This document shows, piece by piece, positions 1-64,000 of a stretch of DNA of 64,000 bases. This DNA is from an uncultured Bacilli bacterium (GTDB taxonomy: Bacteria > Bacillota_I > Bacilli_A > RF39 > UBA660), in NCBI GenBank assembly GCA_947626275.1, contig CANQRL010000001.1:1-64000 (forward strand), read 5' to 3'. A model generated the notes under the pieces. The model had not been told where the DNA came from. It ran no database searches and saw nothing but the letters and a program-made list of their open reading frames with translations. The translations under genes and the position numbers were made by a program. The first letter of the stretch is position 1; the number at the start of each line of letters is the position of its first letter.

Positions 1-83
1 GAATCTTTTTGGCGTGGGTTTCTTTCCAATTTATAACCTTCTATCAAAAATATATTGACTTTTAATAGTTAGTCACCGATTTC

Positions 84-125
84 ATTATAACAAAACTTTC
101 CTTATTTGAAAAGTTTTGTTATAAT
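84..125. repeat. Perfect 16-bp inverted repeat in promoter of the radical SAM gene
   Basis: Bases 84-99 and 110-125 are exact reverse complements separated by 10 nt. Each arm contains a TATAAT hexamer: 120-125 on the plus strand, and the complement of 84-89 on the minus strand. The right arm is therefore also the probable -10 element for the gene starting at 147. The arrangement suits an operator bound by a dimeric repressor, or an RNA hairpin if transcription reads through from upstream. The 83 bases before it hold no convincing gene. Confidence 0.6.
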
Positions 126-146
126 AATTCGCTAGTAGGTGATGGT

Positions 147-1805
147 ATGTTAGAGGAAGTAAAAATAGAATTGACAGAACAGTGTGAGAGAATGTGTGTC
201 CATTGTTCGAGTAAGGCTAAAAAAGAGGATGCCATAAGTATTCCCCTACCTGTTGTGAAAGATGTCTTAAATGAAGCTTCTTCCTTGGGAGCAAGATCAG
301 TCGTATTTACGGGAGGGGAAGCAACCTTATATCCTTCATTAATAGAGTTAGTCTCCCATGCGACTAGTCTTGGGATGAAAGTAAAACTTTATACCATGGC
401 AACCCCTAATAAGGAAACGATTGAGTACATTCAAAAATTGACCTTTTACGGACTAAAGGAAATGATTTATTCGACGACTTATCGTTTGACAAGAGATCAA
501 GTGGTGACGAAAGAATCCTTGGAAGCTTTCTTTCCTAAGTTATTACAGGAGACTTCGATTCAACTAGGGGTACACCATGCTGTTACGAAGGATACGTTGG
601 GGGATATAGAAGATGCCTTACAACTTTTTCTTTCTTTACCAACTAATCGAACTACGCACTTTTCTCTTCTTCGGTATGTTCCTCATGGTAGAGGAGATGC
701 TTCTTTGCTTTTGACAAGAGAAGAGACTTTAGAATTACGAAAAAAAATGCAAAAGTGGACGAGTCTCTACGGAGATAAAATTCGTCTTGGTAGTCCTTGG
801 AATTATTTAGGAATCCACCATACACCTTGTACGGCTGCGATGGATACGATGATTGTTGGGTTTGATGGAAATGTCTATCCTTGTGATGCGATGAAGTATT
901 TTGATTATCTAGGAAGTGGTGGTAATATCTATCAAAACTCTCTAGAAACAATCTATCATTCTCCTTATTTTGAAAGTGTTAGAAAGACGAAAGAATTAGT
1001 AGGAGAAACGTGTCAAGCCTGTCCAGAATTCGACTGTTGTAAAGGGGGATGCCTTGGACAAAAATTAGTTGCTTTTGTTGATACGGAACAGTTTACGTTT
1101 GCTAGTTATGGGAAGCAAGCTCTTCGTACGATGAAAGCTTTTGATACGGCGGAAAAGAAAAAATTAAATGGAGAGCTCGGTCTTGTAGGAGAATTAGGAG
1201 AATTTTTAGACTCCTTTAAAAAGTATAAAACCCATGATGTTGATGAAGAAGCGAAAGAAAAATTAAGAAACAATTTAATCATCGAAGCAGGAGATATTCT
1301 TTGGTATGTAGCGGCTTCTTTGGGAAGCTCTTATGGGCTTACTTTTGAGGATATCGGTAATCATTTGTTTGGAAGAAGCTCTAGACAAACAATTACGGAA
1401 AGTCTTTTGGAAGACTGTGTAAAAAGAAGAGATCCAGAATGTTTAAGAGTTACTAGCAGTCGGGAAATTCCTCTAAAAAGATTAGATGAAACTTTTGATT
1501 CTTCTTCTTATCAATTTGAAGATGAATGGAAGAATTTGATGGCGATTGCTTGTCGTGTTCTTTTCGTTCAAACAGGAGAAGAAGCCAAAGAAGAGTTATG
1601 CCGTTTTGTTACTTCTTTAAGTTTCATTGTACAAGGGGAACTTCACGTTTCTATGGAAGAAGTGGCTAGAAGAAATATCGAAAAGTTAAAAGTTCGTTAT
1701 GAAAAGGGATTTGACAAGCAAATTGCTACTTCTCGTGTTACATTACTTACGGATTATAAACAAGAAGAGGTAGAAAAAGAGCGTCCTTATCAAAAACATA
1801 TTTAA
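147..1805 (+). CDS. Radical SAM/SPASM protein fused to a MazG-like domain
   Basis: This is a 552-aa two-part enzyme. The N-terminal part is a radical SAM domain: a CxxxCxxC cluster motif at C13, C17 and C20, and a GGE motif at 56-58. A SPASM-type auxiliary iron-sulfur region follows, with Cys at about 228, 246, 289, 292, 298 and 302. The C-terminal part (about 340-525) looks like the all-alpha MazG NTP-pyrophosphohydrolase fold: GELGE at 348-352, EAGD at 380-383, and the closing RYEKGF at 517-522 typical of phage-type MazG. About 100 residues separate the second and third motifs and resemble a degenerate second copy of the helical unit. The start follows GGTGAT. Substrate unknown. A nucleotide-related radical reaction or a maturase are possibilities, inferred only. 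Confidence 0.75.
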   Translation: MLEEVKIELTEQCERMCVHCSSKAKKEDAISIPLPVVKDVLNEASSLGARSVVFTGGEATLYPSLIELVSHATSLGMKVKLYTMATPNKETIEYIQKLTFYGLKEMIYSTTYRLTRDQVVTKESLEAFFPKLLQETSIQLGVHHAVTKDTLGDIEDALQLFLSLPTNRTTHFSLLRYVPHGRGDASLLLTREETLELRKKMQKWTSLYGDKIRLGSPWNYLGIHHTPCTAAMDTMIVGFDGNVYPCDAMKYFDYLGSGGNIYQNSLETIYHSPYFESVRKTKELVGETCQACPEFDCCKGGCLGQKLVAFVDTEQFTFASYGKQALRTMKAFDTAEKKKLNGELGLVGELGEFLDSFKKYKTHDVDEEAKEKLRNNLIIEAGDILWYVAASLGSSYGLTFEDIGNHLFGRSSRQTITESLLEDCVKRRDPECLRVTSSREIPLKRLDETFDSSSYQFEDEWKNLMAIACRVLFVQTGEEAKEELCRFVTSLSFIVQGELHVSMEEVARRNIEKLKVRYEKGFDKQIATSRVTLLTDYKQEEVEKERPYQKHI

Positions 1806-1824
1806 AAGAGGATTCTCTTTTTTT
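1804..1824 (+). terminator. Intrinsic terminator after the radical SAM gene
   Basis: A 7-bp stem (AAAAGAG/CTCTTTT) with loop GATT runs into a T-tract and overlaps the stop codon. It separates the first gene from the serine hydrolase, which has its own -10-like TACAAT just downstream. Confidence 0.7.
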
Positions 1825-1860
1825 GGATGGTAAATTGTGTTACAATGATATCGTGGTAGT

Positions 1861-2874
1861 ATGAAAGAGAAATTACAAAATTATTTTCAAAAATTAGTTG
1901 AAGAAGGCGTTTTCCCAGGGGTTAGTTATGCTATTTTTTATCAGGGTAAAACAGTAATCGATTGTGCGGGAAAAAAATCTCTTCTCCCAAAAGAAGAAGA
2001 GACAACTACGCAAACGCTTTACGATATTGCTTCTTTAACGAAAGTATTGGTTACGAATACGCTTTTTTCTATGGCAGAAGAAGAAGGATTACTTTCTGAT
2101 ACGGATACTTTTCAAACGTATTTTCCAACTTTCCCTTATGCGAATATTCAACTCCTTCATTTGTTGAATCACTCTTCTGGATTAGTTCCTAAGTATGATA
2201 AGTATCACTTAAAGGAAAAAGAGGAATTCTTTACGAAAATCAGTCAAAAAAATGAACCTGGAAAAGATGTTATTTATTCCGATTTAAATTATTTGTTGTT
2301 AGGCTTTTTATTGGAGAAAGTTTATCAGGAACCGTTGGATTCTTTAGCCGAGAAAAGAATATTTCAGCCTCTTCAAATGATGCATACGACTTATCATCCT
2401 AAAAAAGAGGATTGTGCGCCTACCGAAGATACTCTGGATAGAGGGTTATTGCAAGGACAGGTTCATGATGAAAAAGCTTATTTTTTAAATGGGGTAGCCG
2501 GTCATGCAGGGGTTTTTAGTACTTCCTCTGATCTTCTCCTTTTTGGTCAGATGATTCTTGCTAATGATGGGAGTTTTTTGAAAAAAGAAAGCATTGATAA
2601 GTGGTTTTCAAAAACGGTCACAGCTTCTACTGGTGTTTCTAGGAGTCGTGCTTGGATGATAGCGAATACTTATCGCGATACCAAAGAAATCGCTAGTGGG
2701 GATGCTATTTTTCATACCGGTTTTAGCGGTTGTGAATTTTTAATTGATCGAAAAAAGCAATGGATTTTAATTTTTCTTTCCAATCGGGTTCATCCAACAC
2801 GAGAAAATCAGTTGTTCTCTGAAAGAAGAAAAGAGTATAATAAACGAATTTATGAAATCGTAAAGGAGGGATAG
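1861..2874 (+). CDS. Serine beta-lactamase-like hydrolase/esterase
   Basis: A 337-aa member of the class C beta-lactamase/esterase superfamily (penicillin-binding-protein-like fold). Visible active-site elements are SxxK at S58-K61 (ASLTK), a YxN-type motif near residue 140 (YSDLNY), and HTG at 285-287 in the KTG position. No signal peptide or membrane segment is seen, so it is probably cytoplasmic and more likely an esterase or amidase than a wall enzyme. It starts at an ATG just after GGTAGT and sits one base upstream of uvrC, so the two are probably cotranscribed. The natural substrate is not evident. Confidence 0.82.
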   Translation: MKEKLQNYFQKLVEEGVFPGVSYAIFYQGKTVIDCAGKKSLLPKEEETTTQTLYDIASLTKVLVTNTLFSMAEEEGLLSDTDTFQTYFPTFPYANIQLLHLLNHSSGLVPKYDKYHLKEKEEFFTKISQKNEPGKDVIYSDLNYLLLGFLLEKVYQEPLDSLAEKRIFQPLQMMHTTYHPKKEDCAPTEDTLDRGLLQGQVHDEKAYFLNGVAGHAGVFSTSSDLLLFGQMILANDGSFLKKESIDKWFSKTVTASTGVSRSRAWMIANTYRDTKEIASGDAIFHTGFSGCEFLIDRKKQWILIFLSNRVHPTRENQLFSERRKEYNKRIYEIVKEG

Positions 2875-2875
2875 T

Positions 2876-4645
2876 ATGGATTACATCAAGCAAAAGCTTT
2901 CACTGTTGACGACATCACCAGGATGTTATCTCATGAAAAATAAAGATGGCATCATTATCTATGTCGGAAAGGCTAAGAATTTAAAAAATCGTGTCAGTTC
3001 TTACTTTCGTGGAAAGCATACAGGAAAGACAGCGAAGCTTGTAAGTGAGATTGTCGATTTTGAATATATCGCTGTTGGTAGTGAAGTAGAATCTTTTATT
3101 TTGGAAAATAATCTCATTAAAAAATATAATCCCAAGTATAATATCCTTCTAAAAGATGATAAGAGTTATCCTTATATTGAACTTACCAATGAAGAGGTAC
3201 CGAGATTAAAGGTTGTTCGTTCTTTATCACGGAAAAAAAGTCAAAAATATTTATACGGTCCTTATCCGAATGTGACAGCTGCTAGAGGAGTTGTCAATTT
3301 ACTAAACCGGATGTATCCGATTCGAAAATGTAATACCTATCCTTCTAAACCATGTCTTTATTATCATATTCATCAATGTTTAGGCTATTGTACGGAATCG
3401 ATTGCAAAAGAACAGATTGAGGAGATGAAAGAAGAGATTATTCGCTTTTTGAAAGGTGATCACTCTTTTATCACGAAAAGAATCGAAGAAGAGATGCAGA
3501 GTTATAGCATGGCGATGAAGTATGAAAAAGCCTTAGAGATGAAACAATTGCTCGATTATATTACGGTTACCTTAACTCATCAACAAGTAGAAGTAAAAGA
3601 TGGGGTAGACCGCGATATTTTTGGCTATTTCGAAAATAAAGGGTATCTCAGTATTCAAGTCTTTTTTATTCGTGGTTCTAAAATTGTTGGGAGACACTCC
3701 AAAATATTACCAATTATCGATTCCTTAAAGGAAGAGTTAGAACGATATATTGGTGACTTTTATCACAATATTCTGATGCCAAAAGAAATTTTAGTTCCGG
3801 AAGTCGTCGATGAAGAACTTTTATCGACCTATTTAGAAGCTACGGTAAGAAAGCCTCAAAAAGGGGAAAAACTAAGACTAATTGAAATGGCGAATGAAAA
3901 CGCTAAAATTGCTTTAGAGGAACAGTTTGAGTTGATTGAACGAGATGAAGCACGAACGCTAGAGGCTAATGAAGAACTTCGTAAAATTTTAGGACTAGAA
4001 ACATTAGACCGGATTGAAATTTTTGATAATGCCCATCTCTTTGGTACGTATAATGTTTCGGGAATGGTTGTTTTTCGAAATGGAAAACCAGCGAAGAATG
4101 AATATCGAAAGTTTAAGATATCGGTTGATAAAAACGATGATTATAACACGATGAGAGAGGTTATTTATCGTCGCTATTTCCGAGTTTTGAAAGACAATTT
4201 AGAAAGACCAGACTTAATCATTGTCGATGGAGGATTAGGGCAAATTCATGCCGCTTTAGAAATTGTCGAAAGTTTAGGATTAAAGATTCCTGTTGTGGGA
4301 TTAAAAAAAGATGATAAGCATACGACCAATCAACTATTAACGGCCTATGAAGCCTATGATATTGATAAGAAAAGTAATGTTTTCTATTTACTGGAACGAA
4401 TGCAGGATGAGGTTCATGAATTTACGATTCATTATCACAAACAGATTCGTAGTAAGGGAACACTAGAAAGTGTGTTAGATCCTGTTGCTGGAATTGGGAC
4501 AAAACGAAAAAAACAACTCATTCGGAAGTATAAGACCATTAGTCAAATGAAGAAGTTATCCGCCGAAGAGTTACAGGAGATTTTGCCAGAAAAAGTCGCG
4601 CAAGAACTCTACCAGTATTTACAAGATTATGAGAAATCATCATAA
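2876..4645 (+). CDS. uvrC: Excinuclease ABC subunit C
   Basis: A 589-aa UvrC, the nuclease subunit that makes the 3' and 5' incisions in nucleotide excision repair. The N-terminal GIY-YIG domain is clear (IIYVGKAKNLKNR near residues 27-40). A UVR motif follows around 205-235, then the RNase H-like C-terminal nuclease region (IVDGGLGQ, PVVGLKK) and a helix-hairpin-helix tail. The length matches the family. An AGGAGG-like site precedes the ATG, which lies directly after the hydrolase stop codon. uvrA and uvrB are not in the window. Confidence 0.95.
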   Translation: MDYIKQKLSLLTTSPGCYLMKNKDGIIIYVGKAKNLKNRVSSYFRGKHTGKTAKLVSEIVDFEYIAVGSEVESFILENNLIKKYNPKYNILLKDDKSYPYIELTNEEVPRLKVVRSLSRKKSQKYLYGPYPNVTAARGVVNLLNRMYPIRKCNTYPSKPCLYYHIHQCLGYCTESIAKEQIEEMKEEIIRFLKGDHSFITKRIEEEMQSYSMAMKYEKALEMKQLLDYITVTLTHQQVEVKDGVDRDIFGYFENKGYLSIQVFFIRGSKIVGRHSKILPIIDSLKEELERYIGDFYHNILMPKEILVPEVVDEELLSTYLEATVRKPQKGEKLRLIEMANENAKIALEEQFELIERDEARTLEANEELRKILGLETLDRIEIFDNAHLFGTYNVSGMVVFRNGKPAKNEYRKFKISVDKNDDYNTMREVIYRRYFRVLKDNLERPDLIIVDGGLGQIHAALEIVESLGLKIPVVGLKKDDKHTTNQLLTAYEAYDIDKKSNVFYLLERMQDEVHEFTIHYHKQIRSKGTLESVLDPVAGIGTKRKKQLIRKYKTISQMKKLSAEELQEILPEKVAQELYQYLQDYEKSS

Positions 4646-4708
4646 AATTTTTCACTTTTTCAAAAATGTGATATAATAGGTCCATTCGCAAGGAGGAATA
4701 TTGACGTT

Positions 4709-5515
4709 ATGTTAAAAGATAGGGCTATCAGCGCACATTTATTAGCGTTAGAAAAAAATGATATCGATGGAGCGATGAAAAGGGATCTCTCTAATAATCT
4801 ATCTGTTCTTGTCGTTAGGATGATTGATAATGTAGAGGGAGCGAAAAGCCTTTTAGAACAAGAAAGAGATATCATTCAAGAAAGAGGTCTTGATGGCGAT
4901 TATTTGTTTCAAAAAGATGCATCTGTACAAGATATTTTCCAAAGCTTTTATAAACATCGGAGAATAGATGATCAAGGAATGGAAGTTTTAGGAAATGATT
5001 TAATGCTTTCTGAAATGATGATGATGCTTGGAACGTTTTCTCGCTTTTCAGAAGAGCGTAGCAGTCATGTAGTAGCTCTTAAAAAAAGTATGCAGAAAGC
5101 GCAACGTAGAATTTCTAAAAAAGGAGTGTACGCTTTTTTCCCTTTAGAAGAAAAGGATGAAGATTTTCTTACTCTTCATATTGAAACGCTTCGTCAAATG
5201 AAATTAGACGAATATCAATTAGGATATTATATGAATCAGCAGTCATGGATTATTATGGAAGGTATTTTACGCCGACTAGGAATCAATCCCGAAGATGTTT
5301 CGAAAGAACAATGTGCGAAGATTACGGCAGAGAGCCGAAGACTTTGCGCAGAAAGTATGAAACTAGAATGCTTTTTTGTGAGAAGAAAGAGAAGAAGTCC
5401 GGCCGTTTCAGATGATATTAGCTTTCTTTCTCGGCAAGGAGAAACGACAAAAAGACTTGCTTCTGTTCTCTTGTGTGATGAGGAAGATGTGAAAGAAAAA
5501 GTCTACCGAATTTAA
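4709..5515 (+). CDS. Hypothetical protein, mostly helical
   Basis: A 268-aa soluble protein that I do not recognise. It is rich in charged and Met residues (a run of LSEMMMMLG near residue 107) and looks all-helical, with no signal peptide or membrane segment and a basic stretch (VRRKRRS) about 40 residues from the end. It is monocistronic: a TATAAT sits at about 4673, an AGGAGG lies 12 nt before the ATG (longer than usual, so a non-ATG start slightly upstream is possible), and a terminator overlaps the stop codon. Its position between uvrC and murG gives no functional hint. Confidence 0.7.
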   Translation: MLKDRAISAHLLALEKNDIDGAMKRDLSNNLSVLVVRMIDNVEGAKSLLEQERDIIQERGLDGDYLFQKDASVQDIFQSFYKHRRIDDQGMEVLGNDLMLSEMMMMLGTFSRFSEERSSHVVALKKSMQKAQRRISKKGVYAFFPLEEKDEDFLTLHIETLRQMKLDEYQLGYYMNQQSWIIMEGILRRLGINPEDVSKEQCAKITAESRRLCAESMKLECFFVRRKRRSPAVSDDISFLSRQGETTKRLASVLLCDEEDVKEKVYRI

Positions 5516-5538
5516 AAGGATGATTTATCCTTTTTTTT
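5514..5538 (+). terminator. Intrinsic terminator
   Basis: An 8-bp stem (AAAAGGAT/ATCCTTTT) with loop GATTT runs directly into a run of eight Ts. It ends the unknown gene's transcript ahead of the murG promoter. Confidence 0.8.
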
Positions 5539-5601
5539 GATATATTTTTCCTAGGCTTTTGCATATAATTATGATATAATAACAATAAGGAAGTGAGGCC
5601 G

Positions 5602-6714
5602 TTGAGAGTTATCATCAGTGCGGGTGGAACAGGAGGACATATCTATCCTGCTTTAGCCATTATTCGAAAAATTAAAGAAAAAGAGCCTAACAGTGAATTC
5701 TTATATATCGGTACCCACAATCGAATGGAGAAGGATATCGTTCCCAAAGAAGGAATTCCTTTTCGCATGATTAAAGTATACGGATTTAACCGAAAACAAT
5801 TATGGAAAAATGCCAATGTACTTTATCGCTTAGTCCTTGCTAAGAGAAAATGCAAAAAATGGATGAAAGAATTTAAACCAGACATTGTCATTGGGGTAGG
5901 CGGATACGTTACCGTACCTGTTTTAAAAGCTGCTCAGGAATTGGGGATTAAGACTTTTTTACATGAGCAGAATAGCATTGCTGGAAAAGCCAATCTAATG
6001 CTTGCGAAACATACGGATTTAATTGGCGTTTCCTTTGCTTCTAGTGCCTCTCAGTTTCCAAAAAATAAAACTGTTTTTACCGGTAATCCTTGTAGTGAGG
6101 ATGCTTTGAAAAAAGAACCGATGAAAAAAGAAGATTTGGGGTTAGATCCCAATAAGAAACTCGTTTTAATGGTCATGGGCTCCTTAGGAGCTAGTACGGT
6201 TAATGAAGTATTAGTAGAAATGTTACCGAAGGTAGGAAACAAGCCTTACCAATATTTATTTGTGACAGGAAAAGGAGACTACGAGGAAATCGCTAAAAAA
6301 ACGTTTCCAAAGAATGTGAAAGTGGTACCTTATCTCGATAACATGACGCGGATTATGAAAAAAGTCGATTTGATGATTACGCGTGCGGGAGCTTCTACGT
6401 TAAGTGAAATAACGGTTTTACAAGTTCCTTCTATTTTAATTCCAAGTCCTTATGTTCCCAATAATCATCAGTATAAAAATGCGATGGATTTTGTGGACAA
6501 AAAGGCTGCTATTTTAATAGAAGAAAAGGATTTAACAGCTGCTTTATTGTTAGAAAAGATAGATGAGATATTACTCTCAACACGGACCCAAGAAGAGATG
6601 AAAAAAAATCTTTCAACTATGGGTGTTGAAAACAGTGCCACAGTCATCTATGAAGAAATTCAAAAATTGATAGAGGGAAGAAAAAAAGATGGAAATATTA
6701 AAAGACATTCGTGA
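5602..6714 (+). CDS. murG: UDP-GlcNAc:lipid I N-acetylglucosaminyltransferase
   Basis: MurG makes lipid II from lipid I at the cytoplasmic membrane, the last intracellular step of peptidoglycan precursor synthesis. The protein (about 370 aa) opens with the glycine-rich GGTGGHIYPA acceptor loop. It carries the GT-B second-half motifs (MGSLGAS, TRAGASTLSEI, PYVPNNHQ). I chose the TTG at 5602 because it gives the family-typical N-terminus and follows AGTGAG at the spacing seen for other genes here. An in-frame GTG at 5593 is the alternative. It ends in TGA and overlaps murB by 26 nt, which suggests coupled translation. Confidence 0.95.
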   Translation: MRVIISAGGTGGHIYPALAIIRKIKEKEPNSEFLYIGTHNRMEKDIVPKEGIPFRMIKVYGFNRKQLWKNANVLYRLVLAKRKCKKWMKEFKPDIVIGVGGYVTVPVLKAAQELGIKTFLHEQNSIAGKANLMLAKHTDLIGVSFASSASQFPKNKTVFTGNPCSEDALKKEPMKKEDLGLDPNKKLVLMVMGSLGASTVNEVLVEMLPKVGNKPYQYLFVTGKGDYEEIAKKTFPKNVKVVPYLDNMTRIMKKVDLMITRAGASTLSEITVLQVPSILIPSPYVPNNHQYKNAMDFVDKKAAILIEEKDLTAALLLEKIDEILLSTRTQEEMKKNLSTMGVENSATVIYEEIQKLIEGRKKDGNIKRHS

Positions 6715-7585
6715 TTTAAACGTCGGGGAAATCCTGGAGGATATCGATATGCGAGAATACACCACTTATCGTGCTGGTGGTCACGCACTAGGGTTGGTCT
6801 ACCCAAAAGATGTTGAAGGGTTAATTGTTCTATTAAAATATCTAAGAGAAAACAATATTAAACATAAAATATTGGGGAAGGGTTCCAATCTCATTTTTAG
6901 TGATGAGAAATATGAAGGAATTCTTATTAAGCTAGACGCCCTAGACGAATTGGAAGTGAAGGGAAGAGAGATTCGGGTAGGTGCTGGATATCCTCTCATT
7001 AAATTAGCTGTTCGTCTTTCTCGTTTAGGATATACAGGGTTGGAATTTGCAACTGGTATCCCAGGAACTGTCGGTGGAGCTGTTTATATGAATGCCGGTG
7101 CCTATAAAAGTGATATGGGTTATATCGTAAAAAGCGTGAAAGTATTAACTCCTAGATATCGAGTAGTAGAGATGACAAATTACGATATGCATTTTCATTA
7201 TCGTTCTTCCTTTTTACAACAAAATCCAGATTATATTTGTCTTGAGGCAACCCTTATCTTACAAAAAGGCGATCCCGATGAAATTATGCAATTAATTGAT
7301 GATCGGAAAAGAAGAAGGTTAGAAACACAACCTCTCGAATATCCATCAGCAGGAAGTGTTTTCCGAAATCCAGAAGGGGACTACGCTGGACGACTCATTG
7401 AAGAATGTGGCTATAAGGGGTATTCCATAGGAGATGCTGAGGTAAGTACGAAGCATGCTAATTTTGTCATCAATAAAGGAAATGCCAACGGTAATGATAT
7501 TAAGAAACTGATTTTAGAGATTCAGTCAAAAGTAAAAGAAAAATATGGGATTGAGCTAAAAATTGAACAAGAATTTGTAGAATAG
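6689..7585 (+). CDS. murB: UDP-N-acetylenolpyruvoylglucosamine reductase
   Basis: A 298-aa FAD-dependent MurB that reduces enolpyruvyl-UDP-GlcNAc to UDP-MurNAc. FAD-domain motifs are visible (TTYRAGGHA near 28-36, LGKGSNLIFSD, GIPGTVGGAVYMNAGAY near 123-139), as are the C-terminal PSAGSVFRNP and HANFVINKG segments. Its position between murG and divIB in a wall and division cluster agrees with the assignment. The ATG lies inside the end of murG behind GAGGGA. The length is typical of type II MurB. Confidence 0.96.
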   Translation: MEILKDIRDLNVGEILEDIDMREYTTYRAGGHALGLVYPKDVEGLIVLLKYLRENNIKHKILGKGSNLIFSDEKYEGILIKLDALDELEVKGREIRVGAGYPLIKLAVRLSRLGYTGLEFATGIPGTVGGAVYMNAGAYKSDMGYIVKSVKVLTPRYRVVEMTNYDMHFHYRSSFLQQNPDYICLEATLILQKGDPDEIMQLIDDRKRRRLETQPLEYPSAGSVFRNPEGDYAGRLIEECGYKGYSIGDAEVSTKHANFVINKGNANGNDIKKLILEIQSKVKEKYGIELKIEQEFVE

Positions 7586-7593
7586 GTGATACC

Positions 7594-8343
7594 ATGAAAA
7601 AAGAGAAAATAGAAAAATCGCGCATTGCCCTTCAAAAACAGAAGGAAGTTCAAAAGCAAAAGAAAAAAAGAAAAATTCAATATATTAAACTTCTCTTTTT
7701 TCTTGTTTTTCTCCTTATATTAGGTGGTATTGGATGGCTGTTATTACAAGTACCCATTCAATCCATTGTCATTAAGGATAATATCTTTCTAAGTGATCAG
7801 GAAATCATTGATTCTGCTCATCTCCGCGATTATCCAAGTACGTTAAAGACACCAAGTTGGCAGATTCAAAAACAACTAGAGAAGGATATTTATATCCAAT
7901 CTGCTAAGGTAGAAAAGAAAAATTGGTTTACGAAAGTCGTGATTACGGTAGATGAAAATAGACCTCTTTTCTATTATCAGGTAACGGCGAAGACGGTATT
8001 GGAAAGTGGCGATCAAGTAGAGGATACTTTTTCACTACCAACGCTATTAAACGAAGTTCCTTCGGATATTTTAGCGGAATTCATTGAGCAGATGAGTGGA
8101 GTTCCGTTAGATGTTCTAGAGCGAATGTCAGAAATCCGGTATTGTCCGAAAGAAGGAGATATGGAATTATTTTTGATTTCGATGAGTGATGGAAATTACG
8201 TCTATGTTACTCTAGAGACAGAAAATGGAAAGTCAAAATTTCAAAGAATTTATAACTATATCGAATATCTAGAAGGATCGAATGAGAAGAAAGGTGTCTT
8301 CCACTTGGATGGGGGAGAGTATTTAGAACCTTATAAAAAATAA
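7594..8343 (+). CDS. divIB: Cell division protein DivIB/FtsQ
   Basis: A 249-aa bitopic division protein. A basic cytoplasmic N-terminus (about 30 residues, largely Lys and Gln) is followed by one membrane segment (about 34-52), a POTRA-like domain (about 54-125) and an extracellular beta domain. DivIB/FtsQ stabilises the FtsL-DivIC complex at the septum. Sequence conservation is low, as usual for the family, so topology and position between murB and ftsA carry much of the evidence. It starts at ATG after AGGTGAT. A terminator follows. Confidence 0.85.
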   Translation: MKKEKIEKSRIALQKQKEVQKQKKKRKIQYIKLLFFLVFLLILGGIGWLLLQVPIQSIVIKDNIFLSDQEIIDSAHLRDYPSTLKTPSWQIQKQLEKDIYIQSAKVEKKNWFTKVVITVDENRPLFYYQVTAKTVLESGDQVEDTFSLPTLLNEVPSDILAEFIEQMSGVPLDVLERMSEIRYCPKEGDMELFLISMSDGNYVYVTLETENGKSKFQRIYNYIEYLEGSNEKKGVFHLDGGEYLEPYKK

Positions 8344-8349
8344 TGCTTG

Positions 8350-8386
8350 AAAAAGAAGGGAAAAACGACTCTTCTTTTTGCTTTTT
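8350..8386 (+). terminator. Intrinsic terminator after divIB
   Basis: A 9-bp stem (AAAAAGAAG/CTTCTTTTT) encloses a 12-nt loop and is followed by T-rich sequence. The ftsA promoter (TATAAT near 8422) comes next, so ftsA-ftsZ are probably a separate unit. Confidence 0.65.
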
Positions 8387-8453
8387 CTTGGAATTTCTTT
8401 TACATTTCTTCAAATTTATAGTATAATATTGTTAGACTGTAGGAGATGATACT

Positions 8454-9704
8454 ATGAAGCACATTTATACTAGCATGGATATTGGTTCTGATAGTATAAA
8501 AGTTGTTGTTTGTGAACTTTATCAAAATAAACTCAACTTGCTTGCTGCATCATCTTTTCCCTCTAGTGGAATTAAAAAAGGATTAATTACCGATGTTGAA
8601 GAAGCGGGAAAATCCGTTCGAGGGGCCCTACAAGAAATAGAAGCCATGATTGGTATTCCCGTTCATCGCGTTATCGTTTCTGTTCCTTCTTATTTTGCTG
8701 AATATGCCATTGTGAAGGCAACCGTTGATATTCCAGAGGAAACGGGTATCGTTACTTCTGAAGAGATTTCTACGGTCATTCAGAATGCCATCGCTTCAAA
8801 AAAGTTAGAAAAAAGAGAGTTTGTTACGATGCTTCCGGTGGACTTTAAAATTGATGATACTATGACGGTAAAAAATCCGACGAATCAGCGAGGAAAGACT
8901 CTTAGTGTAAGAGGGGTCTTAGTGAGTACGCCTGAGAAGAATGTCTATTCTGTCATCAGTCTTTTAGAATCTCTTGGTATAGAAGTGGTGGATATTACTT
9001 TAAATAATATTGGGGACTTATATGCTTTTAAAAATAAAGAGATGGAAAATAAAATCGGTATGATTTTAAATATCGGTAGTGAGACTACCAGTATTTCTCT
9101 TTATAATAAAGGGGTTATTGTAAAAAGTTCCGTTGTTCCAATGGGAGGAAAAAATATCGATAACGATATTGCCTACATGTATAAAACGGACTTAGAAACC
9201 TCTCGAGAATTAAAACATCACTTTGCTCTAGCGAACAAGCGAAGCGCGAATACAGGGGATATGTATGAGATAAAAACCTCTATCGATAGTGCTTTAAAAG
9301 TGAACCAATTTGAGGTTTCAGAAATTGTTTCTTCAAGGCTAGAAGAGATTTTAAATCTAGCAAAAAAAGAGATGAATATATTGACAAGCAAGCAAATTGA
9401 TTATATGATAATAACAGGTGGTACTAGTAATATGGTAGATATTGAGTACACAGCTTCGCTTGTATTAGGGAAGAATGTCAGTATCGGAAATATCAAATTA
9501 TTGGGTATCCGAGATAATAAATTTTCTTCTTGTGTAGGAAATATTGTTTACTTTATTAGTAAGCTAAAACTACGTGGGACGAATTATTCCATGGTAGGAA
9601 ACGAGGAAGCTTCTCAGCTTGCCAATGTTCAAAAAGTTTCCGTAGAATCAGCGCATGATAGCATGTTAGGAAAATTGTTTGGATATTTTTTTAACGAACA
9701 ATAG
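8454..9704 (+). CDS. ftsA: Cell division protein FtsA
   Basis: A 416-aa actin-like ATPase that tethers FtsZ to the membrane. The N-terminal phosphate-1 motif (SMDIGSDSIKVVV), the SHS2 subdomain (about 85-165), the phosphate-2 motif (MILNIGSETTSISLY near 203-217) and the adenosine motif (MIITGGTSNM) are visible. The C-terminus (LGKLFGYFFNEQ) resembles the amphipathic membrane-targeting helix. An AGGAGATGAT site precedes the ATG, and ftsZ follows after 12 nt. Confidence 0.96.
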   Translation: MKHIYTSMDIGSDSIKVVVCELYQNKLNLLAASSFPSSGIKKGLITDVEEAGKSVRGALQEIEAMIGIPVHRVIVSVPSYFAEYAIVKATVDIPEETGIVTSEEISTVIQNAIASKKLEKREFVTMLPVDFKIDDTMTVKNPTNQRGKTLSVRGVLVSTPEKNVYSVISLLESLGIEVVDITLNNIGDLYAFKNKEMENKIGMILNIGSETTSISLYNKGVIVKSSVVPMGGKNIDNDIAYMYKTDLETSRELKHHFALANKRSANTGDMYEIKTSIDSALKVNQFEVSEIVSSRLEEILNLAKKEMNILTSKQIDYMIITGGTSNMVDIEYTASLVLGKNVSIGNIKLLGIRDNKFSSCVGNIVYFISKLKLRGTNYSMVGNEEASQLANVQKVSVESAHDSMLGKLFGYFFNEQ

Positions 9705-9716
9705 GAGGATAGAGAT

Positions 9717-10802
9717 ATGTTTGGATTAGAAATGGATCAAATAGCAAAGATTAAAGTAATAGGAATCGGTGGCGGCGGAAATAACGCTGTTAACCGGATG
9801 ATAGATTCAGGGGTAAAAGGAGTAGAGTTTATTGTTGCTAATACGGATTTGCAAGTATTAAATGTCTCAAAAGCCCCTATTAAAATACAAATTGGTGAAA
9901 GCCTAACAGGTGGTCGTGGTGCGGGAGCAAAACCAGATATTGGAAGGGAAGCTGCCCTAGAAAGTAAAAAAGAAATCGAAGAGGCTCTAAGAGGGGCTGA
10001 TATGGTATTCGTCACTTGTGGTATGGGTGGTGGAACAGGAACCGGAGCTGCTCCTGTCGTTGCTCAAATCGCTCAAGAATTAGGAGCTCTAACAGTAGGA
10101 ATTGTTACAAAGCCTTTCTCTTTTGAAGGAAAGAAAAGAATGGAACAAGCGATTGCTGGATTAGAGGAATTAAAGAAAAATGTCGATACCCTAATCGTTA
10201 TTCCAAATGATCGTTTAAGAGAGATTATTGATAAACAGACACCACTTCTTGATTCTTTCAAAGAAGTAGACAATGTCTTACGAAGAGGAGTTCAATCTAT
10301 CTCTGATTTGATTGCCGTTGCCGGACTTATCAACTTGGACTTTGCCGATGTTAAAACCGTTATGGAAAAACGTGGTAGTGCTTTAATCGGAATTGGTATT
10401 GGTGTTGGTGAAAATCGTGCAACAGAAGCTGCTCGTCAAGCCGTATCTAGTCCACTTCTTGAAACGAGTATTAGTGGAGCAACCGATGCGATTATTAACG
10501 TAACAGGTGGTAATAACTTAACGTTATTTGAAGTAGAGGAAGCAAATGAAGTTATTCGTACGAGTGCCAATACGGATATGAATACGATCTTTGGTGCCGT
10601 TATTAATGAAAACTTATCGGATGAGATTATTGTAACCGTTATTGCTACGGGATTTGAAGATGATACGGAACCTTTATATCACTCTTATGCAAAACCAGAA
10701 TCTCAATCAACGATGCGTCGAAGTGATAATAACGAAGATGATAGCGATGGCGGAGATGACGATATCATTCCATCATTCTTGAAAAAACGAGGAGGATTTT
10801 AA
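9717..10802 (+). CDS. ftsZ: Cell division GTPase FtsZ
   Basis: A 361-aa tubulin homologue that polymerises into the Z ring. The tubulin signature [10 protein letters not shown] (about 104-113), the [13 protein letters not shown] nucleotide loop near the N-terminus and the T7 loop region (NLDFADV) are intact. An acidic linker leads to the conserved C-terminal peptide IIPSFLKKR that binds FtsA and other partners. AGGAGG precedes the ATG. The terminator overlaps the last codons. sepF, ylmG and divIVA, which often follow ftsZ in Bacilli, are absent; spoIIGA follows instead. Confidence 0.98.
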
Positions 10803-10815
10803 TCCTCTTTTTTTT
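10792..10815 (+). terminator. Intrinsic terminator after ftsZ
   Basis: The stem GAGGAT/ATCCTC with loop TTTA overlaps the ftsZ stop codon and is followed by eight Ts. Confidence 0.85.
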
Positions 10816-10873
10816 GACTAAAAAGTGACAAAATTCTCTTTCCTTTTCTTCTATACTGTTTTTGGTGATGCAA

Positions 10874-11638
10874 TTGAAAGTGTATATCGATTTACTTCTT
10901 CTTTTCAATTTTTTAATCGATGCTCTTCTCCTTTTAAGTGTCGCTTGCCTTCTCAAACGAAAAGTTTCTTTTTATCGCGTTGTCTTCGCTTCTTTTTTAG
11001 GGAGTTTTAGTATTTTCTTTTTATTCCTTCCTCTTTCTAATCTCTTGTTACTATTTCTCAAAGTCTTAGTTAGTATTCTTCTTATTCTCATTACTTTTTC
11101 TTATCGAAACTTTTCTTATTTTTGGAAAAATATCAGTTATTTTTATTTTACAAGTATCGTCTTAGGTGGCGTAATCTACCTTTGGAACGTTAGTTTTCCC
11201 ACCACTTTCTTTTCAAGTAGCTACGCTCTTAATTTTTTTCTTTTGCTCTTTCTTGCGCCAATTGCGATTGCCTACTATGTTCGTAAGATGAGAGGAATGC
11301 AAGAAAATTATCTTTTCTATCAAGAGGTACAATTTTCGCATCATCAACAAACGATTCGCGGAATTGGCTATCTAGATAGTGGAAATTGTTTGACTTATAA
11401 GCGAAGACCTGTTGTACTCGCCACGCATCAAGAATCTTTTTTATTAGATGACTATTTTCTTTTGCCGTATCAAACTGCTTCTGGAATGGGCATGTTAAAG
11501 TGTATTTTCTTAAGAGAAATGTGGGTTCAAAAAAAGAAATGGCAGAATATTTATCTAGGCGTTATGGAAGAAGAGATTGCCTTAGATGGCGTTGACTTTT
11601 TGTTGCATCATTCGATGATAGGAGGATTCTATGATTAA
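10874..11638 (+). CDS. spoIIGA: Sporulation sigma-E processing protease SpoIIGA
   Basis: SpoIIGA is the septal aspartic protease that removes the pro-sequence of sigma-E in the mother cell. About five hydrophobic segments fill residues 1-135. The protease domain follows, with the catalytic D-S-G triad at D168 (YLDSGN). The N-terminus reads MKVYIDLLLLFNFLIDALLL, close to the Bacillus protein. I chose the TTG at 10874 because of that match and the GGTGAT 4 nt upstream; a TTG at 10862 is less likely. It overlaps sigE by 8 nt, the classical spoIIG arrangement. Confidence 0.93.
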   Translation: MKVYIDLLLLFNFLIDALLLLSVACLLKRKVSFYRVVFASFLGSFSIFFLFLPLSNLLLLFLKVLVSILLILITFSYRNFSYFWKNISYFYFTSIVLGGVIYLWNVSFPTTFFSSSYALNFFLLLFLAPIAIAYYVRKMRGMQENYLFYQEVQFSHHQQTIRGIGYLDSGNCLTYKRRPVVLATHQESFLLDDYFLLPYQTASGMGMLKCIFLREMWVQKKKWQNIYLGVMEEEIALDGVDFLLHHSMIGGFYD

Positions 11639-12302
11639 AAAATTATGGCAGTTTTTCCAAAAGCTTTTTCGAAAGCCAATTTACTTTGTCGGTAGCTTAG
11701 ATAAACTACCGGAGCCTTTATCGAAAGAAGAGGAACTCTACTACTTACAGTTAGGAGAAAAAGGAAAAGAAAAGTTGATTGAGCATAATCTTCGTCTAGT
11801 AGTCTTTTTAGCAAAAAAATATGAAAATACGGGAATTGATTTAGAGGATTTAGTAAGTATTGGAACAATTGGCTTAATTAAAGGAATTAATACCTATAAT
11901 CTAGATAAAAATATTAAACTGGCAACTTACGCATCTCGATGTATTGATAACGAAATCTTGATGTTTTTACGAAAAAATAAAAAAAGAAGAAGTGAGATTA
12001 GTTTTGAGGATAGTCTCAGTTTCGATAGTGAAGGAAATGAACTTCATCTAGAGGATATTCTAGGAACAGAAGAAGATATTGTCACGAAGGGATTAGAAAA
12101 AGAAACCGAAAAGAGATTGATGTATGAAGAAATTGAAAAATTAAATAAACGAGATAAAGAGATTATGATTTTACGCTATGGACTTCACAATCAAGAAGAA
12201 ATGACACAAAAAGAGGTAGCGGCTACGCTAGGAATTAGTCAGTCTTATATTTCTAGAATTGAAAAAAAGGTGATTAATCGGTTAAAACTCCTATATAAAT
12301 AA
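11631..12302 (+). CDS. sigE: Sporulation sigma factor sigma-E
   Basis: A 223-aa sigma-70-family factor for early mother-cell gene expression. An amphipathic pro-sequence (about 1-25) ends at YFVGS, equivalent to the SpoIIGA cleavage region. Region 2 is strong (HNLRLVVFLAKKYENTGIDL, then IGTIGLIKGINTY and KLATYASRCIDNEILM). Region 4 ends with an HTH (KEVAATLGISQSYISRIEKK). Its partner spoIIGA lies immediately upstream. The sigma-G gene that often follows is not next to it. Confidence 0.95.
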   Translation: MIKKLWQFFQKLFRKPIYFVGSLDKLPEPLSKEEELYYLQLGEKGKEKLIEHNLRLVVFLAKKYENTGIDLEDLVSIGTIGLIKGINTYNLDKNIKLATYASRCIDNEILMFLRKNKKRRSEISFEDSLSFDSEGNELHLEDILGTEEDIVTKGLEKETEKRLMYEEIEKLNKRDKEIMILRYGLHNQEEMTQKEVAATLGISQSYISRIEKKVINRLKLLYK

Positions 12303-12333
12303 AGGAAAAATCGTGAAAAAATAGTGATTTTTA

Positions 12334-12363
12334 TTGACAAACAATTTCGAATATTTGTATAAT
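12334..12363 (+). promoter_or_regulatory. Promoter of the InlB-repeat protein
   Basis: A TTGACA (12334-12339) and a TATAAT (12358-12363) are separated by 18 nt, close to the housekeeping consensus. A GGGGAGG ribosome site and the ATG at 12403 follow, so this leader is longer than most in the window. Confidence 0.75.
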
Positions 12364-12402
12364 GAAGCTAGAATGAGGATAACTCATCGGGGAGGTTTTG
12401 AA

Positions 12403-13167
12403 ATGAAAAAACAAAGTGTTTTTATCATCTTAGGAGTTGTCATCTTAGTTACGGTAGGAGTTGTTGCCTATTCTTTACTTTTTGGAAATCAATACATTAT
12501 TACGTTTGATTCCGATGGAGGAACAGAAGTAGAAAGTCAACTGGTAAAAGTAGGGAAAACAGTAGAGGAACCATTAGATCCTGTTAAAGAGGGATATGAA
12601 TTTGTGGAATGGCAGAAAGAGGGAGAAAAGTATGATTTCTCTTCGCCTGTTAAAAGTCGTTTTGAATTGGTTGCGAAATGGCATAAAAAAGTATCTGCCT
12701 CTGATTTAACTTATACGGTTACGTTTGATTCGAAGGGTGGATCAGAAGTGGAAGAACAAATGGTTTTAGCGGGAGATGTTGCGATAAAACCAACCAATCC
12801 TATACGAGAAGGATATCAATTTTTAGGTTGGTATTTAGGAGATAGCGTTTTTGATTTTTCGAAAACGATTTCAAAAGATATTACATTAGAGGCAAGATGG
12901 AAAGCGAATACAAATACAACTAGTCCAGAAGAAAAGGATGAAGAGACATCACAACCAGCTAGCGAATTAAAGGTAGGAGATCGTGTTAGAATCGTAGGGG
13001 AATATGCTTCTAGTGCGACATCTACCAGTGCTTTCCATAAAAAAGCGATTGGTTGGAAAAGAATTGTCTTAGAAATCCACGAAGGAAAAGAATATCCTTA
13101 TCGCGTTGGAAATAGCAAAGGAACAACAGGTTACTTTAAAGCGGAATCTTTAGAAAAGATCAATTAA
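12403..13167 (+). CDS. Membrane-anchored InlB B-repeat protein with SH3-like tail
   Basis: A 254-aa surface protein. After a short N-terminus comes one membrane segment (about 6-27). Two Listeria-Bacteroides (InlB B) repeats follow, about 30-95 and 104-170; each begins with a TFDS.GG element and contains the EGY.F..W core. A linker (about 171-188) leads to an SH3-like C-terminal domain with KVGDRVRIVGEYASS and an aromatic-rich end. With a basic N-terminus before the segment, the repeats should be outside the cell. I chose ATG 12403, which follows a good GGGGAGG. It is monocistronic. Function unknown; adhesive or spacer roles are typical of these repeats. Confidence 0.8.
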   Translation: MKKQSVFIILGVVILVTVGVVAYSLLFGNQYIITFDSDGGTEVESQLVKVGKTVEEPLDPVKEGYEFVEWQKEGEKYDFSSPVKSRFELVAKWHKKVSASDLTYTVTFDSKGGSEVEEQMVLAGDVAIKPTNPIREGYQFLGWYLGDSVFDFSKTISKDITLEARWKANTNTTSPEEKDEETSQPASELKVGDRVRIVGEYASSATSTSAFHKKAIGWKRIVLEIHEGKEYPYRVGNSKGTTGYFKAESLEKIN

Positions 13168-13191
13168 AGAAGAATTTTGATTCTTCTTTTT
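13166..13191 (+). terminator. Intrinsic terminator
   Basis: A perfect 10-bp stem (AAAGAAGAAT/ATTCTTCTTT) with loop TTTG overlaps the stop codon of the InlB-repeat gene and runs into Ts. Confidence 0.85.
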
Positions 13192-13242
13192 GTTTGCCAA
13201 TAGTATCAAATTATGTTATGATGGTACCTAGGATGTGATGGC

Positions 13243-14832
13243 ATGTTAATCGCTGAAAATATTGGATTACGTTATGGAAAAAGAATCCTTTTTGAAAATG
13301 TAAATTTAAAGTTTGAAAACAATCATTGTTATGGATTAATTGGCGCTAATGGAGCCGGAAAAACGACCTTCTTAAAGATATTAAGTGGAGAGATAGAATC
13401 TACTAGTGGAGAGATTATTATTGGTAAGGGAGAGAGAATATCAACTCTAGTTCAAAACCACAATGCCTATGACGAATATAACGTGTTAGATACGGTCATC
13501 ATGGGAGATCAAGAACTTTATGATATCAAAGTAGAAAAAGATGCTCTTTATAGTAAGCCAGATTTTACGAATGAAGATGGTATTCGGGCAGGGATTCTAG
13601 AAGATTTGTTTTTAAAGAAAAATGGTTGGCAAGCAGAAGCGGATGCGGCAATTCTTTTAGATGGATTAGGCGTCGAAACGTTCCTTCACAATAAGATGAT
13701 GAGAGAATTAAAGGAGTCAGATAAAGTCAAAGTTATGTTGGCGCGTGCTCTTTTTGGAGATCCCGATATTCTTCTTTTAGATGAACCGACCAATGGACTC
13801 GATTTAGAGAGTAAGAATTGGTTAGAGGAGTTTCTCATCGAATTTAAAAATACCGTCATTGTCGTATCTCATGATCGCTATTTTTTAAATAAAGTATGTA
13901 CTCATATGGTGGATATCGATTATGAGAAGATGACATTATTTGCGGGTAACTATGATTTCTGGTATCAGTCTAGTCAGTTGATTCAAAAACAGATGCGAGA
14001 ATCTAACAAGAAAAAAGAAGAAAAAATAGCCGAGCTACAAGACTTTATTCGTAGATTTAGTGCGAATGCATCGAAATCAAAACAAGCAACTAGTCGAAAA
14101 AAATCCTTGGAGAAAATCGTTTTAGAAGATATCAAACCTTCTTCTCGAAGATATCCTTTTATCCAGTTTGAACCTTCTCGCTATCTTGGAAAAGAAGTAA
14201 TTCATCTCGATCGTGTATCCAAAGTAATCGATGGAAACGAGGTTTTAAAAAATGTTCGTCTTACTTTAAAACCAGGAGATAAGATCGCGCTTCTTGGAAC
14301 CAATGAAGCAGGCAAAACAGCTTTACTTGAGATTTTAGCGGGTGTTATGGAACCGGATGCTGGTACCGTAAAAGTTGGTACAACCGTGATTCCTTCTTAT
14401 TATCCGAAGAAAAATGATGCTTATTTTCACCAAGATAAGAATATGGTGGAATGGCTACGTGATTTCTCAGAAGTAAAAGAGGACGCTTTTGTAAGAGGCT
14501 TTTTAGGAAGAATGTTATTTAGTGGGGAAGAAGCTCTAAAGAAAGTAAACGTCTTATCAGGAGGGGAAAAGGTACGTTGTATGCTTTCTAAAATGATGTT
14601 AGAACATGGTAACGTTTTACTGTTGGATGAACCGACCAATCATTTGGATATGGAGTCTATTACCGCTTTAGATGAAGGATTGATGAAGTTTCCTGGTTGT
14701 ATCGTGATTGCGACCTACGACCAACATTTAATTCATTCCCTCGCGACAAGAATTCTTTTTATCCGGGAAGATGGAACGATTAAAGATGTTGAAATGACCT
14801 ACGAGGAATATTTAAAAAAATATGGAGAATAA
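13243..14832 (+). CDS. ABC-F family ATPase, YkpA/YbiT-like
   Basis: A 529-aa soluble protein with two nucleotide-binding domains and no membrane segments, an ABC-F ribosome-associated ATPase. The first Walker A (GANGAGKTT) and both Walker B motifs (ILLLDEPTNGLD, VLLLDEPTNHLD) are intact. The inter-domain linker lies at about 245-310 (SANASKSKQATSRKKSLEKI), closely matching the YkpA group. NBD1's signature, normally LSGGEK, reads LKESDK here, whereas NBD2 keeps LSGGEK. NBD2 Walker A is GTNEAGKT, and its switch region reads ATYDQH rather than SHD. The stop codon overlaps the ylmH start. Confidence 0.9.
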   Translation: MLIAENIGLRYGKRILFENVNLKFENNHCYGLIGANGAGKTTFLKILSGEIESTSGEIIIGKGERISTLVQNHNAYDEYNVLDTVIMGDQELYDIKVEKDALYSKPDFTNEDGIRAGILEDLFLKKNGWQAEADAAILLDGLGVETFLHNKMMRELKESDKVKVMLARALFGDPDILLLDEPTNGLDLESKNWLEEFLIEFKNTVIVVSHDRYFLNKVCTHMVDIDYEKMTLFAGNYDFWYQSSQLIQKQMRESNKKKEEKIAELQDFIRRFSANASKSKQATSRKKSLEKIVLEDIKPSSRRYPFIQFEPSRYLGKEVIHLDRVSKVIDGNEVLKNVRLTLKPGDKIALLGTNEAGKTALLEILAGVMEPDAGTVKVGTTVIPSYYPKKNDAYFHQDKNMVEWLRDFSEVKEDAFVRGFLGRMLFSGEEALKKVNVLSGGEKVRCMLSKMMLEHGNVLLLDEPTNHLDMESITALDEGLMKFPGCIVIATYDQHLIHSLATRILFIREDGTIKDVEMTYEEYLKKYGE

Positions 14833-15514
14833 ATTTTTCTTAACGAATGCGATTGAAAAGATTGAAAGGGGAGAGAGCAGTTTTTTTCTAGACCCCAAAG
14901 AATTTATGGTTGTTTCCTCTCTTTTAAAAAAGAGGCACTCTCCTTATCAAGTTTTTAAACCTTACCCTCTAGCGGAGAAAGTACTCATCTATAAAGATAC
15001 GTTACCAGCTATGGAACTCTTAGAAATTGTATCGAAAAAAAGGATTTCCCATCGCGCAATTTTGGGAACTTTCTTCGCCCATCAAATCTTACCTTATTTT
15101 TATAGTGATATCATGATTTCTGATCGCATTTATGTCATTGCTTTAAAACCGATTTCTCGGTATATGCAAGACCATATTTTAGAAATAGGAAAAGATCCGG
15201 TTCAACTTCTTCCCAGGGACTTTTCCTTATCTCAAACATTTGAGCCACGGTATGAAACCATTATTCTTCATGTTACGAGTTTACGCCTAGATAATATTCT
15301 TGCGAAACTTCTAAAAATTAGTCGAAAAACAGTATTAGAAAAATTAGCGGAAAAGGAAGTATTTCTCAATTATGAAGAGTGCATGCGAAAAGAAGTTCTT
15401 CTTAAAAACGGGGATGTTTTTTCGATTCGCGGATATGGAAAATATCGTTTTAAAGAGATGATTTATCAAAATAAAAAAGGAAATATGGATATTGAAATAG
15501 AAAAATATCAATAA
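14822..15514 (+). CDS. ylmH: YlmH-like S4-domain RNA-binding protein
   Basis: A 230-aa protein resembling YlmH, found in division clusters of Gram-positives and linked to ribosome-associated tRNA binding and rescue. The N-terminal two-thirds matches the YlmH fold (SHRAILGTFF near 77-86, IYVIAL). The C-terminal S4 domain begins around residue 155 (LRLDNILAKLLKISRKTV) and continues to GDVFSIRGYGKY. It overlaps the ABC-F stop codon by 11 nt, so translation may be coupled. In many relatives ylmH sits just after ftsZ; here it is about 4 kb away. A bidirectional terminator follows. Confidence 0.85.
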   Translation: MENKFFLTNAIEKIERGESSFFLDPKEFMVVSSLLKKRHSPYQVFKPYPLAEKVLIYKDTLPAMELLEIVSKKRISHRAILGTFFAHQILPYFYSDIMISDRIYVIALKPISRYMQDHILEIGKDPVQLLPRDFSLSQTFEPRYETIILHVTSLRLDNILAKLLKISRKTVLEKLAEKEVFLNYEECMRKEVLLKNGDVFSIRGYGKYRFKEMIYQNKKGNMDIEIEKYQ

Positions 15515-15531
15515 CAAAGAACATGAAAAAA

Positions 15532-15560
15532 CCATATAGCTTTTGCTATATGGTTATTTT
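15532..15560. terminator. Bidirectional terminator between ylmH and the def operon
   Basis: A perfect 9-bp stem (CCATATAGC/GCTATATGG) with a TTTT loop at 15532-15553 is flanked by an A-run on the left and T-rich sequence on the right. It can stop plus-strand transcripts from ylmH and minus-strand transcripts leaving the small gene at 15554. Confidence 0.85.
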
Positions 15561-15673
15561 GTCGTTTGTTCAATACCAATATCGTGGTTTTTAGGACCGA
15601 AGACATAGTAAATACCAAAAGAACAAACACAAGCGACAAGAAATAATAAAATATATTTTAAAGCCCCTTTCAT
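15554..15673 (-). CDS. Small membrane peptide downstream of def (39 aa)
   Basis: A 39-codon gene too short for most gene callers. The product has a basic MKGALKY start, one hydrophobic segment (about residues 7-26) and a short polar tail (GPKNHDIGIEQTTK). AGGAGG lies 4 nt before the ATG and overlaps the def stop codon. The stop codon abuts the terminator hairpin. This tight fit between def and the terminator argues for a real, cotranscribed gene. Function unknown. Confidence 0.72.
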   Translation of the reverse strand: MKGALKYILLFLVACVCSFGIYYVFGPKNHDIGIEQTTK

Positions 15674-15681
15674 AGTCCCTC

Positions 15682-16230
15682 CTAAATTAATCGTATTTCT
15701 TGATCCGTATAAAATTGGTGGTTTGGATCAATTCTCTCATAGAATAAAATTCCTTCTAGGTGATCAATTTCATGTTGGAAGGCGATAGATAATTCTTCTC
15801 TTGCCCGGATACGAATCTTTTTGCCATTTTCGTCGAATCCTTCTACGGTTACTCTAGCATATCGTTTAATGTGTCCTTCTACTTCCCGGTTGACACTGAG
15901 ACAACCTTCTCCTTCTTCTGCCGCAATCATTTCATCAGAATAACTTACAATCTTAGGATTGATAACGACATAGTTATGGAATTTGCCTTCCTCGTATTCA
16001 TGAACGATAATGATAATTCGTTTGGATATTCCTAACTGAGGAAAGGCTAGTCCCATTCCAGGTCGTAAATCATATTTTTTTTCATATTCTTCAATTTGAC
16101 TGTAAGTGAGTTCCTGAATAGAACGCTTAATATAGTCTTTATACTCTTGAGGAAGAGGAAAAGTAGCCTCTTCTGCTTTTTGATGTAGAATTTTTTCTTT
16201 TTCGTCTAGAATATTTAATTTTTCAAACAT
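15682..16230 (-). CDS. def: Peptide deformylase
   Basis: A 182-aa metallohydrolase that removes the N-formyl group from nascent proteins. All three family motifs are present: GMGLAFPQLG (motif 1), EGCLSV with the metal-binding Cys (motif 2), and QHEIDHLEG with the HExxH metal ligands (motif 3). The insertion between motifs and the length fit the longer Gram-positive type 2 enzyme. I chose the ATG at 16230, which has GGAAGTGAG just before it, over an in-frame ATG 17 codons upstream. A minus-strand TATAAT lies at 16253-16258. It heads an operon with the small membrane peptide. Confidence 0.95.
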   Translation of the reverse strand: MFEKLNILDEKEKILHQKAEEATFPLPQEYKDYIKRSIQELTYSQIEEYEKKYDLRPGMGLAFPQLGISKRIIIIVHEYEEGKFHNYVVINPKIVSYSDEMIAAEEGEGCLSVNREVEGHIKRYARVTVEGFDENGKKIRIRAREELSIAFQHEIDHLEGILFYERIDPNHQFYTDQEIRLI

Positions 16231-16282
16231 TTTCTCACTTCCAAGTAATCTTATTATAACAAATAAAGGAGTAAAAAGCAAA

Positions 16283-16306
16283 AGAAAAAAGAAGTAAACT
16301 ACTTCT
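16283..16306 (-). terminator. Intrinsic terminator of the YjcZ-like gene
   Basis: On the minus strand the stem GAAGTA/TACTTC (flanked by one more A-T pair) has a 3-nt loop and is followed by a T-run. It overlaps the stop codon of the gene at 16305. Confidence 0.7.
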
Positions 16307-16499
16307 ATCTTCTAGGACCTTGATTGTTATTATATCCGCCATCAAAAGCACGGGCACCTATAATAATAACTAAAAGAATAAATAATACTAAAAGGATGGC
16401 AGCACCATATCCAGATCCATAACCATATCCACCACCGGAACAGCATCCGCCATTGGTAGGGTATCCGCCGTATCCTTGGTATCCACCGTAATAATACAT
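16305..16499 (-). CDS. YjcZ-family sporulation/coat peptide
   Basis: A 64-aa peptide with a Gly/Tyr-rich N-terminus ([13 protein letters not shown], then a CC pair) and a hydrophobic segment with the [17 protein letters not shown] pattern of the YjcZ family, small proteins found in spore coats of Bacilli. I chose the ATG at 16499, which has AGGAGG five bases upstream; a longer in-frame start lacks such a site. Expression from a sporulation promoter is expected, but no clear sigma-E or sigma-K site could be assigned by eye. Confidence 0.8.
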
Positions 16500-16652
16500 A
16501 TAAACCTCCTTACTATTCAATATATCATATTGCAACTTTTTTCGTTTGTTCATGACGAATTACCATATTTTGGAAAAGTGCGAAAATTCGTTTGTCAAAG
16601 ATGGGATAATATGATATCATAGTATATGAAATAAGATAGAAAAGGTGATAAC

Positions 16653-17816
16653 ATGTTGAAAGGCCTAAGAAGAAAATTTCAACTGATGGATAAGTGGTTA
16701 TTATTAATAACCGTTTTTCTTAGTGTCTTTGGACTTTTTAATATTGTAACAGCCTCTTCAAGAGAAGCAGTAGTAGGAATGGATCAGTCTGTCTACTATT
16801 ATTTTTATCGTCATTTAATTGTCTTACTTGCTGGATTAGTTGCCTTTTTTATCATTATTCATGTCGATACTTCGAAATACTACCGATGGATTCCTTTTAT
16901 CTTTTTGCTAGTATTAGGATTAAATATTTATGTCATTATCAATGGAAAAATTACGAGAGGAGCCTTAAACTGGCTTGATTTAGGATTCTTTAACTTACAA
17001 CCGAGTGAGTTTGCAAAACCAGTAATTGTCGTTGCGTTAGCACTCTATATAGAGAAATTTGGAAAACGACTCCATAATGCCAAAGTAAAACATGGACCTC
17101 TCATCGCTGTTTTTTGTGCGATAGGACTCATTATTCCAGCTTTTGTCTTCTTTCAAAAAGATGTTGGAACGATGACCATTCAATTAGCTATTTTTGGGAT
17201 TCTCTATCTTTTAAGTCCTATTTTACGAAAGGAAAAGTGGCGTGTCATTGGGTATCTATGCATAATCTGTGTCTTTTTAGGACTGGTATTGTATGCTCGT
17301 CAAGGATATATTTTATCGGAAGAACAGTTAGCGCGGTTAAACTATGTCAATCCATGTTCTCCGGAAAAATATAAGAAGAAGGGATATCAGGTTTGTAATG
17401 CCTATATCGCCATTAATCTAGGTGGATTCGATGGGGTTGGTATTGGTAAGAGTACACAGAAATATTCTTATATTCCGGAAGCTCATACCGATATGGTATT
17501 TGCGATTTTAGCAGAAGAGTATGGCTTTGTTGTAGGGGCGGGGATTATTCTTCTTTATATTGTCATTATCTATCGTATTCTAATGCTTTCTAGTAAAGCC
17601 AGTACGATTCGTGGTAAGTATATTTGTCTTGGGATAGCAACTTATTTATTTGCCCATATTTTTATCAACTTAGGAGGTATGTTTGGAGCTATTCCTTTAA
17701 CAGGTGTTCCTCTTCCATTCTTAAGCTATGGAGGTAGTTTTACGCTTACTCTCATTGCTTCCTTAGCGATTGTTCAAAAAGTCCATATTGAGACGAAAGA
17801 AAAAATAACGTTCTAG
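16653..17816 (+). CDS. SEDS-family peptidoglycan polymerase (FtsW/RodA/SpoVE type)
   Basis: A 387-aa polytopic protein with about ten membrane segments. The SEDS family polymerises lipid II with a partner class B PBP. Signatures visible are NLQPSEFAKP (near 115-124), the large extracellular loop, PEAHTDMVFAILAEEYG (near 271-287) and PLTGVPLPFLSYGGS (near 350-364). These motifs suit FtsW or SpoVE slightly better than RodA, but the three cannot be separated by eye. The start follows AGGTGAT. No PBP gene is adjacent. Confidence 0.9.
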   Translation: MLKGLRRKFQLMDKWLLLITVFLSVFGLFNIVTASSREAVVGMDQSVYYYFYRHLIVLLAGLVAFFIIIHVDTSKYYRWIPFIFLLVLGLNIYVIINGKITRGALNWLDLGFFNLQPSEFAKPVIVVALALYIEKFGKRLHNAKVKHGPLIAVFCAIGLIIPAFVFFQKDVGTMTIQLAIFGILYLLSPILRKEKWRVIGYLCIICVFLGLVLYARQGYILSEEQLARLNYVNPCSPEKYKKKGYQVCNAYIAINLGGFDGVGIGKSTQKYSYIPEAHTDMVFAILAEEYGFVVGAGIILLYIVIIYRILMLSSKASTIRGKYICLGIATYLFAHIFINLGGMFGAIPLTGVPLPFLSYGGSFTLTLIASLAIVQKVHIETKEKITF

Positions 17817-17824
17817 GGGGAATT

Positions 17825-18613
17825 ATGAAAGAGAAATTGGCGCGTTTAGAAAAGGCAATTCAAGATTCGGAAGGATGGGAAACTTCTAAAAGAAGGTCTT
17901 ACTTAGAACCCTATTTTCAAGAAGTTTATGAGAAATTTCGAATCTCTAAAGAAGAAGATATGGCTTCTCTTTTGAAATTGTCCCAATTAGAAAATCAACT
18001 GACGGAACGCATTTTAGATGTTTCTCAAACGCGTAGACCTCCAAATAAGAATCAAAAAGAATATGTCTTAGAGCAAATTCTTTTCTATACGCGAAATAAG
18101 GCAGAAGAAGTATATCACTGCAATCTCGAGAAAGATAGTTTGCGAACGAGGAGCAAAGATTTCTGCCTTCTATTTTTAGAGATTGCTAAAGGCTTAGAAG
18201 TACCTGCGACGATGATTGAAATGGGAAGTCTTTTTGGCTTTCCTTATCCACATTATGTGATTCTCTGTTATGTCGACGGGTTTTATCTCTGCGATCTTAC
18301 CTATCAAGAATTCTTTTTGCTAGGATATAATTTTAAAGACCGTTACTACCCACATCCGACTTATCTTCGAACTTGTGAGATTGGCGGAAGAATGTTAGAA
18401 AAAGGACGGATGAGCGCAGTTAAAATGATTTCGCTTGGCTATATCAAAGTAGATAGTGAAGACTTTCAAATTTACTGTGATGTCGCTTCTTCCTTTGGTG
18501 GGGTAGAGCCACTAGAGAGTACGCAACAATATTTAGAAAAATTTTTAAAGACGATAGAAAGAAGTAGTGAGAAAAGTGATCGTATACTGTTATCCAAAAT
18601 GCATAACTTGTAA
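17825..18613 (+). CDS. Hypothetical protein, possible transglutaminase-like fold
   Basis: A 262-aa soluble protein. The N-terminal 75 residues are helical and charged. From about residue 115 a pattern DFCLLFLEIAKGLEVPATMI, then PHYVILCYVDGFYLCDLTY, resembles the Cys, His and Asp order of transglutaminase-like proteases: a Cys at the start of a helix, then His and Asp on adjacent strands. This is a fold guess from motif order only, and the key residues could be coincidental. It starts at ATG after AGGGGG, 8 nt after the SEDS gene, and overlaps the next gene, so an operon is likely. Confidence 0.6.
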   Translation: MKEKLARLEKAIQDSEGWETSKRRSYLEPYFQEVYEKFRISKEEDMASLLKLSQLENQLTERILDVSQTRRPPNKNQKEYVLEQILFYTRNKAEEVYHCNLEKDSLRTRSKDFCLLFLEIAKGLEVPATMIEMGSLFGFPYPHYVILCYVDGFYLCDLTYQEFFLLGYNFKDRYYPHPTYLRTCEIGGRMLEKGRMSAVKMISLGYIKVDSEDFQIYCDVASSFGGVEPLESTQQYLEKFLKTIERSSEKSDRILLSKMHNL

Positions 18614-18932
18614 AAAAGCACTTGCCTTTTTAGATAAAAAGAACCTTTCGTATGAGCTTGTCAACATTAAAGAATGTCCTCCGACGAAAGAAGAAATTCG
18701 TTCTTGGCTAAAGTGGGTAGACGTAAAAAAACTGTTTAATACGAGTGGACTCGTTTACCGCGATTTGAACTTGCGGGAGAAACTAGATTCTTACTCTTTA
18801 GAAGAACAAATTGCTCTTTTAGCTAGTAATGGGATGCTTATTAAAAGACCGATTGCCGTTTTAAAAGACCGCATATTAGTCGGATTTCGTGAAAAGGAAT
18901 GGGAAGATGCCTTCTCTCCTAATAAAAAATAG
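18576..18932 (+). CDS. ArsC/Spx-family thioredoxin-fold protein
   Basis: About 118 aa with the ArsC/Spx/YffB fold. The redox motif CITC lies near the N-terminus (YPKCITCKKA), followed by a helical insert and the family's KRPIAVLKDRILVGF segment near the end, with Arg preceding a cis-Pro. Spx proteins bind RNA polymerase and YffB-like members act on thiols; the sequence does not settle which. The GTG at 18576 follows AGTGAG at the usual spacing; a GTG at 18567 is also possible. It overlaps the preceding gene by about 40 nt in another frame. Confidence 0.82.
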   Translation: MIVYCYPKCITCKKALAFLDKKNLSYELVNIKECPPTKEEIRSWLKWVDVKKLFNTSGLVYRDLNLREKLDSYSLEEQIALLASNGMLIKRPIAVLKDRILVGFREKEWEDAFSPNKK

Positions 18933-18963
18933 TAAATGAAATGGATTAGATGAAGAAATAGTC

Positions 18964-18992
18964 TTGCACTTTCCCTAAAAATAGTGTATATT
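18964..18992 (+). promoter_or_regulatory. Promoter of rpsO
   Basis: A TTGCAC (18964-18969) and a TATATT (18987-18992) are spaced 17 nt apart. Transcription would start just before the structured leader at 19002. Confidence 0.65.
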
Positions 18993-19001
18993 ATATTCGT
19001 A

Positions 19002-19045
19002 CTTCTACTTGGATGAGAGAGTCTCCGACTCCGTCTAGGTTGAAG
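19002..19045 (+). promoter_or_regulatory. Candidate S15 autoregulatory leader hairpin
   Basis: The rpsO 5' leader can fold into one long irregular hairpin. Its helices are CTTC/GAAG (19002-19005 with 19042-19045), CTTGGA/TCTAGG (19008-19013 with 19034-19039, two G-U pairs) and GAGTC/GACTC (19019-19023 with 19027-19031) capped by TCC. S15 is known to repress its own translation through leader structures in several bacteria. This hairpin ends 27 nt before the ATG and would be the natural binding site. Autoregulation here is inferred, not shown. Confidence 0.5.
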
Positions 19046-19072
19046 CGGATGATTGAGAAAGGAGAATTCATT

Positions 19073-19342
19073 ATGGCTTTAACGAAAGAGAAAAAAGCAG
19101 AATTAGTTAAAAAATTTGGAAAAGATGAACATGATACAGGTTCTATTGAAGTCCAAATCGCTATTTTAACAGAAGAGATTAATGCTTTAACAGACCACTT
19201 TAAAGAACATAAGGGAGATCATCATTCTAAGAGAGGACTTCTTAGAAAAGTTGGTCAAAGAAGAAGCTTACTTAACTATTTAATTAAGAATGACGTTACT
19301 AGATATCGTGCGATTGTTAAAGAGTTAGGTTTAAGAAAATAA
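19073..19342 (+). CDS. rpsO: 30S ribosomal protein S15
   Basis: An 89-aa S15, a primary 16S rRNA-binding protein of the 30S platform. The conserved stretches [36 protein letters not shown] and RRSLLNYL are all present, and the length equals the family norm. I chose the ATG at 19073, preceded by AAAGGAG, not the longer in-frame opening upstream, which runs through the structured leader. rpsO-pnp is a classical pair. Confidence 0.98.
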
Positions 19343-19361
19343 CAATTTAAGGGAAAAAAAC

Positions 19362-19387
19362 AAAGACACTCTTTTTTGAGTGTCTTT
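19362..19387 (+). promoter_or_regulatory. Hairpin between rpsO and pnp
   Basis: A perfect 10-bp stem (AAAGACACTC/GAGTGTCTTT) with a six-T loop sits between the rpsO stop codon and the pnp ribosome site, and is not followed by a T-run. In E. coli the equivalent spacer carries an RNase III-processed stem that controls pnp. A processing site or weak attenuator is plausible here. Confidence 0.6.
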
Positions 19388-19406
19388 CTAGTAGATGGAG
19401 GAGTTT

Positions 19407-21539
19407 ATGAAAAAAGTTTATGAATTAGATTTTAGAGGAAGAAAATTAGTTGTAGAGCATGGCGAACTTGCCAAACAAGCCCATGGTTCTGTTTTGGTTC
19501 GATATGGCGATACCGTTATTTTAAGTACGGTTGTCGTTAGTAAAACTGCCAATGTTCTATCTGACTTTTTCCCATTAATGGTGTTATACCAAGAAAAATT
19601 GTATTCTGTTGGAAAGATTCCAGGAGGATTTATTAAGAGGGAAGGTAGACCTACTGAAGCGGCTACGTTAGCGGCTCGTATGATTGATCGACCAATGCGA
19701 CCACTTTTCCCAGAAAATTTTAGAAATGAAGTTCAAATTGTCAATACGGTTTTAAGTGTGGATCCTGATAATTCACCAGAGATGACCGCTATGTTAGGGT
19801 CTTCTCTAGCAACCTGTATTTCCAAAGTTCCTTTTGATGGACCAATAGCAGGTGTTAAAGTAGGAAGAGTAGATGGCAAGTTTATTATCAACCCAACGGT
19901 GGAAGAAGCAGAAAAGTCAGACCTTGAACTTACGGTTGCGGGAACAAAAGAAGCTATTAACATGGTAGAAGCAGGAGCAAAAGAGGTTTCTGAAGAAGAC
20001 ATGTTAGAGGCATTGATGTTTGGTCATGAAGCAATCAAGGAGTTAATTGCTTTTGAAGAGAAGATTATTGCGGAAATTGGCGTTGAAAAGATGGAATATG
20101 ACGTTCTTGAGATTACTAATGAACTTCATGCAGAAGTTGAAAGCTTATGCGCTCACGATTTAGATCAAGCTCTTCGTATTAAAGATAAATTAGAAAAATA
20201 TAATACCATCGATGAGATTAAAGAACGGGTAGTTGCTAAATACGAAGAAGAAAATGCCGATTTAAGTGAAGATGAGTTAAGAGAATTAACAACCAAAGTA
20301 AGATTAGTATTAGAAGATATCGAGTACAATTTATTCCGTTCAATTGTCGTAAAGGAAAAAATTCGTGCGGATGGTAGAGCGATGACAGAAATTCGTCCTC
20401 TTTCTACCGATATTGATTTGCTTCCTCGTACGCATGGCTCTGCTTTATTCACGAGAGGGGAAACGCAGAGTTTAAGTGTTACGACTCTAGGAGCTCTAGG
20501 AGAACATCAAATCTTAGATGGTCTTGATCTAGAAACCGAAAAGAGATTTATGTTACACTATAACTTTCCACAATTTAGTGTTGGAGAAACAGGACGTTAT
20601 GGTTCCCCAGGAAGAAGAGAAATTGGTCATGGGGCTTTAGGAGAAAGAGCACTTGCTCAAGTGATTCCTTCTGAAGAGGAATTCCCATATACAATCCGTG
20701 TCGTTAGTGAGATTTTAGAGAGTAACGGTTCTTCTTCTCAGGCTAGTATTTGTGCTGGATGTATGAGTTTGATGGCTGCTGGTGTTCCTATTAAAGCGCC
20801 AGTTGCTGGTATAGCCATGGGACTAATTACCTATGGAGATGATTACACCATTTTAACAGATATTCAAGGAATGGAAGATCACTTAGGCGATATGGACTTT
20901 AAAGTTGCTGGTACGAGAAATGGTATTTGTGCTCTTCAAATGGATATTAAGATTAAAGGAATTACCAGAGAAATCTTAGAGAAGGCTTTAGCGCAAGCGA
21001 AAGTTGCTCGTATGCAAATCCTAGATGTCATTCAAGAACAAATTGCCGAGCCAAGACCAGAAGTATCTCAATACGCACCAAAGACGATGACCTTTATGAT
21101 TAACCCAGATAAGATTAAAGAAGTTATCGGTAAAGGTGGAGAAACCATTACCAAGATTATCTTAGAGTGTAGTAATGTAACGGCTGTAAACGATGTTAAT
21201 GCTGTTAAAGTAGACTTAGAAGATGATGGTAGAGTTATTATTTATCACACGAATAAAGAGATTATTGAAGCTACTGCTAATCGCATTAAAGATATTGTAA
21301 GAGAACCAGAAGTAGATAAAATCTATACCGGAAAAGTCGTTAAGATTTTAAGTGATAAAGGATGCTTTGTCGAGTTATGGCCAGGATGTGAAGGTATGGT
21401 ACATATCGGTCAACTTGCCATGGAAAGAGTTGCGAAAGTAGAAGATGTCGTTAAGGAAGGCGATGAAATTATTGTGAAATGCCTTGGATACGATAATCGT
21501 GGAAGACTCAATCTATCAAGAAAAGAAGCTATTAAATAG
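19407..21539 (+). CDS. pnp: Polynucleotide phosphorylase
   Basis: A 710-aa PNPase, the phosphorolytic 3'-5' exoribonuclease of RNA decay. Two RNase PH-like domains are visible: the first in residues about 1-230 ([22 protein letters not shown]); the second in about 310-540 with the active-site region ([36 protein letters not shown] and the [19 protein letters not shown] metal and phosphate site). A KH domain ([12 protein letters not shown]) and an S1 domain (VEGxVHIGQ-like GMVHIGQLA) follow. I chose ATG 19407, preceded by GGAGGAG, over the ATG four codons earlier. Confidence 0.98.
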
Positions 21540-21548
21540 CTTCTTTTT
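21525..21548 (+). terminator. Intrinsic terminator after pnp
   Basis: The stem GAAGCTA/TAGCTTC with loop TTAAA overlaps the pnp stop codon and runs into five Ts. Confidence 0.75.
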
Positions 21549-21915
21549 ACTTGGTAATTAACGTATATATTTCTTCTGGTGTTCTTTGCTCTTTTGAATT
21601 TTTGTAATAAGGTTTTACGTGTAAATGGAAGTGTTTTACTTCTTGCACATCTCCATTGTTTTGCATAATCGTAAATCCGTCAATCGGTAATTTTTGAGAT
21701 AACAAATCCATCACTTTTTTAGCGGCTTCTAGAACCGCTAATAGGGTATCTTTTTCAATGGACTGTAAATCTAATGTATGGTTTTTAGGAATGATTAGGG
21801 TATGTCCCTCACTATCAGGATGAATATCTAAAAAGGCGAATACCATATCGTCTTCATAAATTTTAAATGAAGGGATTTCTCCTTTTCCAATTTTACAAAA
21901 TAAGCAATCGTTCAT
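21547..21915 (-). CDS. HIT-family nucleotide hydrolase
   Basis: A 122-aa HIT (histidine triad) protein of the Hint/HinT branch, which hydrolyses AMP-linked small molecules. The HFHLHVKP triad lies near residues 95-102. The N-terminal CLFCKI pair and FLDIHPDSEGHTLIIPK are typical of the bacterial group. It lies convergent to pnp, on the opposite strand, and appears monocistronic. Confidence 0.93.
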   Translation of the reverse strand: MNDCLFCKIGKGEIPSFKIYEDDMVFAFLDIHPDSEGHTLIIPKNHTLDLQSIEKDTLLAVLEAAKKVMDLLSQKLPIDGFTIMQNNGDVQEVKHFHLHVKPYYKNSKEQRTPEEIYTLITK

Positions 21916-22064
21916 GTTTCACTCTCCTCAAAAACTATTATATCATAAACTTTTTTAAAAGCGCGGAAAAACTGAATTTGTAAAAAAATGACAGGAAAGG
22001 AGAATTTCTGTTCCTTTTTTCGACAATTTATGATATAGTAGAAGTGTAGAAAGGTAAGGAAACT

Positions 22065-22835
22065 ATGAATAATAATATGAATCAAAATCCACAAATGAAC
22101 CCAAATCCACAAATGAATCCAGGAGTACAACCACAACCAACACCAGTTCCACCACAACCAATGGGAGGAATGCCTGGACCAACACCAGTTCCACCACAAC
22201 CAATGGGGGGAATGCCTGGGCCAACACCAGTTGCTCCACAACCAATGGGGGGAATGCCTGGACCTGCGCCAGTACAACCAGTTCCTCCAATGCAACCTCC
22301 AGTTTATAATCAACCAATGCAAAATGGAATGGCAAATAATCAACCTGCAGGGCAAAAGAAGAACATTGTACCAATTATTGCGATTGTTGTCGTATTAGTG
22401 GTTGTCGTAGGGGTTGTTTTATACTTCTTTGTATTTAAAGGTGGTAGCAAGAAACTAGAATGCTCTTTCGATTATGGAGATGATGATTCTTCTATGACCC
22501 AAAGTGTTACTTATACTTTTGATAAAAAAGGAGAAAAAGTAAAGAGTGCTAACACGACGATTACTATTGAAGCACCAGCTGATACATCAGATGAAGAATT
22601 CGATAGTGCTTATGAGGAATTAGAAAAACAATGTGATGAATATAAAGATAGTAAAGCGGTTTCTTGTAAAGTAAGCAAGAGTGGAAAGAAGATCACCGAA
22701 TCTCTTACGATTGATGTTACAAAACTTAGTAAAGAAGAAGCAGAAGAAATAGATATGGATTTGGACGAAATTGAAGACTACAAATATGATGATGCTAAAA
22801 AAGATATGGAAGATAGTGGATATACTTGTAAATAG
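22065..22835 (+). CDS. Membrane protein with Pro-rich repeat N-terminus and YehR-like domain
   Basis: A 256-aa protein. Residues 1-95 are Asn/Pro/Met-rich with three tandem 14-residue repeats (core PTPVPPQPMGGMPG). One membrane segment follows (about 102-123). The C-terminal domain is acidic, with Cys at both ends (KLECSFDY to GYTCK). The tail resembles lipoproteins of the YehR/DUF1307 kind and the lipoprotein at 34602. It is probably anchored with the Pro-rich part inside and the domain outside, by the positive-inside rule (QKKN before the segment). Role unknown. Confidence 0.75.
   Translation: MNNNMNQNPQMNPNPQMNPGVQPQPTPVPPQPMGGMPGPTPVPPQPMGGMPGPTPVAPQPMGGMPGPAPVQPVPPMQPPVYNQPMQNGMANNQPAGQKKNIVPIIAIVVVLVVVVGVVLYFFVFKGGSKKLECSFDYGDDDSSMTQSVTYTFDKKGEKVKSANTTITIEAPADTSDEEFDSAYEELEKQCDEYKDSKAVSCKVSKSGKKITESLTIDVTKLSKEEAEEIDMDLDEIEDYKYDDAKKDMEDSGYTCK
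22137..22262 (+). repeat. Three tandem 42-bp in-frame repeats
   Basis: Three units of 42 bp (22137-22178, 22179-22220, 22221-22262) differ at only a few bases and are followed by a decaying partial unit. Each codes for 14 residues, so copy-number change would keep the reading frame and only lengthen or shorten the Pro-rich region. Confidence 0.85.
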
Positions 22836-22850
22836 TATATCCCTTTTTTT
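22818..22850 (+). terminator. Intrinsic terminator, followed by a second hairpin
   Basis: A 9-bp stem (GGATATACT/AGTATATCC) with loop TGTAAAT covers the stop codon and precedes seven Ts. Immediately downstream, 22857-22876 forms another perfect 8-bp stem (AAAAGCGA/TCGCTTTT, loop TTGC). The pair may be tandem terminators ahead of sufC. Confidence 0.8.
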
Positions 22851-22985
22851 ATGGAAAAAAGCGATTGCTCGCTTTTCGTGAATACTTGCGGATATTCATT
22901 ATTATTGTGAGAAAGTCTCGTAAAAATTATACAGGCCCTTTTGTTTTTTTTGGTTTTCTAGTATAATACTTTTGGAGATGATTTT

Positions 22986-23774
22986 ATGCATACACTTGAA
23001 ATCAAAGATTTAACGGTAACGGTAGAAGGAAAAGAAATTCTATCTTCTTTTACGTTAACCATCAAAAGTGGGGAGATTCATGCTATCATGGGACCAAACG
23101 GGACTGGTAAAAGTACTTTGACAAAAGTGATTATGGGAGACCCAACCTATCGAGTAGAGAAGGGAACTATTCTCTTTGATGGAGAAGATATTACGAAATT
23201 ATCTGTTGATGAAAGAGCTCACCTCGGTCTTTTTTTAGGAATGCAGTCTCCAATCGCGATTGAAGGTGTCAGCAATGCTGACTTTCTAAGAACGGTTGTA
23301 TCCTCAAAAGAGGGGAAGAATTTTAAACTATTTCCTTTTATTAAAGAATTAGATCAGGTAATTGATCAGCTAGAAATGGACCATGACATGATTGACCGGG
23401 ATGTCAATCAAGGGTTTAGTGGGGGAGAAAGGAAGAAAAATGAAATTCTTCAAATGTATTTATTGAAGCCTTCAATGGTCTTATTAGATGAAATCGATTC
23501 CGGACTAGATGTCGATAGTTTAAGAATCGTAGGCGAAAACGTTACTGCCTATCAAAAGGAATCCCAATGTGGAATTTTACTCATTACGCATTACCGTAGA
23601 TTGTTGGAATATATTCATCCAACGCACGTTCATATTATGATAGACGGTAAGATTGTGGCTAGTGGAGATTTTAAACTCGTAGATTATGTTGAAAAGAATG
23701 GCTATGAAAAAATGGAAAAAAAAGAAGTAATAAGTGGTACTTGTATCGTGAAGGAACTTGCTCGTCATGAATAG
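22986..23774 (+). CDS. sufC: Fe-S cluster assembly ATPase SufC
   Basis: A 262-aa ABC-type ATPase of the SUF iron-sulfur assembly scaffold. It has Walker A GPNGTGKST (about 37-45), the SufC-specific signature FSGGERKKNEILQM (about 147-160), Walker B MVLLDEIDSGLD (about 168-179) and the switch ITHYRRLL. GGAGATGAT precedes the ATG, and a TATAAT lies near 22964. It overlaps sufD by 8 nt. Confidence 0.96.
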   Translation: MHTLEIKDLTVTVEGKEILSSFTLTIKSGEIHAIMGPNGTGKSTLTKVIMGDPTYRVEKGTILFDGEDITKLSVDERAHLGLFLGMQSPIAIEGVSNADFLRTVVSSKEGKNFKLFPFIKELDQVIDQLEMDHDMIDRDVNQGFSGGERKKNEILQMYLLKPSMVLLDEIDSGLDVDSLRIVGENVTAYQKESQCGILLITHYRRLLEYIHPTHVHIMIDGKIVASGDFKLVDYVEKNGYEKMEKKEVISGTCIVKELARHE

Positions 23775-24561
23775 AATAACAGTAGTAGATGAGAATGTTG
23801 AATCTAACATTAGCAGTAAGCTATCTTTTCAAGTAGTGCCTTCGCATAATGAGTTTGAAATCGCTCGCTTAGAAATTCAAATTAAGAAGAGTTGTTCATT
23901 AGAGCTTTTCTTTACGTCTTCTTCGAAGAGATGGAAGATAGTGATAGAGGTAGCAGAAGGGGTTGATAGCAAGATTTATTGTTATCAAAACCTTTTGAAT
24001 GGTAAGGTTCAGTACCGTTTTCAAATTCCTCAAAAAAGTACAGTTGAATTTTATAAATTTCAAGGAATTGCTTCTAGTAAGGAAATGGTAGAAGCTCACC
24101 TTTTAGGAGAGGGCGCCACTTTCCATTCCTTTTTAAAAGATATTTCGAAAGAAAAAGAGACCCTAGACTATTATATTTACCATGATGCCCCTAAAACCGT
24201 TAGTAATATCCGTAATAATATAGTAACGGTAGAAGAGGGGAAAGTAACGCTTCAAGTATCTACCTTTATTCCTAAAGGGATGGTTGGAAGTATCGCTAGT
24301 CAGAACAATCGAATCCTAAATTTTTCAGATAAAAAAAGTGAGATTAGACCAAACCTTTACGTAGAAGAGTATGATGTCAGTGCGAATCACTCTGCTTTGA
24401 TTGGTCGATTCAGCGAAGAAGAACTCTTTTATCTCATGAGTCGAGGAATTTCCGAAAAAGAAGCATCTCGCTTGCTTCTTAAAGGATTTTTATTAAGCGA
24501 TATTACGAATAAGAAGATGCGAAAAAAAATAGAACTATCTACTAAAAAAGAGTGGAGGTGA
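23767..24561 (+). CDS. sufD: SufB/SufD-family Fe-S assembly protein
   Basis: A 264-aa SufB/D-family scaffold component, short for the family (usually 400 or more) because most of the N-terminal region is missing. The C-terminal signature is clear (ANHSALIGRFSEEELFYLMS, then RGISEKEA). SufD forms a complex with SufB and SufC. Assigned by position between sufC and sufS. With no second SufB-like gene in the operon, it might instead act as the sole core scaffold partner; this cannot be decided here. I chose ATG 23767, which overlaps sufC. It ends in TGA. Confidence 0.85.
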   Translation: MNRITVVDENVESNISSKLSFQVVPSHNEFEIARLEIQIKKSCSLELFFTSSSKRWKIVIEVAEGVDSKIYCYQNLLNGKVQYRFQIPQKSTVEFYKFQGIASSKEMVEAHLLGEGATFHSFLKDISKEKETLDYYIYHDAPKTVSNIRNNIVTVEEGKVTLQVSTFIPKGMVGSIASQNNRILNFSDKKSEIRPNLYVEEYDVSANHSALIGRFSEEELFYLMSRGISEKEASRLLLKGFLLSDITNKKMRKKIELSTKKEWR

Positions 24562-24564
24562 GTT

Positions 24565-25755
24565 ATGAATCGCGATGATTTTTTAATTTATGAGGATGAT
24601 ATTATCTATTTAGATAGTGGAGCTACCACCTTAAAGCCAAAAGTATTATCAGATACGATGGCAGAGTATTATAATCATTATAGTGCGAATGCTCATAGAG
24701 GAGACTATGATATCAGTTTGAAAGTAGATACTCTCTTTGAAAGAACGAGATATCTTGTCAGCAATTTTATCAATGCCAATACGAATGAAGTGGCATTTAC
24801 CAATAATGCTACCGATTCTCTATCAAAATTAGTATGGGGCTTCTTCGAAGACTATTTACAACCAGGAGAGGAAGTATTGATTACCAAAAGTGAACATGCT
24901 TCTAATGTTCTTCCTTGGTTTGAATTAGCGAAGCGAAAAGGAATTGTGGTACGTTATATTCCCCTAGATGAAGAGTTAAAAGTTACTTTAGAAAATGTTC
25001 GAAATGCGATTACGGAAAAAACAAGAGTCATTTCTCTAGCCCATATTACGAATGTGGTTGGTGACATTAGACCGATGGAAGAAATTACCAAACTAGCCCA
25101 TGAAAAAGATATTTTAGTGGTCTGTGATGGAGCGCAGAGTGTTCCTCATATTCCTGTGGATGTCAAAAAGCTTGATATCGATTTTCTTGCTTTTTCTGCT
25201 CATAAGATGTGTGGACCAACAGGCTTAGGAGTTCTCTATGGAAAAGAGAAATACTTACGACAATTTCGGCCGCTTATTGTTGGCGGAGGAATGAATGCCT
25301 CTTTCGAGTTTGATGGTACGGTTGTCTACAATGAAATGCCTCATTTTCTAGAGGCGGGTACTCCTAATATAGCGTCTGTTATCGGGTTTGGGAAGATTAT
25401 CGAATATTTAGAAAATATAGGCATGGAACGAATTCAAGCCTATGAGACAAAACTACGAAAATATGCGATACAAAGGTTAAAAGAAGTTCCTAATATCATT
25501 CTTTATAATGAACCTAGTGAATCGGGCATTATTACCTTTAATATCAAAGATATCTTTTCACAGGATTTGGCTATCTATTTAAATAAATACCATATCTGTG
25601 TTAGAGCAGGTAATCACTGTGCGAAGATATTAAAAGAGGATTTAGGGATTAAAAATACTTGTCGTGTCAGTCTTTATTTTTATAATACCGAAAAAGAGAT
25701 TGATGCTTTGGTAGAAGCTTTAAAGAATCCAAAATTAAAAGAAGAAATCATCTAA
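24565..25755 (+). CDS. sufS: Cysteine desulfurase SufS
   Basis: A 396-aa PLP-dependent class V aminotransferase-fold enzyme that draws sulfur from cysteine for SUF assembly. The PLP lysine is K214 in SAHKMCGPTG, the catalytic Cys is C352 in RAGNHCAK, and the N-terminal YLDSGATTLKP is typical of group II desulfurases. A GGAGGTGA site lies just before the ATG. sufU and sufB, which usually follow in Bacillota, are absent; the transcript ends at a terminator before mutL. Confidence 0.95.
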   Translation: MNRDDFLIYEDDIIYLDSGATTLKPKVLSDTMAEYYNHYSANAHRGDYDISLKVDTLFERTRYLVSNFINANTNEVAFTNNATDSLSKLVWGFFEDYLQPGEEVLITKSEHASNVLPWFELAKRKGIVVRYIPLDEELKVTLENVRNAITEKTRVISLAHITNVVGDIRPMEEITKLAHEKDILVVCDGAQSVPHIPVDVKKLDIDFLAFSAHKMCGPTGLGVLYGKEKYLRQFRPLIVGGGMNASFEFDGTVVYNEMPHFLEAGTPNIASVIGFGKIIEYLENIGMERIQAYETKLRKYAIQRLKEVPNIILYNEPSESGIITFNIKDIFSQDLAIYLNKYHICVRAGNHCAKILKEDLGIKNTCRVSLYFYNTEKEIDALVEALKNPKLKEEII

Positions 25756-25770
25756 TGTTTCTTCTTTTTT
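25737..25770 (+). terminator. Intrinsic terminator after sufS
   Basis: An 11-bp stem (AAAAGAAGAAA/TTTCTTCTTTT) with a 10-nt loop spans the sufS stop codon. The mutL -10 element begins only 5 bases after it, so terminator and promoter are back to back. Confidence 0.8.
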
Positions 25771-25795
25771 ATGGTATAATGAAATTGGTGATACT

Positions 25796-27529
25796 ATGGC
25801 AGTAATTCAAGTATTAGATGAAATTTTAGCCAATAAAATAGCAGCCGGAGAAGTGGTAGAACGTGTCTCTTCGGTTGTCAAAGAATTGGTAGAAAATAGT
25901 ATTGATGCGGATAGTACAGAGATTAAAGTAGAACTGATAGAATCCGGAACAAAAGAAATAAAAGTTGTCGATAATGGAAAAGGGATGGTAGAGGAAGATG
26001 CCGTTCTCTGTTTTTCTAGACATGCGACAAGTAAAATTAAAAGAGAAGAAGATTTGTACCATATCGGTACACTAGGGTTTCGTGGGGAAGCGCTTGCTTC
26101 CATTGCCTCTGTTTCGAAAGTATTGTTATCTACTTCCACTGGTGAAATTGGAACGGTTGTCAAGATGGAAGGGGGAAAACTGATATCCAAAGAGCGAGGA
26201 GATGCCCGTAAAGGGACGATGATTGTAGTAACCGATCTCTTCTATAATACACCTGCTCGTCTAAAACATTTAAAAAGTCTTTATACGGAATTAGCGAATG
26301 TAACAGAGTACATGAATCGGGTGGCACTTTCTCATCCCGAGATTCGTTTTACTTTCAGTAATGATGGAAAAGAACTTTTCAAAACGGATGGAAGTGGAAA
26401 CCTACTCAAAGTAATTCACTATATTTACGGAGCTTCGCTAGCGAAGAAAATGATTGAGGTAACAGCAGAAAATGGCGATTATGAAATTACAGGATATATT
26501 AGTCTTCCAGAAGTTCATCGCGCTACACGAAGTGGGATGGTCACTTTTGTCAATGGCCGAATTGTTCGAAATGCGGATTTGAATCGTACCGTTAAAGAAG
26601 CTTATCATGCCTATCAACCAGATAATCGTTATCCTATTGTTGTTCTTTCTATTACCGTCGATACGAGTATTGTCGATGTCAATATTCATCCTACCAAAAT
26701 GGATATTAAATTTGGAAAACAAGAAGAACTAAATAGTCTTGTCTATGAGATGATTACGACTTCCATTCAGAAGAAGACATTGATTCCCCATATTGAAGAA
26801 GAAAAACTCATACAAAAAGTTCAATACGAAGTTCCTACGCTTTCTTTTGATGAGGTAAGAGAACCGGAAGAACCTTTAACAATCAATGAGGATTTTGTTG
26901 TTGAGGAAGAAGAAGTTCAAGTTCATGAAGATGTCAAAGAAAAATTACCACCTCTTTACCCTGTTGGACTTGTCCATGGAACGTATATCGTTTGTCAAAA
27001 TGAAAAGGGGATGTATCTCATCGATCAACATGCCGCTAAAGAGCGAATTAATTATGAAAAAGTAAAAGAGAAACTCCTACATCCAAGGAAAGAGTCCATC
27101 TCTTTGTTAATTCCTCTTACCATTGAATACCCAACTAATGAATTTATTATTTTAAAAGAAAATTTTGACTTATTGCGAGAGATGAATTTTGAAATTGAGG
27201 AGTTTGGGGTATCATCCGTCATCGTGAAAGCGCATCCTATTTGGATTCCAGAGGATTATGTAGAAGATAACATTAAGAAGATATTAGAAACAGTTATTCA
27301 TAAAGAAAAACACTTTGATTTACAAGCTTTCTATGACCATGTATCCGCAACTGCTGCTTGTAAGATGAGTATCAAAGCCAATACGAATATAACCCTTCCA
27401 GAAATGGAGAATCTCATTTCCGATTTACGAGCTTGTGAAAATCCTTTTAACTGTCCGCATGGAAGACCTACGGTTGTCTATTATTCTAAACAGGATTTGG
27501 AACACATGTTTAAACGGAGTGGGTTTTAA
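25796..27529 (+). CDS. mutL: DNA mismatch repair protein MutL
   Basis: A 577-aa MutL. The GHKL ATPase motifs are intact (ENSIDADSTEI, DNGKGM, GFRGEALASI). The C-terminal endonuclease motif DQHAAKERINYE is present with ACKMSI and CPHGRP, so this is the nicking type found in bacteria without MutH. It has its own -10 (25775-25780) 6 nt before the GGTGAT ribosome site. mutS, which often precedes it, is not in the window. Confidence 0.96.
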   Translation: MAVIQVLDEILANKIAAGEVVERVSSVVKELVENSIDADSTEIKVELIESGTKEIKVVDNGKGMVEEDAVLCFSRHATSKIKREEDLYHIGTLGFRGEALASIASVSKVLLSTSTGEIGTVVKMEGGKLISKERGDARKGTMIVVTDLFYNTPARLKHLKSLYTELANVTEYMNRVALSHPEIRFTFSNDGKELFKTDGSGNLLKVIHYIYGASLAKKMIEVTAENGDYEITGYISLPEVHRATRSGMVTFVNGRIVRNADLNRTVKEAYHAYQPDNRYPIVVLSITVDTSIVDVNIHPTKMDIKFGKQEELNSLVYEMITTSIQKKTLIPHIEEEKLIQKVQYEVPTLSFDEVREPEEPLTINEDFVVEEEEVQVHEDVKEKLPPLYPVGLVHGTYIVCQNEKGMYLIDQHAAKERINYEKVKEKLLHPRKESISLLIPLTIEYPTNEFIILKENFDLLREMNFEIEEFGVSSVIVKAHPIWIPEDYVEDNIKKILETVIHKEKHFDLQAFYDHVSATAACKMSIKANTNITLPEMENLISDLRACENPFNCPHGRPTVVYYSKQDLEHMFKRSGF

Positions 27530-27559
27530 AAGAATTTCTTGATTAGAAATTCTTTTTCT
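27528..27559 (+). terminator. Intrinsic terminator after mutL
   Basis: An 11-bp stem (AAAAGAATTTC/GAAATTCTTTT) with loop TTGATTA overlaps the mutL stop codon and ends in Ts. Confidence 0.8.
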
Positions 27560-27610
27560 CTCTATTCGAAAACGATAGTTTATGATATAATCCTAGTAGG
27601 AGGGAATAAA

Positions 27611-29026
27611 ATGAATGAAAAAAAGAATGAAAAAATTACATCACGCGAAGTAGATTTTGCGAAATGGTATACGGACGTTTGTAAAGCAGCAGACTTAGTA
27701 GACTATTCATCTGTAAAAGGAAGCATGATTATTCGCCCCTATGGATATGCCATTTGGGAAAATATCGTTGCTATTCTAGACAAAAAATTCAAAGAGACGG
27801 GGCATCAAAATGTCCAAATGCCGATGTTTATTCCTGAAAGTTTATTTAATATTGAAAAAGAACATGTAGAAGGGTTTGCTCCAGAGGTAGCTTGGGTAAC
27901 ACAAGGTGGAAAAGAAGAGCTAGAGGAGCGGATGATTGTAAGACCAACTAGTGAAGTTCTCTTCTGCGAACACTTTAAGAAGATTATCAAATCTTACCGG
28001 GATTTACCACTTCTTTATAACCAGTGGTGTACGATTGTCAGATGGGAAAAAGAAACGAGGCCTTTCTTACGTAGTAGAGAAATCTTATGGCAGGAAGGCC
28101 ATACGATGCATGCAACTGCTGAAGAAGCAAAAGAAGAAACACTACGGATGTTAGGGGTTTATCGAGATTTACAAGAAAACTTTTTAGCAATCCCTGTTAT
28201 TGTCGGTAAAAAAACGGAAAAAGAAAAGTTTGCAGGAGCGGAAGCTTCCTATACGATTGAAGCGATGATGTGGGATGGAATTGCTTTACAAAATGGTACG
28301 AGTCACTATTTTGGAAATGGATTTGCGAAAGCATTTGGTATTCAATTTTTAAATAAGAATAACGAATTAGAAACGCCTTATCAAACATCTTGGGGAGTAA
28401 CTACTAGAATGATTGGTTCCATTATCATGGTTCATGGTGATGATCACGGTCTTGTGCTTCCTCCAAACATCGCTCCTACGAAAGTAGCGATTATTCCAAT
28501 TGGTGAGGTAGAAGAGACAGTAGATAGCCTTACGAAAGAATTATCCGAAAAAGAGATTAGCTATATGGTTGACAGGACGGATAAGTCACCAGGATTTAAA
28601 TTTGCCGAAGCCGAAGTAAAAGGTTATCCGATTCGCTTAGAAGTAGGAAAAAGAGATTTAGAAAATGGCGAAGTTACGATTGTTCGAAGAGATACGTTAG
28701 AAAAGCAAAAAGTAGCGAAAGAAAAAGCGGTATCGACTATCTTAGAATTATTGCCAGTTATTCAAAAAGAGATGTTAGAGCGAGCAAGAGTGAGAAGAGA
28801 CTCCATGATTTATGAAGCTTCTACGTATGAAGAGTTTTTAGACCATACGAGAAAGCACAATGGATTTATTAAAACGAGATGGTGTGGAGACGAAGCTTGT
28901 GAATTGAAGATTAAAGAAGATACGACTTATAAGTCAAGATGCATTATTCGTGAAGTCGAAGATGGCAAATGTGTATGTTGTGGAAAAGATGCCAAATATG
29001 AAATCTATTTTGGTAAACAATATTAG
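27611..29026 (+). CDS. proS: Prolyl-tRNA synthetase, archaeal/eukaryotic type
   Basis: A 471-aa class II ProRS of the short archaeal/eukaryotic-like type, which lacks the large bacterial editing insertion. Class II motifs are visible (VQMPMFIPESLF, RPTSEVLFCEHFKK, RWEKETRPFLRSREILWQEGHT, GSIIMVHGDDHG). The C-terminal extension contains Cys pairs (CGDEAC, CVCCG) like the zinc-binding region and ends in a Tyr. I chose ATG 27611, preceded by TAGGAGG. No T-box element is recognisable upstream. frr follows after 8 nt. Confidence 0.95.
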   Translation: MNEKKNEKITSREVDFAKWYTDVCKAADLVDYSSVKGSMIIRPYGYAIWENIVAILDKKFKETGHQNVQMPMFIPESLFNIEKEHVEGFAPEVAWVTQGGKEELEERMIVRPTSEVLFCEHFKKIIKSYRDLPLLYNQWCTIVRWEKETRPFLRSREILWQEGHTMHATAEEAKEETLRMLGVYRDLQENFLAIPVIVGKKTEKEKFAGAEASYTIEAMMWDGIALQNGTSHYFGNGFAKAFGIQFLNKNNELETPYQTSWGVTTRMIGSIIMVHGDDHGLVLPPNIAPTKVAIIPIGEVEETVDSLTKELSEKEISYMVDRTDKSPGFKFAEAEVKGYPIRLEVGKRDLENGEVTIVRRDTLEKQKVAKEKAVSTILELLPVIQKEMLERARVRRDSMIYEASTYEEFLDHTRKHNGFIKTRWCGDEACELKIKEDTTYKSRCIIREVEDGKCVCCGKDAKYEIYFGKQY

Positions 29027-29034
29027 GAGGAAAT

Positions 29035-29580
29035 ATGATAGAAGAAATATTAGAAAATACAGAATTAGAGATGGTAGAAGCCATTCAAAATATGGAGAAG
29101 AGATTTACCAATATTCGGGCAGGAAGAGCAAACCCTGCTATGTTAGATGGGGTAATGGTAAATTATTATGGAGTGGATACTCCTTTAAAACAACTCGCTA
29201 CCATTTCCATTCCCGAAGCTCGTCAGTTATCTATTAAACCATATGATCGGAGTTCCATCAGTGCGATTGAAAAAGGAATTTATGAGGCAAATATTGGAAT
29301 TACTCCTAACAATAATGGGGAAGTGATTATCCTAAATATTCCTGCTCTTACGGAGGAAACCCGAAAAGAATATGTAAAACAAGCAAAACAATACGCGGAA
29401 GACTGTCGCATTGTCTTAAGAAACATTCGTCAAGATGCGAATAAAGAAATCGGTAAATTAGAAGTACCAGAAGATGATGCAAAAGAGGGCGAAGAAGAAG
29501 TACAGGAACTTATTAATAAATACAATAAAGAAGTCGATGAAAAATTTAAAATCAAAGAAAATGAATTGATGAGTGTTTAA
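29035..29580 (+). CDS. frr: Ribosome recycling factor
   Basis: A 181-aa RRF that splits post-termination ribosomes with EF-G. It has the characteristic GRANPAMLDGVMVNYYG segment (about 31-47), PWD-like PYDRSSI, and the C-terminal RNIRQDANKEI helix. It lies directly downstream of proS behind AGGAGG, rather than after pyrH as in many Bacillota. A terminator overlaps its stop codon. Confidence 0.97.
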   Translation: MIEEILENTELEMVEAIQNMEKRFTNIRAGRANPAMLDGVMVNYYGVDTPLKQLATISIPEARQLSIKPYDRSSISAIEKGIYEANIGITPNNNGEVIILNIPALTEETRKEYVKQAKQYAEDCRIVLRNIRQDANKEIGKLEVPEDDAKEGEEEVQELINKYNKEVDEKFKIKENELMSV

Positions 29581-29591
29581 CTCATCTTTTT
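29568..29591 (+). terminator. Intrinsic terminator after frr
   Basis: The stem GATGAGT/ACTCATC with loop GTTTA overlaps the frr stop codon and precedes five Ts. Confidence 0.85.
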
Positions 29592-29627
29592 GTTTACAAA
29601 CTTATTTTCTCTTCAGAACTTTTGACT

Positions 29628-29694
29628 CTCTTTTTCTTCTATGATAAAAAACAGAAACTGGTAAGCATTACCGGGAAAATGAGAGCAAAAAGAG
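29628..29694 (+). other. Nested inverted repeats downstream of frr
   Basis: CTCTTTTT (29628-29635) pairs with AAAAAGAG (29687-29694). Inside it CTGGTAA/TTACCGG (29658-29664 with 29668-29674) forms a tight 3-nt-loop hairpin. No ORF crosses it and no T-run follows. It could be a small structured RNA element or a decayed one. Confidence 0.35.
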
Positions 29695-29727
29695 TATTTT
29701 GAAAGTGTTAAAATCTTCTATTTATGT

Positions 29728-29756
29728 TTGCACTATCATCCTATCTTTGATATAAT
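29728..29756 (+). promoter_or_regulatory. Promoter of the AI-2E-family gene
   Basis: A TTGCAC (29728-29733) and an exact TATAAT (29751-29756) are 17 nt apart. The GGTGAG ribosome site lies only 6 nt after the -10 hexamer, which implies an extremely short leader. Confidence 0.75.
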
Positions 29757-29772
29757 GATTACGGTGAGAAAT

Positions 29773-30924
29773 GTGTTTAGAGATGATAAAAAACAGGTTG
29801 ACCATAAGACGTTGAATGAGGTTCTTGGTCTAACCAAAAACATTTTAAAAGTTCTTCTTATTTTGATGATTATTGTAATTTCTTGGGTGGGAATTGTCAT
29901 TTTAAGAGAATTAAAAGTAGCGAATCTAATTGTCACTTTATTAGAGATATTGAGTCCACTTTTTATTGGAATTGTCATTGCTTGGTTATTCCATCCATTT
30001 GTGAAGTGGATGCAGAAGCATGGCGTAAAGAGAATTTTTGGAGTCATTATCGCTTATTTTTTACTTCTTGGAGGCGTCGCGGTTTTTATGGGGACATTAA
30101 TCCCTATTCTATATGAACAGATTATCGATTTTGTGGGAACGATTCCTTCTCTTTTCAAAACGATTGAAACTTGGTTGAATCAAATTCTTTCTCGATTTGA
30201 AGTGATTGAGGCTTTCGATATGGAAAGCTTTAAAGAAGGATTATTCTCTCAACTAGAAAATTTTGGAAATGGCTTATATGAGTCTTTACCAGATATGATT
30301 GTCAATGTCGGAAGTTCCATTATTTCAGGTTTTAGTGCTCTTGTTATTGGACTGGTTATTGGATTTTTCCTTCTTCTTAGTTTCGATAATGTGGAAGAGA
30401 CATTTATCTATCTATTTCCTAAAAAATGGCGAAAAGATGCGGACTATCTTTTCAGTCAAGTTAATCGTACTTTAAAAAATTATATTCGTGGAGTAGTGAT
30501 TGATGCCTTTGTCGTTTTTATCGTTTGTTCGTTAGCGTTTAGTTTTGTAGGCTTAAGAGCACCTTTATTATTCGCGATTTTCTGTGCGGTTACCAATGTT
30601 ATTCCTTATATTGGGCCTTATATTGGTGCGGTACCAGCGCTTATTGTTGGTTTTTCCATGAATCCAACGATTGGGTTATTGACGCTTATTGCCATCGTGG
30701 TCATTCAATTCTTCGAAGGAAATTTCTTACAGGAATATATCATGAGCAAGACGACCAAACTTCATCCTGTAACGATTATCATTGGCTTATTAATCTTTGA
30801 TCATTTGTGGGGCATTATCGGTATGGCGATTTCGGTTCCAGTTATTGCCGTATTAAAAATCTTGTTCACGTTTATTGAAGAAAAAGTAAAATTTTTGGAA
30901 AGTTTAGAAGAGGTGGAAGAATGA
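29773..30924 (+). CDS. AI-2E family transporter (YdiK/PerM-like)
   Basis: About 383 aa with seven or eight membrane segments. It belongs to the AI-2E/UPF0118 family, whose members have been tied to autoinducer-2 export, Na+/H+ antiport and permease roles. Family hallmarks are the N-terminal hydrophobic pair, a large extracytoplasmic loop (about 125-185) and the C-terminal signature GPYIGAVPALIVGFS with LHPVTIIIGLLIF. I chose GTG 29773, which has GGTGAG upstream; a GTG at 29764 is possible. Its TGA stop overlaps the next ATG. Confidence 0.88.
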   Translation: MFRDDKKQVDHKTLNEVLGLTKNILKVLLILMIIVISWVGIVILRELKVANLIVTLLEILSPLFIGIVIAWLFHPFVKWMQKHGVKRIFGVIIAYFLLLGGVAVFMGTLIPILYEQIIDFVGTIPSLFKTIETWLNQILSRFEVIEAFDMESFKEGLFSQLENFGNGLYESLPDMIVNVGSSIISGFSALVIGLVIGFFLLLSFDNVEETFIYLFPKKWRKDADYLFSQVNRTLKNYIRGVVIDAFVVFIVCSLAFSFVGLRAPLLFAIFCAVTNVIPYIGPYIGAVPALIVGFSMNPTIGLLTLIAIVVIQFFEGNFLQEYIMSKTTKLHPVTIIIGLLIFDHLWGIIGMAISVPVIAVLKILFTFIEEKVKFLESLEEVEE

Positions 30925-31463
30925 AAAAGATTGTAGCGATTGTAGGAATGTGTGGAAGTGGTAAATCGGTTGCCTCTGAATTATTGGAATCCCTTGGCTG
31001 GAAAAAAGTTTACTTTGGTGGAGTAACCATGGAAAAACTAAAAGAAGCAAACTTAGAGATAACTCCTGAAAATGAAAAGATGATGCGGGAAGGACTTCGC
31101 AAAGAATTAGGCATGGGAGCCTACGCGAAAATTTTACTTCCTCGGATTAAAGAATATGCCGAAGAGGAGAATACGGTTTTAGATGGTCTTTATTCTTGGG
31201 ATGAATTAAAGATTCTTCAAGAAGAACTAGGAGGAACCTTAAAAGTCATTGCCATTATTACCGACCGAGAACTCCGTTATGAAAGGCTTTCTAAAAGAGA
31301 GATTAGACCTTTTACAAGAGAGCAAGCAATCGCGCGAGATATTGCGGAAATTGAAAACTCTGCGAAGGGTGGTCCTATCGCTTATGCGGACTACTACATC
31401 GATAACAATCACGATATCGCTTCTTATCAGAAGAGATTGTTATCCATCTTAGAACAAATATAG
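30921..31463 (+). CDS. P-loop kinase-like ATPase (UPF0200-like)
   Basis: A 180-aa P-loop protein. Walker A GMCGSGKS lies at about 9-16. A lid-like RLSKREIRPFTREQ and a closing ADYYIDNN segment resemble dephospho-CoA or adenylate kinases, and match best the archaeal UPF0200 group (ITPEN, then REGLRKELG). The phosphate acceptor is unknown. It overlaps the AI-2E gene by 4 nt (ATGA) and sits 12 nt before alaS, so all three are probably one operon. Confidence 0.75.
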   Translation: MKKIVAIVGMCGSGKSVASELLESLGWKKVYFGGVTMEKLKEANLEITPENEKMMREGLRKELGMGAYAKILLPRIKEYAEEENTVLDGLYSWDELKILQEELGGTLKVIAIITDRELRYERLSKREIRPFTREQAIARDIAEIENSAKGGPIAYADYYIDNNHDIASYQKRLLSILEQI

Positions 31464-31475
31464 AGGGTGATAAAA

Positions 31476-33221
31476 TTGAATTTAAAAGATTATTATATAG
31501 ATTTTTTTGTAAGACATGGTCATAAACAGATTCCAAGCGCACCAGTCGTTCCCGAAAACGATCCTAGTGTGTTATTCAATACGGCTGGTATGCAGCCATT
31601 GATTCCTTATTTGATGGGACAACCTCATCCTTATGGAACGCGACTTTGTGACTATCAAAAATGTATTCGAACTAATGACTTAGATTCCGTAGGAGATACG
31701 ACGCATCATACTTTCTTTGAGATGTTGGGAAACTGGAGTTTAGGGGATTACTTTAAACAGGAGAGTATTGCTTGGAGTTTTGAGTTTTTAACAGAGGACT
31801 TACAAATTCCTGTCAATCGTCTCGCTGTTACGGTATTTGCGGGAAATGATAGTATTCCTTTCGACCAAGAAAGTTATGATAAATGGGTAAGTTTAGGAAT
31901 CCCAGAAGCGCGAATTGCGAAAACCGTAGAAGATAATTTCTGGATAGCTGGAGAATCAGGACCTTGTGGACCTGATACCGAAATCTTCTACTTCCGTAGT
32001 GAAGAAGAAATTCCTGACACCTTTGATCCAGAAGATGAAAGATGGGTAGAGATTTGGAATAACGTTTTTATGCAATACCATAAAGATACCAATGGTAAGG
32101 TAGAGGAACTACCTCATAAAAATGTCGATACCGGAATGGGCGTAGAGCGAACAACTGCTATTCTAGAGGGCGTAAACGATAACTACTTATCTAGTATTTG
32201 GAAAGACGTTATTGAACTCATTTCTTCTATCTCTGGTCTTCCTTATGAAGGGGAATACCAAAAATCTATGCGTATTATAGCGGATCACATGCGAACTGCG
32301 GTCTTCATCAGTGCGGATCCTGCGGGTATTAAACCAAGTAATACGGATCAAGGATACATCTTAAGAAGATTGATTCGAAGAGCTATCCGTCATGCGAAAA
32401 AGTTAAATATTCCAATGACTTCTGACTGGGAAAGACAGATTGCAACACTCATTCTTGATAAGTATGTTACATATTACAAAGAATTAGAAGAGAACTATCA
32501 AGTAGTACTAGATGTTTTAACGAATGAGAAAGAGAAATTTAACCGAACCTTAGAAAAAGGATTACGAGAATTTGAAAAAGCGATTCAGAAGAGTAATCAC
32601 ATCGATGATGTAACGGCTTTCCATTTATATGATACCTATGGTTTTCCAATTGAACTTACGATGGAACTCGCTTCTGAAAGAGGTATTTCCGTTGATGAAA
32701 AAGGCTTTGAAGAACGTTTTAAGGAACATCAAGAATTATCACGTACCGCTTCTGCTGGAAAGTTTAAAGGTGGTCTTGCTGGTGACGGAGAAACGGAGAC
32801 GAAGTATCATACCGCTACCCATCTATTAAACGCCGCTTTAAAAGTAGTCGTTGGAAAAGATGTTCATCAGAAAGGAAGCAATATCACAGCTGAGAGAATG
32901 CGTTTCGATTTTAGTTGTGATCACAAATTGACAGAGGAAGAAAAGCAGCAGGCTGAATCTTTGGTAAATGAATGGATAAGCGAAGGCTTAGAGGTAAAAG
33001 TAACCGAAATGAAAAAAGAAGAAGCCATCGCGAGTGGAGCAGAATGTATGTTTATTGAAAAATATCCTGATATGGTAACGGTATATTCTATTGGCGATGT
33101 TTCGAAAGAATTATGTGGTGGCCCACACGTGAAAAATACAAGTGAGCTAGGTCATTTCCGAATCACGAAGGAAGAGGCTAGTAGTGCGGGCGTAAGACGA
33201 ATAAAAGCTGTTTTGGAGTAG
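31476..33221 (+). CDS. alaS: Alanyl-tRNA synthetase, shortened form
   Basis: About 581 aa, against about 875 in typical bacterial AlaRS. The class II catalytic core is intact (NTAGMQPLIPYLMG, THHTFFEMLGNWSLGDYF, GPCGPDTE, DTGMGVERTTAILE), as is the helical tRNA-recognition region. The editing domain follows directly, with its HTATHLL metal site and CGGPH. The beta-barrel normally between recognition and editing domains is missing, as is the whole C-terminal C-Ala domain; the protein ends at RRIKAVLE. The next gene is unrelated, so this is not a frameshift. I chose TTG 31476, preceded by GAGGGTGA; a GTG at 31467 is possible. Confidence 0.93.
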   Translation: MNLKDYYIDFFVRHGHKQIPSAPVVPENDPSVLFNTAGMQPLIPYLMGQPHPYGTRLCDYQKCIRTNDLDSVGDTTHHTFFEMLGNWSLGDYFKQESIAWSFEFLTEDLQIPVNRLAVTVFAGNDSIPFDQESYDKWVSLGIPEARIAKTVEDNFWIAGESGPCGPDTEIFYFRSEEEIPDTFDPEDERWVEIWNNVFMQYHKDTNGKVEELPHKNVDTGMGVERTTAILEGVNDNYLSSIWKDVIELISSISGLPYEGEYQKSMRIIADHMRTAVFISADPAGIKPSNTDQGYILRRLIRRAIRHAKKLNIPMTSDWERQIATLILDKYVTYYKELEENYQVVLDVLTNEKEKFNRTLEKGLREFEKAIQKSNHIDDVTAFHLYDTYGFPIELTMELASERGISVDEKGFEERFKEHQELSRTASAGKFKGGLAGDGETETKYHTATHLLNAALKVVVGKDVHQKGSNITAERMRFDFSCDHKLTEEEKQQAESLVNEWISEGLEVKVTEMKKEEAIASGAECMFIEKYPDMVTVYSIGDVSKELCGGPHVKNTSELGHFRITKEEASSAGVRRIKAVLE

Positions 33222-33230
33222 GAGAGAATT

Positions 33231-33974
33231 ATGGAAGAAAATACATTGAGAAAAGAAAATATATTGAGAGTCGTTATCATTATGGTATGTGTCCTTATTG
33301 GATTAGTCGCGATAGCGGTTTCCTTAAAAGATAAAAAAGAGACCTTAAATTCTGATGCGATGAAATTTAAAGAGGAATATGAATCCTATAACAATCAAGA
33401 AAATAGTAGTAAAACGGCCAAATATTTAGCGGTGACGATTCCCGAAAAAAATCCAATGAAATATGCTAGTTTAGAAGAAGTCATGAACGTTTTAGATCAT
33501 GGAACGGCTATTCTCTATTTTGGAAGACCTACTTGTCCATGGTGTCGTAATGCAGTTCCTATCTTGATTGAAGCAGCTATCCAAGAAAAAATTAGTACCA
33601 TTTACTACTTTGATATGGATCAAATTAAAAATGATTGGGCTGTTGTTGATGGTGAGGTAGTTAAAACCAAAGAAGAAAAAGAAGGATACTATGAGCTATT
33701 AAAAGCAATGGATGAGTATCTTGACAATTATACTGTTCAAGATGCGGAAGGAAACATTTACGATGTTGGTGAAAAAAGAGTATACGTTCCAATGGTTGTC
33801 TGTGTGAAAGAGGGAAAAATCATGGATGCTCATGTTGGAACCGTTGATTTAAAGGAAGGACAAACTTCTTATGATCCTCTTACTTCTTCTCAACACGATG
33901 AATTATTCCAACTTTACGTGGATTATATGAAGGAAGTAAATACCGATAATTATTGTGATGAGGCATGTGAATAA
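33231..33974 (+). CDS. Membrane-anchored thioredoxin-like protein
   Basis: A 247-aa protein with one N-terminal membrane segment (about 13-31) and a thioredoxin-like domain from about 80, with the redox motif CPWC in FGRPTCPWCRNAVP (about 104). The PMVVCVKEGKIM strand carries the cis-Pro expected for the fold. The C-terminus ends in a second Cys pair, CDEAC. The basic end lies before the segment only weakly, but the domain is probably extracytoplasmic, as for thiol-disulfide oxidoreductases. It overlaps queH by one base. Partner unknown. Confidence 0.8.
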   Translation: MEENTLRKENILRVVIIMVCVLIGLVAIAVSLKDKKETLNSDAMKFKEEYESYNNQENSSKTAKYLAVTIPEKNPMKYASLEEVMNVLDHGTAILYFGRPTCPWCRNAVPILIEAAIQEKISTIYYFDMDQIKNDWAVVDGEVVKTKEEKEGYYELLKAMDEYLDNYTVQDAEGNIYDVGEKRVYVPMVVCVKEGKIMDAHVGTVDLKEGQTSYDPLTSSQHDELFQLYVDYMKEVNTDNYCDEACE

Positions 33975-34594
33975 TGAATTTTCAAGTTCGTTGTGAAGAA
34001 CAACTGCAGGAAATAGAAAGAAGAAGAGAGAAACCATCTCTTCTTCTTCATGCTTGTTGTGCTCCTTGTAGTAGTTATGTTTTAGAATATTTAAGTAACT
34101 ATTTTGATATTACAATTCTCTATTACAACCCTAATATTTATCCTGAAGAGGAGTATCGAAGAAGATTTATGGAACTTCAATCGTTTCTAACAAAAGTAGT
34201 CTATTCGCATCCGGTGATTCTATTGGAGGGAGATTATCTTCCTGAGGAGTATGATCAAGCTTGTCTCGGACTAGAACATCTAGGAGAGCGAAGCAAACGC
34301 TGCTATGCTTGTTATCACTTGCGGATGAAAAAAGCTTGTGAATATGCTTCTAAGCATTCCTTCGACTATTTTACGACGACGTTATCCATCAGCCCCTATA
34401 AGAATAGTGATTGGATTAATGAAATAGGAGAGGCCTTAGAAAAAGAATATGGAGTTACATATTTAAGAGCCGATTTTAAAAAGAAAAACGGCTATAAGCG
34501 GTCACTAGAACTCTCGCGGGAATATCAACTTTATCGTCAAGAGTATTGTGGGTGTCAGTATTCGCTAGAAGAACGTCAAAAAAAAGAGGAGTAA
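33974..34594 (+). CDS. queH: Epoxyqueuosine reductase QueH
   Basis: A 206-aa QueH (DUF208), which reduces epoxyqueuosine to queuosine in tRNA wobble positions, the non-orthologous alternative to QueG. The iron-sulfur and metal ligands stand out: HACCAPCSS near 26-34, CYACYHLRM near 111-119, and YCGCQYS near 191-197. DFDGT-type motifs are absent, as expected. The ATG overlaps the previous stop. Other queuosine genes are not in the window, so the cell may salvage its precursors. Confidence 0.92.
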   Translation: MNFQVRCEEQLQEIERRREKPSLLLHACCAPCSSYVLEYLSNYFDITILYYNPNIYPEEEYRRRFMELQSFLTKVVYSHPVILLEGDYLPEEYDQACLGLEHLGERSKRCYACYHLRMKKACEYASKHSFDYFTTTLSISPYKNSDWINEIGEALEKEYGVTYLRADFKKKNGYKRSLELSREYQLYRQEYCGCQYSLEERQKKEE

Positions 34595-34602
34595 TCCTCT
34601 TT
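34583..34602. terminator. Bidirectional terminator between queH and lipoprotein gene
   Basis: The stem AAAGAGGA/TCCTCTTT with loop GTAA covers the queH stop codon and touches the stop of the convergent lipoprotein gene. A-runs on the left and Ts on the right let it act in both directions. Confidence 0.8.
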
Positions 34603-35126
34603 TATTGATCAGTACAAGTCACTCCCACGGAAACAAGCATAGCTTTAAGGGAATCAACGGTGTATTTCTTATCTTCATTTAAATACGTCTGTAAAGACTC
34701 ATTATCGCCAACCATCGTTTCGGTGTCTAGTTTGGTATAATCAATTTCCGTTAGAACACTTAATTTATTTCCTGTAATTTTGGTAGAAACCTTATATCCA
34801 TCGTATTGAGACATTGCTTCATAAGTATCTTTGTAGTTATCTTGTAGTCTTTGAAGAAGCTCTTTATCATTGGAAGTAGCTAATTGTTCACTTATCAATT
34901 TGGTAGCTAATCCTTTTTCATCGCCAAAGATAGCGAATTTCGCACCCGTCACATATCCTTGTTGAAGATTGGTATCATCATCGACTGTACAGACAGCTAC
35001 TGCTCCATTTGTATCGATGTTAATCTGATTGGATAGCTCTGTTTCTAGTTCTTGTTTGGTATTTTTTTCTTCACATCCTGATAGGAGAAGAAGAGCGACT
35101 CCTAAACACCATATTTTCTTTTTCAT
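34602..35126 (-). CDS. Lipoprotein, YehR/DUF1307-like
   Basis: A 174-aa predicted lipoprotein: basic start, hydrophobic core and lipobox LLSGC with the lipidated Cys at 18. The mature part is acidic and ends in VTCTDQ; a Cys near the start (AVCTV) may pair with the terminal one. The arrangement resembles YehR/DUF1307 lipoproteins and the extracellular domain of the protein at 22065. Role unknown. A minus-strand TATAAT lies about 12 nt before its GGTGAT ribosome site. Confidence 0.78.
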   Translation of the reverse strand: MKKKIWCLGVALLLLSGCEEKNTKQELETELSNQINIDTNGAVAVCTVDDDTNLQQGYVTGAKFAIFGDEKGLATKLISEQLATSNDKELLQRLQDNYKDTYEAMSQYDGYKVSTKITGNKLSVLTEIDYTKLDTETMVGDNESLQTYLNEDKKYTVDSLKAMLVSVGVTCTDQ

Positions 35127-35227
35127 ATCATCACCATACCCATTATATCATAAAAAGAAAGAACGTCACAAGAAAAAGTTCCGTTGCGTAATTTTTTATT
35201 TGTTGATATAATGAAATTGGTGATGAT

Positions 35228-35752
35228 ATGAAAGTCTTAATAGCAACCGAAAACAATGTAAAAGTGGAAGCTTGTAAAGCCGCTTTTGAAACGTATTTTG
35301 AAAATGTAGAGGTTATCGATGTCTTTGTTCCTTCCGAAGTAGGAGAAATGCCTTTAAATGATGAGATTGGAATGGGTACTCATAACCGTATTCGCAATTT
35401 AAAGAAATATGCGAAAGAAAACCAGTTAGATATTGATTATTATGTAGCGGTAGAATCTGGTATCAATAATTATTTTTCTTCTTGGATGATTACGAGTGTT
35501 GCGGGAATTGAATCGAAGGATGGGGTAGAAAGTTACGCTACGTCTCCTAGTTATCCGATTCCTGGAAAATATGTCGATGAGATTATTAATGAAGGATTAG
35601 GTGTCGTAATGGATCGGATATTTGCCGATGACGATTCTGGACATCATAAAGGGGGAATCGGCTTCTTGACGCATGGCAAGATTACGCGGAAACAGTTGAT
35701 TCAAGAGTCTTTTATGATGGCTTTGATACGGATGATTAACAATAATTGGTAA
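35228..35752 (+). CDS. Inosine/xanthosine triphosphatase (YjjX/DUF84 family)
   Basis: A 174-aa enzyme of the YjjX/DUF84 family, which removes non-canonical ITP and XTP. Features are ATENNVKVEACKAAFE at the N-terminus, VPSEVGEMPLNDEIGMGTHNR, and AVESGI and DDSGHHKGGIGFLTHGKITR near the end, all matching the family pattern. The -10 to ribosome-site string (35207-35224) is identical over 18 nt to the one before mutL. It has its own promoter and faces away from the lipoprotein gene. Confidence 0.85.
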   Translation: MKVLIATENNVKVEACKAAFETYFENVEVIDVFVPSEVGEMPLNDEIGMGTHNRIRNLKKYAKENQLDIDYYVAVESGINNYFSSWMITSVAGIESKDGVESYATSPSYPIPGKYVDEIINEGLGVVMDRIFADDDSGHHKGGIGFLTHGKITRKQLIQESFMMALIRMINNNW

Positions 35753-35781
35753 AATTTCACATCCTTTTCATAATAGCCGTT

Positions 35782-35916
35782 TATAATGAGTTTGTTAGCT
35801 GAAAAAATAAGTGTGAAATACTCCTCTCACTTGTTACTTTTCTACTACAAACCATATTAACAATTTCTTGTTAATACTCCAGCTAACGAAAAAGGGAATA
35901 GAGATATTCCTTTTTT
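35782..35916 (+). ncRNA. Candidate structured RNA with own -10 and terminator
   Basis: A TATAAT at 35782-35787 (no good -35) precedes a compact fold. The outer stem TTTGTTAGCTG/CAGCTAACGAA (35791-35801 with 35880-35890, one G-U) encloses two hairpins: AAGTGTGA/TCTCACTT (35809-35816 with 35825-35832, one mismatch) and a perfect TATTAACAA/TTGTTAATA (35855-35863 with 35868-35876, loop TTTC). An intrinsic terminator with loop GAGA (about 35889-35916) follows at once. No ORF fits. It could be a free small RNA or a riboswitch-like leader of the two-component genes 46 nt downstream. It matches no RNA family I recognise. Confidence 0.5.
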
Positions 35917-35962
35917 CACGCGATATTCATAAAAATTCGTTAGAGTAAAGAAGAGGTGGAAT

Positions 35963-36634
35963 ATGACAATTTTAGTAGTAGACGATGAAGAATTGATTCG
36001 AAATGTCATTCGGGAATACTTAGAAAATGAAAAATACGAGGTATTAGAAGCCGTGGATGGGGAAGAGGCTTTAAAGATGGTTTCTAATCATAAAATTGAT
36101 TTAATTATATTAGATATCATGATGCCTAAAAAGGATGGTTATACCACTCTAAAAGAAATCAGAAAAGAGAAAAATATTCCCATTATCATGTTATCTGCTA
36201 GAAGCGAAGAATACGATAAGCTATTAGGCTTTGATTTAGGAATTGATGACTATTTAACGAAACCGTTTTCTCCTCGTGAACTTCTTGCTCGAGTAAAGGC
36301 TGTTTTACGAAGAAATCGTGAGATGGAAGTCTATGAAGTTGGTGATTTTGTTTTAGATTTGCAAGGACATACGTTAAAGATTGCGAATGAAGAAGTAAAG
36401 TTAACGCCGAAAGAGTATGAACTTCTTGTCTATTTCATTCAAAATGAACACATTGCTTTATCACGCGAACAACTATTAAATAAGGTATGGGGATACGATT
36501 TTTATGGGGATGATCGAACGATTGATACCCATATTAAAATGCTGCGGAACAATTTGGGAAAGTATCGGGATTGGATTGTGACTGTAAGAGGAATGGGGTA
36601 TAAATTTGAAAGCGACGAAAAAATCTCTTCATAG
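35963..36634 (+). CDS. OmpR-family response regulator
   Basis: A 223-aa two-domain regulator. The receiver domain (about 1-115) has the acidic pair (VVDDEE), the phospho-acceptor Asp in LIILDIMMPKKDG (about 52), the switch Thr/Ser in MLSARS and the Lys in LTKPFSP. The C-terminal winged helix (about 127-220) has TPKEYELLVYF and the RTIDTHIKMLRNNLG recognition helix. It overlaps the kinase gene by 29 nt. An AGAGGTGG site precedes the ATG. Regulon unknown; a surface or stress role is common for such pairs. Confidence 0.95.
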   Translation: MTILVVDDEELIRNVIREYLENEKYEVLEAVDGEEALKMVSNHKIDLIILDIMMPKKDGYTTLKEIRKEKNIPIIMLSARSEEYDKLLGFDLGIDDYLTKPFSPRELLARVKAVLRRNREMEVYEVGDFVLDLQGHTLKIANEEVKLTPKEYELLVYFIQNEHIALSREQLLNKVWGYDFYGDDRTIDTHIKMLRNNLGKYRDWIVTVRGMGYKFESDEKISS

Positions 36635-38003
36635 AAAAATTTGGGTTTTCTTCTTTTTCTTCTCTCTTTTTATATTAGCGTCTCTTTGGTTAGTAGAAGT
36701 TCTTTTCTTTGATACTTATTACGAAATCCATAAATCTTCTGAATTGAAGTCTATTGTTGCGAAAATTCCAGCATTATACGATAAAGAAAACTTCTATGAA
36801 GAATTGGATACCCTTGCCTACGATGAGGGTATTTGTATTGCGGTTGAAAGGAATGGTCTTCAGGCGTATCACTCTATGAGTTTTAATCGAGGATGCATTT
36901 TTAAAGGTAGCGAACTTTATCGAAAAGACTTTGTGGAGAGTGAAGAAAAGCAAAAAGCCTATCGGATAGAAAATGAGAAATATCATAATGAAGTTCTCAT
37001 CTATGCCATAAAACTAGATGCTTATACGCAAGCCTATTTTAGTGTCTCTATCGAACCCTTAGATTCGGCTACGCATCTTTTACGGAAACAACTTTCTCTC
37101 ATCTCTATCTTAGTGATGGCTCTTTCTGTACTGGTTTCTTTTTACTTATCGAAAAATATCGCGAAACCAATTGAGAAGATGAGTGAGAAAGCCCTTTCGA
37201 TGACCAATGGTGATTACCATGTTACTTTCCAATCCAATACGGATATTAAAGAGATCCAAAACTTGGAAAATAGCTTGGATGAGATGAGTCAAGAATTTCT
37301 GAAGACAGAGGAATTAAGACGTGACTTGATGGCTAATGTCAGCCATGACTTAAAAACGCCTCTTACGATGATAAAAGCCTATGCGGAAATGGTCCGAGAT
37401 TTGACATATAAAGATAAGAAAAAGCGAACGGAAAACTTAAATGTCATTATCTCTGAAAGTGAACGATTAAATGCGTTAGTGGATGATATTTTAACGCTTT
37501 CTAGTATGCAGTCGGAAACGATTCCTTTAGAGAATCAAGTATTTTCTTTAAATGATATGATTCTTTCTATTCTAGAACGATATCAGGTATTATTAAAAGA
37601 AGAGGGATATCAATTCCTCTATGAGGCTAAAGAAGTATTAGTATTAGCGGATAGAAAACGGACGGAGCAAGTGATCTATAATCTTTTAAACAATGCGATT
37701 AACTATACTGGTGATGACAAAATTGTTAAAATTCGCGTGACAGAAAAGGAAACGACCGTTTTGGTGGAAATAGAAGATACGGGCGAAGGAATTCCACCTA
37801 GTGAATTAAAAAATATTTGGAACAAGTATTACCACTCCTCTAAGAAGCACAAGCGAAATAAAGTAGGAACAGGACTAGGATTAGCGATTGTTAAAAATAT
37901 TTTAGAGGGATATCAACTTCCTTACGGAGTGAAATCGCTTCCGCAACAGGGAACAATCTTCTATTTCGAATTAAAAAAAGGAAGTACCCAAGAGAACAAG
38001 TAA
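36606..38003 (+). CDS. Sensor histidine kinase
   Basis: A 465-aa kinase: membrane segment at about 11-30, an extracytoplasmic sensor of about 130 residues, a second membrane segment (about 165-182), and HAMP (to about 235). The H-box ANVSHDLKTPLTMI holds the phospho-acceptor His, and the HATPase domain has the N-box (NLLNNAINYT), DTGEGIPP and GTGLGLAIVKN. The start is TTG inside the regulator gene, behind GAGGAATGGGG. The sensor domain has a CI...C Cys pair (residues about 77 and 98) that might form a disulfide. Signal unknown. Confidence 0.95.
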   Translation: MKATKKSLHRKIWVFFFFFSLFILASLWLVEVLFFDTYYEIHKSSELKSIVAKIPALYDKENFYEELDTLAYDEGICIAVERNGLQAYHSMSFNRGCIFKGSELYRKDFVESEEKQKAYRIENEKYHNEVLIYAIKLDAYTQAYFSVSIEPLDSATHLLRKQLSLISILVMALSVLVSFYLSKNIAKPIEKMSEKALSMTNGDYHVTFQSNTDIKEIQNLENSLDEMSQEFLKTEELRRDLMANVSHDLKTPLTMIKAYAEMVRDLTYKDKKKRTENLNVIISESERLNALVDDILTLSSMQSETIPLENQVFSLNDMILSILERYQVLLKEEGYQFLYEAKEVLVLADRKRTEQVIYNLLNNAINYTGDDKIVKIRVTEKETTVLVEIEDTGEGIPPSELKNIWNKYYHSSKKHKRNKVGTGLGLAIVKNILEGYQLPYGVKSLPQQGTIFYFELKKGSTQENK

Positions 38004-38019
38004 TTTTACTTGTTTTTTT
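37995..38019 (+). terminator. Intrinsic terminator after the kinase gene
   Basis: The stem AACAAGTA/TACTTGTT with loop ATTT covers the stop codon and is followed by Ts. Confidence 0.8.
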
Positions 38020-38065
38020 GTGAATAAGTGTGATACAATATTAGTGTTGAATAGGAGGGATAGTT

Positions 38066-38431
38066 ATGCGCCGAAATGGTTTTAGTCTTATTGAATTATT
38101 AGCGGTTTTGGTCTTACTAAGTGTGATTGTATTAGTGGCTTTTCCAAGTATTTTAGGAGCGATTCGAAAATCGGATGATCAAATATCAGAAGCGGTAAAA
38201 GAACTTTTGATTGCCAATGCGAAAAGTTATGTCAACGATACGCAACCAACGGGAGCAACGGGGTGTGTGACCGTTCAGGCTTTGATTGATAATAACTATA
38301 TGGAATCTCCTATTCCTAACGCTTCTTCTGAAGAATCAGAAAAGATAGAAAAACAGTGGGGAGTTCGCTACCAGTTTAATGGAAGTACTGGTAAATATAC
38401 AAACTTTACCATTAGTGAGACGGGATGTTAG
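38066..38431 (+). CDS. Type IV prepilin-like protein, orphan
   Basis: A 121-aa pseudopilin-like protein. A very short basic leader (MRRNG) meets the prepilin peptidase motif FSLIEL with the essential Glu at +5, then a hydrophobic helix (about 8-32) and a small C-terminal domain with two Cys (TGCVTV and the final residue). No other pilus or secretion genes are near, so it would have to use a system elsewhere, such as a com-type competence pseudopilus. AGGAGG precedes the ATG. The stop overlaps tcdA. Confidence 0.82.
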   Translation: MRRNGFSLIELLAVLVLLSVIVLVAFPSILGAIRKSDDQISEAVKELLIANAKSYVNDTQPTGATGCVTVQALIDNNYMESPIPNASSEESEKIEKQWGVRYQFNGSTGKYTNFTISETGC

Positions 38432-39099
38432 AGCGATTAAATCTTCTCATTGGCAAAGAAAACGTAGAGAAATTAAAGCGAAGTAAAGTCTTAGTAATCG
38501 GAGTAGGTGGCGTTGGAGGATATGCGGTTGAGTCATTAGCAAGATCTGGGATTGGAACGTTAATTCTGGTTGATCACGATGTTGTAGAGCCATCGAATAT
38601 CAACCGTCAATTAGTGGCTCTTCAAAGTACGATTGGTCGATATAAAGTAGATGTTCTAAAAGAACGAATCGAAGATATGGGCCTTGGGACAGAAGTGATT
38701 GTATCTTATGAATTTGTTACCAAAGAAAATTTAGAAGCGTATGTAAATCAGGTAGATTATGTGTTAGATGCCTGTGATACTTTAAAGACAAAATTTGCGC
38801 TTATCGAATCTTGTCTTGCTAGTAACATTTCCTTTATTTCTTGCATGGGAACAGGCAATAAACTAGATCCCGCTAAGCTTGAAATCATAGAACTTTCGAA
38901 AACGAGTTATGATCCGCTTGCGAAAAAGTTACGAAAAATGGTTCAGGATGCGAAACTAAAGGGAAAGATAATGGTCGTTTCTAGCAAAGAGGAAAAGAAA
39001 GTGTATGGCGAATCTGTCATTCCTTCTAATTCTTTTGTGCCAGCAACAGCTGGTATGCTGGCAGCAAGTTATATTATTCGTAAAATCATAGAGAAGTAG
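38425..39099 (+). CDS. tcdA: tRNA threonylcarbamoyladenosine dehydratase
   Basis: A 224-aa ThiF/E1-like protein matching TcdA (CsdL), which cyclises t6A to ct6A in tRNAs using ATP. Visible are the ATP-binding VIGVGGVGGYAVESLARSG (about 26-44), the LVDHDVVEPSNINRQL Asp and Arg motifs, and DACDTLKTKFALIE. It is slightly shorter than the E. coli protein, lacking part of the C-terminus. The start overlaps the prepilin stop by 7 nt. Other E1-like activators (ThiF, MoeB) are possible but match less well. Confidence 0.9.
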   Translation: MLERLNLLIGKENVEKLKRSKVLVIGVGGVGGYAVESLARSGIGTLILVDHDVVEPSNINRQLVALQSTIGRYKVDVLKERIEDMGLGTEVIVSYEFVTKENLEAYVNQVDYVLDACDTLKTKFALIESCLASNISFISCMGTGNKLDPAKLEIIELSKTSYDPLAKKLRKMVQDAKLKGKIMVVSSKEEKKVYGESVIPSNSFVPATAGMLAASYIIRKIIEK

Positions 39100-39105
39100 G
39101 TGGCT

Positions 39106-39642
39106 ATGGAACGGTTAAAGGAGGACTTAAAAAATTTTTCTGGGAATGTTCTTTGCGTTGGTCTAAAAGATAAAAAAATGTTGAATATTCTTATGAAGAA
39201 TAATACAATTAATCTTTATTCGATTGATCGCAATCCGGCAAAAGGTTTATTTTCACGAAGTAAAAAAGCCAAAATGAACGGAAGCCAAAAAATCAATATG
39301 AAGAAGATGAGAAAAAAATTCAAGAAGAAGTCTGTTGATTATATTGTTTGCAATATCAACGAAATCTATGATTATTTCAAATATTTTCTCTATGATAGCG
39401 TATATATTAATCGTAAAAAACTTTACCTTTATGGGGAGTCTAAATATATCGATCCGAATGTTTTAGCGAAACGTTTTCAAAGATATCATGCGAAAACATT
39501 TGTGGAGACAATGGGACAAGAATTTTTAATTATTGTAGACAATGAAAAGAGTCGATGCTCTTTCTTAAAAGCCAAATGGTATGTTATCGTAGATAGTTTT
39601 CATAATATGGGGGATATGATTTCACAAGCATTAATTAGTTAG
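39106..39642 (+). CDS. Hypothetical protein, possible Rossmann-like fold
   Basis: A 178-aa basic protein I do not recognise. The opening NVLCVGLKDKKML, then INLYSIDRNPA, SVDYIVCNI and KKLYLYGES follow the strand-helix order of a methyltransferase-like Rossmann fold, but the glycine-rich SAM loop is not canonical. A Lys-rich middle (about 55-75) suggests nucleic-acid contact. I chose ATG 39106, which has AGGTGG upstream. It sits tightly between tcdA and an HAD gene, so a role in RNA modification is conceivable but unproven. Confidence 0.65.
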   Translation: MERLKEDLKNFSGNVLCVGLKDKKMLNILMKNNTINLYSIDRNPAKGLFSRSKKAKMNGSQKINMKKMRKKFKKKSVDYIVCNINEIYDYFKYFLYDSVYINRKKLYLYGESKYIDPNVLAKRFQRYHAKTFVETMGQEFLIIVDNEKSRCSFLKAKWYVIVDSFHNMGDMISQALIS

Positions 39643-39651
39643 AGGTGGCCT

Positions 39652-40365
39652 ATGAAAATAATTGTTAGCGATTTTGATGGTACTTTATATGGAAAAGACT
39701 TAGAGGAAAACGTTAAGGCAATTAACGATTTTGTCCGTCGTGGAAATAAGTTTATTGTTGCTACTGGCCGAGCTATGAATTATCTAGCAGAGGATATCAG
39801 CATGATTGATTTAGATTGTGAGTATTACATCTGTAACGATGGCGCTGTTATTTTTGATCGATACTTTAACGTTGTTTTTAGAAAGGATATCAATCAAGAA
39901 CTCGTAAGACCTATCTATTACCTACTAAAAGATGATGAGAATATGATTGAGACGTTCATTGACACCTCTCATGGATATGTAACCGATACGAGTAAGTGTG
40001 CGAATGGAATTATTGCTAGACCTTACGACCGGGAAAGGGCATTAGGAACTTTGGATACGATTTTGCGGAAATATCCGGATATCAATGGATACATGAGTAC
40101 GAATTGGATTAATCTCTTTGATAAGTCGGTCTCTAAGAAGAAAGCGATTGATTATCTTGCTGAGACTTATCACTATGATAAAGCTCAAATCTATACGATT
40201 GGGGATGGCTTCAATGACTTGGAAATGATAGAAGCTTATCATGGTTATACCCTTGAGAATTGTTCTGAGGATTTGATTCATGTTTCCTCTGGGACAGTTA
40301 AAAATATCAAAGAATTGATTGAAATGATTGATATGGATGAGGATGAAGAAATGGAAGAATGGTAA
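39652..40365 (+). CDS. Cof-type HAD-family phosphatase
   Basis: A 237-aa HAD hydrolase of the Cof (type IIB cap) group. Motif I DFDGTLYG carries the nucleophile Asp; motif II T is in VATGRAM; motif III K is in SVSKKKAI; motif IV DGFNDLEMIE binds Mg. Such enzymes dephosphorylate sugar phosphates or flavin and PLP precursors; the substrate is unknown. A GGTGG site precedes the ATG, and a terminator overlaps the stop. Confidence 0.92.
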   Translation: MKIIVSDFDGTLYGKDLEENVKAINDFVRRGNKFIVATGRAMNYLAEDISMIDLDCEYYICNDGAVIFDRYFNVVFRKDINQELVRPIYYLLKDDENMIETFIDTSHGYVTDTSKCANGIIARPYDRERALGTLDTILRKYPDINGYMSTNWINLFDKSVSKKKAIDYLAETYHYDKAQIYTIGDGFNDLEMIEAYHGYTLENCSEDLIHVSSGTVKNIKELIEMIDMDEDEEMEEW

Positions 40366-40378
40366 CATTCTTTTTTTT
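40355..40378 (+). terminator. Intrinsic terminator after the HAD gene
   Basis: The stem AAGAATG/CATTCTT with loop GTAA spans the stop codon and runs into a long T-run. Confidence 0.85.
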
Positions 40379-40426
40379 GACATAATTTTAGTTGTAGATA
40401 GAGTATATAAATAGTAAGGAGGTATT

Positions 40427-41290
40427 ATGACAAAGCGATTTGAATCGAAGAAACGATTAAAAAGAAAATGGTTGTTGGAATATCTATTTTTACTACTATT
40501 TGCCTATTTATTGATTAGACTTTGTATTTATACCTTAGTAGATATTTCCCCAACTTCTTATTTTAGTATGAAAGATTTAAGTAAGTCCTTTTATGAAGAG
40601 ATGAAGGCAAGTACGATTAATAACCCAACCGTTCTTTTAAGTTATCGGGGACATGCGGTTTCCTTGAAACAACCCTTATTAGCAGCTTCTAAGCCTAGCA
40701 ATAAGAAAATCTACCTTTATAGCACCCATAACAAAGAGACTTATCAAACAGGAGAAAAAGTAACACAGGCAGCCTTAGATTTCAAGACTGCTTTAAACGA
40801 TTTTCAAGTGGATGTCCACCTAGAAGAGGGAGATATTCAAGAATTTGTTGAGATGAATAATTATGCCTACTATCAAAGTTATCAAGCAAGCCGACTATTC
40901 ATTGAGGATGCTTTAAAAAAAGATACCTATGATCTTATTATCGACCTTCATCGGGATGCGACTAGTAAAAACAATTCGACTTTGAAAACGGATGAGAAAA
41001 GTTATGCGAAAGTTCTTTTTGTCATCGGTGGGAAAAACGTGATGTACCGGGAAAACTATGCGATTGCAGAAGAAATTCATGAGGCGATTGAAAAGAAGCT
41101 TCCCAAGTTAAGCCGAGGAATATTGGTTCAAACCGGATCTTCTGTGAATGGCATTTACAACCAGGATTTGAATGCGAATATGATTTTACTAGAACTAGGT
41201 GGTAATCAAAACACGTATGAAGAAGTTCAAAATACCATTTCTGTGATTGCCCCTATTATTGGAGAATATCTTTATGGAAAAACGATATAA
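40427..41290 (+). CDS. spoIIP: Stage II sporulation protein P
   Basis: A 287-aa SpoIIP, the amidase and endopeptidase that, with SpoIID and SpoIIM, thins the septal wall for engulfment. One membrane segment lies at about 17-38 after a basic start. The catalytic domain shows YSTHNKETY (about 98-106, zinc-type His and Glu), LIIDLHRDAT and NANMILLELGGNQNTYEEV. The AAGGAGG site is strong. It overlaps the next small gene by 17 nt. Confidence 0.93.
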   Translation: MTKRFESKKRLKRKWLLEYLFLLLFAYLLIRLCIYTLVDISPTSYFSMKDLSKSFYEEMKASTINNPTVLLSYRGHAVSLKQPLLAASKPSNKKIYLYSTHNKETYQTGEKVTQAALDFKTALNDFQVDVHLEEGDIQEFVEMNNYAYYQSYQASRLFIEDALKKDTYDLIIDLHRDATSKNNSTLKTDEKSYAKVLFVIGGKNVMYRENYAIAEEIHEAIEKKLPKLSRGILVQTGSSVNGIYNQDLNANMILLELGGNQNTYEEVQNTISVIAPIIGEYLYGKTI

Positions 41291-41600
41291 AGTTTTTCGT
41301 TGGGTATTTCTTTTTTTCTTTGTCATCTTTCTCACTCTTTATTTTTCAGGAGTAACTGGGTACTATGAATATCAAAACTATCAAAAGATGACGATGACGA
41401 AAGAACAAATTCAACAATTTGAACAGGATGTAAAGGATGGAAAAGAAGTGGATGTCAAAGATTATCTAGAAAATCAGACACGAAATTATCAAAATGGCTT
41501 CACTAAAGTAGGGGTTAAAGTATCTACGGGGATTAGTAAAGTTATTAAAATGGGCGTTATGAAAGTTTTTGGGACAATCTCTAGTTTTGTTACGTCTTAA
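41274..41600 (+). CDS. Small membrane protein coupled to spoIIP
   Basis: A 108-aa protein with one membrane segment (about 9-29) and a charged, Gln/Lys-rich tail, followed by a short semi-hydrophobic C-terminus (SKVIKMGVMKVFGTISSFV). I do not recognise it. I chose ATG 41274, inside the spoIIP end with GGAGA upstream, over an in-frame ATG nine codons earlier. The overlap suggests coupled expression during sporulation. Confidence 0.65.
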   Translation: MEKRYKVFRWVFLFFFVIFLTLYFSGVTGYYEYQNYQKMTMTKEQIQQFEQDVKDGKEVDVKDYLENQTRNYQNGFTKVGVKVSTGISKVIKMGVMKVFGTISSFVTS

Positions 41601-41629
41601 AATGTGATATAATGGATATGGTGAAGGAT

Positions 41630-42028
41630 ATGTTGTTAAAGAAAAAATATTGGTGGATGTGGTTAGTACTGTTTTTGTCTATGGGCAGTTTTGACAAGTT
41701 ATTTCTATCCTATTTATTAGGAAACTATGAGGAAGATGCTTGGTATATGAAAGGTCGATATTGGATTATTGGAATCCTCTTCTTTTTCTTCCCATTCATG
41801 GTGATGTTGGGAGTATTTCTAGTAGACATGACATCAAAAGCAGCAGCGAAACTAGAAGTTCCTGGGAAAGAAATCTATTTATCACCTTTTATCTGGTTAC
41901 TTTGTCTAATTGTTCCCGTGATAGGTTGGATTGCTTTTATCGTTCTTTTATTCTACTTAGATATTGCCATTCTGGTAGAATTAGCGCTCGGTAAAGGAGA
42001 AAAATATTTAGAAATAGAAGAAAAATAA
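41630..42028 (+). CDS. Polytopic small membrane protein
   Basis: A 132-aa protein with three or four hydrophobic segments (about 6-30, 41-64 and a long one at 84-120 that may be two). I do not recognise it. A TATAAT (41608-41613) lies only 6 nt before GGTGAAGG. I chose ATG 41630 because it sits at normal spacing from that site; the ATG at 41612 overlaps the -10 element. It ends in a short acidic tail. Confidence 0.65.
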   Translation: MLLKKKYWWMWLVLFLSMGSFDKLFLSYLLGNYEEDAWYMKGRYWIIGILFFFFPFMVMLGVFLVDMTSKAAAKLEVPGKEIYLSPFIWLLCLIVPVIGWIAFIVLLFYLDIAILVELALGKGEKYLEIEEK

Positions 42029-42083
42029 TTTCAATCTCTTTGAATTTGTGCTACAATAGAAAACAAATTTAGGGAGGTTAGGT

Positions 42084-42479
42084 ATGGAGAGAGAAATTTT
42101 GAATATAGCAATTAGTGGAGAAGAAAAAAATAAGAATGAAATTATTTATAATAATGTAGTAGATGCGATGGATAATTTAAAAATGCCAAAAGAAGAACAA
42201 ATCGAATACCTTAAGACGAAACTATCCGCTATGGAAAGTGAATATCAAAACAGTATTTCTATTTTGATTACCGTTGTTATCTCATTACTACTTTTAGGAT
42301 TAGGAATTTATTTAGTGGCTAGTGAGCAAATCCTTTTGGGAACCATTTTGATTCTTTTAGCGTTTCTTTTAACGATGGGAAAGCTTCTACTTACATTACG
42401 CAAATACACCTCTATTCGTTCTAAAAAGTATATAGAATTGGAGTCTTTGAGAAATAATTTAAATTCTATTTTGAAATAA
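42084..42479 (+). CDS. Small membrane protein with coiled-coil start
   Basis: A 131-aa protein: about 55 charged residues with coiled-coil character, two membrane segments (about 57-77 and 81-101), then a short charged tail. I do not recognise it. GGGAGG precedes the ATG, and a perfect terminator covers the stop, so it is its own transcription unit with a -10-like CTACAAT at about 42051. Confidence 0.7.
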   Translation: MEREILNIAISGEEKNKNEIIYNNVVDAMDNLKMPKEEQIEYLKTKLSAMESEYQNSISILITVVISLLLLGLGIYLVASEQILLGTILILLAFLLTMGKLLLTLRKYTSIRSKKYIELESLRNNLNSILK

Positions 42480-42502
42480 AAGCAAATGCTTTTATTTTTT
42501 TC
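42474..42502 (+). terminator. Intrinsic terminator
   Basis: A perfect 10-bp stem (AAATAAAAGC/GCTTTTATTT) with loop AAAT overlaps the stop codon and continues into Ts. The nusB -10 follows shortly. Confidence 0.88.
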
Positions 42503-42555
42503 TTTTCTGTTCTCATTTTTAGGTTCTTATGTTAAAATATTACTAGGTGATTCAA

Positions 42556-42972
42556 ATGGAACAAATGACGAGAAGTGAATTACGAAAAAAGATTATGACG
42601 ATTCTCTATCAAATTGATGTTTATCAAAGTAATAAAATAGAATATGATGTCGATAGTGTTATGGCAAATGCCTTAGAGATTGAAAATGAGTTTGTCAAAA
42701 ATTCTGTCTATGGCGTGATTACTAATAAAGAAGATATCGATAAGGTTGCGAATACGTATTTAAATAAGTGGACCATTAATCGCTTAGGATTTACAGATCA
42801 GGCTATTTTACGGTTAGGAATTTATGAATTACTTTATACAGATACTCCGGAAGTAGTGGCGATTAATGAAGCAATTGAACTTGCTAAGGACTATAGTGAT
42901 GATGATGTTCGAAAAATGATTAATGGAGTTTTAGACAAGGTATATCACAACAAGGTGGATCATGAATTCTAA
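42556..42972 (+). CDS. nusB: Transcription antitermination factor NusB
   Basis: A 138-aa NusB, which binds boxA RNA with S10 in rRNA antitermination. The all-helical fold and conserved stretch [19 protein letters not shown], then [29 protein letters not shown], are diagnostic. I chose ATG 42556, preceded by AGGTGAT. It overlaps xseA by 11 nt, a common nusB-xseA-xseB order in Bacillota. Confidence 0.95.
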
Positions 42973-44335
42973 TCAGGCGAAATATTTAACGGTAACCGCA
43001 ATTAATCGGTATTTAAAAGATCAATTCGATCGAAATGAGCATTTACGAACCGTCTTTTTAAAAGGGGAAATCTCAAACTTCAAAGGACATACGACTGGTC
43101 ATTTGTACTTTTCTTTGAAAGATGAAAATAGTAAAATTAATGCGGTTATGTTTAGTAGGAATGCTTCTAAGCTTCTATTTAAGCCTGCAGATGGAATGAA
43201 AGTTTTGGTGGCCGGACGGATCAGTGTCTACGAACAGAGTGGTAGCTATCAAATCTATGTCGAAGAAATGCAGGAAGATGGCGTAGGAAACCTCTATATT
43301 GCCTTTGAAAAGTTAAAACAGGATCTAGCGAAAGAAGGATTATTTAATCCAGAACATAAAAAGCCAATTCCTAAATATCCTACGCGGATTGGAATTGTAA
43401 CGGCTCCAACAGGAGCTGCTATTCGAGATATTTTATCGACAATCCGAAGAAGATATCCTCTTTGTGAGACGATTCTTTTTCCTAGTTTGGTTCAGGGAGA
43501 ATATGCCGCACCAGATATCGTTAGAAATATTAAGCGAGCTTCTCGTTATCAATTAGACGTATTGATTGTGGGAAGGGGAGGAGGATCCATTGAAGACTTA
43601 TGGGCCTTTAACGAAGAGATTGTTGCTCGGGCGATTTATGAGTCAGAAGTTCCTATTATCAGTGCGGTTGGGCATGAGGTTGATTTTACGATTGCCGACT
43701 TTGTAGCGGATAGAAGAGCTCCTACGCCAACGGGAGCTGCGGAAATGGCTGTTCCCAATGTTGTAGAACTTCAAAAGTATCTTCACCAGTTAGAGATTCG
43801 CTTAGAAGAAGCGATGATTAAAAAGGTACGATATCAGAAACTAGTACTAGAATCATTGAAGAACTCTTTCGTAGTAAAAAGTCCAATGATCTTATTTGAC
43901 AATAAGAAACAGGCTTTAGATCTTCTTCATACGAGATTAGAAGAAGGTATGCAATCCTATTTAGGAGAGAAAAGAATTCTTTTAGAACAGTATGAAAAAC
44001 ATTATTTATTGAAAAATCCACGCATGCTTTATGAACCCAAAAAAGAAATGTTAAAGCATTCTGTCGATAACCTTGCAAGAGTGATTTCCACGCTCGTAGA
44101 TAAGCAAAAAGTAAATCTATTTCACAATATTCAAAAGTTAGAGTTAGTCAATCCTCTGGGTGTGTTAAAACGGGGTTATAGTATTCCAATGCAGGATGAA
44201 AAAGTAGTGAGAGGGATAAAATCACTCAAGAAGGATTCCCTTTTACAAATCCGTTTAGTAGATGGAATTGTCGATACCAAAATTGAAAAAGTAAAGGAGA
44301 TTGAATATGGCAAAAGAGACGAAAGAAAAATTTGA
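42962..44335 (+). CDS. xseA: Exodeoxyribonuclease VII large subunit
   Basis: A 457-aa XseA. The N-terminal OB-fold ([21 protein letters not shown], about 33-53) binds single-stranded DNA. The catalytic domain contains [35 protein letters not shown] and the [20 protein letters not shown] segment. A coiled-coil region follows (about 275-400). With XseB it degrades single-stranded DNA to oligonucleotides. AAGGTGG precedes the ATG, and the 3' end overlaps xseB. Confidence 0.96.
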
Positions 44336-44537
44336 AGATAAGATGAAAGAATTGGAAGAGATTATCAACGAATTAGAAAACGGGGAAATCGATTTGGATT
44401 CTTCCATTGAAAAATATACGAGAGCGATGAAGCTAGTAAATGAATGTGATGAGAAGTTAAAGAACATCGAAGAACAAGTAAATAAGATTGTTAAAGAAGA
44501 TGGAACCCTAGAAGAGTTTCATTATGAAGAGGAATAG
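44307..44537 (+). CDS. xseB: Exodeoxyribonuclease VII small subunit
   Basis: A 76-aa XseB with the family pattern [20 protein letters not shown] and SIEKYTRAMKLVNECDEKL. XseB subunits wrap the coiled coil of XseA. I chose ATG 44307, behind AAAGGAG, inside the end of xseA. The terminator follows at once. Confidence 0.93.
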   Translation: MAKETKEKFEDKMKELEEIINELENGEIDLDSSIEKYTRAMKLVNECDEKLKNIEEQVNKIVKEDGTLEEFHYEEE

Positions 44538-44561
44538 TATATCGAAAGATATGCTTTTTTT
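44536..44561 (+). terminator. Intrinsic terminator after xseB
   Basis: The stem AGTATATC/GATATGCT (one G-U pair) with a GAAA loop is followed by seven Ts. Confidence 0.85.
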
Positions 44562-44562
44562 A

Positions 44563-44589
44563 TCAAAAAAATAGAACCGAAGTTCTATT
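44563..44589 (-). terminator. Intrinsic terminator of the phosphodiester glycosidase gene
   Basis: On the minus strand an 8-bp perfect stem AATAGAAC/GTTCTATT with a TTCG loop covers the stop codon and is followed by seven Ts. Confidence 0.85.
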
Positions 44590-45685
44590 TTACCATCCAA
44601 CCATTAGGAATTTTTCTTTCTCCAACGTAACCATAGCCACGTGGATTATTGATAAGTTTATTATTGATGACAAGAGTAGAAGATCCTCCACCATCTAGAT
44701 TAGCGGCATTATAAGCTTTATATTTTTCTAGTAGTGTAATCATATCTTTGATGGAAATTCCATCACTTCCATTAGCTCCTCTTCCATCGATTACAAGGAA
44801 TAGGACAATGCCATCTTTTCGTTGAGCGATAGCGGTTCGATTGGCAACTCCCCAACCACCATTTCCTTTTACTTTAGCAGATTTTCCGTTGACAATAAGG
44901 AACGGTCCAAAGGTCATCGCATTCCACATGCCATTTTTAATAGCCGTAGTCGCACTATCGGATGTAAGCATTAAAACGCCATCTTTTGTAAATCCAATCA
45001 ATCCACCGCCATGTCTGTTTCTTCCACCGACAGATGCCACTTTTCCATTTTGGATAACGGTACCAGTAGGAATTTCTCTTCCTGTTGAGTAGGAGAAACC
45101 ACTAGCGTTGATAGCTACTTTTGCATTGTTGTATTTGGCAATATTGACAAGTGTCTGACCGCCATATCGTGCATTTACTAGGGAGATTCTTTTCGCATCA
45201 TAGATAACGACTAAGAATCCTTTATAATCTTTTTCTTCAATTTCAACTACTTTATAAAGGTCATTTCCTTCGTCTCGTTTTAAAATCTGTTCCTCATAAA
45301 TGGATTCATAGGAATCTTTTTCCGTATTTTCAAAAGTAATTTCATCGACATTCGTATTGTCATTTGTTTCAATAACGATATTATCTTTCAAAGCTCGTTC
45401 AATATCTCTCTCGCTGTAGAGAACGTTAGCGAAGTATTGATGGTGTCCGGATGCTAAAGCGGTTGTGATAAACCAGTTTTTAAACTCTTTACTAGGTCCA
45501 TATACGACGAAAAGAAAAATAATTACTAAAAGATCAAAGAACACACAGATATAAGTAAAAGGGGATATTTTTCGTTTTTTCTTCTTAGGAAGTTCTTTTT
45601 TTTCTAATTTGTCTTTTGTTTTTTCTGTTTCTTGCTTTGTTTCTTTTTTCTTATCTTTCTTTTTATCTTCTTTTTTCTTTTCCAT
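44585..45685 (-). CDS. Phosphodiester glycosidase (NAGPA) family surface protein
   Basis: A 366-aa protein with a long Lys/Glu-rich cytoplasmic start (about 45 residues), one membrane segment (about 47-64) and an extracellular NAGPA-like domain (about 165-365). Family marks are AINASGFSY, FGPFLIVNGK, RTAIAQRKDGIVLFLVIDGR and AANLDGGGSST. NAGPA-fold proteins cleave phosphodiester-linked sugars, for example on exopolysaccharide or teichoic-type polymers. The ATG overlaps the stop of the upstream minus-strand gene (TAATG), so the two are translated together. Placed beside genes for phosphate polymers, it might act on a phosphodiester surface polymer; this is inference. Confidence 0.88.
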   Translation of the reverse strand: MEKKKEDKKKDKKKETKQETEKTKDKLEKKELPKKKKRKISPFTYICVFFDLLVIIFLFVVYGPSKEFKNWFITTALASGHHQYFANVLYSERDIERALKDNIVIETNDNTNVDEITFENTEKDSYESIYEEQILKRDEGNDLYKVVEIEEKDYKGFLVVIYDAKRISLVNARYGGQTLVNIAKYNNAKVAINASGFSYSTGREIPTGTVIQNGKVASVGGRNRHGGGLIGFTKDGVLMLTSDSATTAIKNGMWNAMTFGPFLIVNGKSAKVKGNGGWGVANRTAIAQRKDGIVLFLVIDGRGANGSDGISIKDMITLLEKYKAYNAANLDGGGSSTLVINNKLINNPRGYGYVGERKIPNGWMVK

Positions 45686-47046
45686 TATTCCAAACCTCCT
45701 AGGACATAAGGATTTAAATAGTCACCCGTTCCACTTGCAATTTTAATATTTCCTTTTAAGTGGAAAGCAGGACGGATTGCGAGTTCTTCCGTAACCATAT
45801 TTTCATATAGAACATGATTATCATTTACGGAATAAATACTCATCTCATTGGTTTTACTAGTCGTAAATAGGAAGGTATTCGCTACTTCAAAAGCAAAAGG
45901 ATCAGCGATGGAAAGAAGTCCAATTTTAAAGTGTACTTTGCTTTCTAAAGCAGAACGGTAGTTATTATCCGCTAAGGAATACGTTCCAGCATAGAAATTG
46001 CCATCGACGATATAATTTTTATCTTTTAAAGAATTGTAATAGGTATTGTTAAGGTAGTAGAGCATCTCTTCTCGTGATAGAGAAAATTCATTATCATAAA
46101 GAGAGAATCTCATAAGGAGACATTCTTCCCCTTGTTTAATACAATCTTCACTTACTACTTTTACTTTATCGTTTTCTTTAGAGACCACTTTCCATAGCGT
46201 ATCATTATATAATAGATAACTACCAGGATAAACCTCTTGAAGGGTATTAATTTCTCTTGTATTTAATTGGAAAGGATCATCAGCGGTTCCAATTCCACTG
46301 ACAATTTGGGTATTCCCATCAATGGTAATGGTTGGACGAATTCCATATTTACTCGTGTAGTCATCATAGCTGACAAGTCCTTCAGAAGAGACATACCAAG
46401 CTCTAGAATCATCATGACTATTCGTCGTCCAGTAGTTGGTTCCATTATTGAGATAGCTTTCATTGGCGTTTGCCTCTAAATAGTCGTAGATACTAAGAAG
46501 TCCGATTTTATAATCACTATTGGATTCAAAACATCCTGCTGATTCAATATCTAAGAAAGAGTCAAAGCATTGTTTCGTCGAACGAAGTTCCCCGTCTTCT
46601 GCTTCTAACGTATTTTCAAAAATGCCGGTATTCTTTTCTTCTTCTAAATTTAACCAAGATAGAATATAGTTTTGTAAAGACCCTCCATATGGGAGAGAAG
46701 TAACGGTATCTTCGGTTACGAGTGTAATCGTTTTATCCGCATTGATGCGAACGATACGCCATAGATATCCCTTATACTTTACATAATTGTTGTCAACATC
46801 CCCAACAAACCGATAGATTCCATTCGTTTCGACAAATGTTTTCCGCAATTCATACGTATCATTCTCTTCGATGACGCGGGTCGCTAGATCAGTAGGAGCG
46901 ATATAAGGCTTTTCACTTTCCATCTTATAATAGATGAGTCGACCTAGAAAGTAAAAGCCAGTACCAAATACAAATAGAATACTGAATAAATTAAAGATCA
47001 CTTGTTTTTTAATCCTTATTTTTTTCTTCTTTTTTTTCTCTTCCAT
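45685..47046 (-). CDS. Exported protein with two DUF6273-like domains
   Basis: A 453-aa type II membrane protein: Lys-rich start, membrane segment (about 17-38), then two related extracellular halves. Each half opens with a 'YLWRIVRIN' or 'TLWKVVSKE' strand, has Cys pairs and an NDNxxYxxxS-like middle, and ends with 'RPTITI' or 'RPAFHL'. This resembles the DUF6273 domain common in surface proteins of gut Bacillota. Function unknown. It is the first gene of a minus-strand pair with the phosphodiester glycosidase and is divergently transcribed from the CotH gene. Confidence 0.75.
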   Translation of the reverse strand: MEEKKKKKKIRIKKQVIFNLFSILFVFGTGFYFLGRLIYYKMESEKPYIAPTDLATRVIEENDTYELRKTFVETNGIYRFVGDVDNNYVKYKGYLWRIVRINADKTITLVTEDTVTSLPYGGSLQNYILSWLNLEEEKNTGIFENTLEAEDGELRSTKQCFDSFLDIESAGCFESNSDYKIGLLSIYDYLEANANESYLNNGTNYWTTNSHDDSRAWYVSSEGLVSYDDYTSKYGIRPTITIDGNTQIVSGIGTADDPFQLNTREINTLQEVYPGSYLLYNDTLWKVVSKENDKVKVVSEDCIKQGEECLLMRFSLYDNEFSLSREEMLYYLNNTYYNSLKDKNYIVDGNFYAGTYSLADNNYRSALESKVHFKIGLLSIADPFAFEVANTFLFTTSKTNEMSIYSVNDNHVLYENMVTEELAIRPAFHLKGNIKIASGTGDYLNPYVLGGLE

Positions 47047-47077
47047 AATTCCTCGTTCCTATTACTCAATCTTTTAC

Positions 47078-47143
47078 ATTATATCAAAATTTGTATAATT
47101 AAACAATCAATTTCTTTACGAATGTCGATTTATGTGGTATGAT
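47078..47143. promoter_or_regulatory. Divergent promoters between the DUF6273-like pair and the CotH cluster
   Basis: On the minus strand TTGTTT (complement of 47101-47106) is 17 nt from TATAAT (complement of 47078-47083). On the plus strand TTTACG (47115-47120) is 17 nt from TATGAT (47138-47143). The two -35 elements lie 8 bp apart, so one regulator could control both sides. Confidence 0.65.
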
Positions 47144-47167
47144 GAATACGGAAAGTAGGAGAAAAAG

Positions 47168-50029
47168 ATGGGAAGATTCGACCAGAAAAAACTAAAAAAC
47201 AACTTTACTAGTCTTTTAATAATGGGCCTTGCCATTGTCGTTTTGGTAGCGGTAGAATCTTTGATTTCTCCGAAAGAAGAGAAAATAGAAGGTTTAGGAA
47301 ATGGTGAGGTTCAATATAATCAATTAGTGATTAATGAGATGATGACTTCCAATAAAGGTTCTTATGCGGATAGCGAAGGAAACTGTTATGACTGGATTGA
47401 ACTATATAATGGTACGAATCAAGATATCGATTTATCGGGATATGGTTTGAGTGATGAGGTATCTGGAAACACCAAATGGATCTTTCCGGCTGTGACGATT
47501 AAGAGTAAGAGTTATTTAGTCATTTATCTATCTGGACAGACAAAAGAAGGATTGTATGCGAATTTCGCTTTAAATAAAGCAGGAAGCGAAACGATTACCT
47601 TAAAAAGAAAATCAGGAAAAGTAGTGGATACGGTAAAGACCGTTTCTTTGGATAAAAATACGGTGATGGCACGAAGCAATGATGGTAGTTGGATAAAAAC
47701 AGATGAGATTACCCCTGGATATGCGAATAATGAAGAGGGAAGAAAAGCTTATCTAGATAGTAGGGTAGCAACCGACTCCTTAGTGATATCAGAATTTTTA
47801 CCAAGCAATGAAGGAAATGTTTCTTTTGATGGACATCTCTACAGTTATTTAGAAGTGATGAATACCGGAGAGAAAGAAGTATCATTAAGAGATTACTTTG
47901 TTTCTAATGATTCTAATCGCCCATTTTTATATCGGTTACCGGATGTTACCTTAAAACCAAATGAGGTTTATCTCGTCTATACTTCTGGCTTAGGAAAAGA
48001 TAATCACGCCGATTTTACGTTAAAGAAAAAAACAGGAACAGTCATTTTAGCAAAGAAAGATAAGATTGTCGATAGCGTTGATTATCAGGATTTAACGAAT
48101 GGTTTTGCCTACATTAAAACCTCAAAAGGATTCCAAGAAGCCATTGATATTACCCCAGGATATCCGAATACTCCAGAAGGAATGGCGAAATTCTCATCTG
48201 AAAAAAGAAAGAATCCAACAGATTTAATCATTAGTGAAGTGATGAGTTCTAATCATGAGTATCTTGCTCAAAATGGCGGAGAGTACTACGATTGGATTGA
48301 ACTATATAACAATACGGATCATGCGATTACCTTGAGTGACTACTCACTTACTACCAATGATAGTAATCCTTCTATGTATCAGTTACCAAATGTTACTTTA
48401 AAGAGTAAGGAATATTATGTCGTTATGGCATCTGGAAATACGTCCTATAGTAATTCCAAATATCAACACACCAATTTCAAGATTTCTCCAGTTGAAAGTA
48501 TTTATCTATATAAAGGAAATGCCATGGTAGATAGCTTATTCCTTGCAAATATTCCAAATGGATATAGCTTTGGAAGGGGCGAACAGGATGGCTTCTACTA
48601 CTTTAAAAAGCCAACTCCTGTTAGTAAGAATGAGAAGAGTACGATTCAAGAAATTGCTTATGAGCCCATATTTCAAGAGGCACCAGGAATTTATAATGAT
48701 GTAAACGAGTTAGCGGTTACGCTAGAAGGTTCAGGGACTATATATTATACTTTAGATGGTTCAACACCAACGAAGAATTCTAAGGTATATGATAGTCCTA
48801 TTCTTTTAAAAAAAACAACCGTAATCAAAGCCGTCTCTTATGAGAATAAAAAAAAAGAGAGTTCGGTAGTAACGGGAAGTTATATTATTAATGAAAAGCA
48901 TACTCTTCCGGTATTATCGGTCAGTTTGCCCGCAACTTCTTTTCAATATCTTAACCTTCATCCGAGTGATATGGATTTAGTAATGCCAGCTCATGCGGAA
49001 CTCTACGAAGAAGGGAAATCCTTTTCCATCGATTGTGGGTTAAAGCTCTTCGGTGGACAGACTAGATACATCAGTAAGAAAAGTTATGCTTTAAAGTTTT
49101 CTAAGGAATTTGGACCCTCTACTTTAGAGTATAAAGTATTTGATAATCGAGATGCTGTTTCCTATGACACATTAGTAGTTCGAAGTGGTTCCCAAGATAG
49201 TGTTGGAACGATGATTCGAGATGAATTAGCGACTTCTATTATGGATGATTATGGAACGGTAGATGTTCAGGCATATAAAGCAACCATTTTATACGTAAAC
49301 GGAGAGTATTGGGGCGTCTATTTCTTACGGGAAAAAGTAAATGAAGAGTTTATTTCTCATCACTATGATGTTAAGGAAGAGGGAACCAATATTGTCCGAA
49401 TTGATAATAACGTAACGGCCGGTACTGCTTCTGATTATCGCTCTCTTGTCAACTATGTAAAAAGTCATAATTTATCAGTTGCAAGCAATTATGAATATGT
49501 CGCATCGAAACTAGATATCGATAATTTTATTGATTATTGGGTAGGAGAACTCTTTACTACCAATAATGATATCGTCAATACACGATTTTTTAACCATCCT
49601 GATGTAAATGGTGGTAAAATAAAGATGATTTTCTATGACTTCGATTATGCTTTCTATTTCTATAATAAAAATTATATGCAATGGATGACAGCAGCTGAAG
49701 GAATGGGAGAACATTTCTACGATAATACCCTTTTACGAGGACTACTACAGAATAGTACTTTTAAGAAAAGGTTCTTAGAGAGATTATCTTGGAATATGAA
49801 GAACGTTTGGACAGAAGAAAACGTTCTCGGAAGATATCAAGAATTAGTTGATCTATTAAAACCAGAGATGGAACGAAACCAAAAGAGGTGGGGAATGACT
49901 TACCAAGAATGGTTAGATAATCTAGCCGAATTAAAGACGTATTTGCAAAAGCGAAGAACGTATTTGATTAACCATACGAAGAGTTATTTCCATTTAAGTA
50001 GCGAGGAAGTGAACAAATATTTTGGATAA
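47168..50029 (+). CDS. Surface CotH-kinase protein with lamin-tail domains (copy 1)
   Basis: A 953-aa type II membrane protein. After a short basic start and membrane segment (about 14-32) come three lamin-tail-like (LTD) domains at about 50-190, 200-340 and 350-490; each opens with '(V/L)(I)(I/S)NE(M/F/V)' and a 'YDWIELYN'-type strand. A chitobiase-like beta domain follows (about 505-580, YYTLDGSTPTKNSKVY). The C-terminal CotH kinase domain (about 590-940) keeps LREKVNEEFI, the catalytic-loop-like NNDIVNTRFF and the metal-binding FYDFDYAF. CotH kinases phosphorylate spore-coat proteins in Bacillus; here the domain should be outside the cell. It overlaps the VTC gene by 8 nt. Confidence 0.88.
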   Translation: MGRFDQKKLKNNFTSLLIMGLAIVVLVAVESLISPKEEKIEGLGNGEVQYNQLVINEMMTSNKGSYADSEGNCYDWIELYNGTNQDIDLSGYGLSDEVSGNTKWIFPAVTIKSKSYLVIYLSGQTKEGLYANFALNKAGSETITLKRKSGKVVDTVKTVSLDKNTVMARSNDGSWIKTDEITPGYANNEEGRKAYLDSRVATDSLVISEFLPSNEGNVSFDGHLYSYLEVMNTGEKEVSLRDYFVSNDSNRPFLYRLPDVTLKPNEVYLVYTSGLGKDNHADFTLKKKTGTVILAKKDKIVDSVDYQDLTNGFAYIKTSKGFQEAIDITPGYPNTPEGMAKFSSEKRKNPTDLIISEVMSSNHEYLAQNGGEYYDWIELYNNTDHAITLSDYSLTTNDSNPSMYQLPNVTLKSKEYYVVMASGNTSYSNSKYQHTNFKISPVESIYLYKGNAMVDSLFLANIPNGYSFGRGEQDGFYYFKKPTPVSKNEKSTIQEIAYEPIFQEAPGIYNDVNELAVTLEGSGTIYYTLDGSTPTKNSKVYDSPILLKKTTVIKAVSYENKKKESSVVTGSYIINEKHTLPVLSVSLPATSFQYLNLHPSDMDLVMPAHAELYEEGKSFSIDCGLKLFGGQTRYISKKSYALKFSKEFGPSTLEYKVFDNRDAVSYDTLVVRSGSQDSVGTMIRDELATSIMDDYGTVDVQAYKATILYVNGEYWGVYFLREKVNEEFISHHYDVKEEGTNIVRIDNNVTAGTASDYRSLVNYVKSHNLSVASNYEYVASKLDIDNFIDYWVGELFTTNNDIVNTRFFNHPDVNGGKIKMIFYDFDYAFYFYNKNYMQWMTAAEGMGEHFYDNTLLRGLLQNSTFKKRFLERLSWNMKNVWTEENVLGRYQELVDLLKPEMERNQKRWGMTYQEWLDNLAELKTYLQKRRTYLINHTKSYFHLSSEEVNKYFG

Positions 50030-50717
50030 GAAACAATATAGACATGAATTAAAATTTATCTTAAGTGAATCAGAAGCAGAAATTTTGAAATATCGACTAT
50101 CCTTGCTCATGGATGTAGATACCAATTCAATCAATGAAGACAATACTTACTTCATTCGGAGTCTTTATTTCGATGATGTTTATGATACTGCTTACTATGA
50201 GAAAGTAGACGGGGTGGAGACGAGAGAAAAATATCGTATCCGTCTTTACAATCTAGATGATTCTTTTATTCGCTTGGAGCGAAAGGAAAAAAATCGGGAT
50301 TTGACTTATAAAAAACAAGCGATTATCACGAAGGAACAGTGCTTAAAATTTATGAATGGAGACTTTGATGATATCGATTTAGAAGAGGATGGATTGGTAC
50401 GAGAATTTGCTTTGAAACAGAAATTAAAGGAAATTCGCCCTAGTGTCATCGTCGATTATAAAAGACTGGCCTATACCTATCCGGTAGAAGATACGAGAGT
50501 GACTTTTGACGAAAAGATTCGTTCCGGAAAGTATGCGTCCAATCTATTTGATCCCGAACTACTTACCTTTGATGTATTAGAACCAAAAGAAGTGGTTTTG
50601 GAAGTAAAATTTAACAATGCGATTCCTAGTCACATTGCGAGTGTGATTATGAGTATACCGATGATTCGTCAGGCGGTTTCTAAATTTGCTTTATGTAAAG
50701 AGAAGAAGGAGGTTTAA
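50022..50717 (+). CDS. VTC-domain protein, predicted polyphosphate polymerase
   Basis: A 231-aa soluble VTC-domain protein (tunnel-shaped triphosphate-tunnel fold), as in the yeast Vtc4 polyphosphate polymerase. Family elements are YRHELKF at the start, TYFIRSLYFDD, REKYRIRLYN, IRLERKEKNRDL with its basic residues, PSVIVDYKRLAY and LEVKFNN, which place Arg, Lys and Glu inside the tunnel. It has no membrane segment, so it would act in the cytoplasm. The TTG start lies inside the end of the CotH gene; the GAGGAAGTG upstream is farther than usual. It is followed closely by the DUF4956 gene. Confidence 0.87.
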   Translation: MDKKQYRHELKFILSESEAEILKYRLSLLMDVDTNSINEDNTYFIRSLYFDDVYDTAYYEKVDGVETREKYRIRLYNLDDSFIRLERKEKNRDLTYKKQAIITKEQCLKFMNGDFDDIDLEEDGLVREFALKQKLKEIRPSVIVDYKRLAYTYPVEDTRVTFDEKIRSGKYASNLFDPELLTFDVLEPKEVVLEVKFNNAIPSHIASVIMSIPMIRQAVSKFALCKEKKEV

Positions 50718-50718
50718 C

Positions 50719-51372
50719 ATGAGCTTTTTAGATATGATTAAAAAGAGTGTCGTAGAACAATTTACGAGCTCGCTTTCTACGGGAGATATCTTTTTCTCCC
50801 TCTTAGTTGCTTTTGCAGCAGCAGTGATTATTGCCTTTATTTATAAGAGAACCTATACGGGAGTTTCCTATACGAAATCTTTCGTTTTATCCCTTGTATT
50901 GCTAGCAATGGTTACATCATTAGTCATTCGTACCATCAATTCCAACTTAGCGTTATCACTAGGTATGGTTGGTGCTCTTTCTATCGTACGTTTCCGTACA
51001 GCTGTGAAAGATCCTGTGGATACCATTTTTATGTTTTGGGCGATTACAGCAGGAATTATGTCGGGAGCAGGTCTTTATCTAGTAACCATTATTGCTACCT
51101 TGATATTGGGAATCTTCTATACGGTTTCTTATATGACGGCTTTTCATCCAACGCAGAAATATCTTCTCGTTATCAAAGCTAGTAAAGGATATGCTGAAGA
51201 AATTCATAGTTTGATGGATAAGAAGAAAAAATGCATTTTGAAAACCGAGTCTTATAAAGATAAGACAGTGGAACTTACTTATGAGTTAGCAACCAAAGAC
51301 ACCTCACGAGAGCTAGACAAATTAAAAAATCAAAAAGAAGTAGAAAGCATTCACCTAGTAAGTATCGACTAA
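50719..51372 (+). CDS. DUF4956 membrane protein
   Basis: A 217-aa protein with about four membrane segments (about 22-42, 55-75, 85-100, 115-140) and a cytoplasmic C-terminal domain of about 75 residues. The DUF4956 core is clear: LSLGMVGALSIVRFRTAVKD, then PVDTIFMFWAITAGI. The family often accompanies VTC-domain genes. By analogy to the membrane subunit of eukaryotic VTC complexes it may form the passage for the polymer, but this is inference. AGGAGG lies just before ATG 50719, almost touching the VTC stop. Confidence 0.87.
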   Translation: MSFLDMIKKSVVEQFTSSLSTGDIFFSLLVAFAAAVIIAFIYKRTYTGVSYTKSFVLSLVLLAMVTSLVIRTINSNLALSLGMVGALSIVRFRTAVKDPVDTIFMFWAITAGIMSGAGLYLVTIIATLILGIFYTVSYMTAFHPTQKYLLVIKASKGYAEEIHSLMDKKKKCILKTESYKDKTVELTYELATKDTSRELDKLKNQKEVESIHLVSID

Positions 51373-51397
51373 CAGAAGATTTTCTTCTGTTTTTTTC
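51371..51397 (+). terminator. Intrinsic terminator after the DUF4956 gene
   Basis: The stem AACAGAAG/CTTCTGTT with loop ATTTT begins at the stop codon and is followed by seven Ts. It ends the CotH-VTC-DUF4956 transcript. Confidence 0.85.
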
Positions 51398-51404
51398 TTT
51401 CTCA

Positions 51405-51433
51405 TAGACGTAATAAAGCGGATATGATATAAT
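51405..51433 (+). promoter_or_regulatory. Promoter of the second CotH gene
   Basis: A TAGACG (51405-51410) and an exact TATAAT (51428-51433) are 17 nt apart. The second CotH gene is therefore transcribed separately from the first three genes. Confidence 0.65.
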
Positions 51434-51454
51434 GAATGGGTAGGAGAGAGTACC

Positions 51455-54343
51455 ATGAAGTTTTTTGATGAAGAAAAGCTAGAACAGAATAAAAAAATCG
51501 TTCTAACGCTTGTACTGGTGTTAGTCTTTTTTGTCGTTTTAAACCGTGTTACCACTTCTCCTGTCAATAAAAATTTATCACCTATTATCGTCAATGAAAT
51601 TATGGCTTCTAATGATAGTGCTTATGCGGATTTAGAAGGAAACTGTTACGATTGGGTAGAATTATACAATAGTAGTGAGGAAGATATTTCTTTAAAGGGG
51701 TATCGTCTATCGGATGGCAATAGTAAAAATGAAGTCATTTTAGGAGATGTTATTCTTCCTAGTCATGGATATGTTCTTTTCTATTTAACGGGAAAAGAAA
51801 GTACCAATCCTTACTATTTATCCTTTGCATTAAATAAGTCAAAAGAAGAACCTCTTATTTTAAAAAATGAAAAGAATGAGGTTATTTCCATGGTGAAGGT
51901 TCCTAATATCAAAAAGAATACCACTTATGCCTATCACCATAAAAAGTATTCGGAAACGGAAACCATCACACCAGGATATGCGAATACTATGTCGGGTAGA
52001 CTAGAGTATTTAAAAGATCGAAGAGAAAGTGATCAAACCGTATTCATTACAGAATTCTTAGTAGATAACCAAGGAATTTATGTACACGATCAATCTTTAT
52101 ATTCTTATATTGAAATTACGAATTTTGGGGAAGAGGCAGTTTCTTTAGCGGACTATTTTCTTTCTAATGATAAAGAAAGACCGTTTCTCTATCGTTTACC
52201 AGATGTGGTGTTAGAGCCAAATACCTCTTACCTGATTTATCCAACAAAAAAAGAGAAGATAGGACATGCCAATTTTACGTTAAATTCTAAAGAAGGAGAA
52301 ATTCTTCTTTCCAAAAATGGAAAAATTGTGGAGAGTATCTCTTATCAAACAACCAAAAAGGGATATGCCTTTGTTCGGGAAGCAAACAGCTTTATCGAAA
52401 CGACCAATCTTTCCCCAGGGTATCCAAATACGTTATCTGGTCGAAAAGAAGCAGCTAAAAAAGATACCAATCCAACAGATTTAATCATTAATGAAGTGAT
52501 GAGTTCTAATGATACTTTGGTAAAAGAAAAAAATGGAAAGGCTTACGATTGGATTGAAATAAAGAATGCTTCTAAAAACACAATTTCTCTAGAGGGATAT
52601 AGTCTTACTACGAATCCTAAGAGTCCTAACCGTTTTTCGCTACCAAAGCGTAGTTTAAAAAGTGGGGAAACTATTCTCATTATGGCTTCTGGTGGGGCAT
52701 CCATCAAAAATGCGAAATATATCCATGCCAATTTTAAATTACAGGAAGAAGAAGGCGTTTTTCTCTACAAGGGAAAAGAGCTAATCGATGCTCTATATAT
52801 CCCTCCATTAAAAGTAGGATATAGCTTTGGAAGAGGAAATTCTTATGGACATTATTATTTTTCAAGTCCTACTCCCAATAAGAAGAACAATTCAGGGGTG
52901 TTAGAAATTACCGAGGAACCAACGTTTTCCATTGCGCCTGGCGTTTATAATAACGTGAAAGAGGTATCTGTAGAACTACAAGGAGAAGGGGATATCTACT
53001 ATACGTTAGATGGTAGTGTACCAACAAAAAACTCTAAAAAATATACGGGAAAGATTTCCTTAACGAAGACAACGGTCATTCGGGCGATTGCTTATAGTAA
53101 GGAAAAAGCTTCTAGTGAAGTGGTAACGGGTAGTTATATTGTGAACGAAAATCATACTCTCCCAGTTTTATCTCTTAGCCTATCCAATACGCAGTTTCAA
53201 AATTTAAATGCGAGCATTCATTCTACGAAACTAGAATATCCAGCCCATATCGAATTCTATGAAAAGAATGGATCGTTCTCTATTAATTGTGGATTAAAGC
53301 TATTTGGTGGACAAAGCCGTGAACTCGATAAGAAGAGCTATGCTTTAAAGTTTTCTTCCGAGTATGGCGCAAGTAGTTTATCCTATCCTGTTTTTGAAAA
53401 TCGAGAAATTTTAAACTACAATACAATCGTTTTAAGAAGTGGTTCACAGGATATGGAAGGATCGATGTTTCGGGATGAACTTTCGGATGCGATTGTCGAT
53501 ATGGCAGGAACAGTCGATACTCAAGCCTATAAAGCAGCCGTTTTATATATAAATGGAACCTATTGGGGCGTTTACTATTTAAGAGAAAAAATTGATGATG
53601 TCTTTATTGGACAACACTATAATGTCTCTCCAACAGGAACCAATATCGTTAAGATCGAAGGAGAAGTGGATGAAGGAACAAGAGCCTCTTTTAACAAATT
53701 GATGCAGTATGTAAGAACCCATGACCTATCTACCGATAGTGCTTATCAAGAAGTAAGTAAAATGTTAGATATCGATAATTATATTGAGTTTATCATTGGT
53801 CAATTTTTTGCTAATAATATCGATATTCGAAACACGCGTTATTTCAATAATTCTAAGGTCGCTAATGGAAAAATTCGCATGATTTATTACGACTTAGATT
53901 ATGGATTACGGTATGGCCCAGTTAATTATCTTACTTGGGTAGTCAATCCAGAAGGAGCGGGATATTTTAACGTAGATAACTCGTTAATACGGGGTTTGAT
54001 GCAAAATGCCCAGTTTAAAAAGCATTTCTTAGAAGTCTTTTTCTACGATATGAAATATATCTATACGGATGAGAAAGTAATGGCCAAATATAATGAAATC
54101 TATAATGCGATTGCTCCTGAGATGAAGAGAAATCAAGAACGTTGGAATTATAGTTATGATACATTCCTCACTCATGCGAAGAGTATTAAATCCTTTTTAA
54201 AGGGACGAAGAAATCGAATGATTGCCAACGTTCAAAGCTATTTTAATCTCTCTGATAAAGAGGTAAAAGCCTACTTAGATGATAGTCATTATCTTCAAGA
54301 TTATATGAAAAGACAAAGTCAAATTGTAAAAAGTAGCATGTAA
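51455..54343 (+). CDS. Surface CotH-kinase protein with lamin-tail domains (copy 2)
   Basis: A 962-aa paralogue of the first CotH protein with the same layout: membrane segment at about 14-31, three LTD domains, a chitobiase-like domain (YYTLDGSVPTKNSKKY) and a CotH kinase domain. Kinase elements are NNIDIRNTRYF and YYDLDYGLRYG. A short segment near the third LTD repeat is almost identical in DNA to copy 1 although most of the gene has diverged. It has an additional tail of about 20 residues. AGGAGAGAG precedes the ATG. Confidence 0.88.
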   Translation: MKFFDEEKLEQNKKIVLTLVLVLVFFVVLNRVTTSPVNKNLSPIIVNEIMASNDSAYADLEGNCYDWVELYNSSEEDISLKGYRLSDGNSKNEVILGDVILPSHGYVLFYLTGKESTNPYYLSFALNKSKEEPLILKNEKNEVISMVKVPNIKKNTTYAYHHKKYSETETITPGYANTMSGRLEYLKDRRESDQTVFITEFLVDNQGIYVHDQSLYSYIEITNFGEEAVSLADYFLSNDKERPFLYRLPDVVLEPNTSYLIYPTKKEKIGHANFTLNSKEGEILLSKNGKIVESISYQTTKKGYAFVREANSFIETTNLSPGYPNTLSGRKEAAKKDTNPTDLIINEVMSSNDTLVKEKNGKAYDWIEIKNASKNTISLEGYSLTTNPKSPNRFSLPKRSLKSGETILIMASGGASIKNAKYIHANFKLQEEEGVFLYKGKELIDALYIPPLKVGYSFGRGNSYGHYYFSSPTPNKKNNSGVLEITEEPTFSIAPGVYNNVKEVSVELQGEGDIYYTLDGSVPTKNSKKYTGKISLTKTTVIRAIAYSKEKASSEVVTGSYIVNENHTLPVLSLSLSNTQFQNLNASIHSTKLEYPAHIEFYEKNGSFSINCGLKLFGGQSRELDKKSYALKFSSEYGASSLSYPVFENREILNYNTIVLRSGSQDMEGSMFRDELSDAIVDMAGTVDTQAYKAAVLYINGTYWGVYYLREKIDDVFIGQHYNVSPTGTNIVKIEGEVDEGTRASFNKLMQYVRTHDLSTDSAYQEVSKMLDIDNYIEFIIGQFFANNIDIRNTRYFNNSKVANGKIRMIYYDLDYGLRYGPVNYLTWVVNPEGAGYFNVDNSLIRGLMQNAQFKKHFLEVFFYDMKYIYTDEKVMAKYNEIYNAIAPEMKRNQERWNYSYDTFLTHAKSIKSFLKGRRNRMIANVQSYFNLSDKEVKAYLDDSHYLQDYMKRQSQIVKSSM

Positions 54344-54364
54344 AGAAGAGTTTCTCTTCTTTTT
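54342..54364 (+). terminator. Intrinsic terminator after the second CotH gene
   Basis: The stem AAAGAAGAG/CTCTTCTTT with a three-T loop overlaps the stop codon and runs into Ts. Confidence 0.82.
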
Positions 54365-54367
54365 AAT

Positions 54368-54396
54368 TTGACAAATAATCCATTTCGTGTTAGAAT
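54368..54396 (+). promoter_or_regulatory. Promoter of the adhesin gene
   Basis: An exact TTGACA (54368-54373) and a TAGAAT (54391-54396) are 17 nt apart. It begins 4 bases after the preceding terminator, consistent with separate and strong expression of this surface protein. Confidence 0.8.
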
Positions 54397-54424
54397 ACAT
54401 CGCAAATGAAGGGGGAAATAGGTT

Positions 54425-55693
54425 ATGAAAAAGAGATTAGGACTTATTTTTGTAGCAATTTTTGCATTTTTAATGACAATCGGTAATGCATTTGCTTTAC
54501 CAAGTACGGTAACTTTTACAGAAGGAAATTTATCAGGGGTTGATGTAACAGGATTGGGTGGATACTATGTTCCTACTTATAAGACAGTTGTAAGTGGTTC
54601 TAGTGTATTACCAGCTTATTTTATCGATAAAGATAAAGTAACGGCTCCAACGAATAATACATTCACATTAGAACAAGAATTAAAAGATGCTGGATATATT
54701 TATATCTTATCCAATGGAGCATCTGGAACTTGGAATGGTTCTTTATTAGGATCAGGTTTTGATACGAATGAGAAATACTATATTACCCAATTAGCGTTAT
54801 CTATCTATCGTTATGGAACGGTTTCTTATACAGCAAACAACGCTAGAACACAAGTACTTATCAATGCAGCTATCAAACTTGCCAACACTGCTAAGGAATA
54901 CAAAGTACCTGTTAGCCAAGTTGGTTTAGCAGATGGTAGTCAAAAGATGTATTTATCTGGTAACTACTATATAACTGATTCTTATACGGTAACAGGAAAT
55001 GGATTTGCTACTTACAACGTAAAAATTGAAAATGCTACTTCTGATGTTCAAATCGTCGCTTCTACTGGTGAAGTTTATGACTCTACTACTTCTTTAGTAG
55101 CAGGAACAAAATTCTATGTTAGAATTCCTGCTAGTAAAGCAACGGAAAATAGAGACATGAAAGTAGTTGTATCAGCTACTTCTAAAACTTATAAAGTATA
55201 TGAGTATGTATTAAGAAATTATAAAGAAGTGATCGTCGGAGCCAATTCTGTAGAACAATCTTCTATGGAACAAACCTTATCATTAAGAGTTTCTGATGAA
55301 CCAGTTGAGGATGATTGTGTAGGAACAGTTATCGTAACAAAAAAAGATGCAAAAACCGATAAACCATTAGCAGGAGCGAAAATCGTTCTAAAGGATTCTA
55401 AAGGAAATATCGTCGATAGTTGGGTATCTACGAAAGAAGCTCACTATACACGTAATTTAAAAGCTGGAAAGTATACTTTAGTAGAAACACAATCTCCAGA
55501 TGGTTATGAATTAAGTGACGAAATCGTTAAAATCGAAATTCCAGAAAACACGAGAGCAAGAGTAGAAGTTGTTATCTATAACTCTAGTATTCCAGTAACT
55601 GCTAATATCAATATGATTATGTTATTTGCTGGATTTATCGTTACAGCTGCTAGTGCTGGTTTCGGACTTTACAAATTAAGTAAACAAAACTAA
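54425..55693 (+). CDS. Sortase-anchored adhesin with thioester-like and Cna-B domains
   Basis: A 422-aa wall protein: a signal peptide (about 1-24, ending NAFA), a thioester-domain-like region (about 45-190) and a Cna-B/SpaA domain (about 299-385, KPLAGAKIVLKD and SPDGYE). The anchor follows: an LPxTG-like IPVTA at about 390, a hydrophobic helix and a short tail with K and Q. In thioester domains a Cys in a YC(I/L)D motif links to the Gln of TQxA. Here TQLA is kept (Q122) but the matching position is Phe (AYFID, F66), so the thioester cannot form. The adjacent sortase is the likely anchoring enzyme. GGGGGAAATAGGTT precedes the ATG. Confidence 0.82.
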   Translation: MKKRLGLIFVAIFAFLMTIGNAFALPSTVTFTEGNLSGVDVTGLGGYYVPTYKTVVSGSSVLPAYFIDKDKVTAPTNNTFTLEQELKDAGYIYILSNGASGTWNGSLLGSGFDTNEKYYITQLALSIYRYGTVSYTANNARTQVLINAAIKLANTAKEYKVPVSQVGLADGSQKMYLSGNYYITDSYTVTGNGFATYNVKIENATSDVQIVASTGEVYDSTTSLVAGTKFYVRIPASKATENRDMKVVVSATSKTYKVYEYVLRNYKEVIVGANSVEQSSMEQTLSLRVSDEPVEDDCVGTVIVTKKDAKTDKPLAGAKIVLKDSKGNIVDSWVSTKEAHYTRNLKAGKYTLVETQSPDGYELSDEIVKIEIPENTRARVEVVIYNSSIPVTANINMIMLFAGFIVTAASAGFGLYKLSKQN

Positions 55694-55719
55694 AAAAGGA
55701 TGGAAACATTCTTTTTTTT
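55692..55719 (+). terminator. Intrinsic terminator after the adhesin gene
   Basis: The stem AAAAAGGATG/CATTCTTTTT (one G-U pair) with a GAAA loop overlaps the stop codon and is followed by Ts. Some read-through into the sortase gene is possible, since the gap to it is under 100 nt. Confidence 0.75.
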
Positions 55720-55789
55720 AGAATTTGCTAAATTCTTAAAAATGTGGTATCATAGCTACCAATCAATGAGGAAAAAGGGGGAAAAGTAT

Positions 55790-57136
55790 ATGAAAACGGA
55801 TAACTTTCTATATAACGAGCGAGTTTATACCATTCATACTACTTTAAAAGTGAAAGAAGAGGAATATGTGATTGCCTCTTTGGATGGGAGATATTCTTGC
55901 TTTAAACACAAAGTCATCAATGAAAGGGATACATACACACCATTCTTTGGACTTATGCTTGTTTTACCACAATATCAAAATATCGGTTATCAAAACTTTG
56001 GAAGATGTATCCATATCTTTTTAAAAAAAGCCAATCTTGGGGTTCCTATCGAGAAACTAGAAGAAGCTTTTTATCACATTTGGGAAGTCAGTGAAAATGA
56101 CTTTCATGAATCTGCTAGAGAAGAGCTTTCTCTTGACTATTTTGATGCCTTTTATCAAGCTCAATTAACCATTTATCAACGAAAGAATATGACGGAATTA
56201 TTAGAACTCGATCCTAAGGTAGAAAAGGAAGAGAAAAAAGAAACTCGTCGTCCTACATCTTCTAAGGTTTGGTTTCCATTCAAACGTTTTGCCTACATGT
56301 GTTTGGTAGCTATTTCTGTCATTGGCTTTATGGAATGCTTTGATACTTACGCTAGTTGGAAAGAAGAAGGAAAAGAAGTCAATGCTTTAACCAATACCTT
56401 AGTAGATGATGCTGCTATCGAAGAAATAGCCGTAGAAACTCCAGTTATCGAAGAACCAACTGTAGAAAGCAACACCAATACCAATAGTAACAGTAGTAGT
56501 AATTCTTCTCAAAAAACGACCAAGAAAAAAGGAAGCGATTACTATAGTTATACCAAGACTTCGATGATAAATGTAGACTTCACGAAATTAAAAAAGAAAA
56601 ACAGTGATACGGTTGGATGGATTTATGTTCCAAATACAAATATCAACTATCCATTCGTTCAAACCAAAGACAATAGTTATTACCTTGATCACGCTTTTGA
56701 TCGAACTAAAAACGGTGCTGGATGGATTTTTGCTGACTACCGTTCTGATTTAAAGAACTTTAAGAATAATACTGTTATTTACGGTCATGGACGTGTAGAT
56801 AATGTCATGTTTGGAACACTTGAAAAAACGTTAAAAAAGAGTTGGTATACGAATAAAGAGAATCAAATTATTAAGATGTCTACTCCATATGAGAATACTT
56901 TATGGCAAGTATTTTCTATCTATACGATTAAAGCAGAATCTTATTACTTAACTCACAACTTTGAAAATGATGAATCTTATCAAAAATTCTTAGATACGAT
57001 TACGAAACGTAGTATTTATGACTTTGGGGTAGATATGACAACCAATGACAAAGTATTAACTCTTTCTACTTGCTTAAACTATGATGGCGATAGAATTGTT
57101 GTACATGCTAAATTAATCCAAAGACAAGCTAGATAA
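55790..57136 (+). CDS. Class B-like sortase with N-terminal cytoplasmic domain
   Basis: A 448-aa sortase. The C-terminal half is class B: TVGWIYVPNTNINYPFVQ, the His of YGHGRVDNVMF (H333), the Cys of TLSTC (C428) and the Arg of DGDRIVVHAKL (R435). One membrane segment (about 166-186) precedes an Asn/Ser-rich linker. The first 160 residues are soluble and unlike usual sortases, which begin with the membrane anchor. I chose ATG 55790 behind GGGGGAAAAG over an in-frame ATG 30 codons upstream. It should anchor the upstream IPVTA protein. Confidence 0.9.
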   Translation: MKTDNFLYNERVYTIHTTLKVKEEEYVIASLDGRYSCFKHKVINERDTYTPFFGLMLVLPQYQNIGYQNFGRCIHIFLKKANLGVPIEKLEEAFYHIWEVSENDFHESAREELSLDYFDAFYQAQLTIYQRKNMTELLELDPKVEKEEKKETRRPTSSKVWFPFKRFAYMCLVAISVIGFMECFDTYASWKEEGKEVNALTNTLVDDAAIEEIAVETPVIEEPTVESNTNTNSNSSSNSSQKTTKKKGSDYYSYTKTSMINVDFTKLKKKNSDTVGWIYVPNTNINYPFVQTKDNSYYLDHAFDRTKNGAGWIFADYRSDLKNFKNNTVIYGHGRVDNVMFGTLEKTLKKSWYTNKENQIIKMSTPYENTLWQVFSIYTIKAESYYLTHNFENDESYQKFLDTITKRSIYDFGVDMTTNDKVLTLSTCLNYDGDRIVVHAKLIQRQAR

Positions 57137-57158
57137 AGCGTAGAAATACGCTTTTTTT
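57135..57158 (+). terminator. Intrinsic terminator after the sortase gene
   Basis: A perfect 8-bp stem AAAGCGTA/TACGCTTT with a GAAA loop starts in the stop codon and is followed by Ts. Confidence 0.88.
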
Positions 57159-57340
57159 AGTGATTTATGATAAGAAATGATGAAAAGAAAACAATAAATC
57201 ATTTTGTGTATTGTTATCCTGACAATATTACTTACTATTCGAATACTGGTACAGAATCGAATCCAAATATTTCAGAGTATGATTTTTCCTTTCTTTTTTA
57301 TTTTATCTTTGGTATAATCAAGCTAGAAAGAAGTGATTTT

Positions 57341-57814
57341 ATGAAAAAAAGGCTACTTCTAATCGGACTAGTCATTCTTCTAGGTATCTTATTATTCGTA
57401 CTTGTATGTAATCATTCGAAAGAGGAAATTCCTGATAAGGGATCAATACCCAATAACAGTTATTTATCTATAGAAGAAGTAAAATCTTTGCTTTTTAAAA
57501 CAGATAAAGTTTATGTCTGTAGTCACCAAAATTCCTTAGATAAAATATGTAATAAGGATGCTTTAAAAAAAATAATTGCGGGTGATAAAAAAGAGGAATT
57601 GGTTTCGCTTTTAGCTTCTCTAGAACAATCTAAAGATGATGGGATAAATGATGTGTTAGACCTCTATACTCTTTATCTAGTAAATCAAGAAGGAAAAATT
57701 TTGTTTTCTATTGACTATTCCCATCATGTCATCATCAAATTAAAAGAAATATCGTATTATATGGACACTAATGAGAATACTAAAATAGATGCTATTTTAG
57801 ATCTTAGTAAATAA
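57341..57814 (+). CDS. Small membrane-anchored protein, unknown
   Basis: A 157-aa protein with an N-terminal membrane segment (about 5-22, ending in a Cys) and a mostly charged domain with Lys, Asp and Ser. The Cys after LVLV does not fit the lipobox well, so lipidation is doubtful. I chose ATG 57341: AGAAGTGAT lies 4 nt before it and a TATAAT at 57313-57318. The frame is open for 58 codons upstream, but the promoter lies inside that stretch. Role unknown. Confidence 0.65.
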   Translation: MKKRLLLIGLVILLGILLFVLVCNHSKEEIPDKGSIPNNSYLSIEEVKSLLFKTDKVYVCSHQNSLDKICNKDALKKIIAGDKKEELVSLLASLEQSKDDGINDVLDLYTLYLVNQEGKILFSIDYSHHVIIKLKEISYYMDTNENTKIDAILDLSK

Positions 57815-57823
57815 TTCTTTATT

Positions 57824-57859
57824 AAAAAAATAATCTATCATTTCTTAGATTATTTTTTT
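57824..57859. terminator. Strong intrinsic terminator
   Basis: A 14-bp perfect stem (seven As plus TAATCTA, and its complement) with an 8-nt loop lies just after the stop codon of the small membrane protein. Being A- and T-flanked, it could act on both strands. Confidence 0.85.
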
Positions 57860-57914
57860 GTATACTTCTTTTCTTTTTTTTCATATTAATATTGTAGCCT
57901 ATAAGGAGTATTTT

Positions 57915-58880
57915 ATGATCAAAAAAATAAATTTCCTTTTTCTTCTGCTTCTTATTGCTTTTCCTTGTCAAACATTTGCTTATTCCGATTATATTTTAGC
58001 AGGTGGAGACAATATTGGAATCCGTCTACAAATGAAAGAATTGCTCGTGATTGGAACGTATGAAATCGACGACGAAAGTCCAGCTTTAATTGCCGGACTT
58101 AGAGTAGGAGATAAGATTCTTTCTATCGACAAACAAAAAGTTTCTTCTATTCAAGAGATGAATGACTATCTTTCAAAGAGTAGTAGCGATACTATTCAAA
58201 TAGGCTACATGAGAGATGGCTCCATCAAAGAAACTACCTTAACGTTAAAAGAAGGACGAACGGGATTATATTTAAAAGATAATGTAGCAGGAATTGGAAC
58301 TCTTACGTTTATCGATCCAAATACCAAAAAATTTGGTGCACTAGGACATGAGATAGTGGATTCGACAACGAAAGAGATTGTGGATTCTCTTTCTGGAACG
58401 ATCTTTTCTTCTTCTATTCATAGTATTACAAAGAGTAGAGATGGGATTCCGGGTGAGAAAAATGCGACATTAAACCCAGCAGATGTTCTAGGAATCATCG
58501 ATGAAAATACGGACAAAGGAATCTTTGGTACGTATGAAGATGAAATTTTAAAAGATAATCTATATAAGGTAGCGAAAATAGAAGATGTTAAACTAGGAGA
58601 TGCGAAAATTAGAACCGTAATTGATGGGTCCGAAGTCCAAGAATATAGTATTCGTATTACGAAAGTTCATGAGACAGAAAATAAAACCAAAAACATTGTT
58701 TTCCAAATTACGGATTCGAAATTGCTTGCGGAAACAGGTGGTATTGTACAAGGAATGAGTGGTTCCCCAATTGTTCAAGGAGAATATATTGTGGGGGCAG
58801 TAACACATGTCGTAGTAGATGATCCCGAGAGGGGATACGGTATACTAATTACCAATATGTTAGAGGAAGCCGAAAACTAA
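57915..58880 (+). CDS. spoIVB: SpoIVB-like S55 peptidase (sigma-K checkpoint)
   Basis: A 321-aa secreted serine protease that, in Bacillus, cuts SpoIVFA to start sigma-K activation. It has a signal peptide-like start (about 1-22), a PDZ domain (about 45-110, SPALIAGLRVGDKIL) and the S55 domain with FGALGHEI (catalytic His) and VQGMSGSPIV (active-site Ser at about 282-284), then HVVVDDPERGYGI. It is about 100 residues shorter than the Bacillus protein. ATG 57915 follows AAGGAG. spo0A, often next to it, is not here. Confidence 0.92.
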   Translation: MIKKINFLFLLLLIAFPCQTFAYSDYILAGGDNIGIRLQMKELLVIGTYEIDDESPALIAGLRVGDKILSIDKQKVSSIQEMNDYLSKSSSDTIQIGYMRDGSIKETTLTLKEGRTGLYLKDNVAGIGTLTFIDPNTKKFGALGHEIVDSTTKEIVDSLSGTIFSSSIHSITKSRDGIPGEKNATLNPADVLGIIDENTDKGIFGTYEDEILKDNLYKVAKIEDVKLGDAKIRTVIDGSEVQEYSIRITKVHETENKTKNIVFQITDSKLLAETGGIVQGMSGSPIVQGEYIVGAVTHVVVDDPERGYGILITNMLEEAEN

Positions 58881-58900
58881 GAGAGATTATCTCTCTTTTC
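58879..58900 (+). terminator. Intrinsic terminator after spoIVB
   Basis: The stem AAGAGAGA/TCTCTCTT with loop TTA starts at the stop codon and is followed by TTC-rich sequence. Confidence 0.75.
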
Positions 58901-58968
58901 TTTTTATGTATTGAAAAGAGAATAGGATATTTGCTATAATAATCTTAGTATAGGAAAATGGTGATAGT

Positions 58969-59904
58969 ATGTATCATGTAAAAGATGGAATAATCGGTTT
59001 GGCAGTTGGAGATGCGATGGGGGTTCCAACAGAATTTGCAAGTCGTGAAGATTTACTAGAAAAGCCCGTTTTAAAGATGATGCCTAGAATTCGGGATGGG
59101 ATTCCGAAAGGAGCTTGGAGTGATGATACCTCTTTGACGATTGCAACGATGGATGCTATTTCCAAAAGTGGAATAAACTATACAGCGATAGCAGATAATT
59201 TTGTACGGTGGTTTACGGCAAATCAATTTTGCTCCATTAATGAATCCTTTGGAATCGGTCAAACGACATTGAAAGCATTGGTTCGTTATACGCAGCACTT
59301 AGAAGAACCTTATGAGTGTGGTTTATCTTCTTTTAAGGATAATGGAAATGGCTCTTTAATGCGCATTTTACCCATTGCTTATTACTGTTTAGTACAACGT
59401 TATAATGATAAAAAAATTCTTGAGATTGTAAAACGTACTTCCTCTATTACGCATGCCCATGAAGTAGCCGTTTGTGGTTGTTATATCTACGTTCGCTATG
59501 CGATGAATCTTCTTCGTGGCAATAACAAGTTCTCCGCGTTAGCGCAAGTTCGAAATCTCGATTATAGCATGTTTACGATTCCTACTCTAGAAGTCTATGA
59601 ACGCGTATTAAATGAGGACTTTTTAACTCTTACCATTGATGATATTCGGAGTACCGGCTATGTCGTAGATACCTTAGAAGCTGCTCTTTGGTGTTTCTTA
59701 CAGTCTAATAGCTATAAGGAATGCATATTAGCTACGACCAATATTGGTGGAGATACAGACTCAATTGGAGCGGTTGCGGGAGGATTAGCAGGGATATTCT
59801 ATGGATACAGCAATATTCCAAAAGAGTATTTAGAAGACTTACGCAAGCGAGATTATTTAGAAAAGATGTGTGAGGATTACGAGTTTTACCTAAGAAGGTT
59901 ATAG
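58969..59904 (+). CDS. ADP-ribosylglycohydrolase family protein
   Basis: A 311-aa ARH-family protein that removes ADP-ribose from modified proteins or other ADP-ribosylated molecules. The metal-binding motifs are GDAMGVPTEF (about 14-23), SDDTSLT (about 46-52) and GGDTDSIGAVAGGLAG (about 262-277), and all key Asp and Thr residues are present. DraG is the best-known member, but no partner transferase is visible nearby. A GGTGAT site precedes the ATG. Confidence 0.93.
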   Translation: MYHVKDGIIGLAVGDAMGVPTEFASREDLLEKPVLKMMPRIRDGIPKGAWSDDTSLTIATMDAISKSGINYTAIADNFVRWFTANQFCSINESFGIGQTTLKALVRYTQHLEEPYECGLSSFKDNGNGSLMRILPIAYYCLVQRYNDKKILEIVKRTSSITHAHEVAVCGCYIYVRYAMNLLRGNNKFSALAQVRNLDYSMFTIPTLEVYERVLNEDFLTLTIDDIRSTGYVVDTLEAALWCFLQSNSYKECILATTNIGGDTDSIGAVAGGLAGIFYGYSNIPKEYLEDLRKRDYLEKMCEDYEFYLRRL

Positions 59905-59908
59905 CTCG

Positions 59909-59937
59909 TTGACTCCCTCTTTTTTTTATGCTATAAT
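59909..59937 (+). promoter_or_regulatory. Promoter of the zinc-ribbon gene
   Basis: A TTGACT (59909-59914) and an exact TATAAT (59932-59937) are 17 nt apart. Unlike most here, the leader to the ATG at 60007 is about 60 nt. Confidence 0.8.
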
Positions 59938-60006
59938 GATTGAGATTGATAAAGATACTTCCTTTGAGATGTTTTTTTATTTAATCACAATGAATAAGGA
60001 GGTACC

Positions 60007-60180
60007 ATGGAAAAAGAAGACATTAAAATTGTTTGCAAAGATTGTGGTGAAGAATTCTTATTTACCGTAGGAGAACAAAACTTCTATGAAGAAAAAGGAT
60101 TAGAACATCAACCAGTTCGTTGTAAAGAATGCCGCGCAAAGAAAAAAGCCGAAAAAATGAGCAAAGAAAAGAGTGAATAA
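60007..60180 (+). CDS. Small zinc-ribbon protein (57 aa)
   Basis: A 57-residue gene. Two CxxC pairs (KDCGEEF preceded by IVC, and VRCKECRAKK) about 25 residues apart form a treble-clef-like zinc ribbon, as in PF13451-type 'probable zinc-ribbon' proteins, followed by a Lys-rich tail. AAGGAGG precedes the ATG and a good promoter lies 70 nt upstream. Function unknown; ribosome- or RNA-associated roles are common for such proteins. Confidence 0.8.
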   Translation: MEKEDIKIVCKDCGEEFLFTVGEQNFYEEKGLEHQPVRCKECRAKKKAEKMSKEKSE

Positions 60181-60239
60181 GTCTATTTTCTCTTTTTTTA
60201 TACGACAAAATTTGATATAATACGACTTGAGGTGTTCGT

Positions 60240-60659
60240 ATGTTGAAGGAATTTAAAAAATTCATTGCCCGCGGAAATGTTATGGATTTAGCAGTCGGGG
60301 TTATCGTTGGAGGCGCTTTTAGTTCTATAGTTACTTCTTTGGTAGAGAATATTCTTATGCCTGTCATCGGAGTACTAACTGGTGGAATTGATTTTTCACA
60401 TGGATTAACGTTAAAAGTAGAGGATGCTACTATCAATTATGGAGCCTTCCTCCAAAGTGTTTTAGACTTTTTAATTATTGCTTTCTGTATCTTCTTAATG
60501 GTAAAGGTAGTCAATAAAATATTAGGTCATCACGAAGAAAAGAAAGAAGCGCCAAAAAAGAGTGATGAAGTTCTATTGTTAGAAGAAATTCGCGACTTAT
60601 TAAAAAGCGAAAAAAAAGAAGAGAAAAAACCTTCTAAAGTAGACAAAAAGAAAAAATAA
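60240..60659 (+). CDS. mscL: Large-conductance mechanosensitive channel
   Basis: A 139-aa MscL, the emergency release valve in osmotic downshock. The N-terminal helix and TM1 signature FKKFIARGNVMDLAVGVIVG with the pore-lining Gly and Val residues are typical. TM2 lies at about 82-102, and the Glu/Lys-rich C-terminal bundle (about 103-139) is long for the family. A TATAAT lies 9 nt before the ribosome site. A bidirectional terminator follows. Confidence 0.96.
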   Translation: MLKEFKKFIARGNVMDLAVGVIVGGAFSSIVTSLVENILMPVIGVLTGGIDFSHGLTLKVEDATINYGAFLQSVLDFLIIAFCIFLMVKVVNKILGHHEEKKEAPKKSDEVLLLEEIRDLLKSEKKEEKKPSKVDKKKK

Positions 60660-60675
60660 TCAAAACGATTATTTT
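60653..60675. terminator. Bidirectional terminator between mscL and a small minus-strand gene
   Basis: A 9-bp stem AAAATAATC/GATTATTTT with loop AAAAC overlaps the mscL stop codon and is flanked by As and Ts, so it can end transcripts from both directions. Confidence 0.78.
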
Positions 60676-60677
60676 TT

Positions 60678-60773
60678 TTATACTCCGGCAGTCATCGCTG
60701 GAAGAATGATAAATAGACCAATCATGGCAATGATGAGTACAACAATTCCGACTTTTTTTAATATTGCTTTCAT
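60678..60773 (-). CDS. Small membrane peptide (31 aa)
   Basis: A 31-residue hydrophobic peptide: a MKAILKKVG start, then one membrane segment (about 9-28) ending in ALPAMTAGV-like residues. AGGAG lies 8 nt before the ATG, and a minus-strand TATAAT sits at 60793-60798. The stop abuts the terminator shared with mscL. Promoter, ribosome site and terminator make a real gene likely even though it is tiny. Role unknown. Confidence 0.7.
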   Translation of the reverse strand: MKAILKKVGIVVLIIAMIGLFIILPAMTAGV

Positions 60774-60860
60774 AAATTCAACTCCTGAATGTATTATACC
60801 ATATTTTTAAAAAAAGGAATATGTTTTCTTCTTAGGCATATAGTGAATTAGGTGATACTA

Positions 60861-61472
60861 GTGAAAAAACTATTGGACAAACTATTCGCTGTCGATAAAA
60901 AAGTCGTTATTTTCTTATTCTTTGTAAGCTTTATTGGGATGATTACCGGAGCTCTTTTTATGACTGTATTAAGTAGTGCGGATAAAGAGTTAGTAAGTGA
61001 GACGTTAGCGTCTTTCTTAAAGAATGTAGAACCTGCTAACTACGCTATTTTCTTACGAGAAAATCTAGTCATCAATCTTCTTTTTATCATTGCAATTTGG
61101 ATTTTAGGCTTTTCGGTTATTGGGCTTCCTGTCATTATCTTCATTCTCTTCTATAAGTCTTTTACAGTTAGTTTTTCCATTTCTAGTTTTATTGCTAATT
61201 ATGGATTAAAAGGATCTCTTTTAGGATTTGTTTATCATTTTCCACATCAAATCATCTATTTACTCATCTATTTATATTTAGGATGTTATGCGATTAAAGT
61301 ATCTCTATTATTAGTTCAATCAATCATCAAAAGAAAAAGTCTTGATTTTAAATTGGTGATGAATCGTTATTTACTCGTTTTTATCATCTCTTTAGTGACA
61401 ATTGTTGTGATGACTTGTTTTGAAACCTTCATCACGCCTATCTTATTGAAAAATGTCCTAAATATGCTATAA
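60861..61472 (+). CDS. spoIIM: Stage II sporulation protein M
   Basis: A 203-aa membrane protein with about five segments. SpoIIM holds the SpoIID and SpoIIP wall hydrolases at the septum during engulfment. The family features LFIIAIWILGFSVIGLPVII and FVYHFPHQIIYLLIYLYLGC are present. I chose GTG 60861, preceded by GGTGAT at the standard spacing; a GTG at 60852 lies inside that ribosome site. spoIIP is about 20 kb away. Confidence 0.9.
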   Translation: MKKLLDKLFAVDKKVVIFLFFVSFIGMITGALFMTVLSSADKELVSETLASFLKNVEPANYAIFLRENLVINLLFIIAIWILGFSVIGLPVIIFILFYKSFTVSFSISSFIANYGLKGSLLGFVYHFPHQIIYLLIYLYLGCYAIKVSLLLVQSIIKRKSLDFKLVMNRYLLVFIISLVTIVVMTCFETFITPILLKNVLNML

Positions 61473-61493
61473 TAAAGTTGTTGGTGAGAGAAC

Positions 61494-62597
61494 GTGAAAA
61501 AAGTAGTAATTGGTATGAGTGGGGGAGTCGATAGCAGTGTGGCTGCTATTTTATTAAAACAACAAGGCTATGAAGTCATCGGCCTTTTTATGCGAAACTG
61601 GGATACTTCCATTAATGGAGACTATCTTGGCAATCCTGATTTAGGTGGTCCTATTTGCCCCCAAGAACAAGATTATAATGATGCTTTAAAAGTATGTGAA
61701 AAGTTAGAAATTCCTCTTCATCGTGTTGACTTTGTCAAAGAGTATTGGGATTATGTTTTTACCTATTTTCTAGAAGAATTAGAGCAGGGAAGAACACCTA
61801 ATCCTGATATCATGTGTAATAAGTATATTAAGTTTGATATGTTTGTAAAAGAAGCGGAAAAATTAGGGGCAGATTATATTGCAACGGGACACTATGCTAG
61901 AATGAAAGATGGGCAACTATTAAGAGCAAAAGACCTAAATAAAGATCAAACCTATTTCCTCTCTCAAGTATCTAGGGAACAATTAAAAAACGTTTTATTC
62001 CCAATCGGAGAATTAGAAAAACCAGAGGTACGAAAAATTGCGGAAGAGTATGGTTTAATAACAGCCGATAAAAAAGATTCAACCGGAATTTGTTTTATTG
62101 GTGAAAGAAATTTCACGAAATTCTTAGAAAACTATTTACCGAATATGCCTGGGGATGTTGTAGAGATTGATACGAAAGAAGTAATCGGCAAACATATTGG
62201 CCTTATGTATTATACGATTGGTCAAAGAAGAGGACTCAATATTGGGGGATCTAAGGAAAGAATGTTTGTCGTTGGAAAAGACTTAAAGAAAAATATTCTT
62301 TATATCTCTTACGGCAATACCGATTATTTAATAAGTGATTCCTGCATCATTGATACGATTAATTTTAATACCGATAAAAGACCCGAAAAATGTACCGCAA
62401 AATTTCGCTATCGCCAACCTGATAATGAAGTTTCTCTTGAATACCTAGAAGATGGTAACATTTTAGTAAAATACCCTCAAGGAGTAAAAGCCGTAACCCC
62501 AGGACAAGCCTGTGTCCTTTATGATGGTGAGGAATGTCTAGGTGGCGGAATTATCAAAGAAGTACGGAAAAACGGAGAAAAACTTTGGTATTTATAA
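61494..62597 (+). CDS. mnmA: tRNA-specific 2-thiouridylase
   Basis: A 367-aa MnmA (TrmU) that thiolates U34 of tRNAs for Lys, Glu and Gln. The ATP-pyrophosphatase loop [12 protein letters not shown] lies at about 8-19, the catalytic Cys pair in [11 protein letters not shown] (about 104) and [12 protein letters not shown] (about 202). The C-terminal domains follow with QRRGLNIGG and PGQACVLYD. Sulfur would come from a cysteine desulfurase. The GTG start follows GGTGAGAG. A TATAAT overlaps the end of spoIIM, 9 nt before that site. Confidence 0.97.
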
Positions 62598-62601
62598 AAG
62601 G

Positions 62602-62625
62602 AAAGAATAGAAATATTCTTTTTTT
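62602..62625 (+). terminator. Intrinsic terminator after mnmA
   Basis: A perfect 8-bp stem AAAGAATA/TATTCTTT with a GAAA loop is followed by a T-run. Confidence 0.88.
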
Positions 62626-62707
62626 GCTTTTATTTCACCGATTATTCCTACTAATACAAATTGGTTTAACATATTTTTTTCATTCCTTCCATTCGATCAA
62701 GTTCTAC

Positions 62708-62736
62708 TTGACATTCTTTTTTTTAAAATATATAAT
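62708..62736 (+). promoter_or_regulatory. Consensus promoter without a following ORF
   Basis: An exact TTGACA (62708-62713) and an exact TATAAT (62731-62736) are 17 nt apart. Start of transcription near 62743 would produce RNA complementary to the small membrane-protein gene on the other strand. No plus-strand reading frame with a ribosome site begins downstream. Confidence 0.7.
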
Positions 62737-62758
62737 GGAAGCAGAAAAGGGATTTAGT

Positions 62759-62974
62759 TTATCGGACTAGCTCTTTTCTAATTTCTTTTATTAGGTTATA
62801 AATAAATAAACCTAATAAGAAATCTATGGATAAGTCATATATCAATATGGCTATGTCTTGATTGCTAGTTATAAAGTATTTGAATAATGTTATTGTTGCG
62901 TAAATTATTGAAATAACATTTTCCCACTTTATAACTCTTTTTTTATGTCTCGATGTAATAGGGTCAACTCTCAT
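62759..62974 (-). CDS. Small membrane protein (71 aa)
   Basis: A 71-residue protein: basic N-terminus (MRVDPITSRHKKRVIKW), two membrane segments (about 19-38 and 43-60) and a charged tail. AAGGAG lies 7 nt before the ATG, which supports a real gene. No family recognised. It lies opposite a strong promoter that would produce antisense RNA, the arrangement of some type I toxin-antitoxin systems, though it is longer than usual toxins of that kind. It may also be the end of a small mobile or decayed element. Confidence 0.6.
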   Translation of the reverse strand: MRVDPITSRHKKRVIKWENVISIIYATITLFKYFITSNQDIAILIYDLSIDFLLGLFIYNLIKEIRKELVR

Positions 62975-63077
62975 TTTTCAACTCCTTTCTTTTTTACCAA
63001 AACCCCATTCGATAACTTGTTGTGACATATTGAAGGATATTTAAATTTGTTTCAATTAATACCTCCTTGAATTACAT

Positions 63078-63228
63078 AAAAAAAGACACATTTCTGTGTC
63101 TCAAGCAATAAAATTGTCCGAACTTGCATCGGATCTTCCTCCATCAAGGCGTGCTTCTGCAACTCACTCCTATTTATTGTTTATTGATAAAGAACTATCG
63201 GAAAAAATGGCTTCCCCAAGTTCTTTAT
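63078..63228 (-). ncRNA. Candidate short minus-strand transcript B
   Basis: A perfect minus-strand promoter (TTGACA at the complement of 63258-63263, 17 nt, TATAAT at the complement of 63235-63240) precedes a hairpin from ATAAAGAAC/GTTCTTTAT (63220-63228 with 63187-63195). An intrinsic terminator follows (AGACACA/TGTGTCT with a GAAA loop on this strand, 63084-63101, then a T-run). The RNA would be about 150 nt. It contains an ATG with an upstream GGAGG-like stretch but only a short reading frame. It could be a small RNA or an attenuated leader for the gene at 62974. Confidence 0.5.
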
Positions 63229-63279
63229 GAACACATTATAGTATTAAAAAGAACGACTGTCAAGCTTTTTTATAACACT

Positions 63280-63394
63280 AAAAAAGCAATTCGTAGCTTA
63301 ACACTTGAAGACATCTACGAATTGCACAAACTAGGTTACCCTTTTATAAAAAGGGACTTAATATTTATTGGAAGAAAGTGCTAAAACCTTCTCC
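63280..63394 (-). ncRNA. Candidate short minus-strand transcript A
   Basis: A minus-strand promoter (TTGAAC at the complement of 63424-63429, 17 nt, exact TATAAT at the complement of 63401-63406) is followed by a small stem CCCTTTT/AAAAGGG (63339-63345 with 63349-63355). An 11-bp perfect stem GCAATTCGTAG/CTACGAATTGC (63286-63296 with 63315-63325) then runs into six Ts on this strand. The RNA would be about 115 nt. It could encode a 12-residue peptide (MEKVLALSSNKY) but lacks a ribosome site. Confidence 0.5.
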
Positions 63395-63429
63395 ATAATC
63401 ATTATAACATTTCGTTTAGAAAAGTTCAA

Positions 63430-64000
63430 CGAAACTATTATGTAGTTGGAAAAAAACTAGCAATCTAAACGTTATACATTTTTAGTAACATTGAAGCAAA
63501 ATGTGATATAACAAGGTCATAGGAATTATTTGTTTTGTGTCATCTCGATGATTCAGCTTATGAATTAGTGCAAATAATAAAGCTTTAAAAGGGGATGATG
63601 CAGAATGGGAATTGTTTAAGTTCTACTTGGGTTTTGGTTGGCGCTATGCGATTTTTCAAAAAAATTTTAAAATAACTACATAGTTTTATAATATCTTGGA
63701 TAGTATTGAAACTTATAGAATAGTATTATCAACAGAACTGAATGGATGAAATAAATACCACTTATAATTTAGGAAAAACAAAAGAAGCTGAATTTCCTCG
63801 TGTGGCTCAAAGGCCGAATGGTAATACCATTGATGAGGCTCTCGCTTCTTATGCAAATAATGTATCACAATCAATCACTCATGTCAAACCTAATATACCG
63901 TTTTATAATATACTAAGAAATTGGTTATGTAATTTATGAAAACTTAGAATAGATAAATTTTAAGAATGAAACGAAGGAAAATGTATTTTTTCCTTTTCTT
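63430..64000. other. Low-coding region with remnants of coding sequence
   Basis: No complete gene is visible. A plus-strand frame from about 63575 to 63678 (NKALKGDDAEWELFKFYLG, then FGWRYAIFQKN) and a second at 63742-63939 (MDEINTTYNLGKTKEAEFPR, then AQRPNGNTIDEALASYANNV) read like parts of real proteins, but neither has a ribosome site and stops interrupt them. They are probably fragments of decayed genes, perhaps from a mobile element. I cannot name the parent protein. Confidence 0.35.

Follow-up and report, generated by a model that had tools for sequence, protein, structure and literature searches.

A conserved set of CotH, VTC and DUF4956 genes in an uncultured Bacilli bacterium: a candidate polyphosphate synthase at the membrane with exported partners

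Genes of the type CotH-PPP-DUF4956(-DUF4832) have been reported as accessory genes of Gram-positive pel operons (PMC7112168), and deletion mutants have been made in one such Pel-linked cassette, SIR_1592-SIR_1594 of Streptococcus intermedius (PMC12345266). There, deletion of the VTC gene gave no aggregation or Pel phenotype, whereas deletion of the DUF4956 or the CotH gene gave one, and these two deletions shifted the amount of Pel in opposite directions; the authors detected no such synteny elsewhere than at the Pel locus (PMC12345266). A first-pass annotation of the DNA studied here stated that neighbouring CotH, VTC and DUF4956 genes had no established function, which was nearly right, except that the cassette had been described in Pel loci and mutants of it exist. 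A search of the literature found no biochemical test of any bacterial VTC protein.

Two questions are touched by these genes: how secreted kinases are supplied with phosphate outside the cell, and whether polyphosphate is made and exported in bacteria beyond those that use PPK. A conserved set of three parts, two of which are inseparable in genomes, is a defined target for both. We find that genomes retain the three genes as a set, also where these are dispersed over the chromosome, and that their products probably act jointly at the cell surface; the product of the set would be polyphosphate.

Organization of the locus

The window is the whole stretch of DNA that was analysed, 64,000 nucleotides from an uncultured Bacilli bacterium. 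The features of the locus are as follows.

44585..45685, minus strand: NAGPA phosphodiester glycosidase, transcribed away from the CotH operon (Pfam and neighbourhood comparison)
47168..50029, plus strand: CotH1, with an N-terminal membrane anchor, three lamin-tail (LTD) domains, Fn3_assoc/CHB_HEX_C_1 and a C-terminal CotH kinase domain
50022..50717, plus strand: triphosphate-tunnel protein of the VTC family with a TTG start, predicted to be a polyphosphate polymerase
50719..51372, plus strand: DUF4956 membrane protein (Pfam and membrane-helix prediction)
51371..51391, plus strand: terminator-like hairpin with a T tract, closing the three-gene unit (consensus match only)
51405..51433, plus strand: promoter-like site before CotH2, 10/12, with TG preceding the second hexamer (consensus match; the count for the region equals chance)
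51455..54343, plus strand: CotH2, a paralogue of CotH1 with the same domain order (Pfam and comparison with CotH1)
54425..55693, plus strand: SpaA-type surface protein, directly downstream of CotH2 (Pfam)
55700..57136, plus strand: class B sortase (TIGR03064)

The CotH1 and VTC genes overlap by 8 nt and 1 nt separates VTC from DUF4956, while the interval between DUF4956 and CotH2 is 82 nt long and contains the terminator-like hairpin and the promoter-like site, both of them consensus matches. Because of these two elements, we read CotH1-VTC-DUF4956 as a three-gene operon and CotH2 as a tandem paralogue that would be transcribed separately. The four adjacent genes announced by the first-pass annotation are present with their domains, but they do not make up one tight operon. 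In two close relatives (L002 and L004), CotH2 is missing at the three-gene locus; in another relative (L003), the three genes and CotH2 are both present.

The divergent NAGPA gene stands beside CotH-VTC-DUF4956 in six loci (the window, L002-L004, L073 and L083), two of them from another family, and may be a functional neighbour acting on phosphodiester-linked surface glycans. Positions 45685-47046 encode a large protein that is anchored and weakly matches DUF6273; it adjoins NAGPA in close relatives too. On the other side, the SpaA-type protein and the sortase are kept together in L002-L004, the L004 counterpart having a thioester domain. Further downstream, at 57858-58880, lies a PDZ and SpoIVB-type S55 peptidase in a genome that gave no match to Spo0A, apparently a sporulation-signalling protease retained outside sporulation.

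The VTC protein and its DUF4956 partner

The VTC protein of the window matches its Pfam family with E = 8e-35, and the VTC profile matches yeast Vtc4 at 3.6e-22. In a fold search with a model built on the relative L083, the Vtc4 structures 8i6v, 7ytj and 3g3r were the top matches, before the TTM hydrolases, so that by Pfam, profile and fold the triphosphate tunnel is closest to that of Vtc4. The tunnel Arg and Lys residues are kept, in accordance with the conserved motifs noticed earlier: invariant in 47 VTC relatives are R7, E9, K11, R72, R74, E86, K88, K90, K97, R148, R159, D163, E194, K196, S220 and K221. In the profile alignment, R72 and R74 correspond to Vtc4 R264 and R266, two of the three residues that were changed to inactivate the yeast enzyme (PMC9911596). 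Furthermore, K11 corresponds to Vtc4 K200, K88 to Vtc4 K281 and R148 to the YxR position, and E194, which lies beyond the aligned span, is by its motif the presumed equivalent of Vtc4 E426.

The invariant E9 stands at the position of Vtc4 T198 and, placed via the shared K200/K11, at that of Glu-4 in the acidic patch of the TTM phosphatase AtTTM3 (PMC4641920). Two further positions of the patch, R7 and, by motif position, K196, carry basic residues like those of polymerases. Given the departure from Vtc4 at E9, the assignment as a polymerase is likely but not certain, and the protein may carry out hydrolysis or another triphosphate reaction. As PPK1 gave no match in the window genome, VTC may be the source of polyphosphate in this bacterium.

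The DUF4956 protein scores above the gathering value of PF16316 (40.7 vs 30.6 bits, E = 2.7e-10, Pfam). Its AlphaFold model (mean pLDDT 81, pTM 0.66) consists of about five hydrophobic, predicted membrane helices and then a C-terminal beta-alpha-beta domain. An RFR motif, in which R93 is invariant and R91 nearly so (53 sequences), lies close to where a predicted membrane helix ends, and these conserved arginines hint indirectly that the protein may pass or conduct polyphosphate. The fold search with DUF4956 gave no channel or transporter, its membrane part matching no solved channel; the only hits were ACT and related ferredoxin-like domains, which the C-terminal domain matches weakly. When VTC and DUF4956 were modelled as one fused chain, in which the natural stop codons of L083 and other relatives were read through, the fold had good local confidence and a pTM of 0.58, too low to show how the two dock, and the structure of the MgtC C-terminal domain, 2lqj, was among the weak fold matches. 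Similarity of DUF4956 to MgtC/SapB is weak and under the curated cut-off (21.5 vs 214 bits, NF007431); a similarity to MgtC was also remarked for the S. intermedius protein (PMC12345266).

These observations bear on an alternative in which VTC hydrolyses triphosphate or works as some other tunnel enzyme, and DUF4956 acts as a sensor or regulator of the MgtC kind, the pair controlling the phosphate or ATP economy from inside the cell with no polymer exported. It would account for the invariant tunnel E9, for the MgtC/SapB similarity and ACT-like domain of DUF4956, weak as these matches are, and for the opposite effects of DUF4956 and CotH deletions on the amount of Pel (PMC12345266). We nevertheless consider it unlikely, since R7 and, by motif position, K196 are basic at acidic-patch positions as in Vtc4, Vtc4 structures outrank TTM hydrolases as fold matches, and the constant link to exported CotH proteins or lipoproteins would be left unexplained.

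A phylum survey of 245 genomes found VTC in 45, DUF4956 in 43 and CotH in 50. All 43 genomes with DUF4956 fall within the 45 with VTC (Fisher P = 6e-46), and 50/52 VTC genes have a DUF4956 neighbour on their own strand no more than 300 bp away. Of the remaining two VTC genes, one sits at a contig end and the other is a fragment. In control searches, Corynebacterium glutamicum gave matches to all three families. The VTC and DUF4956 trees share an identical deep split (SH-aLRT 99 and 100) and their distances correlate strongly (r = 0.89; permutations reached at most 0.23). Both trees come from rapid searches and contain several long branches, and their fine detail is unreliable. This genomic association gives good support to synthesis by VTC with DUF4956 as its obligate membrane partner, and makes DUF4956, a family without a function, likely to be the membrane half of a polymerase complex. 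It was proposed earlier that VTC makes polyphosphate and DUF4956 carries it through the membrane; the pairing stands by association, while the product and its translocation are steps that we infer.

CotH kinases, exported partners and the possible role of polyphosphate

Each CotH protein carries three LTD domains, Fn3_assoc/CHB_HEX_C_1 and CotH (Pfam; 2.7e-44 and 2.3e-39 for the CotH domains), and the two are 50% identical. A PDB search with the single CotH1 sequence gave no match; the solved CotH structure 5jd9 was found by the CotH profile, at 3.4e-45. Both proteins keep the catalytic Asp pair on alignment (D801/D824 in CotH1, D790/D813 in CotH2), 23 residues apart as in 5jd9; the Bacillus subtilis enzyme is inactivated by D228Q (PMC7821199). 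Both are putative kinases that would transfer phosphate to protein. The sole hydrophobic segment of each is N-terminal and follows basic residues, and by the positive-inside rule this single predicted anchor would place the CotH domains outside the cell, in agreement with the extracellular location first proposed.

CotH is named for spore coat assembly and a SpoIVB-type peptidase is encoded at 57858-58880, so that one could suppose a locus for spore-coat phosphorylation with VTC and DUF4956 as mere chance neighbours. This is highly improbable and already largely refuted: the window genome gave no Spo0A match, the CotH proteins are membrane-anchored and bear lamin-tail domains, the co-occurrence is non-random, and the cassette is found in non-sporulating Streptococcus (PMC7112168).

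Linkage of CotH to the pair is clade-specific. CotH is found within 8 kb of 25/52 VTC genes, 11/45 VTC genomes lack any CotH, and 16/50 CotH genomes lack VTC. The deep split shared by the two trees separates clade I from clade II. In clade I (30 loci, the window included), a CotH kinase is nearby in 27; the value becomes 28/30 when L005, whose LTD-only protein has no CotH domain, is counted as CotH by its tree label. Of the 24 loci in clade II, 12 have a Cthe_2159 beta-helix lipoprotein, which is the most frequent partner there, and no partner was seen in 10. With about half of the surveyed pairs having no CotH nearby and 13 of the examined loci carrying Cthe_2159 in its place, CotH as a universal partner was rejected. 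Where it is present, CotH lies upstream of the VTC-DUF4956 pair in some loci and downstream in others, and because of this variation in gene order the link exceeds inherited synteny.

Among 247 Desulfovibrionaceae genomes, 28 have VTC and 27 have CotH, and every genome with CotH is also one with VTC (P = 3e-35, a value that is overstated, since related genomes are not independent). This sample-wide survey covered VTC and CotH; DUF4956 was checked in four Desulfovibrio genomes first retrieved by their VTC (L009-L012). In these, VTC, DUF4956 and CotH are all present on different contigs and are not mutual neighbours within the fetched flanks; an initial classification of the four as having VTC without DUF4956 was rejected when DUF4956 and CotH were found elsewhere in the genome. 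The first-pass annotation had named random co-occurrence of the families as a refuting result; both surveys show non-random co-occurrence, and its other refuting results, loss of the VTC tunnel residues or the CotH catalytic Asp residues and a cytoplasmic location of the CotH domains, were not observed either. Of all the observations made here, the retention of the three genes without linkage speaks most strongly for joint action of their products.

In L105 and L103, also Desulfovibrionaceae, VTC is immediately preceded by a stretch for a periplasmic beta-helix-like protein. In G322 of the same family, judging from coordinates and sequence, CotH and a beta-helix-like stretch apparently form one open frame, merging the two partner types.

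We give about an even chance to the reading that VTC-DUF4956 is an obligate membrane machine for polyphosphate synthesis with swappable exported partners, CotH being the partner in clade I. It builds on the gene content, the intact residues, the near-obligate pairing, the clade-specific CotH linkage and the predicted anchors. VTC would draw on ATP to polymerise phosphate inside its tunnel, on the inner side of the membrane, and DUF4956 would take the anionic chain via its conserved arginines and pass it into or across the membrane; coupled synthesis and translocation has a precedent (PMC9911596), and the machine would resemble the yeast VTC complex with an unrelated membrane part. In clade I, exported, membrane-anchored CotH kinases presented by lamin-tail domains would phosphorylate surface proteins or glycans; in clade II, the Cthe_2159 lipoprotein would be the frequent partner. 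In either case, the exported partner would use or organise the polyphosphate. Points that weigh against this reading are the invariant E9 of the tunnel, the pTM of the fused model, the DUF4956 membrane part that matched no solved channel, and the S. intermedius deletions, in which loss of DUF4956 or CotH had an effect on aggregation or Pel and loss of VTC had none (PMC12345266).

What the polymer would do outside is a separate matter. The first-pass annotation suggested that exported polyphosphate is the phosphate donor of extracellular CotH, answering the lack of ATP outside the cell. Kinases that use polyphosphate exist, namely PPK2 and polyphosphate glucokinase. The CotH linkage of clade I spans families and holds also at unlinked positions, the catalytic residues of CotH are intact, and even for B. 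subtilis the literature describes as open where CotH obtains its ATP (PMC7821199). However, the B. subtilis enzyme works with ATP in vitro (PMC7821199), and the donor role is disfavoured as a general rule by the clade II pairs, whose core works without CotH, by the CotH genomes without VTC together with the VTC genomes without CotH, and by the S. intermedius deletions, of which that of CotH had a phenotype and that of VTC had none (PMC12345266). The donor role is possible, is the least supported step of the scheme, and seems to us quite unlikely. The wider proposal, that a VTC and DUF4956 synthase-translocase feeds extracytoplasmic phosphorylation with polyphosphate as donor or substrate polymer of clade I CotH, we regard as just as doubtful.

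The swapping of exported partners, LTD-bearing CotH against beta-helix carbohydrate-binding lipoproteins, and their apparent fusion in one Desulfovibrionaceae frame, as read from coordinates and sequence, would fit a further reading, with polyphosphate as a structural polyanion of the surface or matrix. It would bind calcium or bridge cationic polymers such as Pel, and CotH and Cthe_2159 would bind, anchor or modify the matrix, with polyphosphate not acting as donor. The presence of the cassette in Pel operons and the altered aggregation of mutants (PMC7112168, PMC12345266), as well as the surface protein and sortase adjoining the window cassette, are consistent with this role. On the other hand, the PelG search found no Pel genes in the window genome, the literature search found no carrier with demonstrated surface polyphosphate, and the S. 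intermedius VTC deletion had no aggregation phenotype (PMC12345266). The exchange of partners and the occurrence beside Pel genes agree with a matrix role no less than with the donor role; we consider the matrix role possible, though less likely than not.

Comparison with described systems

The pel cassettes share the three families and their neighbourhood with the window, and the VTC proteins of L065, L072 and L008, the only loci with Pel-like genes beside the cassette, are, like that of the window, on the CotH-linked side of the tree; most surveyed clade I loci show no such genes. In contrast to the pel cassettes, which are linked to pelDEADAFG genes, the window genome (92.6% complete) gave no match to PelG, and the identity of the window cassette as a Pel accessory was rejected on this ground. 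Furthermore, no DUF4832 gene follows, CotH is duplicated and has three lamin-tail domains, NAGPA is divergent, and SpaA and sortase B genes lie downstream.

The NELoc-2 locus of Clostridium perfringens (CP4_0458-0468; PMC2879425) likewise has VTC and CotH together, and its membrane protein at the position of DUF4956 is annotated as 'tubulin/FtsZ, GTPase'. It differs in having two VTC-membrane protein pairs, HEAT and chitin-synthase-like genes, and a sigma factor gene, which the window locus does not have beside it. Seven to nine clade I loci have a sigma-70 region 2 protein and/or an RsgI-like anti-sigma just upstream of VTC; two examples from the neighbourhood comparison are given here.

L066:5538-6266: upstream sigma-70 region 2/RsgI-like gene
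L067:5227-6360: upstream sigma-70 region 2/RsgI-like gene

Such genes, like the sigma factor of NELoc-2, suggest that a sigma system sensing the cell exterior may control the cassette.

The yeast VTC complex (Vtc1/Vtc3/Vtc4) and the window set both have a tunnel polymerase domain with equivalent residues and a membrane part (PMC9911596), but the window set has no SPX domain, has DUF4956 in place of Vtc1-type helices, is made of separate polypeptides and belongs to a bacterial plasma membrane. The kinase domain is homologous to that of the Bacillus spore-coat kinase CotH (5jd9), with both catalytic Asp positions, whereas the window proteins are membrane-anchored, carry lamin-tail domains and come from a genome with no Spo0A match. 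DUF4956 and MgtC/SapB are alike in their weak similarity and ACT-like C-terminal domain, and differ in the score under the curated cut-off, the RFR motif and the strict VTC linkage. The cassette is thus of a kind already published as a Pel accessory; what is new here is its Pel-free context.
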